Assembly: GCF_022662105.1 (NCBI RefSeq)
Contig: NZ_JAKMCP010000001.1
Coordinates: forward strand, 434,001 to 498,000
DNA from: Aestuariivivens sediminis
GTDB lineage: Bacteria; Bacteroidota; Bacteroidia; Flavobacteriales; Flavobacteriaceae
DNA: 64,000 nt
Direction: 5' to 3'
Under the pieces are notes generated by a model. The model was not told the origin of the DNA, searched no databases, and saw only the letters and a list, made by a program, of their open reading frames with translations. Below, one piece after another: positions 1 to 64,000 of this stretch. Position numbers and translations under genes: made by a program. Each line of letters starts with the position of its first letter. The first letter of the stretch is position 1.

Positions 1-23
1 ATAATAAACATTTAAATATCATC

Positions 24-595
24 ATGAGTAGATTATTACTTCTTTTGTTTGTGATGTCCATACTAGCTTGTTGTACTACTGAAACACCATTAAGAAAGAT
101 AAATTCTTTTAACGATCAATAGTTATTCAAAAAACTGAGGATTCGTTGGCTTCAACAGTGGCGTATAATGATTCTAATTGGAGGCCATTATCTGTACCTC
201 ATGATTATGTGATTGAAGGCCCTTTTAAACCTGATTATAATCTTAGAACTGGTGGTTTACCTATTTCTGAACACGCCTGGTATCGAAAATATTTCACTAT
301 TGATGGGATTGAAAAAGACAATGTTGTAACTCTTGAGTTCGATGGTATTATGAACAACTCTACCATTTTTATTAATGGTAAAAAGGTATATCACAGACCC
401 TACGGTTATATCGGCTCTCAAATAGATATAACGGCCTATATCAATTTTGGTGGAAATAATATCGTTGCTGTAAAAGTTAATCCTGAAGATTTATCTGCAA
501 GGGGGTATCCCGGTGCTGGAATATATAGAAATGTGCGGTTCGAAATAAAAATTCCTGTTCATGTAAAACATTGGGGCACTTATATTACAACTTAG
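24..595 (+). pseudogene. Decayed GH2 glycosidase, N-terminal part only
   Basis: This is the wreck of a secreted GH2 (beta-galactosidase-like) gene. An ATG at 24 opens a lipoprotein-type leader with an LACC lipobox and continues to a TAG at 120-122 just after residues INSFNDQ, where GH2 enzymes normally continue with a Trp. The homology resumes in another frame from about 125 to 595, giving the jelly-roll sugar-binding domain (YNDSNWR, VPHDYVIEG, AWYRKYF, FINGKKV, GAGIYRNV). It stops right after TYITT, where the middle and catalytic domains should begin. Intact GH2 proteins are about 800-1000 residues, so over three quarters is missing. The end lies 17 bp from the convergent sulfatase, which suggests a deletion junction. 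The nonsense codon, frameshift and truncation are seen directly; the family call rests on the motifs. It is not expected to make an active enzyme. Confidence 0.8.
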
Positions 596-612
596 CCACA
601 ATAGTCTATTTA

Positions 613-2064
613 TCATTTTTCTTCACCTACATTAGGTCTGTATTTTTCCCTTTCAAAGCCCTCAACACTCCAGGGAACAATATCCTTTTTTATAAGTGGT
701 GCCTCATGTTTTGGTAAATATTTTGCCAATTTCGCCTTTTGTTTTTCATATTCCGGTTTATTAGCTAAATTATACCATTCGTTTTTATCATTTTCGTGCG
801 AATACAACTCTTCGGAACCATCAAAATATCGAATATATCGCCAATTATTGCTTCTAACAGCATAATTCCCTCTTCCCCATGAAGTAATAGCAGGTTCTCC
901 GGTATGTTTCTCGGGTTTCTTAAGTAAAGGAACCAAACTAGTTCCATTGACATATTCCGGTATTTTCAGATCTACGAGTTCGCCAAGTGTTTTATAAATA
1001 TCAATCAAAGAAACAGGTTGATAGCAATCTTGCTTATTCTTCATTTTTATACGAGGATCATAAATAATAAACGGAACACGAGTCGCTTCTTCCCACAAAG
1101 TGAATTTCTTAAAACTCATTTTCTCTCCTAAATGGTATCCATGATCTGACCAAATTACAATAATAGTATTATCCGCATAAGGGCTTTTTTCCAGTTCATC
1201 CAATACACGACCAATGTTATAATCAGCCCACGAAATACAAGCAAGATAAGCACGTCTCACTTCATTCCATTTGTTTTCTTTATAGTAAAAAGAGCCGGAC
1301 TTTTTCATCTCTCTACCCACTTTTGGTATATCATCCAGATCATTCTTCAAAATTTCAGGCGAAGCAACTTCGTCTGGTAAAGCATCAAAAAACCGTACAG
1401 GAGCATCAAATGGTAAATGTGGCTTCACAATCCCGACTGCTAAAAAGAAAGGCTTTTCGTGCTTTTCTTTGAGAATATCAATACCATAAGATGCTACTTG
1501 GTGGTCAATATGCTCCTCGTCCGGATTTAGAGTTGCTCTAAATGACATCTTTCCTCCTTTACCATGATGATACCCCAAACCTTCTTTAAATTGTTTTTTT
1601 ATCGGTTTTGATTTAAAATATTCAGTCCATTCACGTTCATCATTAAAACTTCCGTGATGAATTTTACCGGCTCCATAAGTCGAATATCCGCTCTCTTTCA
1701 GGAAACGCGGTAAACTTATATACTTATCTGCCAGCTCATCATGTATTCCAAGCTCATAAAAAGGGTATAAGCCCGAATTAAATGGCTCAATTCCAAACAA
1801 AAGAGCATTCCTGCTTGGCGAACAAGCTGGCGCCGGACAATGTGCATTTGTAAAGCTTATTCCTTTCTTTGCCAGCTTGTCCAGACTTGGCGTTATTGCA
1901 TCAGGATGGCCTCCTAAAAAGCCGGTCCAGTCATTCATATCATCAATTGCGATGAATAAAATATTTGGTTTTTCGCTTTTTAACATATCTGCTTTTCTTT
2001 GTGCGAAAGCAAAAGATGAAAACAAAACAAAAGCGATTACAAAGAAATTCTGTTTGATATTCAT
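613..2064 (-). CDS. Secreted S1 sulfatase, iduronate-2-sulfatase-like
   Basis: This 483-residue S1 formylglycine sulfatase would hydrolyse sulfate esters on algal oligosaccharides. It has a Sec signal peptide (residues 1-21, ending AFA|Q) and no lipobox, so it is probably periplasmic. The metal-binding DD is at 41-42, the active-site Cys is C81 in CSPSR, and there is a late SDHGYHLGE motif for Ca2+ and sulfate binding. The DDMNDW opening and SDHGYHLGEK resemble iduronate-2-sulfatase-type enzymes (SulfAtlas S1_7 is my best guess). One oddity: the signature ends LLFG where most S1 enzymes have LLTG. It is the promoter-distal gene of a minus-strand run of sulfatases and faces the GH2 relic. Maturation needs an anSME-type enzyme, which is not in this window. 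Substrate is unknown; the neighbours suggest an ulvan-like polymer. Confidence 0.9.
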   Translation of the reverse strand: MNIKQNFFVIAFVLFSSFAFAQRKADMLKSEKPNILFIAIDDMNDWTGFLGGHPDAITPSLDKLAKKGISFTNAHCPAPACSPSRNALLFGIEPFNSGLYPFYELGIHDELADKYISLPRFLKESGYSTYGAGKIHHGSFNDEREWTEYFKSKPIKKQFKEGLGYHHGKGGKMSFRATLNPDEEHIDHQVASYGIDILKEKHEKPFFLAVGIVKPHLPFDAPVRFFDALPDEVASPEILKNDLDDIPKVGREMKKSGSFYYKENKWNEVRRAYLACISWADYNIGRVLDELEKSPYADNTIIVIWSDHGYHLGEKMSFKKFTLWEEATRVPFIIYDPRIKMKNKQDCYQPVSLIDIYKTLGELVDLKIPEYVNGTSLVPLLKKPEKHTGEPAITSWGRGNYAVRSNNWRYIRYFDGSEELYSHENDKNEWYNLANKPEYEKQKAKLAKYLPKHEAPLIKKDIVPWSVEGFEREKYRPNVGEEK

Positions 2065-2290
2065 AAGTTTTATTTTTTAAATTTTAATTTATTATGATTT
2101 TTTACACACTGTCTTTATAAGCTGCTGTTACTTTCCTGTCAAGTTATAAGAAATTAAAGCGTTCTAAACCCCTTAATTTCAATACTGTATCGGCTAATGC
2201 TTTTCATAGGATACATTGTTGTGTTTAGTAATTTATCGATTATTCACATATTGTCCATATAAGTGTTAACTTTTAAATATGTAAATATTA

Positions 2291-3895
2291 TTATTTTTCA
2301 ACGAAAGGAGGTTTTTCAAAAGTCTGACCGTCTCCACTAACCCGAGGGTCTCCAGTGGCTTTTAGATTATCTATAAGACGTTTATGGAGTTTCTTCTGCA
2401 CGTCTGCGTATTCTATCTTATCTGCAACATTATAGAGATAATCAGGATCTTTTCGAAGATCGTACAGTTCCTCCATCGGCCTTTTTCCAAAACCCAAGAG
2501 CCAATGCATTTCCCATTCTTTTTGTTTACGATTCTTAATCATCCATGCTTTTGTGGGACTGGCATCCAAATCTGAATAAGAAACAGATGTATTATTTTCC
2601 AACTCTGCAAAAGACGGTTCAGAACCTGTTCCATCAAGTCCAAAAGGAGTACCCATTGGCTCTCTGTCAGGAGCAAAATTTATGATATATAAAAAATCCT
2701 TAGTACTAATTGCTCTTTGAGGATAAGGTAAATTTCCCTCTCGGGCTTTAGCAACATGGCGTTCTCTGCCTACAATCACATAATCCCGTGTAGAATCAAT
2801 AAGTCCGCTTTTATCAGACTGGAGCAGAGAGACAATACTTTTGCCAGTCATGCATTCCGGAATTGGTTGGTCCGCCAGTTCAAGGAATGTGGGTGCCAAA
2901 TCCATCAAATTAATAAAATCATCTACATATCTGCCTGCAGGAGCATGTCCTGGCCATTGCACAAGAAGAGGAACCTTTGTGCCGAAAGGATAAAGATTGC
3001 ATTTACCACGTGGCATACCAGGAATACCATGATCGCCACTAATTACAATAATGGTATTTTCCCTCTCTCCCATAACTTCTAATTCTTTCAGAAACAATTC
3101 CAGAACAGCGTCTAAAGCCAGTACTTCACCGAGATAGTCAGTCATATCCTCCCTCACTACATGCACATCGGGTAGAAATTCAGGCATCTTTCCTTTAAGG
3201 CTATCAGGTTCTAATCCCCATAACATTTTCCCCGAACCTTTGACCCATTTTCTGTGGGTGTTGGTAGGACCAAACCAATAACAAAATGATTTATTGTCCT
3301 TACGATCGGCAATAAAATCTCTGAAATTCTGAATGACTTCCTTATAGATTTCAGTCTTTGCTTCATCAATTAATTTACCTCTCGCAACCATTTTGGTTAC
3401 ATTTTGTGAAAAATTGTTGAATCGTCTTCCCGCATTTGCATATTCATACTTTTTTCCACCATAAGGAGCATCCTTGGGAGTACCGGGACTCCATACTTTA
3501 TAAGTGTAACCAATATGATATCCGGCATCTCTTAACAAAAGAGGATAACTTGGAATATTCGAGTCCCACTTTGCTCCCGTAAGAATAGCACCAGTACCAG
3601 TACGATAAAAGTATTGCCCTGAAAGTAAAGAACTACGACTGGGAGTACAGGAAGGAGATGTTACATGGGCATTATTAAAAATCACTCCTTTTTTTGCGAA
3701 CTGGTCAATTGTAGGAGTTCTAAATGACTGATTGGGTGGAAAAGAATTATATACACTCGCATATTCACCCCAGTCGTCTGCGAAAAAAAAGAATATATTT
3801 GGTGGCCTTTCTTCTGATTTATTTTGAGCAAATAATATTGAAGGAAATAGTATAATGACCATCAAAACAACTCTAATTCTTTCTTTTATACTCAT
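2291..3895 (-). CDS. Secreted S1 sulfatase, heparan N-sulfatase-like (S1_8-type)
   Basis: A 534-residue sulfatase, starting at the ATG at 3895, which gives a clean Sec signal peptide (MSIKERIR... to LFA|Q). The in-frame ATG at 3943 would add 16 residues ahead of it and is less likely. The DD pair is at 40-41, the active-site Cys is C83 in CTPSR (followed by SSLLSG), and a [13 protein letters not shown] motif follows late in the chain. The short SGDHG-IPMPRGK arrangement and the [11 protein letters not shown] stretch resemble sulfoglucosamine sulfohydrolase-type enzymes, often classed S1_8; that subfamily occurs in known ulvan loci. It lies in the same direction as the two neighbouring sulfatases but is separated from the next by relic DNA, so a shared transcript is uncertain. 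The family is sure; substrate and subfamily are inferred. Confidence 0.88.
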
Positions 3896-3933
3896 AATGC
3901 ATCTTTTTAAAATTACACAAGATTTAATAATTA

Positions 3934-4083
3934 TTAAACACAACGCGTGTGAATACGCAGTGCAAGCTTAACATCTACAGATTTTTCTTTTACTTCTAAT
4001 TTAACGATCTCAAAATATTCAAATATTTCTTCTGGTAAAACCAATTTTATTAGTTCGCGGAAATAATCATTTTTTGGGTTCAT
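3934..4083 (-). pseudogene. Fragment of an ISAon1-type transposase N-terminus
   Basis: A 49-codon minus-strand frame begins MNPKNDYFRELIKLVLPEEI and continues EYFEIVKLEVKEK. Bacteroidetes ISAon1-family transposases (or their separate N-terminal ORF) open in a very similar way, with a short helix followed by an LPE-hydrophobic stretch and conserved F/I/V residues. The homology stops after about 38 residues and the frame ends at 3934, so only the first third of that N-terminal domain survives. No terminal inverted repeats or rest of the transposase are visible. The frame is seen directly; assignment to the transposon family is from memory and moderately confident. It suggests that an insertion sequence once disturbed the gap between the two sulfatase genes. 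Confidence 0.5.
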
Positions 4084-4149
4084 AATGTTAAAGATTTTGG
4101 TAACAGATAAACAAATTATTACAATTCCCTCAACTTTTTAAAATGATCC

Positions 4150-4321
4150 CTTATAATCTCCTGGACGAATTGCGCAATCAGCTTTCATCCCTGTCTACTC
4201 ATGGTAATGAGGATAGTTCCAATAAAGATTTCGATTAAAATAAGGTTTCTTTTTGACTATGAGCTAAATGAGTTAAAAACAATAGTATTACAACCAAGCA
4301 AGGTGCTAATTCGTTTTTCAT
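4150..4321 (-). pseudogene. Relic of an internally deleted sulfatase gene
   Basis: An ATG at 4321, only 2 bp beyond the stop of the upstream sulfatase, encodes a 28-residue peptide with a good Sec signal (MKNELAPCLVVILL... to LAHSQ) and stops at 4235. Overlapping it in another frame is NRNLYWNYPHYHE, then after a stop CAIRPGDYK. That is the C-terminal hallmark of arylsulfatases (LYWHYPHYH followed by A-I-R-GDYKLIE). A signal peptide and a sulfatase C-terminal motif within 170 bp imply that a sulfatase gene lost roughly 400 codons plus frame. The peptide and motifs are read directly; the deletion history is inference. Its position just behind the upstream gene suggests it was once the next gene of the same operon. 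Confidence 0.65.
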
Positions 4322-4323
4322 AA

Positions 4324-5946
4324 TCAATGTTTTTTATTTTCTTTTGTAATTTCAATAAAATGCTTATCCAGCTCTTCAGAGTCTTTATATTTAACACGTA
4401 GTTCTGTCAGCTTAATTTTGAGTTCGTTTACAATATCATTGTAATCAGGATCATCATATATACTATTCATTTCCTGTGGATCTTTTTTACGATCATATAA
4501 TTCCCATTCATCAACATCGTGATAAAAGTGAACCAACTTATATTCTTTGTTTACTATACCATAATGCCGTTTTACTTTATGTACACCGGGATACTCATAA
4601 TAATGGTAATATACAGCATCTCTGGTCCAAAGTTTATTATTCCCCTTTAGTAATGGCATCAGACTTTCGCCTTGCATTGAAGCTGGAGATTTTATTTGTG
4701 CAGCCTCTAAAAAAGTTTGTGCAAAATCTAGGTTCTGCACCATCTCATCACAGGTGGCACCTGCTTTAATTTTATTTGGCCAACGAATTAATAAGGGGGT
4801 TTTAAACGATTCATCATAAATAAACCGTTTATCAAACCAACCATGTTCACCAAGGTAAAATCCCTGATCGGAAGTATATACAACAATTGTATTTTCAGAT
4901 AATCCATTCTCATCCAAATAATCTAATACCCGACCAACATTGTCATCAACAGACGAAATGCATCCTAAATAATCCTGCATATAACGTTGATATTTCCATC
5001 TCATTTTTTCCTCATTACTCATTGCTGGCCAATTTGCTTTAAAAAAGTCATTGATCAAATCTAAAGTAGGTTCATATAAAGCGCGTTGCTCTTCATTAGC
5101 CCGACTATACCGACTGTAAAAACCATCCTTATATTCCCACACTTTCGGCTTAACTTTATCCATGCTTTTAAGTGTTTCAGGTCTGATTTTACTATCATGA
5201 CTATACCCCATATGTTTCAGTAAATTCATTTCAGCCGATTTTGCAGCAGTACCTCTATTTTTGTAATCGTCGAATAAAGTAATAGGTTCCGGGAACACTT
5301 TATTAGAAAACTCTTTAAACTTTTTAGGACTTGGCCACCATGGTCTATGGGGCGCTTTGTGCAGATACATAAGCATAAAAGGCTTTTCTTTAGAACGTTT
5401 TTTATCCAGCCAGTTTATCGCTAAATCTGTGATGATATCAGTTACATAGCCCGTAATAGTAGTATCTCCATTTTTTGTAATGAAATCGGGGTTTAAATAA
5501 TTCCCCTGCCCCGGCAAAATCATAAATTCATCAACTCCTTTTGGATTATTTCCAAAATGCAATTTCCCAAACATAGCTGTCGCATATCCTTCTTTCTGAA
5601 ACAGCTGTGGAAATGTTACTTGTGTTGTATCAAAAGGAAGTGAATTGTTTATTTTTCCATTGATATGTGTATGCGTACCTGTAAGAATTGTAGCTCTTGA
5701 AGGGGCACAAATAGAATTGCTCACACAAGCATTTGTAAAAAGCATGCCTTCATTAGCAATGCGGTCGATATTAGGGGTTTTAATTAAATGATCGCTGTAT
5801 GCACTAATCGCCTGATAAGCATGATCATCAGACATAATAAATACTATATTAGGCCTTTTAAAAGTTTCCTTTTCATCCTCTTTTAAAACTCCACATGAAG
5901 CAAATAAAATTAATCCTGTTAAATAAATTATTATTTTATGCTTCAT
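4324..5946 (-). CDS. Sulfatase lipoprotein, N-acetylglucosamine-6-sulfatase-like
   Basis: A 540-residue S1 sulfatase predicted to be a lipoprotein: the leader ends LILFASC with lipobox Cys C18. I chose the ATG at 5946; the longer frame would have to start at a TTG at 5958. DD is at 40-41, the active-site Cys is C80 in CAPSR with a canonical ATILTG tail, and TSDQGFYLGEHG lies in the C-terminal half. CAPSRATILTG with FDKRF-YDESFKTPLLIRWP is typical of the glucosamine-6-sulfatase/choline-sulfatase-like group. An insertion of about 60 residues (around residues 240-300, rich in Lys and Glu) separates the two conserved halves. It lies between a SusD relic upstream and a sulfatase relic downstream. 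Lipidation suggests outer-membrane or periplasmic membrane attachment. Exact sulfate position and sugar are unknown. Confidence 0.88.
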   Translation of the reverse strand: MKHKIIIYLTGLILFASCGVLKEDEKETFKRPNIVFIMSDDHAYQAISAYSDHLIKTPNIDRIANEGMLFTNACVSNSICAPSRATILTGTHTHINGKINNSLPFDTTQVTFPQLFQKEGYATAMFGKLHFGNNPKGVDEFMILPGQGNYLNPDFITKNGDTTITGYVTDIITDLAINWLDKKRSKEKPFMLMYLHKAPHRPWWPSPKKFKEFSNKVFPEPITLFDDYKNRGTAAKSAEMNLLKHMGYSHDSKIRPETLKSMDKVKPKVWEYKDGFYSRYSRANEEQRALYEPTLDLINDFFKANWPAMSNEEKMRWKYQRYMQDYLGCISSVDDNVGRVLDYLDENGLSENTIVVYTSDQGFYLGEHGWFDKRFIYDESFKTPLLIRWPNKIKAGATCDEMVQNLDFAQTFLEAAQIKSPASMQGESLMPLLKGNNKLWTRDAVYYHYYEYPGVHKVKRHYGIVNKEYKLVHFYHDVDEWELYDRKKDPQEMNSIYDDPDYNDIVNELKIKLTELRVKYKDSEELDKHFIEITKENKKH

Positions 5947-5968
5947 CTTTATATACAATTAAATAAAA

Positions 5969-6178
5969 TTAGTTAAAATTTATAGAATGACTATATTGAT
6001 ACGCATTGGCTGTTCCATTTAATTCATTTTCGCACTCAGCAGCCATTAAAAATACATCGGCTAACCTAAATACCAGTCTATTATCTCCATGGTTGAACCT
6101 TGGCGACGAGTCCAAGTCCAAATTCCATATTTTGAGCATATCAGGAAAATTAAGTTCAAACCCTAAATAGCTTTGTTC
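5969..6178 (-). pseudogene. SusD/RagB C-terminal fragment
   Basis: A 69-codon minus-strand frame with no start codon reads FPDMLKIWNLDLDSSPRF, then NRLVFRLADVFLMAAEC and ENELNG. The RLADV-LMAAE-NELNG block is diagnostic for the conserved C-terminal region of SusD/RagB outer-membrane glycan-binding lipoproteins. The tail (NAYQYSHSINFN, stop at 5969) departs from the family, and nothing of the other ~400 residues remains; upstream DNA to 6279 is broken in all frames. The fragment ends 22 bp before the start of the sulfatase lipoprotein and shares its strand. It therefore marks a lost SusCD pair that once headed this sulfatase group. The frame is seen directly and the family call is confident. 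Confidence 0.75.
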
Positions 6179-6279
6179 TTTTTTATTCTAATGGTTTTAT
6201 AATCCGGACTCCTAAACATTTTTATCCTAAAATTTATGATTAAAGCCATAACCCAAGACATTTTATTAAAATCCTACAT

Positions 6280-9200
6280 TTAAAATGAATTCATTTTTAA
6301 ACTAATTACGTGCTTTCCTGGTTCTAATCTTACAGTATCGAATACAGTGGGTACTTTCTTGCCGTTATGTATTACATCCGTACCTTTCAAATTCATTAAT
6401 GAAAATTCGGCCACCGTATTGCCCGGAATTTCAAGGTTATATGTTTGCACACTTGAAGTCTCATATCTATATTCAGCCTTAATGGTCCCTCTAACCGTTG
6501 GTACCTGTATTTTGCTGTATTTCAACTTACTCAATTGTGGCTTGATAATAGCAATTCCGTAACCAGGTGTTTTTGGCTTGATGCCCCACAAACCTCTGGG
6601 AATGACGTTGGCAGGCACCGCACCCCAGGCATGGTTCCAATCCAAATTGTTCTTGTATTTTAAATCCCAGGCCTCGAGGGTAATGGTAGACCCTATACGT
6701 ATCATGTTATACCAACTTCTTTCAGCGGTACTTGTCAATAAATCTAATGCATAATCTGCTTCGTCGGCGTTGTATAAGCCATCCATCAAAAACTGAGAGC
6801 CATATACACTACAAGCCATTCCACGTGATTTCACAAAATCGACAACAGAGTCTAAGTGTTCGTCAGGTACCAGTCCAAAAGCCAGGGGCATCATATTGGC
6901 ATGCAATGATGCGTGGTCTGTACCAATACCGTCCACATAAATGCCTCGTTCCTTATCAAACATCTGTTCGTTAACTGCTTTTTTTGCTTTAGCTGCCCGT
7001 AACTCAAAATCTAAAACTTCTTGGGTTTTTCCAAGAATTTGAGCAAACTCAGCCATTATTTTCATATTCTCATAGTAAAAGGCATTGATTACTGTATTAT
7101 AAGGCTTAAATACATAACCATCACGTTCCCCTTTGTTCGTTGGATCTCCTCCCCAACCTGCAGATGGCCAATCTACAATATCTGTTAAAGGCTTATTGTA
7201 ACCGGGTTTAAAACCAAGTTTATACATAAATTCTTCATCTACCTTAGTTGAAGTAATTAAGCCATCTTCATTAGACAATTCGTAAAGTGTTTTATGCTTT
7301 AAATCTTCATAATACTTTTCAATAAGTTCGGTATTGCCGGTATACATATAATCCGCATACAACAATAAAGCCACATGTTGTTGCCACTCTGTGGGCCACG
7401 TTGGATGTTCCATAAAGTACTCTATGGTTCGTCTGGCCATAGCATACTCCCTGTCTGTGGTATAATGGCTTAACTGATTTAGGTAAGCATCTGCTTCATA
7501 AGGTATACGCTCTCTATCCCCATCTACGTATAACCCGTTGAAAGTGGTTGCTTTAATGGAGTATTTACATAAATCCCAAACTTGATTCAAAATAGCATTG
7601 TTACTTTCAAAACTACTGGCATCATCATCCCAGAAGGTACGATGTCTTAACTGCTCAAAATCATCAGCTTTTAAAGGTATTTGGGCACCCTCGACTTCAG
7701 CATACCTGAAAGGCATTAATACCGGAAAACCTTCAGGTAATGCTATGGCTTTATCAGGTAATGTATTACGTTCATCAGGTTTAATTTGAATCTGATATTT
7801 TCTTTGATTGGGAGTTACATCCACCTTTATGTCCTGATACCGGATATGGCTCTTTATAAAAGGTTCTCTGTTAATATTCTCACCTTCTAATTGCTCCCCA
7901 ATTCTAACTGTTATTGTATGTGGCTGTTTAGCCTCGTAATTAAAATCGATAGTTGCAAATGCCGCCTTGCCAAAATCCATAAAATAGAAATCCCCTCTAT
8001 TTTCAAATCTTACAGGTTTTATGCGGTCTACTACAAACTTGTTTTCAGTTGAAATAATGTAACTGTCACTTTTCCCTGTAGTGAATTGTTGTGCTTCTGA
8101 ATAATCAACCAGCCTATTTTCTTCATCCCAAATGCGCACCTTCCAATAATAAGTAGTGCCAATTTTCAGAGGATTACCATGATACGCAACATTTGTAGAT
8201 TGTGTTGAAGCGACGCGCTCACTATCCCAAAGATCACCGTTATTCGCATCGATAATGTCTTTACTAGAAGCAACCAAAATTTGATAGGCCGATTGAAACT
8301 TGGAACCAAGAGGTACCGCCCAGCCAAATTCTGGTTTCAAGTCGAGTATTTTGACTTCCGTTTCTGGCTCTCTAATAAGTTCTACGGTAAGATCTTTTGG
8401 TGCCTCACGGTATGGATTGCTATATTTCTTAATTAATTCATCTGTTTTTGATCTTAATTTATCGGCTACATCCTTAAATTTTTTATTTCCGATTAAGTTA
8501 TTGATTTCCCGAGGATCTTTTTTGAGATTGTAAAGTTCTTCGATTGTTTTATCATTTACGTACCTGAAATATTTCCATTCTTCGGTACGAACCCCTTCAC
8601 TTGGGGGTATACTTACGAAATCCCAGATATGTTCAATTAAAATGGTATCCCGATTGATGCTTTTCGTTTCTTGTTTTACAATGGGCATCAAACTTTTACC
8701 TTGCCAGGTGTCAGGGGATTTTATTCCAGCTATATCCGCAATAGTAGAAGGCACATCAATATTCAAAGCCATTTCGTCAATGTCCTGATGCTTATCCACT
8801 CTCGGGTCATATACAATTAACGGCACACGAATTGAATTATCGTACATCAACCATTTTCCGGCTAATTGCCGTTCACCCAGAAAATAACCATTATCCCCCA
8901 TTAAAATGATTACCGTATTTTTATCCAGGCCTTTTTCCTTTAACTTTTCTCGAATCTTTTTGATTTCCAAATCGATTCCAGAAATCATACGATAATAGCC
9001 TTTTAAGCTGTGTTGATACTTTTCCGGAGTATCAAATCGCCAAGTCCAGCGTAATCTATTAAATCCATCCCGCACGTTTTGGGGGAGTTCCAAAAAATAT
9101 GTTTCCTCATCAAGAACAGGTTCCGGAATTGTGGTGTTTTCGAGTAATTTATCACTTTCTGCTTGCCAAAAATATTGTTCTGGTGCGCCATCATGTGCAT

Positions 9201-9807
9201 GTGGTGCACTAAAACTTAAGGATAAACAAAACGGTTTTTGGGTTGTAGCATTCTTATCAATAAAATCCAGGGCTTGCTGACCCGTATATCTGGTTAGGTG
9301 AACAGTATCATTGTCAATGGTTTTATAGAAGTATCCCCTTCGATCTTTATACTGATTATTTCTATCATAAGATTCGTATTCATCAAATTGTCTATCCAAA
9401 TCATCATATCGAACTCCATACTTACCAAAAAACCCAGTATAATAGCCATTATTTTTAAGTACTGCCGGATATGCGTTTGCCATAAATTCCTCTCTAACAT
9501 TTCCAGTCTGAAAATTAAAGTTGTGCGATCGTTCATGTAGTCCTGTAAAAATACTTGCCCTGCTTGCCGCACATATAGGTGTAGTGACCATGGCGGTATT
9601 GAAGTATGTGCCTAATTCTGCCAACTTATCCATTTCGGGTGTTTCAACATACGTGTTTCCGACATATCCGATTGCATCAGAACGTTGATCATCCGTTAAA
9701 ATAAAAATAATGTTTGGTCTTTCTTGAGCATTTATGTGTTGTACAATCAATAAATCAAGACCTAAAAACAGAATAATAAGAACAATATGAAAATCTCTAA
9801 TGTGCAT
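6280..9807 (-). CDS. Bimodular S1 sulfatase - GH78 alpha-L-rhamnosidase
   Basis: An 1175-residue secreted fusion of two enzymes. Residues 1-28 form a signal peptide ending INA|Q. Residues ~30-465 are an S1 sulfatase with DD at 39-40, C79 in CAASR and a later [11 protein letters not shown] motif; the third signature position is Ala rather than Pro, an accepted variant of the formylglycine motif. From about residue 468 the chain becomes a GH78 rhamnosidase: fibronectin-like and jelly-roll domains ([10 protein letters not shown]), then an (alpha/alpha)6 barrel with [12 protein letters not shown] near 769 and the SAGWGGDP and LEAWDLKY stretches. Such a sulfatase-GH78 fusion (S1_25 type) is known from the ulvan locus of Formosa agariphila, where desulfation of rhamnose-3-sulfate is coupled to rhamnose release. 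By analogy it should act on sulfated rhamnose at the non-reducing end of oligosaccharides; that specificity is inferred. Confidence 0.9.
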
Positions 9808-10024
9808 TTAATACATCGAAAATATACAGCAATTAATAAAAATTTTTATAAAAATAACATTTTACCTTTTTAAAGGTATCCCTTAGTATCCTGAAAAAAA
9901 TCTTAACCTTCTAGGATTTCAATAGACCAAGACCGAATTAATAATTTGTTGGAATCGGAATTAAATAAATGATATGACCCACGGATTTTCGAGAAAGCTT
10001 ATTTATGATACAATTACCGGAAGC

Positions 10025-10041
10025 CCCACATTAAACCCCTG
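10025..10041 (+). repeat. Direct repeat, left copy flanking HTH/NTase module
   Basis: The 17-bp sequence CCCACATTAAACCCCTG occurs here and identically at 11707-11723. In both places it runs into a T-rich tract after a GGG (GGGTTTTTTGG here). The two copies bracket the two-gene module at 10371-11619. Confidence 0.75.
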
Positions 10042-10068
10042 TAAACATTTGTTTTGCAGGGTTTTTTG
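10037..10068 (+). terminator. Rho-independent terminator-like hairpin
   Basis: CCCTG at 10037-10041 pairs with CAGGG at 10057-10061. An inner AAAC/GTTT pairing extends the stem, and six T residues follow. It points along the plus strand although no plus-strand gene lies directly upstream. Confidence 0.6.
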
Positions 10069-10278
10069 GTTTTTAGTGTGCTGATTAGGATGCTAACAAG
10101 AAGAGAATATTATAAATTACAATAATCTTATGGAAAATCCTTTTGAACGAATAGTGAAATTCAAAATAGTGATCAAAAAGAAATAGACACCTACATTCGA
10201 GTCAACTCCAGTCCGGAGTAATGGCAAATGGAAAAAATTATTTTTGAGAATTATGGGGTATAACTAATTTATTATTCC

Positions 10279-10297
10279 ATATTCCGATACGGAATAT
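10279..10297. promoter_or_regulatory. Operator-like palindrome 1
   Basis: ATATTCCGATACGGAATAT is a perfect 8-3-8 inverted repeat 74 bp before the HTH gene start. A second site matching at 16 of 19 positions lies 65 bp downstream. Paired palindromes in front of an HTH gene suggest autoregulation by its product; binding is inferred. Confidence 0.6.
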
Positions 10298-10343
10298 TAT
10301 GGTTTAAAAACTTGTATTTCAATAATATAATTTGTAATATCGC

Positions 10344-10362
10344 ATATTCGAATATGGAATAT
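10344..10362. promoter_or_regulatory. Operator-like palindrome 2
   Basis: ATATTCGAATATGGAATAT resembles the upstream palindrome at 10279-10297 and overlaps a perfect 14-bp palindrome CATATTCGAATATG (10343-10356). It ends only 8 bp before the ATG at 10371, so a bound protein would cover the start region and block transcription or initiation. Confidence 0.6.
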
Positions 10363-10370
10363 ATGTGATT

Positions 10371-10925
10371 ATGAAGCCCAAACAACAAGTTATGAGTCCA
10401 CAAGATATTGTGGTGCTTTTAAAAATAATAACCTATGGTAATGCCGAATGGTATCAAGACCAGCTAGCAGATACCTTAAATATTAGTCAGTCTGAAATTA
10501 GTAAATCCCTAAAGCGTTCAAAGTTTGCAGGATTAATAGATGTTTCAGGTAAAAAAGTATTTAAAATGGCGTTGATAGAGTTTTTACAATACGGTATAAA
10601 GTATGTATTTCCAGTACAACCAGGTGGATTAATTAGAGGTGTGCCTACGGCGCACTCAGCATCCCCTTTATCTAATTCTATTGTTAGTGACGAACATTAT
10701 GTTTGGCCTTATGGTAAAGGCGAATTACGTGGGCAGGCTATAACGCCGTTGTATGCTTCGGTGGTTGTTGCAGTTCAAAACGATAAAAAATTACATGAAC
10801 TGCTGGCACTTGTAGATGCATTAAGAGTTGGTAGAGCTAGAGAAAAAGAAATAGCGATTAAGGAGCTTAAAGATAGGATTTTTAACAATAATACTAACTT
10901 GGATAAAAGGCAATTGTTATTGTAA
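10371..10925 (+). CDS. HTH DNA-binding protein, first gene of HTH/NTase pair
   Basis: A 184-residue protein with an N-terminal helix-turn-helix of the winged/MarR-like kind (about residues 12-60: DIVVLLKIITYGN, then QLADTLNISQSEISKSLKRS). The ~125-residue C-terminal part is not recognised; it contains a TPLYASVV stretch and an ARELK-rich amphipathic end. A GTG at 10365 could also start it, but the ATG at 10371 is preferred. Two 19-bp palindromes lie just upstream. The next gene, a putative nucleotidyltransferase, starts 10 bp after its stop, so the two are surely co-transcribed. By position it is the regulator or antitoxin-like partner of that protein; this is inference. The genes are AT-rich like region 1 and unrelated to polysaccharide breakdown, consistent with a small inserted module. 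Confidence 0.75.
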   Translation: MKPKQQVMSPQDIVVLLKIITYGNAEWYQDQLADTLNISQSEISKSLKRSKFAGLIDVSGKKVFKMALIEFLQYGIKYVFPVQPGGLIRGVPTAHSASPLSNSIVSDEHYVWPYGKGELRGQAITPLYASVVVAVQNDKKLHELLALVDALRVGRAREKEIAIKELKDRIFNNNTNLDKRQLLL

Positions 10926-10935
10926 ACATAAATAA

Positions 10936-11619
10936 TTGAGAAATAAAATAATAAATATAATAACCGTAGCAGAAGTGGCTAAAGCTTTAAAAGAGCTCAA
11001 AGACCAAATGATATTTGTTGGTGGTGCTGTTGTTAGTTTATATGCAGATGAACCAACCGAAGAGGTTAGGCAAACCGATGATATAGATGTAACCATAAAT
11101 CTTATTAATTATGCTTCATGGGTAGAAATGCAAGAACGATTAGCGCAATTGGGGTTTAGTCCGGATCCAGAAGGTCATGCCATATGTAGTTATTTATATA
11201 AAGGGATTTCTATGGATATAATGCCATCGGAAGATGGGCCAATTGGACCTGCCAATACATGGTATAAAATAGGTTTTAAAAATTTATGGACCCACAAAGT
11301 AGAAGACCAAACTATAACCCTGCTTTCGGCACCATGTTTTTTAGCTACAAAATTTGAAGCCTTTAAAGATAGAGGTACAGATTATAGATTAAGTCATGAT
11401 TTTGAAGATATAATCTATGTTCTAAACAACAGATCTACAATAGTAGAAGAGGTAGCAAGAGATCATTTAGAAATTAAACAATTTTTAAAAGTAGAATTAA
11501 TTAAGATTTACGAAAGTGTACTATACGATGAAATTATTTCTTGTCATGTTCCTCCTTTAATACATGAAGAACGATTACCTATTATAAAAGAAAAAATAGA
11601 ACAAATTATCGCACTATAG
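10936..11619 (+). CDS. Putative nucleotidyltransferase (AbiEii/MNT-like)
   Basis: A 227-residue protein of the Pol-beta nucleotidyltransferase superfamily. MIFVGGAVVSLY (about residues 29-40) is the Gly-Gly substrate loop and QTDDIDVTI (about 52-60) supplies the paired metal-binding Asp residues. A later LSAPCFLATKFEAFKDRG-DYRLSHDFEDI stretch is typical of AbiEii/DUF1814-type toxins and related NTases. The only plausible start is TTG at 10936; the first internal ATG would cut off most of the strand before the active-site loop. AbiE-type toxins transfer nucleotides to targets such as tRNA and are held by an HTH antitoxin encoded just upstream, which matches the order here. Whether this pair is a toxin-antitoxin or phage-defence unit or a metabolic NTase cannot be told from sequence alone. 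Confidence 0.7.
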   Translation: MRNKIINIITVAEVAKALKELKDQMIFVGGAVVSLYADEPTEEVRQTDDIDVTINLINYASWVEMQERLAQLGFSPDPEGHAICSYLYKGISMDIMPSEDGPIGPANTWYKIGFKNLWTHKVEDQTITLLSAPCFLATKFEAFKDRGTDYRLSHDFEDIIYVLNNRSTIVEEVARDHLEIKQFLKVELIKIYESVLYDEIISCHVPPLIHEERLPIIKEKIEQIIAL

Positions 11620-11706
11620 TATATGTTATTTAATGTACTTGACAGTAATTCTAAGCTGTAGCCTAATTAATAATCATGATCTATGCCGGTTAACCTGACT
11701 AGACGT

Positions 11707-11723
11707 CCCACATTAAACCCCTG
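11707..11723 (+). repeat. Direct repeat, right copy flanking HTH/NTase module
   Basis: This 17-bp sequence is identical to 10025-10041 and is likewise followed by GGG plus a T-rich tract (GGGTTTTTTTG). Distance between copies is 1682 bp, spanning the operators and both genes. Confidence 0.75.
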
Positions 11724-11748
11724 AAATAGTACTGTTATGGGTTTTTTT
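11715..11748 (+). terminator. Terminator-like hairpin after nucleotidyltransferase gene
   Basis: AAACCC pairs with GGGTTT across an 18-nt loop and continues into a run of T. It lies about 95 bp after the nucleotidyltransferase stop and would end the two-gene transcript. The stem is short, so confidence is moderate. Confidence 0.5.
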
Positions 11749-11867
11749 GTTTTTAAGTGCCTCTCCCAGGTGGTTCACAAGAGCAATGAAAATCATACGC
11801 AAATCCTTTTGGAAAACGTGTATTTTCCTATACATTTAATGACATTGAATTCTTAAATAACAAATTA

Positions 11868-14603
11868 ATGTACCCTACAAAATTGATAATAGGCTTACTT
11901 ACGGGTCTGATTGGCCTCATTCACGCGCAAAAAATCCCTTTACCAGAACATCCAAGGCCAGATTTTGAACGGGTCGATTGGGTTAATTTAAATGGGAAAT
12001 GGGCCTTTAAGTTTGACAAAGAAGATGTAGGGCTTGACAAGAATTGGCACTATGGAGACGTCGATTTTGAACAAACCATAACCGTTCCCTTCCCATGGGG
12101 ATCTGAGGCCTCCGGAGTAAAAGATGAAGCCGACATCGCCTGGTATAAAAGAGATATCACCGTGAATGCCTCCTGGAAGGGCAAAAGAACCTTTGTTGTG
12201 ATCGGGGCTTCCGACTGGGAGACCACCGTTTGGCTGGACGGGCAGAAAATAGGGTCGCATCAAGGCGGGTACACGCCTTTTTCATTTGAAATAACCGATG
12301 TGGTTACCTATGGCAAAACACAACGGTTGGTCGTAAGGGTGGATGATGTCCGAAGAGACTTTACGTTGTATGGAAAACAGGGTTATGGCAATGCCAGGGG
12401 CATTTGGCAAACCATTTATCTGGAAGGCAGGGGGACGAATTATTTGGATGCCCTTCATTTTACCCCCGACATCGACCAGTCCAAAGTAACCGTAACCGCT
12501 TATTTGCCTCAGGATGCGACCGAAGATTTGCCCGTGGAAGTGCAAATTCAAACAGATTCAGGCATTTTGAAGCGCTCCATGGTCATTCCAAAAGGGAAGT
12601 ATTCTGAATCTATGGCTATGGATATTCCGGATGCCCGTCTGTGGGATCTGGACCATCCCTATTTGTATGATGTTACCGCCAATTTGGGTAACGACAGGGT
12701 GAAAAGCTACTTTGGCATGAGGAAGATTTCGGTGGTCAATCTCCCGGGTACCGATTATCCTTATATCGCCCTCAACAACAAACCCATTTACCTGCAACTG
12801 ACCTTAGACCAGTCCTATCACCCCAAAGGATTTTACACCTTTCCCAGCGACCAGTTTATCAAGGAAGAAATCATGCGCTCCAAGTCCATCGGGCTGAACG
12901 GCATCCGGCCCCATATCAAGGTTGAGATTCCAAGAAAACTGTATTGGGCCGATAAACTCGGGCTTTTAGTCATGGCCGATTTACCGAACAGCTGGGGGGA
13001 GCCGGACCGAAAAATGCAGGCTGAGTCGGAGTACACCTTAAGGGAAATGATCAAACGGGATTATAACCATCCCGCCATTTTCTCCTGGATTGTCTTTAAT
13101 GAAACCTGGGGCCTCAAACAGGATGATGAATATGGCGGACGCTATCTGCCGTCCACCCAAAACTGGGTGGCCTCTATGTATTATCTGGCCAAATCACTCG
13201 ACGCTACGCGATTGGTGGAAGACAATTCGATTTGTTGTGGGTATGGGCATACCGAGACCGATATTAATTCGTGGCATTCCTATTTGCCGGGATATCAATG
13301 GGAAGAATTTCTAAAAGAAGTGACCGATAGTACCTATCCCGGCAGCGGCCATCATTTTGAAGAAGGATTTCATCAATCCCGTCAGCCTAATATCAATTCT
13401 GAATGCGGTAATGTCTGGGGTTATGAAGGCAGTACCGGAGATGTGGACTGGAGTTGGGATTATCATAAAATGATTAACGCCTTTCGGAAATATCCCCAAG
13501 TAGCAGGATGGCTTTATACCGAACACCACGATGTGATTAACGAATGGAATGGCTATTGGAAATTCGACAGATCCAACAAATTTACAGGGATAGAGGAATT
13601 GGTGCCCGGAATGGCATTGAAGGATTTCCATTCGGATATTTACCTGTCCACCGGAGTGGAAATTTCAAAAGATGTGGAAGGGGGTGAGACCATCAGCGTT
13701 CCCTTAACATTGTCTGTAATGACCGATAAAGACCTGGGCAAGGAACTGCATCTCAATTACCGTTTAACCTTTACCAATGCATTGGGTGAACGCAGTGTGT
13801 TCCGTTCCGGAACCCAAAACATACCCTATGCGCCCTGGCTTCAAAAAAAGCTCTCTCCATTGGAGTTGCCTATGCCTGAATATTCAGGATTGGCCCTGTT
13901 AACCCTGGAATTGACCACCATTACTGGACAACCCCTAAGCAAAAACTTTATGCATTTCATCGTAGATTCACAGCAACAGATGCCTATGGTGAGCCTTTTG
14001 GAGGTGCAACCGAAGGCGTATTCCAACGCGGTGTGGAGCAAGATCCTTTGGGAGGTTATGGATGGCAAAAAAATCAACGGAACCGGGAAGGGCTTTTTCG
14101 AATATTCCATTGCCCTGCCTTCCGATGAGAAGATTGAAAAGGCGAAGGAAACCTATTTTATTATTGAGCTTTCTGCCAAGGAATTGTTCGTTAAAGACTA
14201 TGCAGACTATAATGAGAACCAGGATTTCATGAAAGGGTCACGGGTTGCCAATTCAAGCAATCCCAATGCATACCCCATGACCGATGAAACAAAATTCTCA
14301 TCGGAGGTTGTTGTATCGGTAAACGGTTCCAAAGTTATGGATGTGGTGCTCGAAGATGACCCTGCCGATCATCGCGGGGTATTGTCCTGGCACAATCAAT
14401 TACGAGACGGTAAACTTCGTGAACCGGGCTCCTACGGCTATTTGGTGAAAGTCCCCATTTCAAAATCAACGTTGAAAACCCTCCAAAAAGAGGGTGACCC
14501 CCTGGTCATTACATTTCAAACCAAAGGGGATGGCGGCATTGCCGTTTATGGGAAGGACTTTGGAAGATATGCAATCAACCCGGCATTGGTGATTAGCTAT
14601 TAA
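11868..14603 (+). CDS. Secreted GH2 glycoside hydrolase
   Basis: A 911-residue GH2 enzyme that would remove a terminal beta-linked sugar (beta-galactosidase/beta-glucuronidase-like class) from oligosaccharides. A signal peptide of about 20 residues ends HA|Q. The N-terminal jelly roll (~30-190: VNLNGKW, DIAWYKRDI, GNARGIWQT), Ig-like domain (~190-300) and TIM barrel (~300-590) appear in family order. E412 in FNETWG is the likely acid/base and E512 in NSECGNVWG is a candidate nucleophile. A long C-terminal region (~600-911) with a second beta-sandwich makes it larger than a minimal GH2. It is noticeably more GC-rich than the module upstream, suggesting separate acquisition. It faces the sulfatase at 14833 convergently. 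GH2 enzymes occur in ulvan and other green-algal loci; the exact sugar is not predictable here. Confidence 0.88.
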   Translation: MYPTKLIIGLLTGLIGLIHAQKIPLPEHPRPDFERVDWVNLNGKWAFKFDKEDVGLDKNWHYGDVDFEQTITVPFPWGSEASGVKDEADIAWYKRDITVNASWKGKRTFVVIGASDWETTVWLDGQKIGSHQGGYTPFSFEITDVVTYGKTQRLVVRVDDVRRDFTLYGKQGYGNARGIWQTIYLEGRGTNYLDALHFTPDIDQSKVTVTAYLPQDATEDLPVEVQIQTDSGILKRSMVIPKGKYSESMAMDIPDARLWDLDHPYLYDVTANLGNDRVKSYFGMRKISVVNLPGTDYPYIALNNKPIYLQLTLDQSYHPKGFYTFPSDQFIKEEIMRSKSIGLNGIRPHIKVEIPRKLYWADKLGLLVMADLPNSWGEPDRKMQAESEYTLREMIKRDYNHPAIFSWIVFNETWGLKQDDEYGGRYLPSTQNWVASMYYLAKSLDATRLVEDNSICCGYGHTETDINSWHSYLPGYQWEEFLKEVTDSTYPGSGHHFEEGFHQSRQPNINSECGNVWGYEGSTGDVDWSWDYHKMINAFRKYPQVAGWLYTEHHDVINEWNGYWKFDRSNKFTGIEELVPGMALKDFHSDIYLSTGVEISKDVEGGETISVPLTLSVMTDKDLGKELHLNYRLTFTNALGERSVFRSGTQNIPYAPWLQKKLSPLELPMPEYSGLALLTLELTTITGQPLSKNFMHFIVDSQQQMPMVSLLEVQPKAYSNAVWSKILWEVMDGKKINGTGKGFFEYSIALPSDEKIEKAKETYFIIELSAKELFVKDYADYNENQDFMKGSRVANSSNPNAYPMTDETKFSSEVVVSVNGSKVMDVVLEDDPADHRGVLSWHNQLRDGKLREPGSYGYLVKVPISKSTLKTLQKEGDPLVITFQTKGDGGIAVYGKDFGRYAINPALVISY

Positions 14604-14832
14604 ACGGGACAGAACCTGGTCCGCGGGGTTTCTCAAATCGTGTCGCATCCCGGGGAGAGCATGCAAAGGATATCCGGCTGTAATCCAAATCAAATAGGTT
14701 ATGGAGTACTGGTAGTCCGGTGACTTTGGCATTGCGTTTTCCTTCTTTTATAAAGCCATGAACCGTTTTTTGGAATACCTGTAGGTCATCTTGTCTTGTG
14801 TCAGGATTATGGTAGGTATGATGATGAGTCTA

Positions 14833-16290
14833 TTAGCCTCTATCCTTGAGCATGTCGGCGCCTTTCACCATGTTTACTTCATGCGCTTTTACAACTTCCA
14901 TGATAGATTTAATAACTTCAGGATGTTGGGCTGCAATATCAAATTTCTCGGAGGGATCTATATTCAGATTATACAACAGAGGGGTTTGGTGTTCCGTGAT
15001 GTCATTATTATATTGGTCTTGCGTCATAAAATGCGCCTTGTATGCGCCAACCCTTGCAGCGTATAACTTATCGCCACGGTAATAGAACATGGCCTTCCTT
15101 GGGCTTTCCTTGCCTTCAAAAAGAACAGGGGCAAGATCAACCCCATCAATGATGCGATCATCCGGAATAGAAACCCCTGCCAAATGGCTAAAGGTGGTAA
15201 ACAAGTCCATGGTAGATCCAATACCGGTAACAATGCCCGGTTTAATATGGCCCGGAGCCCAAAAAATGGTTGGCTCTCTCATACCCCCTTCCCAGGTTGT
15301 TCCTTTTCCATTTCTCAATAATCCGGCACTGCCGCCTTCCTGGTTCATAATGAGCCAGGGGCCGTTATCAGAAGTGAACACCACAAGGGTATTCTTGTCA
15401 AGCCCCTGGTCTTTGAGTGCAGACAAAATCTGTCCCACCCCATGATCGATCTCTTCAACCACATCGCCATAAATGCCTCTGGGACTTTTGCCTTCAAACG
15501 CCTGTGAGGCGAAAAGCGGGACATGAGGCAGGTTATGCGCTAAGTATAAAAAGAAAGGGGTATCCTTGTGTTCATTAATGAATGTAATGGATTCTTCGGT
15601 ATAGCGCTTTGTGATGGTATGTTGCTCGGCAGGCCTTTCAATGATCTCGGTATTCCGCATTAAGGGGACATTAAAGGTATGGATGTCTTTCCGGGCTTCG
15701 GAAGTCCAGAACGCATAATACCCATTACGGGATCTGAATGGCATAACATTGTCCATATCATTACTGTAAGGAATGCCAAAATAATAATCAAACCCTTGGT
15801 TTGTAGGTAAAAACGGTTCCCGGTGCCCAAGGTGCCATTTCCCTATACATGCCGTGGCATAACCTGCTTTTTTTAGTTGCTCGGCAAGGGTTATTTCGCT
15901 GGGAGGCAAGCCATTGTGGGAGTCCGGAAAAAGCACCCGGTTCACAGGGCTTGCCATGCCATTTCTAACCGGCAACCTTCCTGTTAAAATTGCCGCTCTA
16001 CTAGGGGTACAGACACTGGCCCCCACATAAAAATTCGTCCATTTCTGACCCTGGTCGGCCATCTCATCAAGTCTGGGTGTACGGATGGTTGGATGACCGA
16101 ATGTCGATAAATCCCCGTAACCCAGATCATCGGCAAAAATGATTATAAAATTTAAGGGTCTTTCAACCGCTTGCACCTCATCATCCGTATTCGTGTGTTG
16201 TTCCTTTTCAAGACATGATGAAAAAAGGATAAAAAAACAGATGGGCAATAAAGCTTTTTTTAAACGCAGTAAATTAGTCATTCGTTTCAT
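14833..16290 (-). CDS. Arylsulfatase A-like sulfatase lipoprotein
   Basis: A 485-residue S1 sulfatase with a lipoprotein leader (FILFSSC, C26). The DD pair is at 54-55, C94 lies in CTPSRAAILTG, and GKWHLGH supplies the conserved Lys and His of the pocket. TSDNGPW is followed by the Gly-rich RNGKGTTWEGGMREP segment. The ADDLGYGD opening and these motifs place it with classical arylsulfatase A-type enzymes. The start is either ATG 16290 or the next in-frame ATG 9 bp downstream (16281); both keep the signal. It is a single minus-strand gene, convergent to the GH2 enzyme, with an unannotated gap of ~490 bp upstream that must hold its promoter. Its base composition matches the GH2 gene, so the two may have arrived together. 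Substrate unknown. Confidence 0.9.
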   Translation of the reverse strand: MKRMTNLLRLKKALLPICFFILFSSCLEKEQHTNTDDEVQAVERPLNFIIIFADDLGYGDLSTFGHPTIRTPRLDEMADQGQKWTNFYVGASVCTPSRAAILTGRLPVRNGMASPVNRVLFPDSHNGLPPSEITLAEQLKKAGYATACIGKWHLGHREPFLPTNQGFDYYFGIPYSNDMDNVMPFRSRNGYYAFWTSEARKDIHTFNVPLMRNTEIIERPAEQHTITKRYTEESITFINEHKDTPFFLYLAHNLPHVPLFASQAFEGKSPRGIYGDVVEEIDHGVGQILSALKDQGLDKNTLVVFTSDNGPWLIMNQEGGSAGLLRNGKGTTWEGGMREPTIFWAPGHIKPGIVTGIGSTMDLFTTFSHLAGVSIPDDRIIDGVDLAPVLFEGKESPRKAMFYYRGDKLYAARVGAYKAHFMTQDQYNNDITEHQTPLLYNLNIDPSEKFDIAAQHPEVIKSIMEVVKAHEVNMVKGADMLKDRG

Positions 16291-16782
16291 AGGTTTTAGT
16301 GTTTATATGAAGCTTAACGCCAACACTTCATATCAATTTTCAATGCATTGTCTATTTCCGACGATATATATACTTAATGGCATGCTTCGTTTACCCTGTT
16401 CATGTAAATGGGATTTCCCTCCAGTTAACGCATAATTCAATGGTCTCTTTTCCCAAATAAAACGCCCCCAATAGAAGGTCCACGGTGTTCTGATGCCTAT
16501 TGGTATTGCATTCTCTAAGATACCAAAATTTTCAACAGCCTTGAACTGACGTCCTCCATTCTAATTGAATCCGTTTTCATTAATGGGGTCACAAATCTGT
16601 TGCTTTACCACTATGGGACAAATAAGATACATAATGTGACAGAATATGTAATAATATCCCTTTTAACTTTAAAACCTAAACACTAGCCAATTGATTGTAT
16701 TTATGAATCCACGCGCTAACAATCCCAATTCGAAAAAATTACCGTATGGGACTCCAAAAAAGTAAAGACGTAAAAAAATATT
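16291..16782. other. Intergenic stretch upstream of sulfatase
   Basis: No gene is supported here. On the minus strand about 80 codons are open (roughly 16320-16560), including a WTFYWGRFIWEKRPL stretch, but there is no start codon and I recognise no family. It could be a relic or chance. The stretch must contain the promoter of the sulfatase at 14833-16290 and the 3' region of the sugar porter operon ends at 16783. Confidence 0.4.
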
Positions 16783-18324
16783 CTATGATGCCAATTCTTG
16801 TTCTATTTGCTCTAATGATTTCCCCTTAGTTTCAGGTAATATTTTAAGTAATATAAAGAACCCCATTAAAGCAATAAAACCGAAAATAAAGAAGCTCATG
16901 GCATTACCTAGATTTGATAACTCCCAAGGGAAAATTTGTTGCACCAACCAGCTAACAAAGGAGTTCACAAATCCTACAAATCCAATTGCCAATCCTCTAT
17001 ACATATTTGGAAATAATTCTGACAACATAACCCACATTACAGGTCCTAAAGAAAAGGCAAAGCACGCAATAAACCCCATAATACCAATTAATACCAACAA
17101 TGCATTCATAGTTGTGGCGGCCTCTAAAATAGCGCCTTCATTTTTAGCATATACTTGATTTCCCAAGGTTGATTTCATGGCGTTTTTAAAGTCTAGATCA
17201 TTTTCAAAGGTTTCACCGGAGAGTTGTTCTAATTTTTCTTTACCTTCAAATTCAAATTTTGATATGTTTTCTGAAGTCAATTTGTAAGTGGCCTGACTAA
17301 ACCCATAAGCACAGATTAGTAGACTGATGGCAATACCGGCAATTCCAAATAGCATCAAAGGACGTCTTCCCATTTTATCAATGAGCAATATCGCTACTAT
17401 TGTAAAGGTTACCGTTGTTAAACTCATTAATATTCCTGAACCAAATGATGCATCAGTACCAATTCCTGTTTGTTTAAATATGGAGGTGGCATAAAAATAA
17501 ATGGCATTAATACCTGTAATTTGCTGAAGAACACCAATTATCAACCCAACAGTTAGAACTAATTTAAAAGCGGGTTTAAACAAATCATTCAATTTAACTT
17601 TTTCCCTTCTTAAAGAATTACTTTCTCCAAGACTACTAATAATCATATCAGCCTCTTGTTTTGCCAAATCATCTCCATGCATATTTTTTAAAACTAAAAT
17701 AGCCTCTTTATTCCTCTCTTTTGTAAATAACCATCGTGGACTTTTAGGAACAAAAAACATTAAAATAAAATAGAATATAGCTGGAATAAATTCAACACCT
17801 AACATCCAACGCCATACATTTTCAGCTGTTAAAAACAGGTTTTCTCCGGAAACAAAGGCTCTATTAAGAAAGTAGTTGCTTAGAAACGCCGCAAAAAAAC
17901 CAAGTACAATATTGAGTTGCTGAATAGAGACCAGTTTCCCTCTGTTTTCAGATGAAGCTATTTCGGCAATATATGTTGGAGCCAATATTAGTGCTGCACC
18001 AAAAGCTAAGCCACCAATCATTCTTGCCATATATAACATCTGATACGATAAAGCATAGGCAGACAAGATAGCAGATACAGCATAAAGAAATGCAACGATT
18101 AAAAGAATTCTCTTTCTTCCTATCATATCGCTCAATCTCCCAGAAATTAACATGGCAATCATGGCCGCAAATGATGGAGAACTGACCGCCCAACCAAATT
18201 GAGCATCACTTAAATCAAACTCTGGTCCGGCATAGGACATCACACCGGAAATAATTCCCGCGTCAAAACCAAACAAGAATCCTCCCAGTGAAACTACGAA
18301 TGCAATAAATATTGATTTTTTCAC
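16783..18324 (-). CDS. MFS sugar:proton symporter (XylE/sugar porter family)
   Basis: A 513-residue inner-membrane transporter with about 12 hydrophobic segments and the sugar-porter signatures: FLFGFDAGIISG in helix 1, GRLSDMIGRKR in loop 2-3, PKSPRWLF near residue 195, a QQ-TGINAIYFYA segment in helix 7, DKMGRRPL, and the C-terminal PETKGKSLEQIE. It should import a monosaccharide such as xylose, arabinose or a hexose by proton symport. A polar loop of ~60 residues (about 355-415) interrupts the second half before the last helices; related Bacteroidetes porters have a similar loop. Start is GTG at 18324, 2 bp after the stop of a xylulokinase relic, so the two were once translationally coupled. 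The kinase remnant favours xylose as substrate. A divergent LacI-family gene lies upstream. Confidence 0.9.
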   Translation of the reverse strand: MKKSIFIAFVVSLGGFLFGFDAGIISGVMSYAGPEFDLSDAQFGWAVSSPSFAAMIAMLISGRLSDMIGRKRILLIVAFLYAVSAILSAYALSYQMLYMARMIGGLAFGAALILAPTYIAEIASSENRGKLVSIQQLNIVLGFFAAFLSNYFLNRAFVSGENLFLTAENVWRWMLGVEFIPAIFYFILMFFVPKSPRWLFTKERNKEAILVLKNMHGDDLAKQEADMIISSLGESNSLRREKVKLNDLFKPAFKLVLTVGLIIGVLQQITGINAIYFYATSIFKQTGIGTDASFGSGILMSLTTVTFTIVAILLIDKMGRRPLMLFGIAGIAISLLICAYGFSQATYKLTSENISKFEFEGKEKLEQLSGETFENDLDFKNAMKSTLGNQVYAKNEGAILEAATTMNALLVLIGIMGFIACFAFSLGPVMWVMLSELFPNMYRGLAIGFVGFVNSFVSWLVQQIFPWELSNLGNAMSFFIFGFIALMGFFILLKILPETKGKSLEQIEQELAS

Positions 18325-18326
18325 AG

Positions 18327-18586
18327 TTATCTATATAAAAATTGTCTTTCTCTTAAACAGTCCAAATGCCTTTTATCTGCTTCGGCTCTTACATAGGGCC
18401 ACCAAGTATCTGGATCTTGTTCCCCCCATCTTTTTGAAGGGTAGTAATGGGCATTTCCTCCATGGTTTTATACAAAACCAAAAGTTTTTCTCCTGTTTTG
18501 GCACGAACTGATGTAGCTTTAACAGATGACCTACCCATATCTAATCCTAAATAATACAATCTGTCTTTTTCCAAATCTATTCCATA
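18327..18586 (-). pseudogene. Xylulokinase (FGGY kinase) N-terminal relic
   Basis: The minus-strand frame from 18574 reads YYLGLDMGRSSVKATSV, the phosphate-1 motif of FGGY sugar kinases, then EEMPITTLQK. There the frame breaks: a one-base loss near 18430 moves the reading to WGEQDPDTWWPYV, which is the next conserved xylulokinase block, and then to a stop at 18327. No ATG start remains (TTG at 18574 only) and about 400 C-terminal codons are missing. The product would have phosphorylated D-xylulose after xylose isomerisation. The stop sits 2 bp from the GTG of the sugar porter, so the relic seems to be the head of a former kinase-porter operon. Both motif blocks are read directly; the family call is confident and the exact sugar less so. 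Confidence 0.8.
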
Positions 18587-18896
18587 CTATCGTGGATTTC
18601 AAAAAAAAATTAAATTAACCGCTATATGTCGGTATTTTAAGTCATTAAATACCTTCAGGAAATTTCAATCACATTGGATATTAAATTATTGTTTTTCAAC
18701 ACTTTAATTGCAAATAATTTTTATTATTTCAAGAGTTAAAATTCAACTTTATCCTTAAAGTAAAAACTTCACTACATCCATTTAACATTTTAAATTCGAT
18801 TCATAAATGCTCTATCCGAACAGATTATTTCAGGTTAATTTCTTTAAGACAATCGTTAAAAAAACAGTATATTTAGTTATTCCATGAACTGTATTT
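18587..18896. promoter_or_regulatory. Divergent control region, porter operon / LacI gene
   Basis: About 310 bp of very AT-rich DNA lies between the divergent kinase relic/porter operon and the LacI-family gene. It must hold both promoters and probably the operator of the LacI protein. I could not single out a convincing operator palindrome or a clean Bacteroidetes -33/-7 pair. Confidence 0.5.
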
Positions 18897-19925
18897 ATGT
18901 CTAAAAAAATCACCTTAAAATACATCGCAGAGCATTTCAATGTTTCCACGTCAACTGTATCTATGGCATTAAAAGACAGTTACGAAATTAGTGAAGCCAT
19001 GCGCACTAAAATTCAAAACTTTGCTAAAGCGCATAATTATCGGCCAAATCCGTTCGCATTGAATTTAAAACAAAAAACCACCAAAACCATAGGTGTTATA
19101 ATACCTACTATTTTAAATCATTTCTTCGTTCAGATTTTTAGTGGTATTGAACGTGTTGCTCATGAAAGCGGTTATAACTTAATAACCGTAATAACCCAAG
19201 GAAATTTGAACAAAGAAATTGATACCGTAAATATGTTTAAGGATGGATTTATTGATGGCATTCTAATTTCAATATCCGAAGAAACACAATCAAAACAATA
19301 TTTTAAACATTTACATGATTTTAGTAATGAGGCCGGACCAATTGTTATGTTTGATAGGGTTTCTGACTTATTGCAATGTGACAAAATTATTGTGGATGAT
19401 TATAACTGTGCCTACAATGCAACATATTATCTCTTAAAAACAGGTTGTAAAAATATAGCAATAGTCTCAGTTCTTGATCATTTAGGGATTGTAGAGCTAA
19501 GAATAAATGGTTACAAAAAAGCATTACATGATAACAACATAGAAGTAAATGAAAAATTAATTACGCTTGTAAAAAAAGAATATGATTTTGAAACCGAAAT
19601 TAAAACACTTCTCGATTATCAGGATGTAGATGCCATCATTGGTCTGGAAGAATTTTCAACAATAGAATCCATGATTATTGCAGAATCGAGAGGATATAAG
19701 ATACCGGATGATATTTCCTTTATTGGTTACACCAATGGAAACTTATTTAAATATGTAAAACCATCCGTTACATGCATTAATCAACATGGTGAATATATGG
19801 GTAGAGTAGCTACAGAAAAGTTAATAACCAGAATAGAACAAGAAGAATCCAATTTACATTATGACACTAAAATTATAAAAACTAGTCTTGTGTTAAGAAA
19901 CTCAACTAAAGCCGTTATTATTTAG
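18897..19925 (+). CDS. LacI-family transcriptional regulator
   Basis: A 342-residue LacI/GalR-type repressor. The N-terminal HTH (residues 4-25: TLKYIAEHFNVSTSTVSMAL) and hinge helix (YRPNPFALNLK, ~48-58) are followed by a periplasmic-binding-protein-like effector domain (~60-335), with TIGVIIP, DRVS, DDY and SFIGYTNG landmarks. It has no signal peptide and acts on DNA in the cytoplasm. It is divergent from the sugar porter/kinase relic and about 100 bp from the convergent GH43 gene, so it is the likely local regulator of this PUL segment, with a mono- or disaccharide as inducer. Such genes usually answer to the imported sugar, here perhaps xylose or a xylosyl disaccharide; this is inference. 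The ATG at 18897 gives the standard LacI length. Confidence 0.92.
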   Translation: MSKKITLKYIAEHFNVSTSTVSMALKDSYEISEAMRTKIQNFAKAHNYRPNPFALNLKQKTTKTIGVIIPTILNHFFVQIFSGIERVAHESGYNLITVITQGNLNKEIDTVNMFKDGFIDGILISISEETQSKQYFKHLHDFSNEAGPIVMFDRVSDLLQCDKIIVDDYNCAYNATYYLLKTGCKNIAIVSVLDHLGIVELRINGYKKALHDNNIEVNEKLITLVKKEYDFETEIKTLLDYQDVDAIIGLEEFSTIESMIIAESRGYKIPDDISFIGYTNGNLFKYVKPSVTCINQHGEYMGRVATEKLITRIEQEESNLHYDTKIIKTSLVLRNSTKAVII

Positions 19926-20023
19926 TGTTTTAGAGTCGTCTTTAAATTTAATAATAGTAAATGTACCGATCCGGATCGTTCAGGTCTAATTCCAATTACC
20001 CATCACTGAAAAACTATTCTTTC

Positions 20024-21619
20024 CTATTCTTCAATTCCTATGTATTCAAACCACCCAAAATCAGCATATCTCTTGTTGCTCCTTAAATCCTGACAGCATA
20101 ACCCAATAAAAGAGCCTGTAAATGCGGGCCTGTATCTTTCACTTCCTTCTCTAACATTATCATCGGATAAAATACTAATATCTAAAACTGAACCTATATT
20201 TGTGAAAGGGCCATCCTCTTTCAGCTTATAACTAAATTGTAGATTTTCAAATTGAATACTGGCTTTTAATACTACAGAGCTATGCCCTGTTATAACTACA
20301 ATTTCTCTGTCTTCAATTTTTTGAAAGTTGTCTGCTGAAATAATAGAAAGGACCTTATCATCATCCCTGTGGGTAATGTGCAAATAATGATAGTGACCGG
20401 TATTATAATACAATACCAAACCTGACATCTGTTGAAAACAGTCGGGTTCAAATTCGACTAATGTAGAGACTTCAGCTTTAAAATGTTGAAGTCTTCGAGC
20501 AATCATAGATTGATTATGGGTAGATGTTAAAGATTCCCGTCCTGTAAGCCTTAGAAATCCTTTTCTTTCTTTAAGAGATACCCAATTTTCTGTCATTGGG
20601 ATTCTTAAAGATTGGAATTCCATTGGGAGTTTATCTTGATCAAAAATAATCCGGACTGGGACATGCTCCTTTTTTTGAGAAGCCACTTCCAAATTTGGAT
20701 TAGGTACCTTTAATCTCGGCAATCTACTTCCACTATTAACAAAAGGCCAGTCCTCCTTCCAAACCACTTCTTCAATAGCTGTTTCTCTGCCTAAAATGCA
20801 CCTTCCTCGTTCCGTTAACGGTCTTCCGATTAAAAACACGATATACCAATCTCCAATTTGTGTTTCTATCATTGAGCCATGTCCTGCTTTCTGAAGCGTG
20901 TGTTTAGGTGAATCTTTGCTGGTTAAGATAGGATTATCCGGATGTTCTTCGTAAGGACCAAAAACACTCTTAGATCTTAAAATTGTTGCTGAATGATTAT
21001 ATTCCGTACCTCCTTCAGCCAAAATTAAGTAGTAATATTCATTCCGCTTGTACAAATGTGGCCCTTCAGTTGATCCTAGTTTAGTGCCTTTAGTTAAAAA
21101 ATGTCTTTCGTTTAACAGCCTTAACGTTTGGGGATCAACCTCATGCATCTCAACTCCTCCAAAAAGTTTACCGTTTCTATGGTCTACAATCATATTAACG
21201 AACCACAGTTTATCCTGGTCATGAAAAAAAGACCCGTCGAAACCACTTGAACACAAATAAATTGGATCGCTCCAAGTCCCCCTAATGTCATCTGCTGTCA
21301 CCACATAATTTGGAGTATCTTTCCATACGCCATCAAATGACTTCACATTGGTATAAACCAAATAAAATTTATTATTGGCATAAGACAGGCATGGTGCCCA
21401 AACACCACATGAGTCTGGCACTCCCCTCATATTCAATTGAGACTTTCGGTTTAAGGGGCGTGCTATAAGTTCCCAATTCTTTAAATCTTTTGAATGATGA
21501 ATCTGTACACCAGGAAACCATTCAAATGTTGAAGTAGCAATATAATAATCGTCTCCTACTCTGCAAATTGACGGGTCTGGATTAAATCCTTTTAAAATTG
21601 GGTTTTGAATATACTCCAT
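20024..21619 (-). CDS. GH43 beta-xylosidase/arabinofuranosidase, cytoplasmic or periplasm-free
   Basis: A 531-residue GH43 enzyme, beta-xylosidase type. The five-bladed propeller spans ~1-320 with the family's acidic triad readable in place: D15 in NPDPSI (general base), D128 in GFDGSFF (pKa modulator) and E185 in STEGPHL (general acid). A C-terminal concanavalin-like beta-sandwich (~330-531) follows, as in two-domain beta-xylosidases. There is no signal peptide, so it probably works in the cytoplasm on imported short oligosaccharides. It is the last gene of a minus-strand run with GH26, GH16, a binding protein, SusD and SusC, and it converges on the LacI gene. Together with the xylulokinase relic and porter this supports a xylose-containing target. 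Arabinofuranosidase activity cannot be excluded. Confidence 0.9.
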   Translation of the reverse strand: MEYIQNPILKGFNPDPSICRVGDDYYIATSTFEWFPGVQIHHSKDLKNWELIARPLNRKSQLNMRGVPDSCGVWAPCLSYANNKFYLVYTNVKSFDGVWKDTPNYVVTADDIRGTWSDPIYLCSSGFDGSFFHDQDKLWFVNMIVDHRNGKLFGGVEMHEVDPQTLRLLNERHFLTKGTKLGSTEGPHLYKRNEYYYLILAEGGTEYNHSATILRSKSVFGPYEEHPDNPILTSKDSPKHTLQKAGHGSMIETQIGDWYIVFLIGRPLTERGRCILGRETAIEEVVWKEDWPFVNSGSRLPRLKVPNPNLEVASQKKEHVPVRIIFDQDKLPMEFQSLRIPMTENWVSLKERKGFLRLTGRESLTSTHNQSMIARRLQHFKAEVSTLVEFEPDCFQQMSGLVLYYNTGHYHYLHITHRDDDKVLSIISADNFQKIEDREIVVITGHSSVVLKASIQFENLQFSYKLKEDGPFTNIGSVLDISILSDDNVREGSERYRPAFTGSFIGLCCQDLRSNKRYADFGWFEYIGIEE

Positions 21620-21666
21620 TTATGTGTAATAAATTTTAAACTTCATTATGGAAGACTTTCTTCATG

Positions 21667-22794
21667 TTATTTGTTATTATATAAATCATCATAAAGATGA
21701 GACGATGACTTTATAAATTTAGCATCAGATATTTTCTCTACCCATCTTTTACTGATTTCATCACTTAATTGAAGCCGGGCATCAATTTTCTTGAACGTCG
21801 GGTTATCATACCACATACGATGGGAGTCCCAATGACAATTAATATAATGTACAGCTTTTACAACATCCCTATTTTTATCAATAGCTTCAAAAAATGGAAC
21901 AAACCACTCTTGCCAGGCTTGTTCAGCTTGTGTTGGATTACCCAATTGTGTTTCTAATGTAATCCCTCCATTAGGAATCGCTTTAGGATCGGAAATCGTT
22001 GGCGTTGCTTCAGCAATAAACACAGGCTTTCCTTTTTTTCGAGCAAATTCAAACATTTTTATATTGGGCCACATATGAAAGAATGAAACACCCAACCAGT
22101 CCACATAATCATCACCAGGGTACCATTCTTCTAACTGTTCCAGGGAGGACATAAACCCACTAGATTGCCAAACATAAGCCGTATTGTTAACCCCTTTTGC
22201 CCTTAGCATATCAACTATTCTTTTATAAGCAGCTATGGTGCTTTTTTGGTCATAATGATTCCAAGGGGCTCCATCAAATTCATAGGCGATTCTTAAAAAA
22301 ACTGGTCTCCTGCCTAATGACAATAAAAAATCTGCTAACTTATTGATATAAACATCATGTGTTCCTTCGGCGACTTTTTCTTCATGGTTAACAAAGGAAA
22401 GACCAATAGCTAATGCCATATTAGAATAATTATTATTGGATAACTGTAAACTAGCATTGTAGTCGTTATCCCCCCAATCAGCTGTTTCCCAAATACCATC
22501 TAAGCCCTTATGGATATAACCAAAAGAGGTATCACCAGGATTAATACTGGTATAGGTTGTCCAACCAGCAGGCTTCTGAAAATAATCTAAATATCCTTCA
22601 TTGTAATTTTCCAACCCTCCAACTGCCTCTAGCTCCTGACCGACAAATAATAAGACCTTTTCACCATTAGGCTCAAATTTTTCAAGTTCATTATCATTCT
22701 GTTGAACATGAACCATCATGGTGGCATCTTTCTGTTTTTGATTACACGCTAGAATCATTAAGAGTAAGATCAATAAAAAAGGATTGGTTTTCAT
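21667..22794 (-). CDS. GH26 endo-glycanase lipoprotein (beta-1,3-xylanase or mannanase)
   Basis: A 375-residue lipoprotein from the ATG at 22794 (leader LLLMILAC, C17); in-frame ATGs at 22809 and 22812 are alternatives, while 22848 would overlap the GH16 gene by 26 bp. The GH26 barrel carries acid/base E172 in RIAYEFDGAPWN and nucleophile E262 in PVFIAEATPT, with a WQSSG segment between them. Family GH26 holds beta-1,4-mannanases and the marine beta-1,3-xylanases; with the GH43 beta-xylosidase next door, beta-1,3-xylan is an attractive but unproven substrate. Lipidation and PUL position suggest a cell-surface endo-enzyme that makes oligosaccharides for SusCD import. It follows the GH16 gene by ~28 bp in the same operon. 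Substrate confidence is low and family confidence high. Confidence 0.82.
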   Translation of the reverse strand: MKTNPFLLILLLMILACNQKQKDATMMVHVQQNDNELEKFEPNGEKVLLFVGQELEAVGGLENYNEGYLDYFQKPAGWTTYTSINPGDTSFGYIHKGLDGIWETADWGDNDYNASLQLSNNNYSNMALAIGLSFVNHEEKVAEGTHDVYINKLADFLLSLGRRPVFLRIAYEFDGAPWNHYDQKSTIAAYKRIVDMLRAKGVNNTAYVWQSSGFMSSLEQLEEWYPGDDYVDWLGVSFFHMWPNIKMFEFARKKGKPVFIAEATPTISDPKAIPNGGITLETQLGNPTQAEQAWQEWFVPFFEAIDKNRDVVKAVHYINCHWDSHRMWYDNPTFKKIDARLQLSDEISKRWVEKISDAKFIKSSSHLYDDLYNNK

Positions 22795-22822
22795 TTTATT
22801 ATATTTCATCATTAATATGGTT

Positions 22823-23797
22823 TTAGTTTTTTTGATACACCCTGACATAATCGATAATCAAACAATCTGGAAAATCTTGAGGTACAGGATTAACTTTTGG
22901 TAAATTCCCTCCCACGGATAGGGCAAATACAAAGTAAAATTGATCATTGAAGGGATACGGTTGACCACTCGCATAAGTCGTTGCTGGTGTCATGGAATGA
23001 TACTGCTGATCATTAACTAACCAGGTAATTTTATTCTCTTCCCAAATTATTGAGTACAGATAATATACCTTGTTAAAAGGCTGGTTATGAAGTGATTCAA
23101 AATATACGGAGTTAAATCTATGGTTATTAGGAAAATCCGTACCATAATGCGCTGTACCCAATATTTCGTTATGATTTTCACCCAAATATTCCACAATGTC
23201 TATTTCTCCACCACTAGGCCAATAACCCCCGGGGTTATTAATGGTGTAATTTTTATTCAACATAAATAATGCAGTCCATGTTCCCTGAGCAGTCGGCATA
23301 CTTGCCCTTATATCTACACGACCATATTTGAACTCAAAAATATTATCCGTATGAATTCTTGAGGAAGCATAGTTTTTACCCCCTAGAGTCTCTTGCTTTG
23401 CTGTGATTATTAAATTCCCATCTTTTAAAAAGATATTCTCTTTGTCATCACTAAAATATTGCTCCTCATTATTTCCCCAACCACATAAATCAGGACACCC
23501 TGTACCCAAATGAAATCCCCATTTATCACTGTTTAACTGTTCTGAATTAAACTCATCAGACCAAAGTAATGAATATCCCGCATAACGTGTTGAACCATTA
23601 TATCCCTCAGTTGGAATACTAACTTCTTCTCCACAACTACCACAGATTCCTCCACAATCTACAGAGGTTTCATCACCATTTTGCATGCCGTCTGTACAAG
23701 TGGCCACTGGAATAAAAGGTGCCGGGTCTCTTTCCGATTCACACGTAAAAAATATAGCCAATAAACATATAAATAATAAAATGTAATTAATCCTCAT
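22823..23797 (-). CDS. GH16 laminarinase-type endo-glucanase lipoprotein
   Basis: A 324-residue surface lipoprotein (leader LLAIFFTC, C19). Residues ~34-56 carry a Cys-rich CTDGMQNGDETSVDCGG module, also found twice in the neighbouring binding protein. The GH16 beta-jelly-roll (~72-324) has the catalytic signature E198-I-D200-I-V-E203 with the beta-bulge spacing (ExDxxE) of laminarinase-like enzymes, preceded by GWGNNEEQYF, a conserved substrate-cleft segment. It should cut beta-1,3- or mixed-linkage beta-1,3/1,4-glycans at the cell surface. It lies between the binding-protein gene (~105 bp upstream) and GH26 in one operon. In a locus with GH26 and GH43 the target might be a beta-1,3-linked xylan or a mixture of algal wall glycans. 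Fold and active site are clear; the polymer is not. Confidence 0.88.
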   Translation of the reverse strand: MRINYILLFICLLAIFFTCESERDPAPFIPVATCTDGMQNGDETSVDCGGICGSCGEEVSIPTEGYNGSTRYAGYSLLWSDEFNSEQLNSDKWGFHLGTGCPDLCGWGNNEEQYFSDDKENIFLKDGNLIITAKQETLGGKNYASSRIHTDNIFEFKYGRVDIRASMPTAQGTWTALFMLNKNYTINNPGGYWPSGGEIDIVEYLGENHNEILGTAHYGTDFPNNHRFNSVYFESLHNQPFNKVYYLYSIIWEENKITWLVNDQQYHSMTPATTYASGQPYPFNDQFYFVFALSVGGNLPKVNPVPQDFPDCLIIDYVRVYQKN

Positions 23798-23902
23798 AAC
23801 TACCTCTCACATTTAACTTAAAGGTGCTTCAATTACAACAAAGCACCTTTTCCATTTCAACTTATAAAACTAACTCTAAACAATATGGCTACTAATCTGA
23901 TA

Positions 23903-25342
23903 TTATTCTATTGGTTTAAGGTCCTTAACATAAAAGGTCCCTGTTTCGGTATGTCCTCCACCTCCAAAACGGATGCTTATATTGGTATATGTGGTTTGAC
24001 TTTCTAATACTACACCATTATTACCAACACGTCCGGTACCATCGAATTCTAAAGTGACCCAAGATCCAAAATTTGCTTCATCAACAGTTATAGGAATCTC
24101 TGTCCATCGTTCCCAAAAATTGGCGTTATAATCCATTAGAATCAATACAACCTCAGGATTCAATGCACCGGAAAAATCTTGACCTGTTGGAATATAAACG
24201 TCCATAGTCCATTTGTGATAAACAGAAAAATCAATTGGTGTGCCTAATGTTTGAAATTTATAATCCTCAAAGCCACCAAATCGACCGTCATCCGGTCTAA
24301 TGACTTGGGCCACCAAATCATTTGCGGTTCCATCGGGGTTTTCCACACCATAAGATATATCAACGCCCTGATTGTATGGGCTTCCATCAGCATTTACTGT
24401 AAAAGGTTCTAACACTAATCCTGCATCATCAGCTTCAAAAGTGAAATAGTATGGCAAACCTGAGCCAGCTAAAACGTCTGCTCTGGGCGTTGTTGAAGGT
24501 CCTCCAAAATTTTCAGTCGTTGGAATAAGGTCTTTTATATAGAAAACACCCGATTCGGTATGACCACCACCTCCAAAACGAAGTCCGACAGTATTATAAG
24601 TGGTCTGATCTTGCATAACTACGCCATTAGCACCAACCACATCTGTACCATCAAATTCTAAGGTGACCCATGATCCAAAGTCTGATTCATTGACCGTCAT
24701 TGGAATCTCTGTCCATCGCTCCCAAAAATTACCGTTGCTGTCCATGAATATCAAAACAACTTCTGGGTTTAAAGCACCGGAAAAATCCTGGCCAGTTGGA
24801 ATGAAGACTTCCAGAGTCCATTTGTGATAAACAGAAAAATCTAAAGGTGCACCTAGGGCTGAAAATTTATAATCTTCAAATCCTCCAAATCGTCCATCGC
24901 TAGGTCTTATAACCTGTGCCACCAAATCATTTGCCGTTCCATCAGGGTTTTCCACCCCATAGGATATATCAACTCCTTGATTGGCACTAAAAGTGGTTAG
25001 TAACAAGCCTGCTTCATCAGACTCAAAAGTGAAATAATAGGGTAGTCCTGAACTAGTCAATGCATCCAGTCTGGGTGTACCTATCGGACATTCTTCGCAA
25101 TTTGATCCACCACAATCTACACCTGTTTCATCACCATTTTGAATACCATCTGTACATGTTGGGCATGCATTTGGGCTACTCCCTCCACAATCTACGCCTT
25201 CCTCATCTAAATTCTGGATACCGTCATAATGCGTTGGTAAAATAGTTAAGTCAAACTTCTCATCTTCACATGACATAGTAGAAAATAAACCGATAGCCAT
25301 AAAGGCAAAAAGGATAATTTTTATGTTAACTAAATTTTTCAT
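23903..25342 (-). CDS. Surface glycan-binding-like lipoprotein with tandem repeats
   Basis: A 479-residue lipoprotein (leader LFSTMSC, C25). Residues ~38-86 hold two Cys-rich modules (YDGIQNLDEEGVDCGG and CTDGIQNGDETGVDCGG). Then follow two near-identical domains of ~190 residues (about 90-285 and 286-479), each running from LPYYFTFE through GVDISYGVENPDGTANDL and GFEDYKF to an FGGGGHTE-FY-KDL end. The repetition is also obvious at DNA level. The beta-rich, Gly/Trp-containing pattern looks like carbohydrate-binding modules, and a gene between SusD and surface enzymes is the usual place for a SusE/F-like or SGBP protein. It would hold polysaccharide at the cell surface. I know no enzyme motif in it. 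The family of the repeats is not recognised; a non-catalytic binding role is inferred. Confidence 0.75.
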   Translation of the reverse strand: MKNLVNIKIILFAFMAIGLFSTMSCEDEKFDLTILPTHYDGIQNLDEEGVDCGGSSPNACPTCTDGIQNGDETGVDCGGSNCEECPIGTPRLDALTSSGLPYYFTFESDEAGLLLTTFSANQGVDISYGVENPDGTANDLVAQVIRPSDGRFGGFEDYKFSALGAPLDFSVYHKWTLEVFIPTGQDFSGALNPEVVLIFMDSNGNFWERWTEIPMTVNESDFGSWVTLEFDGTDVVGANGVVMQDQTTYNTVGLRFGGGGHTESGVFYIKDLIPTTENFGGPSTTPRADVLAGSGLPYYFTFEADDAGLVLEPFTVNADGSPYNQGVDISYGVENPDGTANDLVAQVIRPDDGRFGGFEDYKFQTLGTPIDFSVYHKWTMDVYIPTGQDFSGALNPEVVLILMDYNANFWERWTEIPITVDEANFGSWVTLEFDGTGRVGNNGVVLESQTTYTNISIRFGGGGHTETGTFYVKDLKPIE

Positions 25343-25428
25343 TGTTTTTGTTTTATTAATTTCCTGTAAAACAGTTATTATGTTTAATAATTTAATTACA
25401 AAAAAATTTGATGATTATAATATGTTTT

Positions 25429-26949
25429 TTAATTGTCGTAACCGGGGTTTTGTGTTAAAATACCATTTGACAATTGTATCTCAGCGTCTGGTATTGGCAA
25501 CAAAGTGTCACGGTTTATATTGAAGTCTGATTTACCTACCGCGCTCATTGCAGATTGAATGTCTCCCCATCTTACTAAATCTGTAAACCTATCCCACCCT
25601 TCAGTTGCCAGCTCACGTCTTCGTTCAGCCTTTACGCCGGCTAAATTATACATCGGGGCGGCCGAATTGCCAGATCCATAAGCTCTATCAGTAACCATTT
25701 GAAAGGCACTGGCTCCATCGCCACCGCCTCCCATTAATGAAGCTTCCGCATACATTAATAAGACATCGGCATATCGTAATATTTTTTCATTTTTTGGAGA
25801 TCCAAAACTTGATAATAAAGGTGACAATTCTTCAAATGTCAAGAAGAATTTTTTATTTAATGCACTTGACCCCACATTAAATTGAAAATCAGAAGGCGCA
25901 GGAGACCAACCTAAACTCTCTAATCCCGGAGAATTTAAATCATCGCCTGGCAAAATGAATGTAGCTTTTTTTCTCTGATCACTATTATCAAAAAAATTCA
26001 CTAAGGACTGTCTGGGAATCATGTTTCCCCAAGAGGTATATATGCCCCCGGCCCACATAAACATATATTGCCAGGATATTGAGCCCTCGCCTGGAATACC
26101 ATCAACATAATTGATCTCAAAAAGAGATTCAATCCCAAATTCATTATTTAATTCAAAATTATCAGAAAAAATAGGTTCTAATTGGTACCCATGAGTCATT
26201 ATTTGTTGACAGGAGGCCACTGTTTCAGAATATTTCCCCTGATATAATTGAGCTTTGGCTAAAATACCCAGGGCTGCTCCGGAAGTAGCCCTCCAAAGCT
26301 CGGCCGACTCTCCTCTTTTAGGCAATACTGAGGCTGCTTCGGTTAAATCTTTTTCAATTTGAGCATATACGTCGGCTTTGGGGCTTCGAGGAAGATATAG
26401 TTCATCTTCGGTAGTCCTTATAGCTTCAATAAATAGAGGCACATCACCAAAAAGCTTAACAAGTTCAAAATAGTAAAACCCTCTTAAAAACTTTGCCTCC
26501 GCAATAATTCTTTCTTTCAAACCATCAGTAACAAAGCCATTGAATTCCTGTGTCAAATCCAATGCAAAATTAGCCCTTCCAACACCCGCATATAATTTCC
26601 GCCATAACTCAGCTACACTTTGATTTGTACTCCTTATTGTAGAAAATTGATCAAACACTGCGCCGTTTCCCCAAAAATTAGCTTGTTGAGAATGAATATC
26701 GTCGGCTCTAACCCCTTGAAACATTTGCTGAAATGTCTCTGCCGGACCTTCGAGTTTCCATTGTAAAGGGTCATAAGCCGCATTAATGGCCTGTAGCACC
26801 CTATCCTCCGTATTAATTGTTTCGGCTGTTATTTCAGTAACCGGGATTTTATCTAAGATATCTTCAGCACATGATGCTGATATCACAATAACTAAAAGAA
26901 TCATGAAACCTTTAATTACATTCATTTTAATAGATTGTATTTTTTTCAT
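25429..26949 (-). CDS. susD: SusD/RagB family outer-membrane glycan-binding lipoprotein
   Basis: A 506-residue SusD-like lipoprotein (leader VIVISASC, C27). N-terminal TPR-like helices appear with ILDKIP, AINAAYDPLQ and FLRGFYYFELVKLFGDVPL, the hallmark SusD segment near residues 145-165. The C-terminal RYADVLLMYAEA and RRRELATEGWDRFTDLVRWGD blocks are present, ending with LLPIPDAEIQLSNG--TQNPGY as in the family. It caps the SusC partner encoded 10 bp upstream and delivers oligosaccharides to it on the outer face of the outer membrane. The gene is second in the minus-strand operon after SusC. The binding protein, GH16, GH26 and GH43 genes follow. Confidence 0.95.
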   Translation of the reverse strand: MKKIQSIKMNVIKGFMILLVIVISASCAEDILDKIPVTEITAETINTEDRVLQAINAAYDPLQWKLEGPAETFQQMFQGVRADDIHSQQANFWGNGAVFDQFSTIRSTNQSVAELWRKLYAGVGRANFALDLTQEFNGFVTDGLKERIIAEAKFLRGFYYFELVKLFGDVPLFIEAIRTTEDELYLPRSPKADVYAQIEKDLTEAASVLPKRGESAELWRATSGAALGILAKAQLYQGKYSETVASCQQIMTHGYQLEPIFSDNFELNNEFGIESLFEINYVDGIPGEGSISWQYMFMWAGGIYTSWGNMIPRQSLVNFFDNSDQRKKATFILPGDDLNSPGLESLGWSPAPSDFQFNVGSSALNKKFFLTFEELSPLLSSFGSPKNEKILRYADVLLMYAEASLMGGGGDGASAFQMVTDRAYGSGNSAAPMYNLAGVKAERRRELATEGWDRFTDLVRWGDIQSAMSAVGKSDFNINRDTLLPIPDAEIQLSNGILTQNPGYDN

Positions 26950-26959
26950 TTTAATTTTT

Positions 26960-29900
26960 TTAGAAGTTTATTTGGAAACCTAATAGATATGACCTTGACT
27001 GTGGGTAAAATCCTGTGTCTATACCAGATGACAAAATGCCTCCTCCCACTTCTGGATCAACCCCTTGATATTTGGTCAAGGTGAATAAGTTTTGTCCAGA
27101 AATATAAAATCTTATTTTATCTGCCCTAAGTTTATGAGTAACATGATCCGGCAAAGAATATCCAAAAACAATATTTTTTAATTTTATAAAGGAAGCATCT
27201 TTTACATGGAAATCTGACACCAAATTTTCACCATTACGGTCTCCAGGTGCTGCAACGGCCATATTTCTTGGTGCTCCATCTTGTAAATACGAAGCTGGTC
27301 TATTTGAACCAATGGCCGTATAGCGAATGGTGGCATCAAATATATCATTCCCGGTTGCTCCATAAAAAAATGCTGAAAAATCGAAACCAGAAAACGCACA
27401 ACCTAAAGTTAATCCGGCTGTTAAATCGGGTAATGGTTTTCCTATAAATGTTTTATCCCCCGCATCGGGTGTCCTTCTATTATTCCCACTTCCATTTAGG
27501 TCCTTAAATAACAAATTTCCATTAGCATCCATTCCTTCCACAACATATCCATAAAAGCTACCAATTGGTTCTCCTATTGACGTCAAGGTTATTGGGTCTG
27601 AAAATAATGCCCCTGTAAATCCGCCTTGTAGATCTTGACCATTGTTTCCAAGACTCGTCACCTCATTTTCATTATATCCCATATTTAATGATGCATTCCA
27701 TGAAAATTTATCGAAACTTTTCTTATATGACAATGCAAGTTCAACCCCCGAATTCTTTACTGAGCCAACATTTACCAGCGATGGATTTAATCCACTAGAG
27801 TCTGGTGTATTGGCCTCTAAAAGAATATCAGTGGTCTCTTTCGAATAGTAATCTATTGATAGATTCAAGGAATTATTTAAAACCGTTAAGTCAAGACCCA
27901 CATTAATTTGTTCCAATTCTTCCCACTTCAAATTAGGGTTAGCCAATCTTGTGAGGGATAAACCAGGGTTTCCTGCATAACTTACGTTCGAATTTATGGT
28001 AGATAAGTAAGCATATCCCTGCGATGAATCCACGCCCGATATACCCCAACCAGATCTAACCTTTAATACATTTATCCCATTAGAATTTTTCAAAAAACGC
28101 TCTTCAGATAATACCCATCCCACAGAAAATGATGGGAAAAAGCCTGATCTGAAATTTTGTCCAAAAGTTGAGGATTCATCACGCCTCAAACTGGCCGTCG
28201 CCAGATACTTTCTTTTATAATCGTATTTTACCCTACCTATATAGGATACTAAACCACGTTCTATTATTGATGCGGGAGTGAAGTTGGCCCCAAAGCGATC
28301 CGTTGCCAGAGAAAAGTTGGCATCATCAAAGTTTGTGGTTAAATAATCACTAACATTTGTTGTGTTTTCACCAAAATGAGATTCTTCTTCAATAACCTCG
28401 TAACCAACTAATAGATCCAAATGGTGTCCCTTAGGTTCTAAGCTGGAAAATGTATAAGCAACTGTAGCAGTAATTTGATCTCTGACTATTCCGGACGGTG
28501 CTTCTGTGTAAGATCCTCGTAAAAAAAAGTCTTGAATTGGAAATACGGCACCTAGACTTGGAGTGAAAGAACGAAATAAACCTGAGTTTTTATAATAACT
28601 GTAGGAAGCCCGGACATTCAAATCTGTGATGGGCTGCCAGTCAGCAGACAGTCCATAATTTATAACATCATTAATTCCCTCACTTCCAACAAATTCATTT
28701 AGTTCCCACAGGGGGTTTGTCATCTCCCCCATAACATTAAGTGGCACACCATTGAATTCAGGTTTTGGACTTTGTCTTCCGGGATTGAATATTTCACCGT
28801 TTTCGGCATAAGTCGGGTATATGGAAGGTAAAGCGTTGATACTGCCAATACTACCAACCGGATAATAGTCTACCATTTTAGAAACACTGGCAGATGCTTT
28901 AACTTGTATGTTTTCTCTAATATCTGCGTTTAGAGAAGCACTTAAATTCTTTCTATTAAAACTACTTTTACCAGCTCTGCTGAATATTCCTTCCTGATCA
29001 AAAATGCCTCCTGAAATTGCATAAGAATATTTTTCTCCTCCATCTGATAAAGAAACGGCTAGATTCGACATGGATGCCGTTCTTGATACGGCATCATACC
29101 AATCTGTGTCTGGCAACGCGTTTCTCTCAGCCTCAGAAAAAGCACCTCTATTACCATTGAGATTACCTCCTGATTCAACAACCGCCTGGTTATAATAATT
29201 AATATATTCCGAGGCGTTCATAAGATCTGGCTTGTTTCCCATGTACTGAAAGCCAGAATACCCATTTATAGATATGACGGGTTTTGTGTTTTTTCTACCA
29301 GATTTTGTTTTAACTAAAATAACCCCATTACTACCCCTTGATCCGTACACAGAAGTTGATGCTGCATCTTTTAATACAACCAACTCTTTAATGTTATCTG
29401 GATTTAAGTGCTGAAGATTTGGTACTGGAAACCCATCAACAATGTAAAGCGGATCAGAATTATTTGGAGAACCAACTCCTCTAATTCGTATGGTTGATGA
29501 GGACCCCGGTGCACCAGAATTTTGTTGAACAATTACGCCGGGAGCAGCTCCTTGAAGAATATTTTCTACTCTTGAAACCGGGAGGTTTTCTATTTGCTCA
29601 GTACTCACCTCTGAAATAGCTGTTGATAAAGTGCGCTTGCTTTGAGACTGTCCGTAACCTATTAAGACCACTTCATCTAATCCTTCTATGGATTCCCGGA
29701 GTGTAACATCTATTCTAGATTGATTCCCTACAAGAATTTCTTCTGTTTTATAACCAATATAGCTAAAAACCAATATTGAATTAGAATTTACAACATTGAT
29801 GCTATAATTTCCATCAAAATCCGTGGATGTCCCATTATTTGTTCCCTTAACTATTACTGAGACCCCTGGCAAAGGGCCAACCTCACTTTTTACATTCCCC

Positions 29901-29980
29901 TTAATGGATTGGGAAAATGTACTAGAAACTGTAATGGCTAAAGCCACAAACAGACTAATCTTAGTTAATCTTTTATCCAT
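26960..29980 (-). CDS. susC: SusC-type TonB-dependent outer-membrane transporter
   Basis: A 1006-residue SusC/RagA transporter, taking the ATG at 29980 that gives a signal peptide ending TFS|Q; the ORF is open to 30031 but that start is unlikely. Residues ~25-105 are a carboxypeptidase D-like domain (GNVKSEVGPLPGVSVIVKGT, YIGYKTEE), followed by the ALDEVV-like LDEVVLIGYG motif and the plug (VENILQGAAPGV, IRIRGVGS, PLYIVDG, VLKDAASTSVYGSRGSNGV). The 22-strand barrel follows and ends QINF. It imports oligosaccharides with energy from TonB. It starts the operon SusC-SusD-binding protein-GH16-GH26-GH43; its promoter must lie in the long gap 29981-30944. No anti-sigma-interacting N-terminal extension is seen, so control is more likely through the LacI or another regulator. 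Confidence 0.95.
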   Translation of the reverse strand: MDKRLTKISLFVALAITVSSTFSQSIKGNVKSEVGPLPGVSVIVKGTNNGTSTDFDGNYSINVVNSNSILVFSYIGYKTEEILVGNQSRIDVTLRESIEGLDEVVLIGYGQSQSKRTLSTAISEVSTEQIENLPVSRVENILQGAAPGVIVQQNSGAPGSSSTIRIRGVGSPNNSDPLYIVDGFPVPNLQHLNPDNIKELVVLKDAASTSVYGSRGSNGVILVKTKSGRKNTKPVISINGYSGFQYMGNKPDLMNASEYINYYNQAVVESGGNLNGNRGAFSEAERNALPDTDWYDAVSRTASMSNLAVSLSDGGEKYSYAISGGIFDQEGIFSRAGKSSFNRKNLSASLNADIRENIQVKASASVSKMVDYYPVGSIGSINALPSIYPTYAENGEIFNPGRQSPKPEFNGVPLNVMGEMTNPLWELNEFVGSEGINDVINYGLSADWQPITDLNVRASYSYYKNSGLFRSFTPSLGAVFPIQDFFLRGSYTEAPSGIVRDQITATVAYTFSSLEPKGHHLDLLVGYEVIEEESHFGENTTNVSDYLTTNFDDANFSLATDRFGANFTPASIIERGLVSYIGRVKYDYKRKYLATASLRRDESSTFGQNFRSGFFPSFSVGWVLSEERFLKNSNGINVLKVRSGWGISGVDSSQGYAYLSTINSNVSYAGNPGLSLTRLANPNLKWEELEQINVGLDLTVLNNSLNLSIDYYSKETTDILLEANTPDSSGLNPSLVNVGSVKNSGVELALSYKKSFDKFSWNASLNMGYNENEVTSLGNNGQDLQGGFTGALFSDPITLTSIGEPIGSFYGYVVEGMDANGNLLFKDLNGSGNNRRTPDAGDKTFIGKPLPDLTAGLTLGCAFSGFDFSAFFYGATGNDIFDATIRYTAIGSNRPASYLQDGAPRNMAVAAPGDRNGENLVSDFHVKDASFIKLKNIVFGYSLPDHVTHKLRADKIRFYISGQNLFTLTKYQGVDPEVGGGILSSGIDTGFYPQSRSYLLGFQINF

Positions 29981-30944
29981 AATAATTTTTAATATTATAT
30001 TCAAGTTTAGTTTCCGTAAAGTTAGCCACAAATAGTTCCTTAAGTAAAAATTTCAGGGTTTCTAACAAGAATATAGAAAAACAAATAGTGTTTTTAACTC
30101 ATTAAAAAAAATACTTATATTACTGATTATATGATATTTACAAGTATTCAAAGGCAATGATTATGATGTTACTTTATCGTTTCAGTTGTTTTTTGTTAAA
30201 TCAATCTAATTGTAACAAAAACTAGACTTCCATGTATTCGTACTCTTCTATTATGTTTTAATACGGGATAATTTTCACGACATCAACAGGCTATATTTTA
30301 AGCCCCAAGCCTATATTAAATCGTGTATATAGTTTTACAAAATGCATCAGATCAACATGATAGAAAATTAGAGCCCCCCTAACCCCCTCGGAACAATACT
30401 GCTATAGCGCATTTTTTGCTTGAATTAGAATCCATTCAGAAATGCTGCCTATCCTATCTTTCATTTTTTTACCCTTTCAAATACCGTCAGGAATGCTTTA
30501 TAATCATGAGTCTTTGAATATACGCAACATCCCGTCCAATAGCTTCCACGACAAAAACAACATAGCAGGTTCCAGGACAAAAGTTGGGCCTTAAATGCTT
30601 TGGTTTTTTTGATGACACTAAAAAATATGTAAGCCATTTCATCGCTTATTACTATTTTGTAGTATATTTACTTCAGATAACGTAAGAAACAAAAGCGCTG
30701 AAGTCTTTTTCAGTATAATGCATACTTCTAAATTATGAAACAGTTCGGTAACCCATGTCTCCCAAATCGGAACAGGTCGATCGCATAAGGCTTAATCCGG
30801 TGAACACGTCCCGGGACACGATAGGAACCCTCCCAATTGACCCGCGTTGACCCCGAATCCCTCCTCAATTACTATGATCTCTAAAACCCAATAAAACCCC
30901 TTATGAATTAAAAGCCCTCCTCATCACCATATCCCGAATACACC
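29981..30944. other. Long intergenic region between susC and the RteC-like gene
   Basis: About 960 bp without a supportable gene lie between divergent genes. It changes from AT-rich near SusC to more GC-rich after ~30700, marking a boundary between blocks. A minus-strand stretch (about 30480-30600) is open for about 40 codons and contains HDYKAFLTVFERVKK, but it lacks a start and I do not recognise it. The region must carry the promoters of the SusC operon and the RteC-like gene. Confidence 0.45.
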
Positions 30945-31784
30945 ATGAATACCCTTATTACAACCTTTAAAAAAGACATTGAAACCATTGCCTCCCAGGA
31001 AACCAATCTCATCACTCAAACCGAAAAGAAAATCCTCTGCTGTCAGAATGCCCTGTACCGACTGGAGCAAATTGTCCTGTCCCATACCTTTAAGGATGTT
31101 ATGGAGGAGGTCCGGGTCTTTAAAGAGTTTAAACCGTGCATTGTTTCAGAATGGATATTTACCAAACAATACTTTAAGGTACAGAGTCAATGGCCCCTGG
31201 GAAGTAAGAAGACCAAAATTAAATACCTTAATCAGCACCTGGCCCACTACCAGAAATACCTTACGGAACACCTGGAATTCTATACCCATTGCCGGCGCAA
31301 CGATCCCAAACTTGATGTCCTGTATTTTACGCGCGATCATTATAAACCCTGTCTCGGAGCAGAACCCTACATGTTCGTGAACAGCCCGTCCTTCTCTACC
31401 AGTCACGACATCACCTTAGCCACCCTATTGGCCTATGAGCAACTCATCGACACCCTGCAGGAGGCCCTGGAGGCCCTGCAAAGCGACCTCCCCGGTGGCC
31501 CGCCCAAAAGTTTAAAACAACCACCTCAACTGAAATGGACCGGTACCAAAACCGAATTGGTGGAGATTATCTATGCCCTCCATGTTTCCGGGATGCTTAA
31601 TTATGGCCAGGGCGACGTCATCTATGCCGTGCGTGTCTTCGAAGCCTTATTTGGAGAATCTCTCGAGAATTTCCACCAGTTGGTATCCAATATCCGGCAT
31701 CGCTCCCGTAGCCGGACCATCGCTTTAGACAAACTCGCCGACACCCTGGAGCACCATATCACTCTGGCCGATGGTATAGACTAA
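30945..31784 (+). CDS. RteC-domain protein
   Basis: A 279-residue protein whose C-terminal ~80 residues (about 195-275) carry the RteC pattern: LKWTGTKTELVEIIYALHVS, then FEALFGESLENFHQL and RSRSRTIALDKLADTL. The N-terminal part is helical with several Cys residues (KKILCCQ) and SEWIFTKQYFK. In the Bacteroides conjugative transposon CTnDOT, RteC activates excision genes; many chromosomal homologues exist with unknown role. No integrase, relaxase or RteA/B two-component pair is seen here, so this is an orphan copy. It heads a plus-strand run of small genes of similar GC-rich composition (31866-33163), followed by an HU-like gene. The domain assignment is good; a regulatory role in a residual mobile element is inferred. 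Confidence 0.75.
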   Translation: MNTLITTFKKDIETIASQETNLITQTEKKILCCQNALYRLEQIVLSHTFKDVMEEVRVFKEFKPCIVSEWIFTKQYFKVQSQWPLGSKKTKIKYLNQHLAHYQKYLTEHLEFYTHCRRNDPKLDVLYFTRDHYKPCLGAEPYMFVNSPSFSTSHDITLATLLAYEQLIDTLQEALEALQSDLPGGPPKSLKQPPQLKWTGTKTELVEIIYALHVSGMLNYGQGDVIYAVRVFEALFGESLENFHQLVSNIRHRSRSRTIALDKLADTLEHHITLADGID

Positions 31785-31865
31785 CCGGTCGATAAACGGT
31801 AACCGTGGCGTGCCATCTCAAAAAAAAAATCAAAAAAAAGAGGTTACCTAACAGACACTAAACAA

Positions 31866-31997
31866 ATGGAATTAAAAAAGTTCTGGATATTCGTCAGCGT
31901 TTTACAAATGTTTATATCTATGAATCTATTTTTACAATTAATGACGGGTCAGCATGGCTTAAAAGCCCGCTGCCTGTCGATACGATGGCCACCATGA
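31866..31997 (+). CDS. Possible 43-residue membrane peptide
   Basis: A short frame from the ATG at 31866 gives MELKKFWIFVSVLQMFISMN and a further hydrophobic stretch, then a basic tail (LKARCLSIRWPP). The single membrane helix and A-rich region before the ATG make expression plausible. It lies between the RteC-like gene and three more small genes. No homologue is recognised; it could equally be chance, so confidence is low. Confidence 0.3.
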   Translation: MELKKFWIFVSVLQMFISMNLFLQLMTGQHGLKARCLSIRWPP

Positions 31998-32091
31998 CCC
32001 TATCCGCCCCGGAGACCGGACCCCTGTAGTCCCGGCCGTACACGATTAAAGCATACACCCCAACGCCCCATCACCCATAAACGAAATCATA

Positions 32092-32445
32092 ATGATGCGC
32101 CTACCATTTTCCAATTGTTCCAGATCCCTATCCCAAAAATTCCGTCGCGGACTCCTCAAGGCTTTAGGCCTGATCGTATCCCTGGCCATGTTAGTGCTTA
32201 CCCTACACCAGTACAAACAAAGTAAACGGTTGGAGGTAAAATACCTTCAGGCCCGGCAACGGATCGAACGCACTAAAGCAGATCTGGTTCGGGCCAGAGA
32301 GGCCATGGATGCCCTGGAAAAAAACCTGACCACCTTTGCCCATAAGGACGCCAAGCTGACCTTAACCACCGATAGTCTCATCCGGCATTGGCGAAGCGAC
32401 CTCATGTACCTCAGATCTTTGTTACACCCTCATGACACACCATGA
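32092..32445 (+). CDS. Small membrane protein with coiled coil
   Basis: A 117-residue protein with a basic N-terminus, one membrane helix (about residues 22-40: LLKALGLIVSLAMLVLTL) and a long charged helix predicted to form a coiled coil (~45-85: VKYLQARQRIERTKADLVRA). This gives an inner-membrane-anchored protein with a periplasmic or cytoplasmic coiled-coil arm. An ATG one codon downstream (32095) would lose only one Met. Its 3' end overlaps the next gene by 14 bp, so the two are translationally coupled. I do not recognise a family; the architecture resembles small envelope proteins of phage lysis or conjugation cassettes, which is inference only. Confidence 0.6.
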   Translation: MMRLPFSNCSRSLSQKFRRGLLKALGLIVSLAMLVLTLHQYKQSKRLEVKYLQARQRIERTKADLVRAREAMDALEKNLTTFAHKDAKLTLTTDSLIRHWRSDLMYLRSLLHPHDTP

Positions 32446-32701
32446 CTGCCACGAGGTAGATGGTGCGCGATATCAACATGCAATTACCATAATCTTAACC
32501 ATAACCTATGACCCAAACACCCTACCCCACATCATAGCCCTTTTGAACAACCGGGCCAATGTCACGATCCACGGTGTCCTTCAGGAAGCCGACCGGATAA
32601 CTCTTAATATATGGACCGATACACAGAGTTTGTTTTGTGCCTTGCACCACCTGGAAACCCTTCCCGGTGTGGAACACATCAGCTTTGGTAGGGTGCTATA
32701 G
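32432..32701 (+). CDS. Small protein with ferredoxin-like (ACT/NapD-like) pattern
   Basis: An 89-residue cytoplasmic protein without signal or membrane segment. The pattern ITIILTITYD, TLPHIIALLNNRANVTIHGVL, ITLNIWTDTQSLFCALHHLETL and GVEHISFGRV is beta-alpha-beta-beta-alpha-beta, as in ACT or NapD-like ferredoxin folds, and the LPGVEHISF ending is reminiscent of NapD chaperones. It overlaps the upstream coiled-coil gene by 14 bp and precedes the next small gene by 24 bp, so all three are one transcription unit. No nitrate reductase genes are nearby, so a NapD function is not claimed. The fold is an inference from the pattern. Confidence 0.5.
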   Translation: MTHHDCHEVDGARYQHAITIILTITYDPNTLPHIIALLNNRANVTIHGVLQEADRITLNIWTDTQSLFCALHHLETLPGVEHISFGRVL

Positions 32702-32725
32702 GAAACCCAAAACCCCAAAAATAGT

Positions 32726-33163
32726 ATGAAACACCACCTTATCATCACACTTCTTCTCCTTAGCCTGCATAGCACAATGGCCCAATCTTTCCATGACGCT
32801 TCTTCTTCGGGCCAGCAGGCTTTGGACTTACCGACCGATACCATCCAGATCAGGTCCAACCCCTTCAGGGCCATTAATGCCATTACCGGGTACAACCTCA
32901 GGATGTTGGACACCCTGGAGGCTCTCTTACGGGAGAAAAACACCAATACACAGGATCTACTGCGATTGGTCAGGACCCATAATATTCAGGTCCGTTCCCG
33001 AATGCTGTTAGCAGATATCAAACTGGATGAGATCCAGCAGGAACTGCTTAACACCAGGGAACAGGTCAGGACCGAACGCAAAACAGGCCTATGGCGCTCC
33101 ATAGGTGCCGGTATTGGCGGTGTGGCCATCGGGATCGTCACCGGAATCCTGATCAAGAACTAA
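32726..33163 (+). CDS. Secreted coiled-coil protein with C-terminal Gly-rich membrane helix
   Basis: A 145-residue protein with a clear signal peptide (residues 1-19, ending TMA|Q). A helical, charged middle (~60-120: LDTLEALLREKNTNTQ, LDEIQQELLNTREQVRTE) should form a coiled coil, and the chain closes with a Gly-rich hydrophobic tail (SIGAGIGGVAIGIVTGILI, ending KN). Such a tail suits a membrane anchor or a small pore-like segment. With the N-terminally anchored coiled-coil protein at 32092 it could form a pair spanning the periplasm. It is the last gene of the small operon; a short gap with hairpins precedes the HU gene. No family recognised. Confidence 0.6.
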   Translation: MKHHLIITLLLLSLHSTMAQSFHDASSSGQQALDLPTDTIQIRSNPFRAINAITGYNLRMLDTLEALLREKNTNTQDLLRLVRTHNIQVRSRMLLADIKLDEIQQELLNTREQVRTERKTGLWRSIGAGIGGVAIGIVTGILIKN

Positions 33164-33475
33164 GGCTGTGGCATTCAGGATCTCCCGGTCGGCAGACCGG
33201 AACTGCAGAGCCGTGCTCGGGGTTGTAAAGGCAGTGCGCATCGCAACACCACCCCCATAGGACTTCGGCCGGTGGCCCCGGACCTTAAAGCGCATTTTAG
33301 CCCAACATCTCCCGGAAGGGGGGTTTAACCGCTCCATGTCCTGAGGCACAATCACCCTATAAAACCTTCCTGAAATGGCGGGGGAAGCCAAAGAAATCGC
33401 CAGTTGTTTAACCTTAAAATTTAAAACAAATGAAAACAACACAGTCAAAATGTTTAACCTTTAAAATGCAACATT
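33164..33475. other. Gap upstream of the HU-like gene
   Basis: About 310 bp. A perfect hairpin CCGGTC-GGCA-GACCGG (33185-33200) could end the small-protein operon. Nearer the HU gene are two similar AT-rich copies (GTTTAACCTTAAAATTT at about 33407 and GTTTAACCTTTAAAATG ahead of the ATG). An 18-codon frame from 33430 overlaps the HU start by a few bases and could be a leader peptide, but there is no further support. Confidence 0.5.
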
Positions 33476-33859
33476 ATGAGTATTAAATTCAGGGCCATTG
33501 AGCGTGGCGAACCCGGCGTGGCAGGCGGCGGTGTTAAAAAATGGTATGCTTCTCCTGTATTCCAGGGCGAAAGCGACATGGAACGCCTTATAAAAAGCAT
33601 TGAAAAGATTAGCACGGTGAGCGGCGCCGATATTCGCGGTGTACTCTATGCTTTGGTAGACGTGAGCATCGATGCGCTGGAGCACGGACAAATTGTACGG
33701 ATTGGCGATCTCGGCAACCTGCGGGTTAACCTTAGCAGCAGCAGTGCCGATACCGAAGAGGAGGTGGTCGCCGGGAACATTAAAAGAGGGAAGATCATTT
33801 TTACACCCGGTTCCCGTCTTAAGGACATGTTGAATACCTTGAAGTTTGTCAAGGTGTAA
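33476..33859 (+). CDS. HU/IHF-family DNA-binding protein (Bacteroidetes type)
   Basis: A 127-residue nucleoid-associated protein of the long Bacteroidetes HU type. The N-terminal extension IKFRAIERGEPGVAGGGVKKWYA precedes the HU core: SDMERLIKSIEKISTVSGADI (~35-55), a helical LYALVDVSIDALEHG segment, GQIVRIGDLGNLRVNL, then the beta arm and FTPGSRLKDMLN at the end. It binds and bends DNA, probably as a dimer. It is a single plus-strand gene ahead of a 21-bp-periodic A-tract array, which could be a bent target or its 3' region. HU genes of this type are also common in prophage- and transposon-like islands of this phylum, consistent with the RteC-like gene upstream. Confidence 0.88.
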   Translation: MSIKFRAIERGEPGVAGGGVKKWYASPVFQGESDMERLIKSIEKISTVSGADIRGVLYALVDVSIDALEHGQIVRIGDLGNLRVNLSSSSADTEEEVVAGNIKRGKIIFTPGSRLKDMLNTLKFVKV

Positions 33860-33944
33860 AGCTCCAGTTTCTAATGTCTTAAAAGGGAGTGTGCTTCAAA
33901 AAGCATGCTCCCTTTTCCCATATCGAACAGCAGAAAAATTCCCC

Positions 33945-34082
33945 GCGCAGAAAATGAAAATCATTGCTTAGAAAAAAAAATTCCTTGCTTAGAAAAAAAA
34001 ATTCTTTGCCTAGAAAATGGACATTTCCTAGGCAGAAAAAAAATTTTTATGCGCAGAAAAGGAGGACCGCCTGCGCAGAAAA
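33945..34082 (+). repeat. 21-bp periodic repeat with phased A-tracts
   Basis: Seven copies of GCNNAGAAAA (variants GCGCAGAAAA, GCTTAGAAAA, GCCTAGAAAA; the fifth is AGGCAGAAAA) follow one another. The AGAAAA cores start at 33949, 33970, 33991, 34012, 34034, 34055 and 34077, a spacing of 21 or 22 bp, which is two helical turns. A-tracts of 4-9 bases therefore face the same side of the helix, so the DNA should be intrinsically curved. The array begins about 85 bp after the HU stop codon. Because 21 is a multiple of three, chance reading frames cross it; these are not genes. Confidence 0.75.
34007..34034. repeat. Hairpin within the 21-bp array
   Basis: TGCCTAG pairs with CTAGGCA, and beyond one A/C mismatch AAATG pairs with CATTT, forming a nearly perfect 28-nt stem-loop around a two-base loop. 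It joins array units 4 and 5. Confidence 0.65.
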
Positions 34083-34101
34083 TTTTATTTTCTGCGCAGG
34101 C
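34069..34101. repeat. Perfect 14-bp stem hairpin at array end
   Basis: GCCTGCGCAGAAAA pairs perfectly with TTTTCTGCGCAGGC around the loop TTTTA. The left arm is the seventh array unit and the right arm an inverted copy, so the array ends in an inverted unit. Confidence 0.75.
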
Positions 34102-34109
34102 TTCTTAAG

Positions 34110-34143
34110 CCCTGTAAACACTGGTGTTCCCACAGGGGTTTTG
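34110..34143 (+). terminator. Rho-independent terminator-like hairpin
   Basis: CCCTGT (34110-34115) pairs with ACAGGG (34132-34137), and an inner AACAC/TGTT pairing strengthens the stem; GTTTT follows. It probably ends the HU transcript, and it shares the CCCTGTAAACA start with the hairpin at 10037. Confidence 0.65.
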
Positions 34144-34379
34144 GTGCCATGACATCACTGCTTTTTGCCTTTCATTTCACAGGCCCGTCCGGTTAGGCAT
34201 CCTTGACGAAACAGGTATACCGGAAAGACCCTGAACTTACGGAAGGGTTGAAAAATTATGTTTAACCTCCTCGATGTGTTGCGTATGGACATCAACCGGA
34301 ATTTGAGTGATACGACTTGGCCTCGGATACGGACGAAATGATTAACTTAGCTCATGTAAAAGCATATGATGACACCAAA

Positions 34380-35957
34380 ATGACAGCACACCATAGCATA
34401 CCATCAGGCCTTTGGGGAATAGCCATCCTGGCATCCCTTTGTCTTGGTTCATGCCATTCCCAGACCAAAGACAATCCCCCACCGAACATCATTATTTTTC
34501 TTGTAGACGATATGGGTCTTATGGACACCTCGGTTCCTTTTTTGACCGATGCCAACGGGCGTGCGGTAACCCATCCCTTAAATGACTATTACCGGACACC
34601 CCACATGAAAACGCTTTCGGAGCAAGGCATTCGGTTCTCAAATTTTTATGCCCACTCGGTGTGTTCTCCAACCCGAACCACCATTTTAACCGGGCAAAAC
34701 TCGGCCCGACATGGAGTGACCAATTGGATCAAATCCGAAAATAACAATCGGGGGAAATATGGCCCCCCTCGATGGAACTGGAACGGACTTACCAAAGCCT
34801 CGGTAACACTGCCAAAAATCTTACAACAGGCAGGCTATAAAACCATCCATGTAGGGAAAGCCCATTTCGGACCATTCCGCAGCGCGGGTGAAGATCCTAT
34901 GAATTTGGGTTTTGATGTCAACATTGCCGGCAGTTCCATTGGACAACCCGGGAGTTATCTCGGCACTGAAGCTTTTGGACATACAGGAGGCAATAAAAAC
35001 AGGGCGGTACCGGGGTTGGAAAAGTACCACGGACAGGACATTTTTTTAACCGAAGCCTTAACCCTGGAAGCCAATAAGGCGATATCCCGGGCCAAGGCAG
35101 AAGGGAAACCTTTCTTTCTCCATATGGCCCATTATGCGGTCCATGCGCCATTTTATTCGGATTCCCGTTTTGCCGGGCACTATAAGGATTCCGGAAAGTC
35201 CGAAAAAGCACAGGCCTATGCCACATTAATTGAAGGCATTGATAAATCTCTTGGAGATATCATCCAACATGTAAACGATCTGGGGCTGGGAAAAAACACC
35301 CTGATCTTTTTCCTGGGAGACAACGGTTCGGATGCGCCGCTGCCCATTGAAAAGGATTACAGCAGTGCATCGCCCCTGAAAGGCAAAAAAGGCAATCATT
35401 GGGAAGGCGGTATGCGCGTTCCCTTTATCGCATCCTGGGTGACCCCGGATAAGACCACGCCCCGGCAAAAGGAATGGCCTATCGCGCCTCATGCCATACA
35501 ACAGCAAATGGGATCCGTAATGGACCTGTTTCCCACACTATGCCAAGTCGCCAACCTAAGCTGGCCACAGGAGCATATCGTGGATGGTTTCACTCTTAAA
35601 GAACAGCTTAAGGGAGAAGAAGACCGTGAACGAAATGAGTCGTTTCTAAATCATTACCCTCATAAACATCGTACAAGCTATTTTACCAGTTTGGTACAAT
35701 CCAACTGGAAAATCATTTACCATTACCCGATAACCGGACCCCCGCAATACGAATTGTTTAACCTTACGGACGATCCCTTTGAAACCCATAATCTGGCCGA
35801 TACCAAGCCGAAAATGCTCAAAAAAATGATGCAGCTAATGGCAGATGAACTACAACAAAAAGGGGCCCTCTACCCCGAAAAAGACGGGCAGGCCTTACCC
35901 TTGATCATGCCCGAAATGAAAATTAATACAACACCCAATGAAAAACCTCAAAACTGA
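34380..35957 (+). CDS. Sulfatase lipoprotein, arylsulfatase type
   Basis: A 525-residue S1 sulfatase from the ATG at 34380, which gives a compact lipoprotein leader (ASLCLGSC, C25). Earlier starts (TTG 34317, ATG 34338) would add a charged stretch before the signal. DD is at 43-44, C95 lies in CSPTRTTILTG (Thr in the fourth signature place), and GDNGSDAPL is followed by the KGKKGNHWEGGMRVPF segment. A ~20-residue insertion (FLTDANGRAVTHPLNDY) separates the DD from the TPHM motif. The gene begins a plus-strand group and overlaps the next sulfatase by 20 bp, so the two are translationally coupled. It would act on the cell surface or in the periplasm. Substrate unknown; context suggests uronic acid- or acetyl-containing sulfated polysaccharides. 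Confidence 0.9.
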   Translation: MTAHHSIPSGLWGIAILASLCLGSCHSQTKDNPPPNIIIFLVDDMGLMDTSVPFLTDANGRAVTHPLNDYYRTPHMKTLSEQGIRFSNFYAHSVCSPTRTTILTGQNSARHGVTNWIKSENNNRGKYGPPRWNWNGLTKASVTLPKILQQAGYKTIHVGKAHFGPFRSAGEDPMNLGFDVNIAGSSIGQPGSYLGTEAFGHTGGNKNRAVPGLEKYHGQDIFLTEALTLEANKAISRAKAEGKPFFLHMAHYAVHAPFYSDSRFAGHYKDSGKSEKAQAYATLIEGIDKSLGDIIQHVNDLGLGKNTLIFFLGDNGSDAPLPIEKDYSSASPLKGKKGNHWEGGMRVPFIASWVTPDKTTPRQKEWPIAPHAIQQQMGSVMDLFPTLCQVANLSWPQEHIVDGFTLKEQLKGEEDRERNESFLNHYPHKHRTSYFTSLVQSNWKIIYHYPITGPPQYELFNLTDDPFETHNLADTKPKMLKKMMQLMADELQQKGALYPEKDGQALPLIMPEMKINTTPNEKPQN

Positions 35958-37392
35958 ATTATTACATAAATGCGCCTTTACATGCACGTGCCTGTGGTTG
36001 GCGTTTGGTCTTTTATCGCATGCACAGGGTGCGCCACGACCCAATGTGCTTTTCATCGCTGCCGATGATTTAAATACAGATATGGGAAGCTATGGTGTGG
36101 ATCAGGTACAAACACCACATTTGGATCGATTGGCTAAAATGGGCGTTCGTTTTGACAATGCCCATGCGCAATATCCGGTTTGCGGCCCGAGTAGAGCAAG
36201 TCTTATGACCGGTCTAAGACCCAATACAACAGGGTTTTTGAGTAATCGCGACCAGTTGCGCGAACGGGTACCCGATGTGGTTACACTTGGACAATATTTT
36301 CAGAACCAGGGCTACTATTCCGGGCGTGTAGGGAAAATATTCCATTATGGGAATCCGGGTTCAATTGGCACAGATGGTGCCGACGATGTTCTTTCATGGA
36401 CCGAACGCTTTAATCCGGCCGGAATTGATAAAATGCAGGAGGAGAACATCATTCGTTTTCCCGGTGGCAGAACGGGGAAAAAGGGCGGTCTGGGCATATC
36501 TATGGCCTATTGGGATCCCGTAAGTCAGGATAGTGAGCATACGGATGGCATGGTTGCCGATAGAGCTGTTGAAATGATTGAAAGGAATAAGGATAAACCT
36601 TTTTTCATTGCAGCCGGATTCTTCAATCCCCATTGCCCTTACGTCGCTCCCAGGACCTATTTCGACATGTACCCCATCGAGGAGATCACCCTGCCAGATC
36701 TTGAAGCCGCCAAACGTGATTTGGAGGACGTGCCTGCCATGGCCTTACTGGGTGAAAAAAGTTGGCCCTATTATTTTAAGGGCATGACCACAGAAGAAGC
36801 TCTAAAATGCAAACAGGCCTATTACGCCTGTGTTTCGTTTGTGGATGCCCAGGTAGGTAAACTTTTGGATACCCTGGAGAAGCATAACCTTCTTGAGAAT
36901 ACGATTGTTATCTTTTGGTCGGATCATGGCTATTTTTTAGGAGAAAAGGGCCTATGGTTTAAGCATAAAAACTTTGAACGCTCCACGAAGGTCCCCCTTA
37001 TTATTGCCGGTCATGGTGTGGATGCCCGTGGGAAGGCCGTGTCGGAACCCGTAGAATTGTTGGACCTCTACCCTACCTTAGTGGACCTGCTGGGACATCA
37101 AATCCCGGATGTACTGGAAGGAGAAAGTTTAATCCCATTTCTGAAAAATGCGAACCATAAATGGGAAAAACCGGCCATAAGCCAAGTGTATCGCGGACCT
37201 GATGCCCAAGGTTATAGCATTCGAACCAGACAATGGCGGTTTACCGAATGGAACGGCGGTAAAGATGGTTATGAATTGTACAATCATGAAAATGACCCCG
37301 GCGAGGTCGTCAATCTGGCCCATAACCGTGCTTATTTGAAGATTAGGGAACAATTGAAAACACAACTGAAACCCTATGTAAAATACAATTAA
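35938..37392 (+). CDS. Secreted S1 sulfatase, iduronate-2-sulfatase-like
   Basis: A 484-residue sulfatase whose ATG lies inside the 3' end of the preceding sulfatase gene (20-bp overlap). The signal peptide ends SHA|Q (about residue 29). DD is at 43-44, C82 lies in CGPSRASLMTG, and GRVGKIFHYG, the FFNPHCPY segment, and SDHGYFLGEKGLW with K-HKNFERSTKVPL match iduronate-2-sulfatase-type enzymes. It resembles the 613-2064 protein in architecture (same DD-N-D opening and LGEK motif), but that protein has LLFG where this one has the usual LMTG. The pair of coupled sulfatases probably remove two sulfates from the same oligosaccharide in sequence. The uncoded ~490 bp behind it ends this sub-operon. 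Confidence 0.9.
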   Translation: MKNLKTELLHKCAFTCTCLWLAFGLLSHAQGAPRPNVLFIAADDLNTDMGSYGVDQVQTPHLDRLAKMGVRFDNAHAQYPVCGPSRASLMTGLRPNTTGFLSNRDQLRERVPDVVTLGQYFQNQGYYSGRVGKIFHYGNPGSIGTDGADDVLSWTERFNPAGIDKMQEENIIRFPGGRTGKKGGLGISMAYWDPVSQDSEHTDGMVADRAVEMIERNKDKPFFIAAGFFNPHCPYVAPRTYFDMYPIEEITLPDLEAAKRDLEDVPAMALLGEKSWPYYFKGMTTEEALKCKQAYYACVSFVDAQVGKLLDTLEKHNLLENTIVIFWSDHGYFLGEKGLWFKHKNFERSTKVPLIIAGHGVDARGKAVSEPVELLDLYPTLVDLLGHQIPDVLEGESLIPFLKNANHKWEKPAISQVYRGPDAQGYSIRTRQWRFTEWNGGKDGYELYNHENDPGEVVNLAHNRAYLKIREQLKTQLKPYVKYN

Positions 37393-37878
37393 CACCGTCG
37401 ACCAAGGTGGAAGTCTAATCGCTATTTTTATGAGGTGAATCGGATTTTCGACATTGATTTTTTATAAATCCTTAACGGATTGAAATTTAAAACGAGAGCA
37501 CTCATGAGCTGCTCTTAAAAGTTATCAGGCCCTTTTAATTCCTCCTACGTGAATAGGGCAATTGCAGCTATTGAATCAAGAAATGCAATGGCAATTTCGA
37601 GTGGCTGCGTTGGTAACCAGGCGCTGGCCTACCTCTTATGTTACATTCCGTGCATTTATTGTTACAATTTGGTAGGTCCATTTTACAGCTTATTGGTAGT
37701 TTAGCTGTACTATTATCGCATCCTTTCTAATTTTTGTATGTAACGGCAATATGAGATTTTATACAACTAAAATTCATGTAAATCAACATTGCGACCGAAC
37801 CTGGGGAGGTGGTCATCAATGGTCATCCTGTTAAATGGATATCAATACCCGGTTAGAAAAGGACACATTTAATACGCT
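37393..37878. other. Intergenic stretch ahead of T9SS beta-helix gene
   Basis: Nothing coding is supported. A short imperfect palindrome AGAGCACTCATGAGCTGCTCT lies at about 37494-37514, without a T-run. The stretch must contain the promoter of the beta-helix gene at 37879, but I cannot mark it. Confidence 0.4.
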
Positions 37879-39357
37879 ATGAAAACAAAAATTATACTTG
37901 CATTGGCAGTCCTACTTACCATTCAGGTACCAGCCACAGAGATTATTTGGAATTTAAACGCTCTGTATGCGGTAGATGCGAATGGATTTACGGCTATCAT
38001 TGCTGATGCCAGAAATCACTTTACAGCCTATCCCAACGACACGATAATTGTACAGATCGATGCAGGCACCTATGAAATAGACGGTAGCGGAAACATTGGA
38101 ATTAATTTTAATGGCGGTTTGCTCAGTGAAAGTGCTCAGGGAAGACTTATTTTTCAGGGTGCCGGTATGTATGCAACCACCCTCCTTTTCACAGATAAGA
38201 ATGATGATATGATAAAAGGAAAAGACACCTATCATCTTGAATTCAGGGATATGTTCATGACAAGACCCCAATACTCCGTAACTCAGGGAACTGTTGTATC
38301 AGTAGCTGCAGGTGAGGTGGTTTTAGCTATTGAACAGGGGTTTCCCTCCCCATTGGAATTATTTGCGGTAGAAGGTGGTGCCGGTCGATTTAACGCCGGT
38401 CGTTACCTCAGAAAATATGACAATACAAACCCATTGGATCCTCAGGTCATTCGGGACAATAATCAGCAGGTGGCCTGGGGATGGAGAAATGATGCTCCCG
38501 TATACCCAGAGCAATTAACAGGCAATGAATGGCGTATTTATCTCAATAACGCCAGTACGGTACTGGACCACTACAGTGTGGGAGATTATGTTGGCGTGAA
38601 ATCAAAAAGTGAGGGACATATTTATTGGTTCGCTGGCGGTAGCGATCTGGTTTTTAGAAATATAAGATGGCGCAATAGCAGTCGAGGACTGGTTAGAGGA
38701 GGTTTCAGCAATGTAGGGCTTTACGGTTGTCGCATTGAACGAGAAGATCCTATCGATGGTCAGGCACCATGTATGTCTACCCCTTCCGGTGGACCACAGA
38801 TGAATCAGGATGGGGACTCTGTATCCACTAACATGGTCGTTGAAGATTGCTATATTGACTCTCCCGGAGATGACAACATTGCCTTTTTTCACGTTGATGG
38901 AGGACGGGTAAAAAACACCACGGTAAGAAATGGATTTGCCAGAGGCATTTTGGCTACCGATATGGCCTCCAATATCTGTTTAGACCACGTGACCTTGGAT
39001 AATGCCTATATCAGGAACGAACCACTTGGTCTGGATCATGACACCCCCGAAGAGGCTATCGCCGCCGGTGGGGCATATAATGAGGACTGTGTGGGTGCTT
39101 TAGGGAGGTCTGAAGACGTGTTTTCTAAAATTAATATTTATCCCAACCCCGTGAGTCATTATGTAAATATTTCCATTCCATCTCTGTTTAGGAACATGAA
39201 TGCAGAATTTCTGGATGTTTTTGGAAGAATGAGAACTCAATTTGTGATATCCAATTACAAAACTGAATTTGATTTTAGTGCATTTGAACCAGGTATATAT
39301 TTTTTAAAATTAACAGATGGTCGGTCTTCCTTGAATACAAAAGTAATTAAGAAATAA
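37879..39357 (+). CDS. Secreted parallel beta-helix protein with T9SS sorting domain
   Basis: A 492-residue protein. Residues 1-20 form a signal peptide. Residues ~60-400 have the repeating short-strand pattern of a right-handed parallel beta-helix (LEFRDMFM, LVFRNIRWRNSSRGLVRGGF, MVVEDCYIDS, RVKNTTVRNGF, ICLDHVTLDNAYI), the fold used by many polysaccharide lyases and GH28-type hydrolases. The last ~80 residues (INIYPNPVSHYVNISIP, then FEPGIYFLKLTDG, ending KVIKK) form a type A T9SS sorting domain, so it is exported and probably surface-attached or released. Acidic clusters such as GDDNIAFFHVDGG might bind substrate or Ca2+. I could not assign a CAZy family. It stands between the coupled sulfatases and the CE15 esterase with gaps of 490 and 350 bp, so it may have its own promoter. 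A lyase role is a hypothesis. Confidence 0.75.
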   Translation: MKTKIILALAVLLTIQVPATEIIWNLNALYAVDANGFTAIIADARNHFTAYPNDTIIVQIDAGTYEIDGSGNIGINFNGGLLSESAQGRLIFQGAGMYATTLLFTDKNDDMIKGKDTYHLEFRDMFMTRPQYSVTQGTVVSVAAGEVVLAIEQGFPSPLELFAVEGGAGRFNAGRYLRKYDNTNPLDPQVIRDNNQQVAWGWRNDAPVYPEQLTGNEWRIYLNNASTVLDHYSVGDYVGVKSKSEGHIYWFAGGSDLVFRNIRWRNSSRGLVRGGFSNVGLYGCRIEREDPIDGQAPCMSTPSGGPQMNQDGDSVSTNMVVEDCYIDSPGDDNIAFFHVDGGRVKNTTVRNGFARGILATDMASNICLDHVTLDNAYIRNEPLGLDHDTPEEAIAAGGAYNEDCVGALGRSEDVFSKINIYPNPVSHYVNISIPSLFRNMNAEFLDVFGRMRTQFVISNYKTEFDFSAFEPGIYFLKLTDGRSSLNTKVIKK

Positions 39358-39706
39358 ATCGATTCGGTTATAGGTGAAATCGTATAAATCCTTGGTCAAA
39401 ATTTAATGTTGTAATACCAATAAACCCTATCGGTTATGCTACTATCGGCATTGCAGGTAACCAAATCTGTTTTAAAAATGGTGTTTTGTTACAATAGATA
39501 GCAATTATGATACATTGGCAGCTGTCCTACGCTACGGACTAACTTAATTTTGACCAACTATCATGACGTCATTGACCAATGTTTGCTATTTCAATGTATT
39601 AGGGTTTTACGTTCAGAAATGTAATGTTTCTTAGGGATGAAAAAAGAAAACTTATGTAGAATTCTTATATTTAATTAAGATTAAATCGTATGTAAATATA
39701 ATATCC
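39358..39706. other. Intergenic stretch before CE15 operon
   Basis: About 350 bp of AT-rich DNA without a gene, repeat or clear hairpin. It presumably contains the promoter of the four-gene run starting with the CE15 esterase at 39707. Confidence 0.4.
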
Positions 39707-40993
39707 ATGTATAAACTAATTTGCGTCGTTACTTTGGCAACTCTCGCCCCTATTTGTTCTGTTTTGGCACAACCTGAAATATTCAACGTTGATGAAAGCC
39801 TGGTTGAGCCCTATGAACTTCCAGAGCTATTAAAACTTGACAATGGACAGAAGGTTCAAAGTCTTGCAGATTGGGAAAATGAGAGACGAAATGAGATACT
39901 GGATGTATTCCTTGAGGAAGTCTATGGAAAATTACCCGATAAGGCATTAAAACCAACCATTGAAGTTGTTGATCACAGTGAAACTGCTTTGAATAATACG
40001 GCAATCAGGCAGCAATGGGAGTTGACCTTTGAGAACAATGGAAAAAAACTAGTCATCGAGGTACTGGCCTATTTACCAAAAGGCGTCATTGCACCGCATG
40101 TTTTTGTGGTTCCGAACTTTCGGGGAAATCAGTCCGTGAACAATGATCCCAACATTGCGATCACCAACTCATGGGTGAGAATGAAAAAGAATGCCCCTAA
40201 CGTGGGGGTTGTCGATCACAGGGCCACAGAAGCATCAAGAGGAACGAGCAGTGCCATGTTTCCATTAGATAGAATCATTGGTAATGGTTTTGGACTTTAC
40301 ACTGTGTATTACGGTGATATCGATCCTGACTTCAATGATTTTTCAAATGGCATTCATCCCCTTTTTTACGAGGTAGGGGAAGACCAACCCAAAAGTGACG
40401 CATGGGGTGCCATATCCGCTTGGGCCTGGGGCCTTACCAAGGTGATCGATGTGATCGAAGATAATCCGCTAACACGGGATTCCAGGATTATTGTCATGGG
40501 ACATTCCAGACTGGGTAAAACGGCCCTGTGGTCGGGGGTCATCGACAGCAGAATTGATGTTGCCATATCAAATAACTCCGGTTGCATGGGAGCCGCTTTA
40601 TCAAGAAGAAGGTTTGGTGAAACGGTAAAAATCATCAATACGAGGTTTCCACATTGGTTTTCAGATAATTTTTTAAAATACAGTGATCATGAAGATAATT
40701 TACCTGTAGATCAACATATGTTGATTGCCTTAATGGCTCCCAGACCGGTGTATATTGCCAGTGCCCAACAGGACCGTTGGGCCGATCCCAAGGGAGAATA
40801 TCTTGCGGGTTATTATGCCACTCCCGTTTATGAACTGTACGGAAAAAAGGGATTGCCAGGCCCGGAACTTCCGGAAGTGAACCATCCGATTCACCATACG
40901 ATTGGTTATCACCTACGCAGCGGAGGCCATGGCGTTACGGATTATGACTGGGAACAGTACATGGCCTTTGCCAAAATGCATCTGGACAAATAA
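39707..40993 (+). CDS. CE15-like glucuronoyl esterase, secreted
   Basis: A 428-residue secreted alpha/beta hydrolase of the carbohydrate esterase family 15 type, with a signal peptide ending LA|Q (about residue 22). The nucleophile is S267 in GHSRLGKTALW, the CE15 consensus G-x-S-R-x-G-K. H408 in GGHGVTDYDW is the likely catalytic His. AWAWGL (about 240-245) and RPVYIASAQQD-WADP are further family landmarks. CE15 enzymes cleave ester bonds to the carboxyl group of (4-O-methyl) glucuronic acid. In a sulfated algal polymer this would free esterified uronic acids, which fits an ulvan- or glucuronan-like substrate. It is the first gene of a plus-strand operon with a sulfatase (53 bp downstream), an unclassified hydrolase and an SGNH esterase. 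Confidence 0.88.
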   Translation: MYKLICVVTLATLAPICSVLAQPEIFNVDESLVEPYELPELLKLDNGQKVQSLADWENERRNEILDVFLEEVYGKLPDKALKPTIEVVDHSETALNNTAIRQQWELTFENNGKKLVIEVLAYLPKGVIAPHVFVVPNFRGNQSVNNDPNIAITNSWVRMKKNAPNVGVVDHRATEASRGTSSAMFPLDRIIGNGFGLYTVYYGDIDPDFNDFSNGIHPLFYEVGEDQPKSDAWGAISAWAWGLTKVIDVIEDNPLTRDSRIIVMGHSRLGKTALWSGVIDSRIDVAISNNSGCMGAALSRRRFGETVKIINTRFPHWFSDNFLKYSDHEDNLPVDQHMLIALMAPRPVYIASAQQDRWADPKGEYLAGYYATPVYELYGKKGLPGPELPEVNHPIHHTIGYHLRSGGHGVTDYDWEQYMAFAKMHLDK

Positions 40994-41046
40994 AAAACAT
41001 AATCGAGCTATGATTAATGTAATACGTTTCATTTTTTAATAAGAAC

Positions 41047-42345
41047 ATGATACATCGCTTTTTAAAAATTACGGTCATATTGATATGGCATTTGAACCTT
41101 TCGGCTCAACCTGATAAACCAAATATTGTTTTGATCATGGCGGACGACCTCGGGTTTGAGTGTATCTCTGCAAATGGAGGGACCTCCTACCAAACGCCAA
41201 ACATCGACAGGCTGGTCTCCCAGGGCATGCGATTTGAAAACTGCCATGCCCAACCGCTATGTACGCCATCCAGGGTTCAAATCATGACCGGTAAATACAA
41301 TGTTCGCAATTACACGAAATTTGGTGAACTCGACAGAGGCGAGATCACCTTTGGAAATTATTTTAAACAGGCAGGATATAAGACTGCCATTGCCGGCAAA
41401 TGGCAGCTAGGGAAAGAAGCGGATTCGCCGCAACATTTTGGTTTTGATCAATCCTGCCTCTGGCAGCAATCAAAGCCAAGAACTGATGATGACGGGCATG
41501 ATACACGATTTTCCAATCCTATTTTGGAAATAAACGGAACCGTAAAACACTTTGGAAACGGCGCATATGGCCCGGATATCGTGAGTGATTTTATCTGTGA
41601 CTTCATCGAAAAAAATAAGGAAGACCCCTTCTTCGCCTATTATCCAATGCTATTGACGCATTGTCCATTTACGCCAACACCGGCATCGGAAGACTGGGAC
41701 CCCGAAAGCCCGGGTTCCCTGGATTACAAAGGAAAACCCAGTTACTTTCCGGAAATGGTCTCGTATATGGATAGGCTCGTAGGAAAGGTGGTTTCGAAGA
41801 TTGAGGCCCTGGGTTTGAGTGAAAACACCATCATTTTATTTACCGGGGATAACGGAACAGATAAACCCATTGTATCGATGTTTAGGGGAAATCCCTATCC
41901 AGGCGGTAAAGGACAGACCACAGACCATGGTACACATGTGCCCCTTGTGGTGCAATGGACCGGTACTATTGAAGCTGCAAAGGAATGTCATGACCTGATT
42001 GATTTTAGCGACCTTTTACCAACCCTTTGTGAGGCGGCCCAAATTGACCTGTCGGCAGACGAAACGATTGACGGCCGGAGTTTTTTATCCCAATTGCTTG
42101 GTAAGAAAGCAAGTCCCAGAGAATGGATCTACAGTTGGTATTCCCGGAGCGGTAGTCGAACAAATCTTAAGGAATTTGCACGGACCACCGAATATAAATT
42201 GTATAAAACAGGAGGATTTTATAAGGTGACAAACGATGTCTTTGAAGACCATCCCATTGCGACAGATGACATGACTGAGGAAGAAAAAGACATCAATAAT
42301 ACCCTGACCGAAGTCCTAAAATATTATGATGATACGCGTGAATGA
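41047..42345 (+). CDS. Secreted S1 sulfatase, arylsulfatase type
   Basis: A 432-residue sulfatase, rather short for the family. The signal peptide ends LSA|Q (residue 20), DD is at 33-34, and C72 lies in CTPSRVQIMTG. GKWQLG carries Gln where most have His. TGDNGTDKP and KGQTTDHGTHVPLV follow. The chain ends soon after the core (DVFEDHPIATDDMTEEEK), so the C-terminal subdomain is reduced. The KWQLG/TGDNG combination is typical of a group of Bacteroidetes/Planctomycetes sulfatases whose sugar target I do not know. It follows the CE15 gene by 53 bp and is probably co-transcribed with it. A short signal-peptide-only frame and then the unclassified hydrolase follow. The Cys signature implies anSME-dependent maturation. 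Confidence 0.88.
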   Translation: MIHRFLKITVILIWHLNLSAQPDKPNIVLIMADDLGFECISANGGTSYQTPNIDRLVSQGMRFENCHAQPLCTPSRVQIMTGKYNVRNYTKFGELDRGEITFGNYFKQAGYKTAIAGKWQLGKEADSPQHFGFDQSCLWQQSKPRTDDDGHDTRFSNPILEINGTVKHFGNGAYGPDIVSDFICDFIEKNKEDPFFAYYPMLLTHCPFTPTPASEDWDPESPGSLDYKGKPSYFPEMVSYMDRLVGKVVSKIEALGLSENTIILFTGDNGTDKPIVSMFRGNPYPGGKGQTTDHGTHVPLVVQWTGTIEAAKECHDLIDFSDLLPTLCEAAQIDLSADETIDGRSFLSQLLGKKASPREWIYSWYSRSGSRTNLKEFARTTEYKLYKTGGFYKVTNDVFEDHPIATDDMTEEEKDINNTLTEVLKYYDDTRE

Positions 42346-42367
42346 ATCCGTCATCCAAAAACAAATC

Positions 42368-42463
42368 ATGATAAACCCAATCCGTATGAGGCCCTTTCAT
42401 AAACTTTTCCTGGTCACAGTAGTTGTTTTTGCATCAAGCCATAGTGATTGGGGGTTGCCATAA
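42368..42463 (+). pseudogene. Orphan signal-peptide frame
   Basis: A 31-codon frame reads MINPIRMRPFHKLFLVTVVV, then FASSHSDWGLP and stops. It has the basic start, hydrophobic core and Ala-Ser-Ser cleavage region of a Sec signal, but no mature protein. It lies between two secreted-enzyme genes of the same operon. It is most likely the stump of a deleted secreted enzyme, comparable to the stump at 4235-4321; a leader peptide is the alternative. Confidence 0.45.
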
Positions 42464-42484
42464 AATTTATTAAAAGATAATGAC

Positions 42485-44581
42485 ATGAAAACACTCCCTT
42501 TTATCCTTTCTATTCCCTTTTTCTGTATGCTTGAGGTAATATCTGCTCAACATGCACCAAACAAAACTTTTGCAAATCAAGATGTTTTTAGCAAGGGATT
42601 TCCAAAAACCTTATCGTTTCGAAACGACAAACTTGGTGTTCGCGATGATTATAAATACTGGGAAAAGGCACACATTAACTTTAATAGTATTACCAAAAAA
42701 TACTTAAAGGAAGAAGTGGATATGCCTCCCGTTATCGCGGAATGGGCCAATATTTATGCCAAAAAACATCCCGAAAAGCTGATGCTTGTTCACTTAAACG
42801 GAGAGGGGCGCTCTGTTAACGACCCCAATATGCACAAGCTCTATTTTCCCGGACACTGGATATACGAAGAAGGCACCTTTCCCCTAACCGATATCGATAA
42901 AAATCAAAATTCCATTACCGTTGAACGTGCCCAACTGTTTTCCGAAAAAGCCTACACCGTCCATGGCAGAGATAGAGGCATTGACAAACTGCCCCATGAT
43001 ATCATTCTCGTAGAATTGGATGACAAGGGGAATCGCCTTTGGGATACCTGTGAATTCGCTACCGTTAAAAAAGTGGATTACCAAACGAACAGTATCACCC
43101 TAAAACGGGGCATGTATCATACGACAAAACGAAACTTTAAAAAAGGTAATACGTATATCGCCCCCATAGCAGGTGATTTCTGGGGAGGAAACTTGATGTG
43201 GTATTATAACCTTTCTACCGCCTGTCCATTGGATGACAACGGCCATTCGGCCGCTGATGTTTTTGTAAATGAAATGAAGAACTGGTTTAGCGACAAGGGC
43301 ATTTTAAACCATCTGGATGGAATTGGTTTTGACGTTAACTATTTTGAATCCAAACATGGAACATGGGATACCAACAATGACGGTAAAGCCGACCGGGGTT
43401 TCGTTAATGGCAAAAATATTTGGAGAGCAGGAGATATTGATTTTTTGAAAAGCATTAGGGCGGCCTTGGGCGATGACTTTATTATCACCGCCGATGGATG
43501 GCGTGATGACATGCAACGAGCAGTCGGCATTTTAAACGGTATGGAAACCGAAGGATTATGCCGCTATAATGATGGGTACCGACAAATATCACGCACCATA
43601 AACCAACACCTGTATTGGAATAGGAACAACACTACCAAATACCAGTTTAGTTATATTACTTCGAAATTGAGACATCCTGATGATGCTAAAATTTCCACCC
43701 AGCTTCACCGCATGGGAATGGCGCTTTCCTCATGTCTTGGAGTAACCTACGCGTATTCGGCACCACTGTTTATTCCCGAGGCCGTTGGAGGGACCCTCAA
43801 CCAAATAAATTGGCTCGGTAACCCTTTGGGTGAGATGCACTATACCTTTGCACAAACGCCTGACCTTTTACAAGGGTCGGGGTTACACTTTAATAAGGAA
43901 TGGCTTGCACAGTTCAATTTCAAAAAAGCACATTATCAGGTCAAGAACCACGCCCTGCATATAACCGGAAAAAGCGAGGATGCCTACGAAACCCTGGTCA
44001 TACCGGGTCCGGAAATAGAACTGGCAGAGGGCGATTTGGTCGTGGTTTTTGAAGCAATGGCAATAGAAGGCCTTAAAGATCTGGACCAAGGCAGTCTCAT
44101 TCCCAGAAAAATAAATGTAAAACTGGAAGGTCTTCCGGAATTTCCTGCAGAACCCATGAATACGCATAGATTATATAACGATTTGGCCGGCTTTATGGGA
44201 ACGGCAAAGTTTACACCTCAAATGTTTTATTTTAGAAATGCGGGAGGGTCCGGGAATAAACTCAGAATTATTCTTGAAGCTCAGGAACAGGGTGAATTTG
44301 CCATACGAAACCTAAAGGTCTATAATGCCCCTTGTGGCATTTATCGAGCATTCGAAAATGGGGTTGTATTGGTCAATCCATCACTTGGCCCCTTGGAATT
44401 CGATTTAAAAAGCATATCCGGCCACGACACCTCCTATAGACGCCTTAAGGCGGCACCCCCAACAGAGGGCATATTGGACGGTCCATTACATGAGGTTATG
44501 GAATACAACAATGGTGAAGTTATAAAAACGAATGAGGTAACCGTACCCGGATTGAATGCCTTATTTTTAATAAGGCCCTAA
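42485..44581 (+). CDS. Secreted unclassified glycoside hydrolase-like TIM-barrel protein
   Basis: A 698-residue secreted protein (signal peptide ending ISA|Q, residue 21). I recognise no CAZy family. The central third has barrel-like strands with conserved-looking acidic residues: D283 in DGIGFDVNYFES, D337 in FIITADGWRDD, and E354/E356 in NGMETEGLCRYND. The DGIGFD and TADGW segments recall strands 4 and 5 of retaining alpha-glycosidase-type barrels (clans around GH13/31/36). A Ca2+-like loop DTNNDGKADRG lies at ~293. A beta-sandwich C-terminal region (~470-698) follows. The stop is 66 bp before the SGNH esterase gene, in the same operon as a CE15 esterase and a sulfatase. The enzymatic role is inferred from fold pattern and context. 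It is the best candidate for a new enzyme family here. Confidence 0.65.
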   Translation: MKTLPFILSIPFFCMLEVISAQHAPNKTFANQDVFSKGFPKTLSFRNDKLGVRDDYKYWEKAHINFNSITKKYLKEEVDMPPVIAEWANIYAKKHPEKLMLVHLNGEGRSVNDPNMHKLYFPGHWIYEEGTFPLTDIDKNQNSITVERAQLFSEKAYTVHGRDRGIDKLPHDIILVELDDKGNRLWDTCEFATVKKVDYQTNSITLKRGMYHTTKRNFKKGNTYIAPIAGDFWGGNLMWYYNLSTACPLDDNGHSAADVFVNEMKNWFSDKGILNHLDGIGFDVNYFESKHGTWDTNNDGKADRGFVNGKNIWRAGDIDFLKSIRAALGDDFIITADGWRDDMQRAVGILNGMETEGLCRYNDGYRQISRTINQHLYWNRNNTTKYQFSYITSKLRHPDDAKISTQLHRMGMALSSCLGVTYAYSAPLFIPEAVGGTLNQINWLGNPLGEMHYTFAQTPDLLQGSGLHFNKEWLAQFNFKKAHYQVKNHALHITGKSEDAYETLVIPGPEIELAEGDLVVVFEAMAIEGLKDLDQGSLIPRKINVKLEGLPEFPAEPMNTHRLYNDLAGFMGTAKFTPQMFYFRNAGGSGNKLRIILEAQEQGEFAIRNLKVYNAPCGIYRAFENGVVLVNPSLGPLEFDLKSISGHDTSYRRLKAAPPTEGILDGPLHEVMEYNNGEVIKTNEVTVPGLNALFLIRP

Positions 44582-44647
44582 GTTGATGCCCTGAACCATT
44601 CAAGATAAGATGTTTTAAGTACCCGTAATACAAACCAAGATTTAATT

Positions 44648-46060
44648 ATGTTTAAAATGATAACCCCGAGAATTCTAATTAGTTTATTACTTTTTCAAAC
44701 CGCAGTCTACTCACAATTGGAGATGCCTCCTCTTTTTAAGGACCATATGGTACTGCAACAACAGGAGATGGTTTCCATCTGGGGAACAGATCAACCCCAT
44801 ACGACCATAAGGGTCGCAGGAAGTTGGAATGAAAGTGCTTCAACAACCACAGATAACAAGGGCAAATGGAAGGTAAAGTTACAAACCCCTGAAGCCGGTG
44901 GCCCCTACTCTGTTTCAATTGAAGGAAGCAACAAGGTTGTTTTTACTGATGTGCTTATTGGAGAGGTATGGTTGTGCTCGGGGCAATCCAACATGGAAAT
45001 GCCCGTAAAAGGATTTCAGAGCCAACCGGTTATTGGAAGTCATGAAGCCATTTTAAATTCAACAAACGACCAAATAAGGTTGTTTACAGTAGCGCGCCAT
45101 CCAAGTCTGACCCCAGTCGAAAATATTTCAGGAGCATGGTTAAAATCAAATCCGGTAAACTCGAGGGATTTTAGTGCGGTTGGTTATTTTTTTGGTAGAA
45201 AAATCAACCAGCTGTTAAATATTCCCATAGGCATAATCCATACCTCCTGGGGAAGTTCCAATGTAGAGACCTGGATGGACGAGGAAACACTTTCGGAATT
45301 TAAGAACGTTGAAATTCCAAATGAGATTCCCAAGGACAAACCTCAAAAGTATGATACCCTATTATTCAACGGTATGCTATACCCTTTACAAGATTATACC
45401 CTAAAAGGGTTTTTATGGTATCAGGGAGAAGCAAATAGAAATAGTTCAAACTATGCCTCTTTATTTGCTGCAATGATTCAACAATGGAGGAACCAATGGT
45501 CACGTGGCGACCTACCGTTTTATTTCGTGCAAATTGCGCCATATGGATATAAAGGCAAAAATGCAGGCTTCGTTAGGGAGGAACAATTAAAAACCTTAAA
45601 ATTAGTTCAAAATGCAGGGATGGCAGTGACACTGGATATTGGAGATTGTAAGTATATACACCCGCCCGAAAAGCGCCTCGTTGGCGAGCGATTGGCATAT
45701 TGGGCATTGGCGAAGGACTACGGAATTAAAGGGATTAGCTATTCCGGGCCTATTTACGAAAGGATGGAAAAAACGGATAACGGCGAAATAAATCTGTATT
45801 TTAGTGAATGCAACGATGGATTAATTAGCTTCGGAAAAAAACTGGAAGGATTCGTTATTGCAGGAAAGGATAAGGTGTTTTATCCGGCTACGGCAATAGT
45901 TAACAGAAATGGTACTGTTACTGTTTTCTCAGAGAAGGTTCCAGATCCGGTTGCTGTGCGCTATGCGTTTGAAAGTTGCCCTGAGGCGACCCTCTTTAAT
46001 ATAGAAGGACTCCCCGCATCGCCCTTTAGAACAGACGATTGGGAGGACACGGGAGACTAA
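44648..46060 (+). CDS. SGNH-type sialate O-acetylesterase-like enzyme
   Basis: A 470-residue secreted esterase of the SASA (sialate O-acetylesterase) type. The signal peptide ends YS|Q (residue 22). MPPLFKDHMVLQQ opens the N-terminal beta-sandwich, and S114 in CSGQSNM is the nucleophile of the SGNH fold. WYQGEAN and, later, DIGDCKYIHPPEK supply the family's Gly/Asn/His blocks (the D-x-x-H equivalent is near D-CKYIH). These enzymes remove acetyl groups from sugar hydroxyls. The genomic neighbours (CE15, sulfatase, unclassified barrel enzyme) point to a periplasmic acetyl-stripping step on the same polysaccharide. It is the last gene of the operon; a hairpin at 46165-46186 and a long repeat region follow. 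True sialic acid substrates are unlikely in this setting. Confidence 0.85.
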   Translation: MFKMITPRILISLLLFQTAVYSQLEMPPLFKDHMVLQQQEMVSIWGTDQPHTTIRVAGSWNESASTTTDNKGKWKVKLQTPEAGGPYSVSIEGSNKVVFTDVLIGEVWLCSGQSNMEMPVKGFQSQPVIGSHEAILNSTNDQIRLFTVARHPSLTPVENISGAWLKSNPVNSRDFSAVGYFFGRKINQLLNIPIGIIHTSWGSSNVETWMDEETLSEFKNVEIPNEIPKDKPQKYDTLLFNGMLYPLQDYTLKGFLWYQGEANRNSSNYASLFAAMIQQWRNQWSRGDLPFYFVQIAPYGYKGKNAGFVREEQLKTLKLVQNAGMAVTLDIGDCKYIHPPEKRLVGERLAYWALAKDYGIKGISYSGPIYERMEKTDNGEINLYFSECNDGLISFGKKLEGFVIAGKDKVFYPATAIVNRNGTVTVFSEKVPDPVAVRYAFESCPEATLFNIEGLPASPFRTDDWEDTGD

Positions 46061-46164
46061 AGGAAGTTACCAATAAAGGGAAAGTATATCCGGGGATGGC
46101 TCCATGACACATTCATTAAAAAAGGCCTTATCCCAGCCCGCGGGAAACAGGGTTTAAAAAAAAA

Positions 46165-46186
46165 GAGCCACAAAAAAATGTGGCTC
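46165..46186. terminator. Bidirectional terminator-like hairpin
   Basis: GAGCCACA pairs with TGTGGCTC around a poly-A loop. On the minus strand a run of T residues follows, so it fits best as a terminator for transcripts coming from the minus-strand genes to the right. It also lies about 105 bp after the plus-strand esterase stop. Confidence 0.6.
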
Positions 46187-46903
46187 AATAACATAAGACA
46201 AGTATAATTGGGGACTTAGTTCATGGCTGCTGCGTTAAATCTATTACTTGATTTATACCTATATAACAAGCGACGGGCCTAAAACACTACCTCAAGTATT
46301 GATTTTTAGACCATTGGCTACATATTTCGGTTTATCTGTTATTTAAGATCTGACATGGGGCCCTTTTCGACGCTTCGGCTTAGCGTCCCATCGCGCCCTT
46401 TCTCTAGGAGATTTGCGCTCATTTTTTATTTTAAACCCTCCGTCTAAATCTCAAAAGCATTAAACTCACTTGCTCCCCTCTTGAGATGAAGAGGGCGACC
46501 GAGCGTTAGAAATCTATCCTGTGGATAGATTTAGCGATGGGGCGAGCTGGCGGGTAGGCTATGTAATTGGAGAAAGGGGAGTTTGATTTAAAATTACCCA
46601 GGTTTATGAAACCCACTTGCTCCCCTCTTTGGGTAAAGAGGGGAATGAATCCCACTGATAAGTGGGAGAAAGGGGAGTTTGATTTAAAATTACCCAAGTT
46701 TATGAAACCCACTTGCTCCCCTCTTGAGATAAAGAGGGCGACCGAGCGTTAGAAATCTATCCGGCGGATAGATTTAGCGATGGGGCGAGCTGGCGGGTAG
46801 GCTATGTAATTGGAGAAAGGGAGTTTGATTTAAAATTACCCAGGTTTATGAAACCCACTTGCTCCCCTCTTGATTTAAAAGTTCTAATCTGGATTGCAAC
46901 GAT

Positions 46904-47002
46904 CCAATAGTAAGAATATAAGCTCAAAAACTTGGGAATTCAGGAGCAAAGCGACGCCAAGTTTTGAGCTTGGTTCACCGAAGGTGAAATTCCTACTATT
47001 GG
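46904..47002. repeat. 99-bp three-way-junction element, copy A
   Basis: Outer arms CCAATAGTAAGAAT and ATTCCTACTATTGG pair with one mismatch. They enclose a hairpin AAGCTCAAAA-CTTGG / CCAAGTTTTGAGCTT and a second hairpin TTCACC-GAA-GGTGAA. The single-strand fold is a three-way junction; the same element recurs at 47555-47653. Confidence 0.65.
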
Positions 47003-47554
47003 TGTCCTTTCCTGCCTACCTGGCGGATGGCAGGCAGGTTTAGGTTCAATTTTTTTGGACAAGCAAAAAAATGAACACCTCCAAAAGTAAAAACTCCGGT
47101 TCCATGATGTTGAGATTCTTCACTTCGCTGCACTCCGCTCTGAATGACAAGAAAATTCAAGAATATTGTTTTTTTAAACCCTCCGTCTAAAGGCTTACAC
47201 CTTTAGCCACCTCCCTTAAAACAAGGACGACCGAGCGTTAGAAATCTATCCGGTGGATAGATTTAGCGATGGGGCGAGCTGGCGGGTAGGCTATGTAATT
47301 GGAGAAAGGGGAGTTTGATTTAAAATTACCCAGGTTTATGAAACCCACTTGCTCCCCTCTTTGGGTAAAGAGGGGAATGAATCCCACTGATAAGTGGGAG
47401 AAAGGGGAGTTTGATTTAATTAAGCCTATTTCCAAACCCTCCGTCTAAAGGTTTACACCTTTAGCCACCTCCCTTAAAACAAGGGAGGAACAAGGTATAT
47501 TAATCTTTCTTGCTCCCCTCTTGATTTAAAAGTTCTAATCTGGATTGCAACGAC

Positions 47555-47653
47555 CCAATAGTAAGAATATAAGCTCAAAAGCTTGGGAATTCAGGAGCTA
47601 AGCGACGCCAAGTTTTGAGCTTGGTTCACCGAAGGTGAAATTCCTACTATTGG
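47555..47653. repeat. 99-bp three-way-junction element, copy B
   Basis: Same structure as 46904-47002 with a few substitutions (for example AGCTTGGG instead of ACTTGGG in the left arm). It sits inside the second 260-bp block. Confidence 0.65.
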
Positions 47654-48215
47654 TGTCCTTTCCTGCCTACCTGGCGGATGGCAGGCAGGTTTAGGTTCAA
47701 TTTTTTTGGACAAGCAAAAAAATGAACACCTCCAAAAGTAAAAACTCCGGTTCCATGATGTTGAGATTCTTCTCTTCGCTATGCGCGTTCTGAATGACAG
47801 TAATGTCATTCTGAAGAAGGGCGTTTACGACCGACTAAAGAATCTTGTCGAATGAAAGCGAGATGCTTCGCTGCGTTTCACTCCGCTCTGAATGACAGGG
47901 AAATTCAAGAATAATGTTTTTTTAAACCCTCCGTCTAAAGGTTTTCACCTTTAGCTACCTCCCTTATAAACAAGGGCGACCGAGCGTTAGAAATCTATCC
48001 GGCGGATAGATTTAGCGATGGGGCGAGCTGGCGGGTAGGCTATGTAATTGGAGAAAGGGGAGTTCGATTTAAATGATCAATATTATTAAGCCTATTTCTA
48101 AACCCTCCGTCTAAAGGTTTACACCTTTAGCCACCTCCCTTAAAACAAGGGAGGAACAAGGGACATTCATCTTTCTTGTTCCCTCTTTGGGTAAAGACAG
48201 CAATCTCGAGTCTAA

Positions 48216-49913
48216 CTAAGGGTCTATAGCCCCTATACTCGGCTTACCTTGGATGGTCCTTCCCAAGAGGTCCTTTTTAAGATCAAGAGCAGACCCTAAC
48301 CCTATGGTGTCATTGGGTAATAATGGGATATAAATGCCTTTGTTCTTGACTAAACCCTTATTTTTAGGCACATAATCCTGAGCGTCTATCCCGCCTTTAT
48401 TCACAAATTGAGGATCCCCATACAGAGGGGCAACATCCCTAATACCGGATTCCACGGGCCAATTGTCGGGATTTAGAAAAAGGTTGTTTTTAAAAAATAC
48501 ATCTTTGACACGACGCCTGGAGGACACCTCGGGTTTGTACTGATCCCCCAATACCGTTTTTGCCCCGCCCTCCAGGTAAAACACATTATTCGCAATAAGC
48601 ACACCCTTGCTCGTATTATCAATGGCTATTTTGGCGACCATGGTGGTATCGGTATAAATGGTATTATTATAAATATAAGTGTTTACCGGCCCCTTCCTTT
48701 CTTTGCGCTTACCCTGATACCCACTCAACCACAACACTTTTCCTTCCTGAAAGGCCCCATCGACCCCTTTTATCCTAAAGCCATCATTAATACTCAGGTT
48801 ATACCGATAGGCACACTGGTAATTATTTCCTAAGATCTCGCAAAATCCACCGGCATTATAGGCACTAATGTTATATTGTACAATAATAGCGTTACAATTA
48901 AAATCGATGTGTGCTCCCGCGGAATCCCCCGGACCATTGGCATATAAAAATTGATTCTTCTCAATCAACACATGGGAAGACCCCCAGGTCCACAGGCCAC
49001 TTCCCCTGCCCCATTTCCTGCTGTCATCGGTACTCCCGGAGTGGGAAACGGTATTATGAGCCACATATACCGATGAAACACCGGACATCTGAATTCCGGG
49101 ACCCCCAGTTTTGGTCACGGTATTGTTTAGAATGTCAACCTCGGAAATGTTTTTTGCATTACCGGTCAGTTTTATCCCGGTATGCGACACGTTGCTAATG
49201 GAACAGTTGGAAATTTTCACATGTTGTATTACCGCCTTCCCCTGATTGATCACGCGTATCCCCCATCCATATTTTTGGGTCCCGTTGGCCGTTCGGACCT
49301 CGTCCTTGCCCCGTTGAAACCCTTCATTTTCATAGAAAACGGTATCGATCACCATGTCGGCCATATTAATTTGCTGCATCATACGATCCTTGGTATTCAT
49401 TACCAGGATGCCGCACCGCATGTCGGAGGACTTTAGATCTTCGTTATCATAACCATTACCGGTTAACCTCAGGTTGGACAGCCTTATAAAACTTGAATTT
49501 TCTATAAGAATACCGTTGGGCTGCCCTTTGAAGTCAATTACAGGAGGATCGTCATTATCTTGATTAGCCCAGACCATACCTGTAATGACGATGGGTTGGT
49601 CTTGCGTCCCTGTCATGCCGGACAAGTTCAGTGTCCCCCTATACCTTTGACCACAGGCTAAGAACAAGGTATCTCCGGGCTGCAAGTTTATTTTCGAGGC
49701 CCTCTGCAGTGTTCTAAATGCCAATACCTGAGATAATCCGTCATGATCATCATTTCCATTGGTGGGATGCACATAATAATTGGTTCCGAAAAGCGGGATT
49801 TGACTTAAAATAAAAAACCCATATATAAGGCCTCTGAACAGATGAAACAAAATGGTCTGTCTTACAAATATTGTAGGTAACGTCATCCCGGCCATGTTTA
49901 AAACGTTCTTCAT
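48216..49913 (-). CDS. Secreted parallel beta-helix protein, lyase/hydrolase-like
   Basis: A protein of 565 residues from the ATG at 49913; an earlier in-frame ATG at 49934 overlaps the upstream sulfatase by 17 bp, so the two genes are tightly coupled either way. A long N-terminal hydrophobic segment (about residues 25-45: LFRGLIYGFFILSQIPLFG) leads to YYVHPTNGNDDHDG, the usual opening of secreted right-handed beta-helix proteins (DUF1565/pectate-lyase-like), followed by repeated strand-turn units (IRLSNLRLTGNG, VIQHVKISNCSISN, SEVDILNNTVTKTG, VYVAHNTVSHSG). The C-terminus ends GRTIQGKPSIGAID, a common closure of this family. A lyase or hydrolase acting on the sulfatase's product is plausible but no catalytic residues can be named. 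It has no T9SS domain. The repeat nest lies immediately downstream. Confidence 0.75.
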   Translation of the reverse strand: MKNVLNMAGMTLPTIFVRQTILFHLFRGLIYGFFILSQIPLFGTNYYVHPTNGNDDHDGLSQVLAFRTLQRASKINLQPGDTLFLACGQRYRGTLNLSGMTGTQDQPIVITGMVWANQDNDDPPVIDFKGQPNGILIENSSFIRLSNLRLTGNGYDNEDLKSSDMRCGILVMNTKDRMMQQINMADMVIDTVFYENEGFQRGKDEVRTANGTQKYGWGIRVINQGKAVIQHVKISNCSISNVSHTGIKLTGNAKNISEVDILNNTVTKTGGPGIQMSGVSSVYVAHNTVSHSGSTDDSRKWGRGSGLWTWGSSHVLIEKNQFLYANGPGDSAGAHIDFNCNAIIVQYNISAYNAGGFCEILGNNYQCAYRYNLSINDGFRIKGVDGAFQEGKVLWLSGYQGKRKERKGPVNTYIYNNTIYTDTTMVAKIAIDNTSKGVLIANNVFYLEGGAKTVLGDQYKPEVSSRRRVKDVFFKNNLFLNPDNWPVESGIRDVAPLYGDPQFVNKGGIDAQDYVPKNKGLVKNKGIYIPLLPNDTIGLGSALDLKKDLLGRTIQGKPSIGAIDP

Positions 49914-49917
49914 TAAC

Positions 49918-51384
49918 TTAATCCGATGGACCATCCAGCAGTGCCGTACCTGTGCTCATTTCGGTGGGCGAAGTATACAACACCTTTTTGTTTTGCATAA
50001 GGCGCTTATGAATATAATAGGTCACCTGCATCCATGATTTTTCCTCCAGCCATAGGGGTTCCATAAGTTGGTCTTCCCAATTCGACAAGCGGTCTGACAA
50101 CAGATTATACATTTCAGGTTGATCTTGAATGAGGTTTTTGGTTTCCCCTAAATCAGCGGTCAAATCATATAAAACAGAACCGTAACCGTCCAGATGAATG
50201 AGTTTGAAATTTCCTGCTCTGGCCGCCGATTCCTCTAACTTTCTCCAGTAGAGATCGTCATGCGGATTACCGAACATTTTCCCTTCCAGATAGGGTAATA
50301 AATTAACGCCATCCAAGACCAGATCATCATCTTTTTGAATATCTGCAGCAGCCATTGACGTACGAAAAATGTCCAATGAAGAGGTTAAGCCATCAAATCG
50401 TTGGTTCGCCTTTAAGCGACCGGGCCAACTTACAAAAAAGGGCACACGATGCCCCCCTTCAAACTCATTGCCTTTCCATCCCTTTAAATATCCATTATTT
50501 GAATCGTTGTTATTTGCACCTCCATTATCGCTTAAAAAATAAATAAGGGTATTGTCCAATAAGCCAAGGGACTCCAAGGTATTTTGAAGTTTTCCAATGT
50601 TCTCATCCAAACTCCAGGTCATTGCAGCAAGGTGTTGTCTCGGATGATGTTCATAGCGTTTTAAGTCCGCTTCTTTAGCCTGCATAGGGGTATGTACGGC
50701 ATTGTAGGCCAAATACATAAAAAAGGGCTGATCCTTGTTCTCTTTCACAAAACGCACCGAACGATCGCCGAGGACATCGGTCAGGTAACCCGTAAATTCT
50801 ACCCGCTCTCCATTTTCCTGAATGGCATGGGTTTGAGAAGGGTTTTTCATAGGGAAATACGACCGGCTTCCGGCCAAAAAGCCAAAAAATTCATCGAAGC
50901 CTCTCTGATTCGGATGATCGGATGCGGTTTCTCCCAAATGCCATTTCCCGATGGCTATGGTTTTATAATCATTTTTCTTAAAAACATCAGCCAGGGTCAG
51001 CACATCATCCGATAAGCCAATATCCCCGGACTGCTCATCACCCGTATGGTTGGCCTCAAAACCAAATCGCTGTTGGTATTGTCCGGTCATGAGGCCCGCC
51101 CGGGAAGGCGCGCACACGGTAGCGCTCACATGCGCATCGGTAAAAACAACCCCCGATTGAGCCAGACGATCAATATGGGGGGTCTCCAAATCCTGACTCC
51201 CCATAAATCCAAAATCCACGTATCCCGCATCATCAACCAAAATGACAATGACATTGGGTTTTTGTTCCTCGATATTGGCATGGGTTGTATTGACGGTTAG
51301 AGCGGGTTGGTCCGCCTTTGTTTTTGAATTTACACAGGAGACCAAAGCAAAGAAAAAGCCATAAATAAGGATGTTTTTTACCAT
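49918..51384 (-). CDS. Sulfatase lipoprotein (S1, carrageenan-sulfatase-like group)
   Basis: A 488-residue S1 sulfatase with lipoprotein leader (FFALVSC, C17). DD is at 51-52, C91 lies in CAPSRAGLMTG, and GKWHLGE, NHTGDEQS and SDNGGANNNDSNNG follow, with KGWKGNEFEGGHRVPF. The VDDAGYVDFG-GSQD-TPHID opening and the NDSNNGY-KGWKG block are typical of the large S1 group that includes kappa-carrageenan and agar sulfatases (S1_19 by my recollection). The 3' end abuts or overlaps the beta-helix gene. About 80 bp upstream is the T9SS carbohydrate-binding gene, so it may belong to the SusCD operon further upstream. Cell-envelope location is expected from lipidation. The exact sugar is not predictable. 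Confidence 0.9.
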   Translation of the reverse strand: MVKNILIYGFFFALVSCVNSKTKADQPALTVNTTHANIEEQKPNVIVILVDDAGYVDFGFMGSQDLETPHIDRLAQSGVVFTDAHVSATVCAPSRAGLMTGQYQQRFGFEANHTGDEQSGDIGLSDDVLTLADVFKKNDYKTIAIGKWHLGETASDHPNQRGFDEFFGFLAGSRSYFPMKNPSQTHAIQENGERVEFTGYLTDVLGDRSVRFVKENKDQPFFMYLAYNAVHTPMQAKEADLKRYEHHPRQHLAAMTWSLDENIGKLQNTLESLGLLDNTLIYFLSDNGGANNNDSNNGYLKGWKGNEFEGGHRVPFFVSWPGRLKANQRFDGLTSSLDIFRTSMAAADIQKDDDLVLDGVNLLPYLEGKMFGNPHDDLYWRKLEESAARAGNFKLIHLDGYGSVLYDLTADLGETKNLIQDQPEMYNLLSDRLSNWEDQLMEPLWLEEKSWMQVTYYIHKRLMQNKKVLYTSPTEMSTGTALLDGPSD

Positions 51385-51465
51385 TTTAATTTGATTTAGC
51401 TTAAACTTATTGCTTTATTCTATATTGATTCTATGGCCTGTTGGAAACCTCCGTTTTAATGTTAT

Positions 51466-52227
51466 TTATTGTTTTATAAATTTATAAGACCCAATAGCGT
51501 CCTCGATAAAGGCCTTTACTATATAGATTCCATTGGATAAGTCGGCTATATTTATTTCGGCATGATCGCTGTTAATAGCTTTATTCATAACTTGCTGACC
51601 TAGTATGCTATAAATTTCTATTTTGCCAATGTTTTCTTCAGCAGATAAATACAGTTTCTCTTTTGCTGGGTTTGGATAGGTTCCAAAGCTAAACTGTTCC
51701 AATCCCTTAACAGATAATGAACTCGTTGGAACTATGCTAACTTCATCGAACCACATTGCATTGTTAGTGGATTCTGGAACTACGCTATTTCGATTGTCCT
51801 TAAATACCTGAAAACGAAGATTCGTAGCAGTAGATGAAGTAAATATCAACGTTGTTTTGGTCCAAGTGTCTGTCCCTTCAGTTAATGTCTCAGGTCCACC
51901 AACGTTTGAATTATCGGAATTATCTTTTATTGTTACATAACCGGGTGTTGTGGAATCACCTCTGTTAAATCTCCACCAAAAAGTAACCGTATATTCTATT
52001 CCCAGGGTAGGTGATATATCTTGTCTAATGGTTCCAAATTCATTACCTAAATTAGCTCTTATAGCACCTGAATAAGCTGTACCATTATTAGGAAAAGATA
52101 AAGCTGCGCCTGTATTATACCATGCTCCTGAAATGTTTTCATCTTCGAAACCACCATCAGTGATAAGCTCCTGTGTAAAACCAAATGAAATGGATAGCAA
52201 TCCAATAATTAATGTAATTTTTTTCAT
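51466..52227 (-). CDS. Secreted carbohydrate-binding protein with T9SS sorting domain
   Basis: A 253-residue protein made of a signal peptide (1-18), a single CBM-like jelly roll (~20-165: ITDGGFEDENISGAWY, YTVTFWWRFN, NNAMWFDEVSIVP) and a type A T9SS sorting domain (~178-253: FGTYPNPAKEKLYLS, DLSNGIYIVKAF, ending YKFIKQ). The jelly roll resembles the CBM4/9-like module of the GH128 protein next door (GGFE-W at the start, DDVS at the end). No catalytic motif is seen, so it is probably a surface-delivered binding protein. It follows the GH128 gene by 95 bp and precedes the sulfatase. In this operon it would help hold the polysaccharide near the cell. Confidence 0.8.
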   Translation of the reverse strand: MKKITLIIGLLSISFGFTQELITDGGFEDENISGAWYNTGAALSFPNNGTAYSGAIRANLGNEFGTIRQDISPTLGIEYTVTFWWRFNRGDSTTPGYVTIKDNSDNSNVGGPETLTEGTDTWTKTTLIFTSSTATNLRFQVFKDNRNSVVPESTNNAMWFDEVSIVPTSSLSVKGLEQFSFGTYPNPAKEKLYLSAEENIGKIEIYSILGQQVMNKAINSDHAEINIADLSNGIYIVKAFIEDAIGSYKFIKQ

Positions 52228-52321
52228 GTCAATATAATTTACTGGTTAATTAATTATGTAATAAAGAGGTGTAGCCCTATATAGTATAGCACCCTTTAGG
52301 CCACACCCTTAATATTTATTT

Positions 52322-53671
52322 TTATTGCTTTTCCTTCAGTGAGACATCATCCAAAAAGAATGGAGGGACTCCTTTTCCTTTGTAGAAAACGATCTTTAAT
52401 TCGCTAACCCCATCAGGTACCATATATTCAAAAACGGTATCTGCCCATGTATCGCCTAGTGGCACATCATCCAGTCTGAGTAAAAGTGCATTACCATCAT
52501 TATTCCTGAACATGGGACCGAATGAGCTCGCAACGGTTTCTGACCATCTTGAGGAAAACTTAAAAACATAGGTCTTTCCAGCCTCCACCGGCGCTACAGT
52601 GAGTAAGGATCCATCACCATTCTCAACTTCACCACAGTAGTTCCCTGTTTTTGGATTTTGTCTTGATGTTCGGTTTTTAAAGCCTCCCCAGGGGTCTGTA
52701 CTTCCTGATTCAAAGCCTCCGTTTATAATCAACTGTCCCTCATCCACAGGGGGTACGTAGTCGGTGTCTTGGCCCGGTCCTATTTCCAGATTAGGACTGT
52801 GGTTGGCATAAATATTTCCCAATTGTGTGAGATTAGACTCTCCGTCAAAAAGCGCAGAGCTTGTGAGGGCAGCTGATTCCAGATTGGAAGGGAACCAGCA
52901 ATAACGATGGATATAATCGATCTGGTCCAGTGCCGGTAAGATCTCCTTCATAAAATCCTGAACCTCCTGGTCACTGTGCCTATTGTTTTCTGGTGAGGTG
53001 GCAGACCAATCCCCTACGGCAAACTCTGTGATCCAAATGGGTCTGTTGTAAGCGTTGTAGGTGTTTTTCAGTTTATTGATCAAACTTAAAGCATTCGGAC
53101 CTCCGTAATTATGAACCGCTATAAAATCTACGCGTAACCCCAATTCGTCAACTCGTCTCATGAATTCATCCATCCAACCATTCAGAGGATCTACAGTTGC
53201 TGGAGATCCCAAAGGAACACCTAAAGTTTCCAATTGTGGCCATAGGGAAATGGCTTCGTCAACGGACATGTTTGCCTGCTTTGCACCATCCGGCTCGTTA
53301 AAACCTAAAACATACTTTACTGAACCATCGTCAATATATTGCTTTACAGCAGCAAGGTTCTCGTCTTTCACAGATCCTTTACCCCAGAACATCGGTACGA
53401 ACTCTACATTTGCCGGCATTTCCTCTTGAGGTAATCTTCCCCAGCTATACATCCAATGGGCTTTAAGGTCGCTGGTCTTATAGGACCAATCTTTACCTCC
53501 GCTGGTGAAAGAAGCGCCTTTCTTTTTTAATTTGGCTTCATCAGAAATAAGATCCGACCCTTGATCAGATGCTAAAGGAGCGGTAGCCTCGCCTCCAAAA
53601 TCTCCTATGACGTTCTTTTCGCAACCTATTAGAAGCAGTGAAAATATGATTATCGATATATACTTTTTCAT
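52322..53671 (-). CDS. GH128 beta-1,3-glucanase-like lipoprotein with CBM
   Basis: A 449-residue lipoprotein from the ATG at 53671 (leader SLLLIGC, C17); the open frame reaches 53704 but would overlap SusD. A GH128-type (Asl1-like catalytic core) TIM barrel covers ~50-290: KGASFTSGGKDW, WMYSWG, acid/base E126 in GFNEPD, VHNYGG, nucleophile E216 in WITEFAVGDW and RYCWFP. After a linker, ~310-449 form a CBM4/9-like sandwich (GGFESGSTDPW, FFLDDVSLKE). GH128 enzymes known to me act on beta-1,3-glucans such as laminarin or curdlan. Lipidation and the gene order SusC-SusD-GH128 mean a surface endo-enzyme. Combined with sulfatases downstream the target may be a substituted beta-1,3-glucan or related algal polymer; that is open. 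Family call confident. Confidence 0.85.
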   Translation of the reverse strand: MKKYISIIIFSLLLIGCEKNVIGDFGGEATAPLASDQGSDLISDEAKLKKKGASFTSGGKDWSYKTSDLKAHWMYSWGRLPQEEMPANVEFVPMFWGKGSVKDENLAAVKQYIDDGSVKYVLGFNEPDGAKQANMSVDEAISLWPQLETLGVPLGSPATVDPLNGWMDEFMRRVDELGLRVDFIAVHNYGGPNALSLINKLKNTYNAYNRPIWITEFAVGDWSATSPENNRHSDQEVQDFMKEILPALDQIDYIHRYCWFPSNLESAALTSSALFDGESNLTQLGNIYANHSPNLEIGPGQDTDYVPPVDEGQLIINGGFESGSTDPWGGFKNRTSRQNPKTGNYCGEVENGDGSLLTVAPVEAGKTYVFKFSSRWSETVASSFGPMFRNNDGNALLLRLDDVPLGDTWADTVFEYMVPDGVSELKIVFYKGKGVPPFFLDDVSLKEKQ

Positions 53672-53694
53672 CTTTTTAAGTGTTTTTAAATTAA

Positions 53695-55239
53695 TTATTG
53701 CCATACCGGATGTTGAACTAAATTCGGATTAACGTCAATTTCGTCTTGCGGAATGGGGAATACTTCAGATCGTGGTCCTAAATATTGAGGGTTATAAGGT
53801 CCAACGGGATCTGCAATCGCTCTGTTGAATGCTTCTTCAATTTCTCCCCAGCGTTTCAGGTCCATAAATCGCAAGCCTTCCAGGGCTAATTCAACACGTC
53901 GCTCATGACGCACGATATCGATCATTTCCTGTTGTCCTACAGCACCTTCTACGGTTTCGACACTCGGCATGTTTACACGAGCTCTTACTTGATTCACCAT
54001 CGCCATAGCTCCTGCAACATCACCTGTTTCAGCCATTGCCTCAGCACGCATCAATATGATGTCGGCATATCGGATCACATAAAAGTCCTGAGACCCCTCT
54101 GATGCTGAACCGTTTCCATCGGCATCGGGGCCTGTTCTTATATACTTGCGCATACCAAATCCTGTTGGTGAGTTCCCTCTAAAGTTTCGAACAGGATTGT
54201 CGAAATACTGATCGCCTACAAAGTATATCGTACCATTAGCTCTTGGATCTCTGTTTAACCCTTTATTACTAGGATCGTAGAGCGGCGATTCTGTTATTGG
54301 TAAACCATCAGTACAATAGTAGTCGTTCACCAGATTCGGCATGGGACGCTGATCCACTTTTGGTGATCCTCCATAGGTTCCGGAAAAAATCTCACCATTG
54401 TTGGTGTCCGGGCCTCTTAAAAAGCGCACGGAGAATACGATTTCAGGAGAAGTCTCGTTTTCAGGCTTAAATAAGGCTGCATAATCAGGGTGGAGGGAAT
54501 ATCCCAGTCCCATAGCTTGCTCCGTAAGGGCGAGTACTCCGGTTGGACCATCATATTGCTTATTATAGAGTTGTACACGGGCAAACAACCCTAAAGCCGC
54601 ACCTTTGGTGGCATAACCGTATAAGTTGGCCGGATAACTTTCAGGAAGGGTTCCAATAGCGTAAAATAGGTCTTCTCTGATCTGTTCGGTAACTTCGGCA
54701 TAAGTATTCTTAGCAACATACGCTGTTTCCAGAGTCTGTGGCTCGGTAATTAGTGGAACATCCTCCCAAAATACGGCTAAATTGAAATACATGAGGGCTC
54801 TTAAAAAGTAGGCCTGTCCTAACAAGGCTTCTTTATTCTCTGCAGGGATCAGATCTTCAGATATGTCTTTTACATTTTTAATTACGGCGTTTACTCTGGC
54901 AATACCTCGATAATGGTCGTTCCAAACGGCTGTGAATTGTCCTCTGGAAGGATCATAATTGCCTTCCATGAAAATTCCGGGACCTTCCCATTTGTATTGG
55001 TTAAAGGCATTATCACCAAGACCATCAAATCCCGGAAATCCTTGCCAGCAGTTTAAACATCCACCATAAATGGATCTAGATTGAAGTTGTGAATACACCC
55101 CATTCAATGCCAAATAAGCATCTTCTTCACTCTGCCAAAAATTACCCTCGGCTACCTGAGTTAATGAGGGCGTTTCCAAATAGTCATCATTGCAACTAAA
55201 TGTGAATACTATACATATTAATAATACTATCTTTTTCAT
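53695..55239 (-). CDS. susD: SusD/RagB family outer-membrane glycan-binding lipoprotein
   Basis: A 514-residue SusD-like lipoprotein (leader IVFTFSC, C16). YLETPSLTQVAEGNFWQSEEDA opens the family's N-terminal region, AYFLRALMYFNLAVFWEDVPL is the hallmark TPR segment (~145-165), and VIRYADIILMRAEAMAETGD and RRVELALEGLRFMDLKRWGE are the conserved C-terminal blocks. EVFPIPQDEIDVNPNLVQHPVW closes it. An extra Cys pair occurs near residue 60 (GGCLNCWQG). The start lies 3 bp after the SusC stop and the stop is 23 bp before the GH128 gene, so the three are co-transcribed. It captures oligosaccharides for the SusC partner. The protein is distinct in sequence from the SusD at 25429, so the two systems probably serve different glycans. 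Confidence 0.95.
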   Translation of the reverse strand: MKKIVLLICIVFTFSCNDDYLETPSLTQVAEGNFWQSEEDAYLALNGVYSQLQSRSIYGGCLNCWQGFPGFDGLGDNAFNQYKWEGPGIFMEGNYDPSRGQFTAVWNDHYRGIARVNAVIKNVKDISEDLIPAENKEALLGQAYFLRALMYFNLAVFWEDVPLITEPQTLETAYVAKNTYAEVTEQIREDLFYAIGTLPESYPANLYGYATKGAALGLFARVQLYNKQYDGPTGVLALTEQAMGLGYSLHPDYAALFKPENETSPEIVFSVRFLRGPDTNNGEIFSGTYGGSPKVDQRPMPNLVNDYYCTDGLPITESPLYDPSNKGLNRDPRANGTIYFVGDQYFDNPVRNFRGNSPTGFGMRKYIRTGPDADGNGSASEGSQDFYVIRYADIILMRAEAMAETGDVAGAMAMVNQVRARVNMPSVETVEGAVGQQEMIDIVRHERRVELALEGLRFMDLKRWGEIEEAFNRAIADPVGPYNPQYLGPRSEVFPIPQDEIDVNPNLVQHPVWQ

Positions 55240-55242
55240 TTT

Positions 55243-58200
55243 TTAAATTTTTAAGTTGATACCAAAGGTTACAGTTTTGTAAAGTGGTGCATTTCTGTTA
55301 CTTTGACTACCTCTTGCACCCTCAGGGTCAAAATATTGTAATCCTGTAAAAGTGAATAAGTTCTGCGCTCCTAAGAATACACGCAATTTGGATATATTAA
55401 TTTTATCAAGAGCATCTTTCGGTAGCGAGTATCCTAATTCTAAAGATTTTACTCTTAGGTAGGAAACATCCTGAATATAGAATGACGAAACCCGCTCATT
55501 ACCGATGCCTCCAACTCTGGGTAAATTGGTACTGGGGCTTTCCGGCGTCCAGCGATTGATCCAATAGGTCAGAACATTACTTCGGTTATCAGGCATTGGC
55601 AAATTACCATTACCCATCAAGAGGCGGTCTACACCACTGACGCCCTGAAGTAAGACATTAAGATCAAACCCTTTGTATGCTATGGATCCGTTGAAATTTA
55701 CCAACAGGTCCGGATTAGGATTACCAATGATTGTTCTGTCATCTTGATCTACCACACCGTCAGGAACACCTTCAGGACCGGAGACATCAGCATACTTCAG
55801 ATCACCCGGAGCCGTGTTCTGATTTCCGAATTGTGTTGGCGAATTGGCTATTTCCTCTAAACTTTGGAATACACCAATGGCCTTATATCCAAAATAAGAT
55901 CTAAAAGGTACGCCTATCCTGATAATATCATTACCAGAAATAGTTTCTTCTCCACCGTCACCTAGTCCGGTAACCTCATTTTTCAAGAACTTGGTCATAT
56001 TACCGCCAACACTAAAACTGGCCTCTCCGATGTTTCCTCTGTAATTTAAGCTAATTTCCAACCCTTCATTCACCATAGAGGCAGCATTTTGTGCGCCTAG
56101 ATTGGTAACCCCAAGGGTGTTTGGAACCGGGAAATTCGTATAAAGGATATCTCTGCTGTCCCGTTTAAAATAATCGGCTACGAGCTCAATTTTATTATTC
56201 AAAAGGCTGAAGTCTAAACCGATATCCAATTGCTCGGTCTCTTCCCATCTGATGGTTGCGTTCGCCAAACTGGTTATGGCCAATCCTACAACGCTTGTAT
56301 CGTCACCTAATACATAATCTTGATTTGGGTTATAGGTTTGTTCCCAAATGTTTCTGCCAATTCTGTCGTTACCCGTAATACCCCAACTCGCTCTAAGTTT
56401 CAAGTTGCTAATCGCATCAACGTCTTTTAAGAAATTCTCCTGGGATAGTCTCCAAGCGGCAGAAGCTGATGGGAAATTACCATAGGCGTTATCCGGTCCA
56501 AATCGTGATGACCCGTCGCGTCTTAAATTAAATTCAAAAAGGTATTTTTCTTTGTAGTTGTATTGTAATCTTCCAAAAAAAGATTGCCAGGTATCCACAT
56601 AAGCGCCCCCGGATACAGCAGGGTCTAAAATACCGCCACCGTTGAATTCTTCAATATTATCCGTTGGAAAACCACTTAAAGTGCCACTGAAACCGTCATT
56701 TTTGATGTAGGTCGCGGAATACCCGAATAAGGCTCCAAAATTATGCGCCTTGTTAAAGGTTTTATTATACCTTAAGATATTCTCTGTTAATAAGGTATAC
56801 TCAAAGTTTGTTGAGTTATCTAAATTGTTGTTAAGTCCTTGGATCACGATATCACCATCATAGTTAAGTTGCAATTGACGTGGACTGAAATCTGAGGTGT
56901 TTCTATAGATGATGTTCGCACTTCCACTTGTTTCGAAGCTTAGGTTCTTCCATAGATTAATTGTGGCTCCTATTCTTTGACTGATATTGATATTGTCATT
57001 TTCATAATTTCCTAAAAAACCACGTCTTAAAGCATTTGTAGTTGGCAGGGAAGCGTTAGTGTTCATCCAGGCGCCATCGGCAACACCATAGTCTCCGTTA
57101 CTGTAAAATAATGGAATGGTCGGGGATGACCTTTGGAATTGGAATATAATACCATTATCGCCACTAAAGGCATTTTGGCCACCGGTTGGCCCTTCATTAT
57201 GACTCCAAAAGGCATTGGTAACGCTACTTATTTTAAACCAGTCTTTAACTTTCGAATTGATATTGAAGCTTAAATTATAGCGTTCATATTTAAATTTACT
57301 TTTTACAATAGCGTCTTGACCTAAATAACCAAGAGACACGCGGTAGGTTGACTTTTTGCTACCCCCAGAGAACGACAGGTTATGATTCTGTATGGATGCC
57401 GTTCTTAATACGGCATCTGCCCAATCGGTATCGGCAAAATAATTTGGTGAAGAACCTGTTCGAATAGCCTCTAATTGCTCTTCCGTATATCGCGGTAAAA
57501 AACCGGGGCCATCCTCATTTCTGAATTTTTCATTCATTAAGATGGCGTAATCATAAGACCCTAAAAAATCGGGTTTAACAGTGGCGTCCTGAACCCCATA
57601 GTAGCTATTGTAGCTTATTTCAAATTTATCCGCTTCACCTTTACGCGTCGTCACTAAAACAACACCATTTGCAGCACGCGATCCATAAATAGAAAGTGCC
57701 GCTGCATCTTTAAGAACCGTGATACTTTCAATATCTGAGGGTGCTAAGCTGTTAAAGGCCGCAAGATCGTCATACTGGATGTTATCAATCACTACCAGAG
57801 GTGCTTGGCCTCCAAAGGTACCAATACCTCGAATGGTAATACTGGATCCATCGGCACCGGGATTACCGGAAGTTTGTGTTAATTGCACTCCTGAAAATCG
57901 ACCGTATAAAAGTTGCCCGGCATTCGTAACCGGCTGATTGACTTCATCCTTAAAGGTTACCATTTCTACTGAACCTGTTAAGTTGACCTTCTTTTGGGTA
58001 CCATATCCCACTACAACAACTTCATCAAGAGCTGCAATATCTTCTTGTAATACAATGTTAATTGTGGTTTGATTGCTTACCGGTATTTCCTTGGTAAGAT
58101 ATCCAATATAAGAAACCACCAGTACAGCATTATTAGAAACGGTCAAGGCGTAATTCCCATCAAAATCGGTCTGGGCTCCATTTGAAGTTCCTTTTTCAAT

Positions 58201-58323
58201 AATGTTTGCACCGGCAAGCGGAAAACCACTTTCATCTGTTACCATTCCGGAGATGGCATTTTGAGAAAATGCCATGGGTCCAAGTGGAATCAGCAACAGA
58301 ACGTAAATGAGTAATGTTTTCAT
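55243..58323 (-). CDS. susC: SusC-type TonB-dependent outer-membrane transporter
   Basis: A 1026-residue SusC/RagA transporter. The signal peptide (to AFS|Q, ~20) is followed by the carboxypeptidase D-like domain (ISGMVTDESGFPLAGANIIE, YIGYLTKEI), the LDEVVVVGYGTQKK motif (~100-112) and the plug (YGRFSGVQLTQTSGNPGA, ITIRGIGT, VLKDAAALSIYGSRAANGV). The barrel ends TFGINLKI. It imports oligosaccharides using TonB energy and heads the operon SusC-SusD-GH128-CBM protein, perhaps running on to the sulfatase and beta-helix genes. Upstream lies the tandem palindromic array and then the hybrid two-component gene, which in this phylum often controls the adjacent SusCD operon. The ATG at 58323 is the only sensible start. 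Confidence 0.95.
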   Translation of the reverse strand: MKTLLIYVLLLIPLGPMAFSQNAISGMVTDESGFPLAGANIIEKGTSNGAQTDFDGNYALTVSNNAVLVVSYIGYLTKEIPVSNQTTINIVLQEDIAALDEVVVVGYGTQKKVNLTGSVEMVTFKDEVNQPVTNAGQLLYGRFSGVQLTQTSGNPGADGSSITIRGIGTFGGQAPLVVIDNIQYDDLAAFNSLAPSDIESITVLKDAAALSIYGSRAANGVVLVTTRKGEADKFEISYNSYYGVQDATVKPDFLGSYDYAILMNEKFRNEDGPGFLPRYTEEQLEAIRTGSSPNYFADTDWADAVLRTASIQNHNLSFSGGSKKSTYRVSLGYLGQDAIVKSKFKYERYNLSFNINSKVKDWFKISSVTNAFWSHNEGPTGGQNAFSGDNGIIFQFQRSSPTIPLFYSNGDYGVADGAWMNTNASLPTTNALRRGFLGNYENDNINISQRIGATINLWKNLSFETSGSANIIYRNTSDFSPRQLQLNYDGDIVIQGLNNNLDNSTNFEYTLLTENILRYNKTFNKAHNFGALFGYSATYIKNDGFSGTLSGFPTDNIEEFNGGGILDPAVSGGAYVDTWQSFFGRLQYNYKEKYLFEFNLRRDGSSRFGPDNAYGNFPSASAAWRLSQENFLKDVDAISNLKLRASWGITGNDRIGRNIWEQTYNPNQDYVLGDDTSVVGLAITSLANATIRWEETEQLDIGLDFSLLNNKIELVADYFKRDSRDILYTNFPVPNTLGVTNLGAQNAASMVNEGLEISLNYRGNIGEASFSVGGNMTKFLKNEVTGLGDGGEETISGNDIIRIGVPFRSYFGYKAIGVFQSLEEIANSPTQFGNQNTAPGDLKYADVSGPEGVPDGVVDQDDRTIIGNPNPDLLVNFNGSIAYKGFDLNVLLQGVSGVDRLLMGNGNLPMPDNRSNVLTYWINRWTPESPSTNLPRVGGIGNERVSSFYIQDVSYLRVKSLELGYSLPKDALDKINISKLRVFLGAQNLFTFTGLQYFDPEGARGSQSNRNAPLYKTVTFGINLKI

Positions 58324-58501
58324 AAATTTTAAGCGTTAGTTATTAGTTTGAGTTATAATTTTACGAGGACATTTAGCCTCTTTACAAAGATGTAACCATT
58401 TGAAATGAATCGGCAGGTGATATAATTCAATTAGGGGTTTAAATAATGCAATCCCAGTGAAAATGGCCTTTAATAGCACCTGGTTGAATCTATGAGTTGC
58501 T

Positions 58502-60262
58502 TGTCACTTCGAGCGGATTTATGGAACGCAGTGAAACACATTTGTACTTCGACTGCGCTCAGTAGGACTATCGAGAAGCATACCAAAACCAAAGTTCTCG
58601 ATACGATTTTTTTGGCAAAAAATCACTCGACCTGACAGTCCATTACCTTGAATTAAATAACAACCCCTATGTCACTTCGAGTGAATTTGTGGAACGCAGT
58701 GGAACAAATTTGTATCGAGAAGCATTCCGGACCATAGTTCTCGATACGATTTTTTTGGCAAAAAAAAACTCGAACTGACAATACAGCACGTTGTATTAAA
58801 TAACAACCCCTATGTCACTTCGAGTGGATTTATGGAATGAAATGAAATAAATTTGTATCGAGAAGCATTCCGGACCATAGTTCTCGATACGATTTTTTTG
58901 GCAAAAAATCACTCGAACTGACAATACATCCAATACCTTAATACAGTAACGCCTTTGTCACTTCGAGTGGATTTATGGAATGAAATGAAATAAATTTGTA
59001 TCGAGAAGCATTCCGGACCATAGTTCTCGATACGATTTTTTTGGCAAAAAATCACTCGAACTGACAATCCATTACCTTGAATTAAATAACAACCCCTATG
59101 TCACTTCGAGTGAATTTGTGGAACGCAGTGGAACAAATTTGTATCGAGAAGCATTCCGGACCATAGTTCTCGATACGATTTTTTTGGCAAAAAATCACTC
59201 GAACTGACAGTCCATTACCTTGAATTAAATAATAACCCCTATGTCACTTCGAGTGAATTTGTGGAACGCAGTGGAACAAATTTGTATCGAGAAGCATTCC
59301 GGACCATAGTTCTCGATACGATTTTTTTGGCAAAAAATCACTCGAACTGACAATCCATCCAATACCCTAATACAGTAACTCCTTTGTCACTTCGGGTGAA
59401 TTTGTGGAACGCAGTGGAACACATTTTTATCGAGAAGCATCCCAAAACAATAGTTCTCGATACGATTTTTTTGGCAAAAAATCACTCGAACTGACAATCC
59501 ATCCAATACCCTAATACAGTAACTCCTTTGTCTCTTCGAGTGGATTTGTGAAACGCAGTGGAACACATTTTTATCGAGAAGCATTCCGGACCATAGTTCT
59601 CGATACGATTTTTTTGGCAAAAAAAAACTCGACCTGACAATACAGCACGTTGTATTAAATAACAACCCCTATGTCACTTCGAGTGAATTTGTGGAACGCA
59701 GTGGAACACATTTTTATCGAGAAGGGTCCCCGGACCATAGTTCTCGATACGATTTTTTTGGCAAAAAATCACTCGAACTGACAGTCCATTACCTTGAATT
59801 AAATAACAACCCCTATGTCACTTCGAGTGAATTTGTGGAACGCAGTGGAACACATTTTTATCGAGAAGCATTCCAAAACAATAGTTCTCGATACGATTTT
59901 TTTGGCAAAAAATCACTCGAACTGACAATCCATCCAATACCCTAATACAGTAACTCCTTTGTCTCTTCGAGTGAATTTGTGAAACGCAGTGGAACACATT
60001 TTTATCGAGAAGCATCCCAAAACAATAGTTCTCGATACGATTTTTTTGGCAAAAAATCACTCGAACTGACAATCCATCCAATACCCTAATACAGTAACTC
60101 CTTTGTCTCTTCGAGTGAATTTGTGAAACGCAGTGGAACAAATTTTTATCGAGAAGCATTCCCAGACCATAGTTCTCGATACGATTTTTTTGGCAAAAAA
60201 TCACTCGAACTGACAATACATCCAATACCCTAATACAGTAACGCCTTTGTATCGAGAAGCGT
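58502..60262. repeat. Tandem array of twelve cloverleaf-like palindromic elements
   Basis: Twelve units of 111-112 bp (the first is 136 bp through an insertion) start at 58502, 58670, 58813, 58956, 59099, 59242, 59385, 59529, 59672, 59816, 59960 and 60104; a half unit (60248-60262) abuts the stop codon of the regulator gene. Linkers are 32 bp (one is 31). In a typical unit TGTCACTTCGAGTGA pairs with TCACTCGAACTGACA (14 of 15 positions), enclosing three hairpins: AATTTGT/ACAAATT, GTATCGAGAA/TTCTCGATAC and GATTTTTT/AAAAAATC. The linkers fall into only three families, in the order A B C A A C C B A C C C. Units 3 and 4 change ATTTGT/ACAAAT to ATTTAT/ATAAAT, keeping the pairing. It resembles REP/BIME arrays. 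Confidence 0.85.
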
Positions 60263-60263
60263 T

Positions 60264-63200
60264 TTAGGTATTGATAAGTTCCTTATATTTTGAAGGCACA
60301 CAATTGAACTGTTTTTTGAAGGAGTTTTTAAAGTACTTGTAATCATTAAATCCGACATCATAGGCAATTTGATTTAAGTTCAAATCTGTCGATAAAATAA
60401 GTTGTGCCGATTTTTTTAAGCGAATGGAACGGATAAAGGCCGTTAATGACAACCCGGTTAACGATTTTATTTTTCGGTATAAGGTCGATTGGCTCATATA
60501 CAAGGCATCAACCAAATCATCAATCCCAAAATTAGGGTTGTCCAAATTATTTTCTACCAATAAAATAGCCTTATGGATAAAGGTGTTTTCCGTATCGGCA
60601 TCATGTTCTATGGATGCCGCTGTAGGTTCAAAACGCACTTTGTTTACGAAATGGGCTCTTAATTTTTCCCTGTTTTCCAATAAACTTTCAATCCTCGCTT
60701 TAATGACTTTGGCATTAAAAGGTTTACTCACGTAATCATCGGCCCCGGTTTTAAGGCCTTCTATTTCGAAAACCGTAGAGGTTCTGGCCGTTAATAAAAT
60801 AATAGGGATGTGTGAGGTCGTGATTTGAGATTTCAATTCTTTACACAGGGTGATCCCATCCTTTCCCGGCATCATGATATCGCTAATGATTAGATCCGGT
60901 ATTTCTGAGGATGCTTTTTGATACCCCATGTCACCGTTATCGGCTTGAAGTACATTATACGTATCTGCCAGTATATCCTTTAAATAGGTCAGGATATCGG
61001 GATTGTCATCGATAACAAGAACGGTGTGTTCATTGGCCTTTAGACTCAGGTTTTCCACATTTTCGGGTATCTCGAAGGTGTTATACCCTTTAATATTATC
61101 GGAAGTCATAAAATTTTCATCCACAGCACCCTTGTATTGTTTGGGATCCATGGTCAATGTAATCGTAAATGTAGTCCCTTCATTGGGCTTACTTTTTACC
61201 GAAATACTGCCGTGGTGCAACTCAATGATCTTTTTGGAAAAGGACAGACCAATTCCACTCCCTATCATTCTTGCCGTATTGGCCGATTTGATTTGGAAAA
61301 ACCGATCGAATATATTTTCCATATCTTCAGCCTGCATCCCAATACCGGTATCCGCTATGGATATAATACAATACTCGGAATCCTGATCTATTTGCATCTC
61401 AATGGTATCGCCAGAATTCGTGTACTTTATGGCATTGGATAAAATATTGCACAACACAATTTCCATCTTGTTTCTATCAAATGGAAACATAATGTCGTCA
61501 TGGTTCGACTGAAACTTATAGGTTACCCGTTTTGCCTTAGCGGCTTCCTTAAAGTACAAAAAGACCTCTCTGGAAAATCGGACAAAATTCCCCTGGGAAA
61601 CACTTAGTTTAAGTAATCCGTGATCGGCTTTTCTAAAATCCAAAAGCTGATTAATAAGGTTGAGCAGCCGATTGGTGTTCTTGTCAATGTAATGCAGATT
61701 TTTTTTGACTTTGGCAGGCAGATGCTCTATATCCAATAATTCTTTAATGGGACCTATAATTAAGGACAAGGGGCTTCGAAACTCATGTGAGATATTGGTG
61801 AAAAAGTTTAGTTTGGCCTCGGTAAGTTCCATGTCCTTTTGCTTGTCTATCCTCGCAATTTCCAGTTTATTCTGTAGCTTTAATTTGTAATTGTTGGAAC
61901 GTATTAAGTAAGTGGCTATGCCTCCAATAAGGAGCCCATAGATCACCAGGGCTAGAGTACTCAACCATGGTGAGCCCAGTAGGGTGATCTCCAGGGTCTT
62001 GGGATCGCTCCAATACTGGTTATCCCTGGAAGCAATAACTTTAAGGGTATACTTCCCGGGGGAAAGCCCGGCAAAATTAATTTCATTCCTATTCTGTAAA
62101 TCTATCCATTCATCCTGATAGCCCTCCAATACATATTTGTACTTAATATTGAGCTTACCCAAAAAATCGTTGGAAACAAATCTGGTGGAGAAAAAATCTT
62201 CCTTGTGTGTTAATTTTATATTCCTGGCATAATTAAAGTTTTTTTCCAAAATGGTATGACCCGGTTTATATTGAATGATCTCATTATTGACCCTCAAGGT
62301 TGTAAAGATGATTTCCGGAACGGTAATAAAATCCTTGATGTTTCCGGGATTAAAAAACGTGACATTATCGATTCCGCCAAAGTAGATGATTTCATTTTTG
62401 TAATTAAAAAAACTTTTATTGTTAAAGGACGTCGAACGCACACCATTGATGTCTCCATAACTTATAATGATCTTATCATAGGGATTATATCTTACAATCT
62501 CTGTATGTGTACTCAACCATAAATTAGATTTCTCATCAAAAGTCAGTGAACAAATAAAATCACTATTCAGACCCTCATTTTTGGTAATGACATCCTCAAT
62601 AATAAGATTGTTCCCGTTGTAGTTCAGTTTGATCAATCCGTTAGGCGTAGCCAACCAAATGGTACTTCCCTTGATCTCTGTTGCATTAATAATGACACTG
62701 GGTAATTTCCCATCTAAAATTTGGGATTGATGGATGAAGGTTTTTTTATTTCTATCGAACAAGTGTAAACCGTTATAGCTGCTTACCCAAACATTGCCAT
62801 AATCGTCCTTTTTAATTGAGGTTATCCTGTCGCTTTCAATTTTGTTTTCATTCTGAAGTCTTTCAGAATATATCGTATAGTTGCCAACATCATCCAACTG
62901 ATCTAAATCCACAATGGCCAGCCCTAATTGCTGTGAACCGATATAAAGCGTGTTCTCTTCAATTAAAAACGAAGTAACCTTGTTAAACCTGACCTTGGAT
63001 TTAAATAGGATTGTCCCGGATGCCAGATCGAAAATGTAAAACCCATCGGCAGTACCGATATATAACTTATTCTGGTGTTCATACAGGACATTGACCTTTA
63101 CCACTCCTATGTCCTCGATTAGGGACAAATCCGAGAAACTTTTTCCATAATAAAGTCCGTAAAAGGTTCCTACAAAAAGGGTACTTTCCGATTTATAAAT

Positions 63201-63995
63201 ACTCGTGCAGTTTAAATAGCTCTTTAAGTTTTTATCTTTTATGAATTTATCGGCGTTTTCAAACCCATTGCCTTCCATTAATTTCACCACACCTCCATTG
63301 GCCGTGGCCAACCAGGTCACGTTATTTTTATCGTGATGTATACTTAAAATGGTATTGTAATTGGCGCTTATTTTATCTGAACTACTGGAAATCAGATCTA
63401 TTTTACTGAATCTGGTCAAATTTTCATTACTCCTGTAAACGCCTTGACCCCAGGTACCTATCCATAATCTGTTGTATCGGTCCAAAGATAATTTCCTTGA
63501 GAAATTACTACTCACCTGTGTTTCCAACTCATCAATCGACCCTGTATTGTAATTATAACTGTAGAGTTTAGATTCGGCACCGGATACCCCAATCCAAACC
63601 TTATTACGACTTTTATCTGAAAGTAAATCGGTGACTTGCCTTCTTAAATTGTGGGATATGATATTTTGGCTCTCCCAGTCTAAAACATGTGCATTATTAC
63701 CACTACAAAACCACATATTATCGTTAAAGTCCCGTTCTATGCTATATATGGCCTGATAAAACTTATATTGCTTTATGAGAACCTCATGCTCAGGATCAAT
63801 GACAAAAACACCGTTTTGCCAGGTACCCACCCAAATGTGTCCATCTTTATCTTGTGAAATGGCCGTAATTCTCAAGTCACCCTCATTGGCCAGATCAATG
63901 ACATTATTATAATTCTTAATGTAGTTATTTTTAATATCCAGATAAGACAGCCCCCCGCTTTTGGTTCCTATCCATAAATTAGACGCCTTGTCCAT
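60264..63995 (-). CDS. Hybrid two-component system sensor/regulator (HTCS), 5' end outside window
   Basis: At least 1243 residues of a one-protein two-component system; the frame begins inside the first propeller blades and is open to the window edge, so the signal peptide and first blades are missing. Domains: periplasmic two-component-regulator propeller blades (~1-560, repeats such as NLWIGTKSGGL and HIWVGTWQNG), a Y_Y_Y domain (~580-670), one membrane helix (~680-698), histidine kinase with SHEFRSP (His near 736) and ATPase blocks (NAIKYTNSG, DTGIGM, GSGIGLSFSKK), a receiver with VIDDN and phospho-acceptor D in ISDIMMPGKDG (~1037), and a C-terminal AraC-type HTH (~1135-1243, FNDYKYFKNSFKKQF). 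It senses periplasmic oligosaccharides and activates PUL genes, probably the SusCD operon at 58323 just downstream. Confidence 0.93.
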   Translation of the reverse strand: MDKASNLWIGTKSGGLSYLDIKNNYIKNYNNVIDLANEGDLRITAISQDKDGHIWVGTWQNGVFVIDPEHEVLIKQYKFYQAIYSIERDFNDNMWFCSGNNAHVLDWESQNIISHNLRRQVTDLLSDKSRNKVWIGVSGAESKLYSYNYNTGSIDELETQVSSNFSRKLSLDRYNRLWIGTWGQGVYRSNENLTRFSKIDLISSSSDKISANYNTILSIHHDKNNVTWLATANGGVVKLMEGNGFENADKFIKDKNLKSYLNCTSIYKSESTLFVGTFYGLYYGKSFSDLSLIEDIGVVKVNVLYEHQNKLYIGTADGFYIFDLASGTILFKSKVRFNKVTSFLIEENTLYIGSQQLGLAIVDLDQLDDVGNYTIYSERLQNENKIESDRITSIKKDDYGNVWVSSYNGLHLFDRNKKTFIHQSQILDGKLPSVIINATEIKGSTIWLATPNGLIKLNYNGNNLIIEDVITKNEGLNSDFICSLTFDEKSNLWLSTHTEIVRYNPYDKIIISYGDINGVRSTSFNNKSFFNYKNEIIYFGGIDNVTFFNPGNIKDFITVPEIIFTTLRVNNEIIQYKPGHTILEKNFNYARNIKLTHKEDFFSTRFVSNDFLGKLNIKYKYVLEGYQDEWIDLQNRNEINFAGLSPGKYTLKVIASRDNQYWSDPKTLEITLLGSPWLSTLALVIYGLLIGGIATYLIRSNNYKLKLQNKLEIARIDKQKDMELTEAKLNFFTNISHEFRSPLSLIIGPIKELLDIEHLPAKVKKNLHYIDKNTNRLLNLINQLLDFRKADHGLLKLSVSQGNFVRFSREVFLYFKEAAKAKRVTYKFQSNHDDIMFPFDRNKMEIVLCNILSNAIKYTNSGDTIEMQIDQDSEYCIISIADTGIGMQAEDMENIFDRFFQIKSANTARMIGSGIGLSFSKKIIELHHGSISVKSKPNEGTTFTITLTMDPKQYKGAVDENFMTSDNIKGYNTFEIPENVENLSLKANEHTVLVIDDNPDILTYLKDILADTYNVLQADNGDMGYQKASSEIPDLIISDIMMPGKDGITLCKELKSQITTSHIPIILLTARTSTVFEIEGLKTGADDYVSKPFNAKVIKARIESLLENREKLRAHFVNKVRFEPTAASIEHDADTENTFIHKAILLVENNLDNPNFGIDDLVDALYMSQSTLYRKIKSLTGLSLTAFIRSIRLKKSAQLILSTDLNLNQIAYDVGFNDYKYFKNSFKKQFNCVPSKYKELINT

Positions 63996-64000
63996 AAACA

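Follow-up and report, generated by a model that had tools for sequence, protein, structure and literature searches.

The window, that is, the whole stretch of 64,000 nucleotides that was analyzed, contains a tandem array of cloverleaf units between two genes of the minus strand. The array lies downstream of a gene for a hybrid two-component system (HTCS) and upstream of a susC-like gene for a TonB receptor, in the gap to which the preliminary description of this DNA had assigned it. The leader of susC (58324 to about 58475), which the window genome shares in conserved form with its sister species G003, lies outside the array. The array itself (58503-60215) is composed of 12 near-identical units in head-to-tail orientation. 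The features of the region are as follows.

55243..58323, minus strand: susC-like TonB receptor gene, its leader conserved with G003 to about 58475
58503..58637, plus strand: unit 1, 135 bp, with an extra hairpin TTCGACTGCGCTCAG at 58548-58562
58638..58670, plus strand: linker 1 (family A, as are linkers 4, 5 and 9)
58671..58780, plus strand: unit 2
58781..58813, plus strand: linker 2 (family B; linker 8 is the same)
58814..58923, plus strand: unit 3, with the compensated hairpin-1 variant ATTTAT/ATAAAT
58957..59066, plus strand: unit 4, same sequence as unit 3
59100..59209, plus strand: unit 5
59243..59352, plus strand: unit 6
59353..59385, plus strand: linker 6 (family C, as are linkers 3, 7, 10, 11 and 12)
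59386..59496, plus strand: unit 7
59530..59639, plus strand: unit 8
59673..59783, plus strand: unit 9
59817..59927, plus strand: unit 10
59961..60071, plus strand: unit 11
60105..60215, plus strand: unit 12
60216..60248, plus strand: linker 12, the final 33-bp spacer, a near-twin of linker 3
60250..60260, plus strand: likely remnant TATCGAGAAGC of a 13th unit, adjoining the HTCS stop codon at 60264
60264..63998, minus strand: HTCS gene (propeller, Y_Y_Y, HisKA, HATPase, response regulator and AraC domains), outside the element and extending past the window

Tandem Repeats Finder detected a single array (58569-60222) with a period of 143, 11.5 copies and a score of 2292. Cutting the unit boundaries at GTC...TGACA gave 12 units, a copy number that could be wrong as the source is a draft assembly. 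Repeat finding, unit cutting and folding thus all confirmed the clock-regular array of twelve cloverleaf elements described before. Units 2-12 were 110 or 111 bp long. The lengths of 111-112 bp given earlier apply to these eleven units if a leading T is counted, but not to unit 1, which reaches 135 bp because of its extra hairpin. All 11 linkers between units were exactly 33 bp long. The earlier cut had given 32 bp, so the uniformity held, but none of the linkers is the single one of 31 bp that had been listed. The three sequence families of linkers (A, B and C) were found again. The divergence among units 2-12 was 7% on average and 14% at most, and that among the 11 linkers was 30% on average and 52% at most, while their length was invariant. 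Unit 12 was followed by a further stretch of 33 bp and then by the likely 13th-unit remnant of 11 bases. No Rfam family matched the window at the gathering score, or positions 58300-60300 at an E value of up to 1. Elsewhere in the window, at 33934-34017, there is a short tandem repeat of 21/42 bp (AGAAAAAAAAATTCATTGCTT).

Each unit folds into an outer stem of 13 pairs enclosing three hairpins; the three hairpins had been described correctly, while the stem had been given as 15 bp. Four units were folded as single-stranded DNA and reached z values of -3.50 to -4.95 relative to shuffled sequences, and the reverse strand of one of them reached -5.85. At most 1 in 200 shuffles folded as well as these units. 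One linker was also folded and showed no structure. The change from ATTTGT/ACAAAT to ATTTAT/ATAAAT, which had been taken as support for the fold, is present but confined to the neighboring, identical units 3 and 4, and unit 1 has its 5' half only. Covariation within the array amounted to one pair and was no better than chance, as 105 of 500 shuffles reached the same value.

The comparison of units across genomes, which the preliminary description had proposed, bore out the fold. When 17 elements of nine genomes were aligned, 94.9% of the cells were paired, and 12 pairs had changed on both sides, which was matched by none of 500 shuffles. When the partners were slid by 1-3 columns, the pairing was 37-49%. 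The outer-stem motif TTCGAGT/ACTCGAA and the middle-hairpin parts TATCGAGAA/TTCTCGATA were invariant in all 17 elements, whereas hairpins 1 and 3 had arms that varied, though in concert. The invariance of the outer stem is partly imposed, because the 17 sequences were chosen by their outer-stem letters; the letters of the middle hairpin were outside that choice, though they were part of the blastn query. The fold is maintained across genomes by paired changes.

In G003 the HTCS gene is 83% identical to that of the window, and the susC leader is retained; susC was assigned there by position, ORF length and leader only. The same site in G003 opens with a 3' half. A 32-bp linker joins this to the one full unit, and a second linker, of 33 bp, leads on to an outer stem that has collapsed. 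The first linker is closer to family A (20 of 32 positions) than to family C (11-12). The second and last linker agrees with family C at 23-25 of 33 positions, with family A at 17 and with linker 3 at 25. As families A and C are present in G003 too, both are older than the split of the species. The units within the window, in contrast, have been made alike.

The element is not restricted to this site. Matches by blastn were obtained in 15 of 60 genomes. A covariance model, for which at most 14 candidates were scored per genome, was positive in 98 of 249 genomes from the family; both counts include the genome of the window. Single units are common. The 17 blastn matches in the own genome comprised the 12 of the array and 5 dispersed ones, which matched the 3' part only. 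Four of these five dispersed relatives had the same plan by eye, some of them with inserts, and L013 was cut short. At L015 and L016 the dispersed cloverleafs are interrupted by GCCTGCC/GGCAGG palindromes.

The complete form of the element carries a gene for a GIY-YIG nuclease of about 97 amino acids in the loop of the middle hairpin. Its plan is [GTCAnTTCGAGT - hairpin 1 - TATCGAGAA] nuclease [TTCTCGATA - hairpin 3 - ACTCGAAnTGAC]. A GIY-YIG ORF was found in this loop in one array unit each of G164 and G029. The nuclease was embedded in G016 and G009 too, and likewise in G025, where the unit had no right half of its own; in G053 the gene lay between units. In the congener G002 one array with 30-bp spacers contained two nuclease-bearing units together with ORF-less units, and the left half of the nuclease-bearing element had an extra hairpin like unit 1 of the window. 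Two of the embedded proteins were assigned to GIY-YIG by Pfam with 60-63 bits, and the closest solved structures by sequence were the UPF0213 proteins PDB 1zg2 (E value of 4e-17) and 1ywl (1e-11). The units of the window contained no nuclease ORF, and no GIY-YIG-like motif was present in any frame of the array; with 110-135 bp they are too short to hold a gene for 97 amino acids. The window array is an ORF-less form of this element; what is new is the nuclease gene that the element carries elsewhere in its middle hairpin.

The linkage between nuclease and element was determined from the side of the protein. Contigs of 84,980 species, each represented by a single genome, were scanned with an alignment of six nuclease proteins, and not with the repeat, so that the loci were not chosen by the element. 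At least 465 nuclease loci were confirmed, and the best 80 of them were taken. Among these best 80, half-elements lay within 300 bases of the nuclease on at least one side at 73 loci and on both sides at 52; a right half only was present at 13, a left half only at 8, and neither at 7. A strict two-motif pattern was used, by which 28 of the 80 lacked one or both halves. Six of the seven loci with neither half had a short repeat instead, and L211 had matches to the model on both sides. Reversed flanks gave 0 of 80, and 24 of 30 Y1_Tnp loci, used as a further control, gave 0 of 24.

The short repeat, TCGAGnGnAGTCGA / TTCGACTCCGCTCAG, is common in the flavobacterial group. It was found beside a sister GIY-YIG group at L240-L243, L245, L246, L270, L271, L275, L278, L284-L286, L289, L291 and L299. 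The match between nuclease group and repeat type was assessed at 30 loci, which include 4 from the query alignment (L272, L273, L277 and L287) and whose genomes may overlap with those of the 80. Nucleases with at least 150 bits (157-183) had cloverleaf halves in 20 of 20 cases, 15 of them on both sides, and the short repeat in 1 of 20. Below 150 bits the short repeat was present at 10 of 10 loci and a cloverleaf half at 1 of 10. Reversed flanks of the 30 loci gave no match (0/30). Two nuclease groups pair with two repeat types.

The same linkage was seen when whole genomes were compared. Among the 249 genomes the element was present in 33 of the 36 with a close nuclease (E value of 1e-42 or better) and in 65 of the 213 others; the Fisher tests treat genomes as independent and thus ignore kinship. 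G064, G127 and G133 had a close nuclease and no match to the model, yet halves were seen at the nuclease. Thirty Pfam GIY-YIG loci, those with the best scores in the 60 genomes, were fetched as well; 25 of them were without a clear element nearby, including L165 with a single half, and the link therefore belongs to one group. As the query nucleases came from inside or beside arrays, the linkage holds for that group and not for GIY-YIG proteins generally.

A close nuclease was absent from the own genome, which is one of 37 among the 98 element genomes that gave no nuclease match at an E value of 1e-22. Its best nuclease scored 78 bits, compared with 157-183 bits for close members and 180 bits for that of G002, a protein of 98 amino acids (L253:1955-2251). 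The window array would therefore be a relic, or it is waiting for a nuclease to act in trans. Relatives of the G002 nuclease occurred in 24 phage and 45 plasmid records, all with less than 60% identity, and so there was no sign of recent carriage there. Copies of a different repeat, CTGCCTGCCTCACCGGCAGG, stand on either side of another small GIY-YIG gene at a contig end of the own genome (C8, L154:1-335); this may be a third nuclease-repeat pair. Another frame of the own genome (C5, L255:1293-2588) has 431 amino acids, with a GIY-YIG domain first and then, by eye, a GHMP-kinase-type part. Long frames of about 420-460 amino acids also occurred at GIY-YIG matches in several relatives.

Tandem junctions were present at 57 of the 80 nuclease loci (the best of at least 465), with two or more at 43. 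At these multi-junction loci the median spread of spacer length within a locus was 1.2 nt, compared with 9.4 nt after permutation (lowest value 6.0), and 21 of the 43 held the spacer within 2 nt. Between loci the spacers ranged from 8 to 78 nt, the limit of measurement being 80. As spacers are near-constant within many loci and differ between them, the 33-bp clock most simply reflects the founding duplication rather than any rule common to all loci. In one genus, G016 and G269 both had 14-bp spacers (9/9 and 8/9) beside the same lyase gene. Pattern matching counted nine complete units for G016 and, for G269, seven and three. The gene of an F5/8 type C protein (L124:3754-5325) separates two arrays of G269 at a position where G016 has only one.

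Four other explanations of the array were considered. The preliminary description suggested that it may insulate transcripts; on this view the array would act in cis, as RNA or as DNA, to regulate or insulate the genes on its two sides, HTCS and susC. It occupies the gap between two codirectional genes, the unit tested folds strongly on both strands, and promoter-like matches were in excess (19 against 6.3 in shuffles), mostly at two sites recurring with the period. However, G003 has the same genes with only one full unit and two remnants between them, so that a conserved HTCS/SusC switch is unlikely, and a copy number free to change between species weakens the regulatory idea. In addition, the conserved susC leader is outside the array, arrays in three other genomes adjoin unrelated genes (for an aromatic amino-acid lyase, a Clp-type AAA protein, a methyltransferase and DctP), no terminator-like site was present in the window array, and the orientation of neighboring genes was nothing special at 65 nuclease arrays (p 0.16 and 0.51). 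A regulator or insulator is therefore a very improbable explanation; SusCD control probably does not need the array, and its setting beside HTCS/SusC is probably incidental. Another reading is a MITE in which the cloverleaf is only cargo, and which moves by means of a transposase that acts on its terminal repeats. In G235 (L256-L269) 13 of 14 dispersed copies lay within a unit of about 180 bp with ACCCGTTGTGCATTTTG ends, as in a terminal-inverted-repeat MITE, and 6 of these 13 had exact target duplications of 7-10 bp. Of six dispersed copies examined in the own genome, four (L127, L130, L131 and L135) had the end pair, and two had an exact duplication. The cloverleaf is therefore also cargo, some copies having been spread by another transposase. 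Both MITE ends were, however, present at only 3 of 30 loci from the covariance-model search, and none of ten own-genome matches to the CGTTGTGCATTTTG end, the only end sought, lay at the window array. As such terminal repeats are absent there, a MITE does not fit the window array; it would also leave the nuclease linkage unexplained, and we give it hardly any credence.

The tandemly grown REP-type element that had been proposed came nearest among the earlier options, since REP/RAYT repeats are short, palindromic and dispersed, with tandem growth, and the portions of PMC6006769 available describe a Bacteroidetes RAYT subclass, 2.6, with atypical structures. Y1_Tnp (PF01797), however, gave 0 matches in the own genome, in a search that was positive in 5 of 14 control genomes; Y1_Tnp was present in 21 of the 60 genomes. 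A motif scan of 30 Y1_Tnp loci fetched from relatives revealed no half and no unit, only scattered single motifs. With 110 bp and a GTCA foot, the element also lacks the foot GT[AG]G. The RAYT link is thus largely refuted, by the lack of Y1_Tnp in the own genome and of the element at the Y1_Tnp loci of relatives, and ordinary REP/RAYT repeats of the REPtron type grown in tandem are an extremely unlikely explanation. A passive REP expansion had been expected to show common single units without paired changes; single units are indeed common, but the paired changes across genomes are strong. The array may, alternatively, be a dense target zone of a domesticated host system of nuclease and repeat that cuts incoming single-stranded DNA and shapes transformation. 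The match of nuclease group and repeat type, the invariant core with free but paired arms, and the parallel of Ssn and NTS in Neisseria would be in keeping with such a role. On the other hand, the own genome and G003 keep repeats without a close nuclease, and G002 carries the gene twice in one array, which is more like a selfish element. By analogy with Neisseria this reading can be imagined, but it is unlikely.

We consider it likely that the array is an orphan that grew in tandem. Its units would be copies, without the ORF, of a palindromic element that, when complete, encodes a GIY-YIG nuclease in the loop of the middle hairpin. Directly established are the anatomy and fold of the element, the linkage of nuclease and element, the pairing of nuclease groups with repeat types, the locus-specific tandem spacers, the difference in copy number between species and the absence of a close nuclease here. 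The nuclease would recognize the folded single strand, present for example on the lagging-strand template, by its invariant TTCGAGT/TATCGAGAA core, and would cut there. Breaks at the element with repair, or slippage or unequal exchange, may then duplicate a unit together with its spacer and so produce the clock. ORF-less copies would be by-products that the nuclease can serve in trans. The window array would accordingly have grown from an ancestral short array beside HTCS and would now be either a relic, orphaned from its nuclease, or a target in trans. Unequal exchange between units is proposed as the reason why homogenized units stand beside old, shuffled linkers. The binding of a protein to the array, which had been suggested before, is plausible, the candidate being the GIY-YIG nuclease.

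More tentatively, and with rather less confidence than doubt, the element may represent a distinct class of mobile elements, built around a GIY-YIG nuclease of about 97 amino acids that is encoded in the apical loop of the very cloverleaf it recognizes. The nuclease would multiply both complete and ORF-less copies, locally as well as in trans, and would coevolve with its palindrome. Such a class would be the source of widespread flavobacterial intergenic repeats, of the long cloverleaf and the short TCGAGnGnAGTCGA types alike. The present data connect one specific small nuclease with intergenic repeats that are widespread in a large bacterial family and had no explanation, and they provide a candidate nuclease-substrate pair that is now open to biochemical testing. 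If the nuclease cuts the fold, it would be a second, independent solution to the role that RAYT has for REPs, and the group would be a source of structure-specific DNA cutters. For readers of genomes there is also a caution, as clock-like cloverleaf arrays beside regulators need not regulate.

The literature searched, which included few subscription papers, contained in its accessible text nothing tying GIY-YIG proteins to flavobacterial repeats, and a search by the letters of the repeats returned, in the same scope, other subjects only. The UPF0213 proteins 1zg2 and 1ywl are kin of the embedded protein by sequence, but were deposited as hypothetical proteins. In Neisseria, Ssn is a small GIY-YIG nuclease with a cognate repeat, NTS, dispersed in the genome. 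Ssn cuts incoming single-stranded DNA at NTS repeats and thereby shapes natural transformation. A GIY-YIG protein with cognate repeats around its gene would be the common trait, which applies to the element family and not to the own genome; the likeness is drawn from the Ssn system as generally described. The candidate target here differs, being a cloverleaf of 110 bp whose loop holds the gene and which often forms tandem arrays. The BrickBuilt MITE of Porphyromonas gingivalis is likewise a tandem repeat within a miniature element of a Bacteroidota genome, but it has 23-nt units without spacers, and the available portions of its description mention no nuclease (PMC4596501). The closest comparison is with REP/RAYT systems, which, in the accessible parts of the two sources, share palindromic intergenic repeats, ORF-less copies and a nuclease or transposase gene flanked by repeats (PMC6006769, PMC3733652). 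According to the same parts, REP hairpins have 20-40 bp (PMC3733652) and a GT[AG]G foot (PMC6006769), whereas the units of the window have 110-135 bp and GTCA or GTCT. The element, moreover, has three hairpins and a GIY-YIG instead of an HuH/Y1 protein, and the own genome has no Y1_Tnp. In its workings it resembles REP/RAYT, without belonging to that system.
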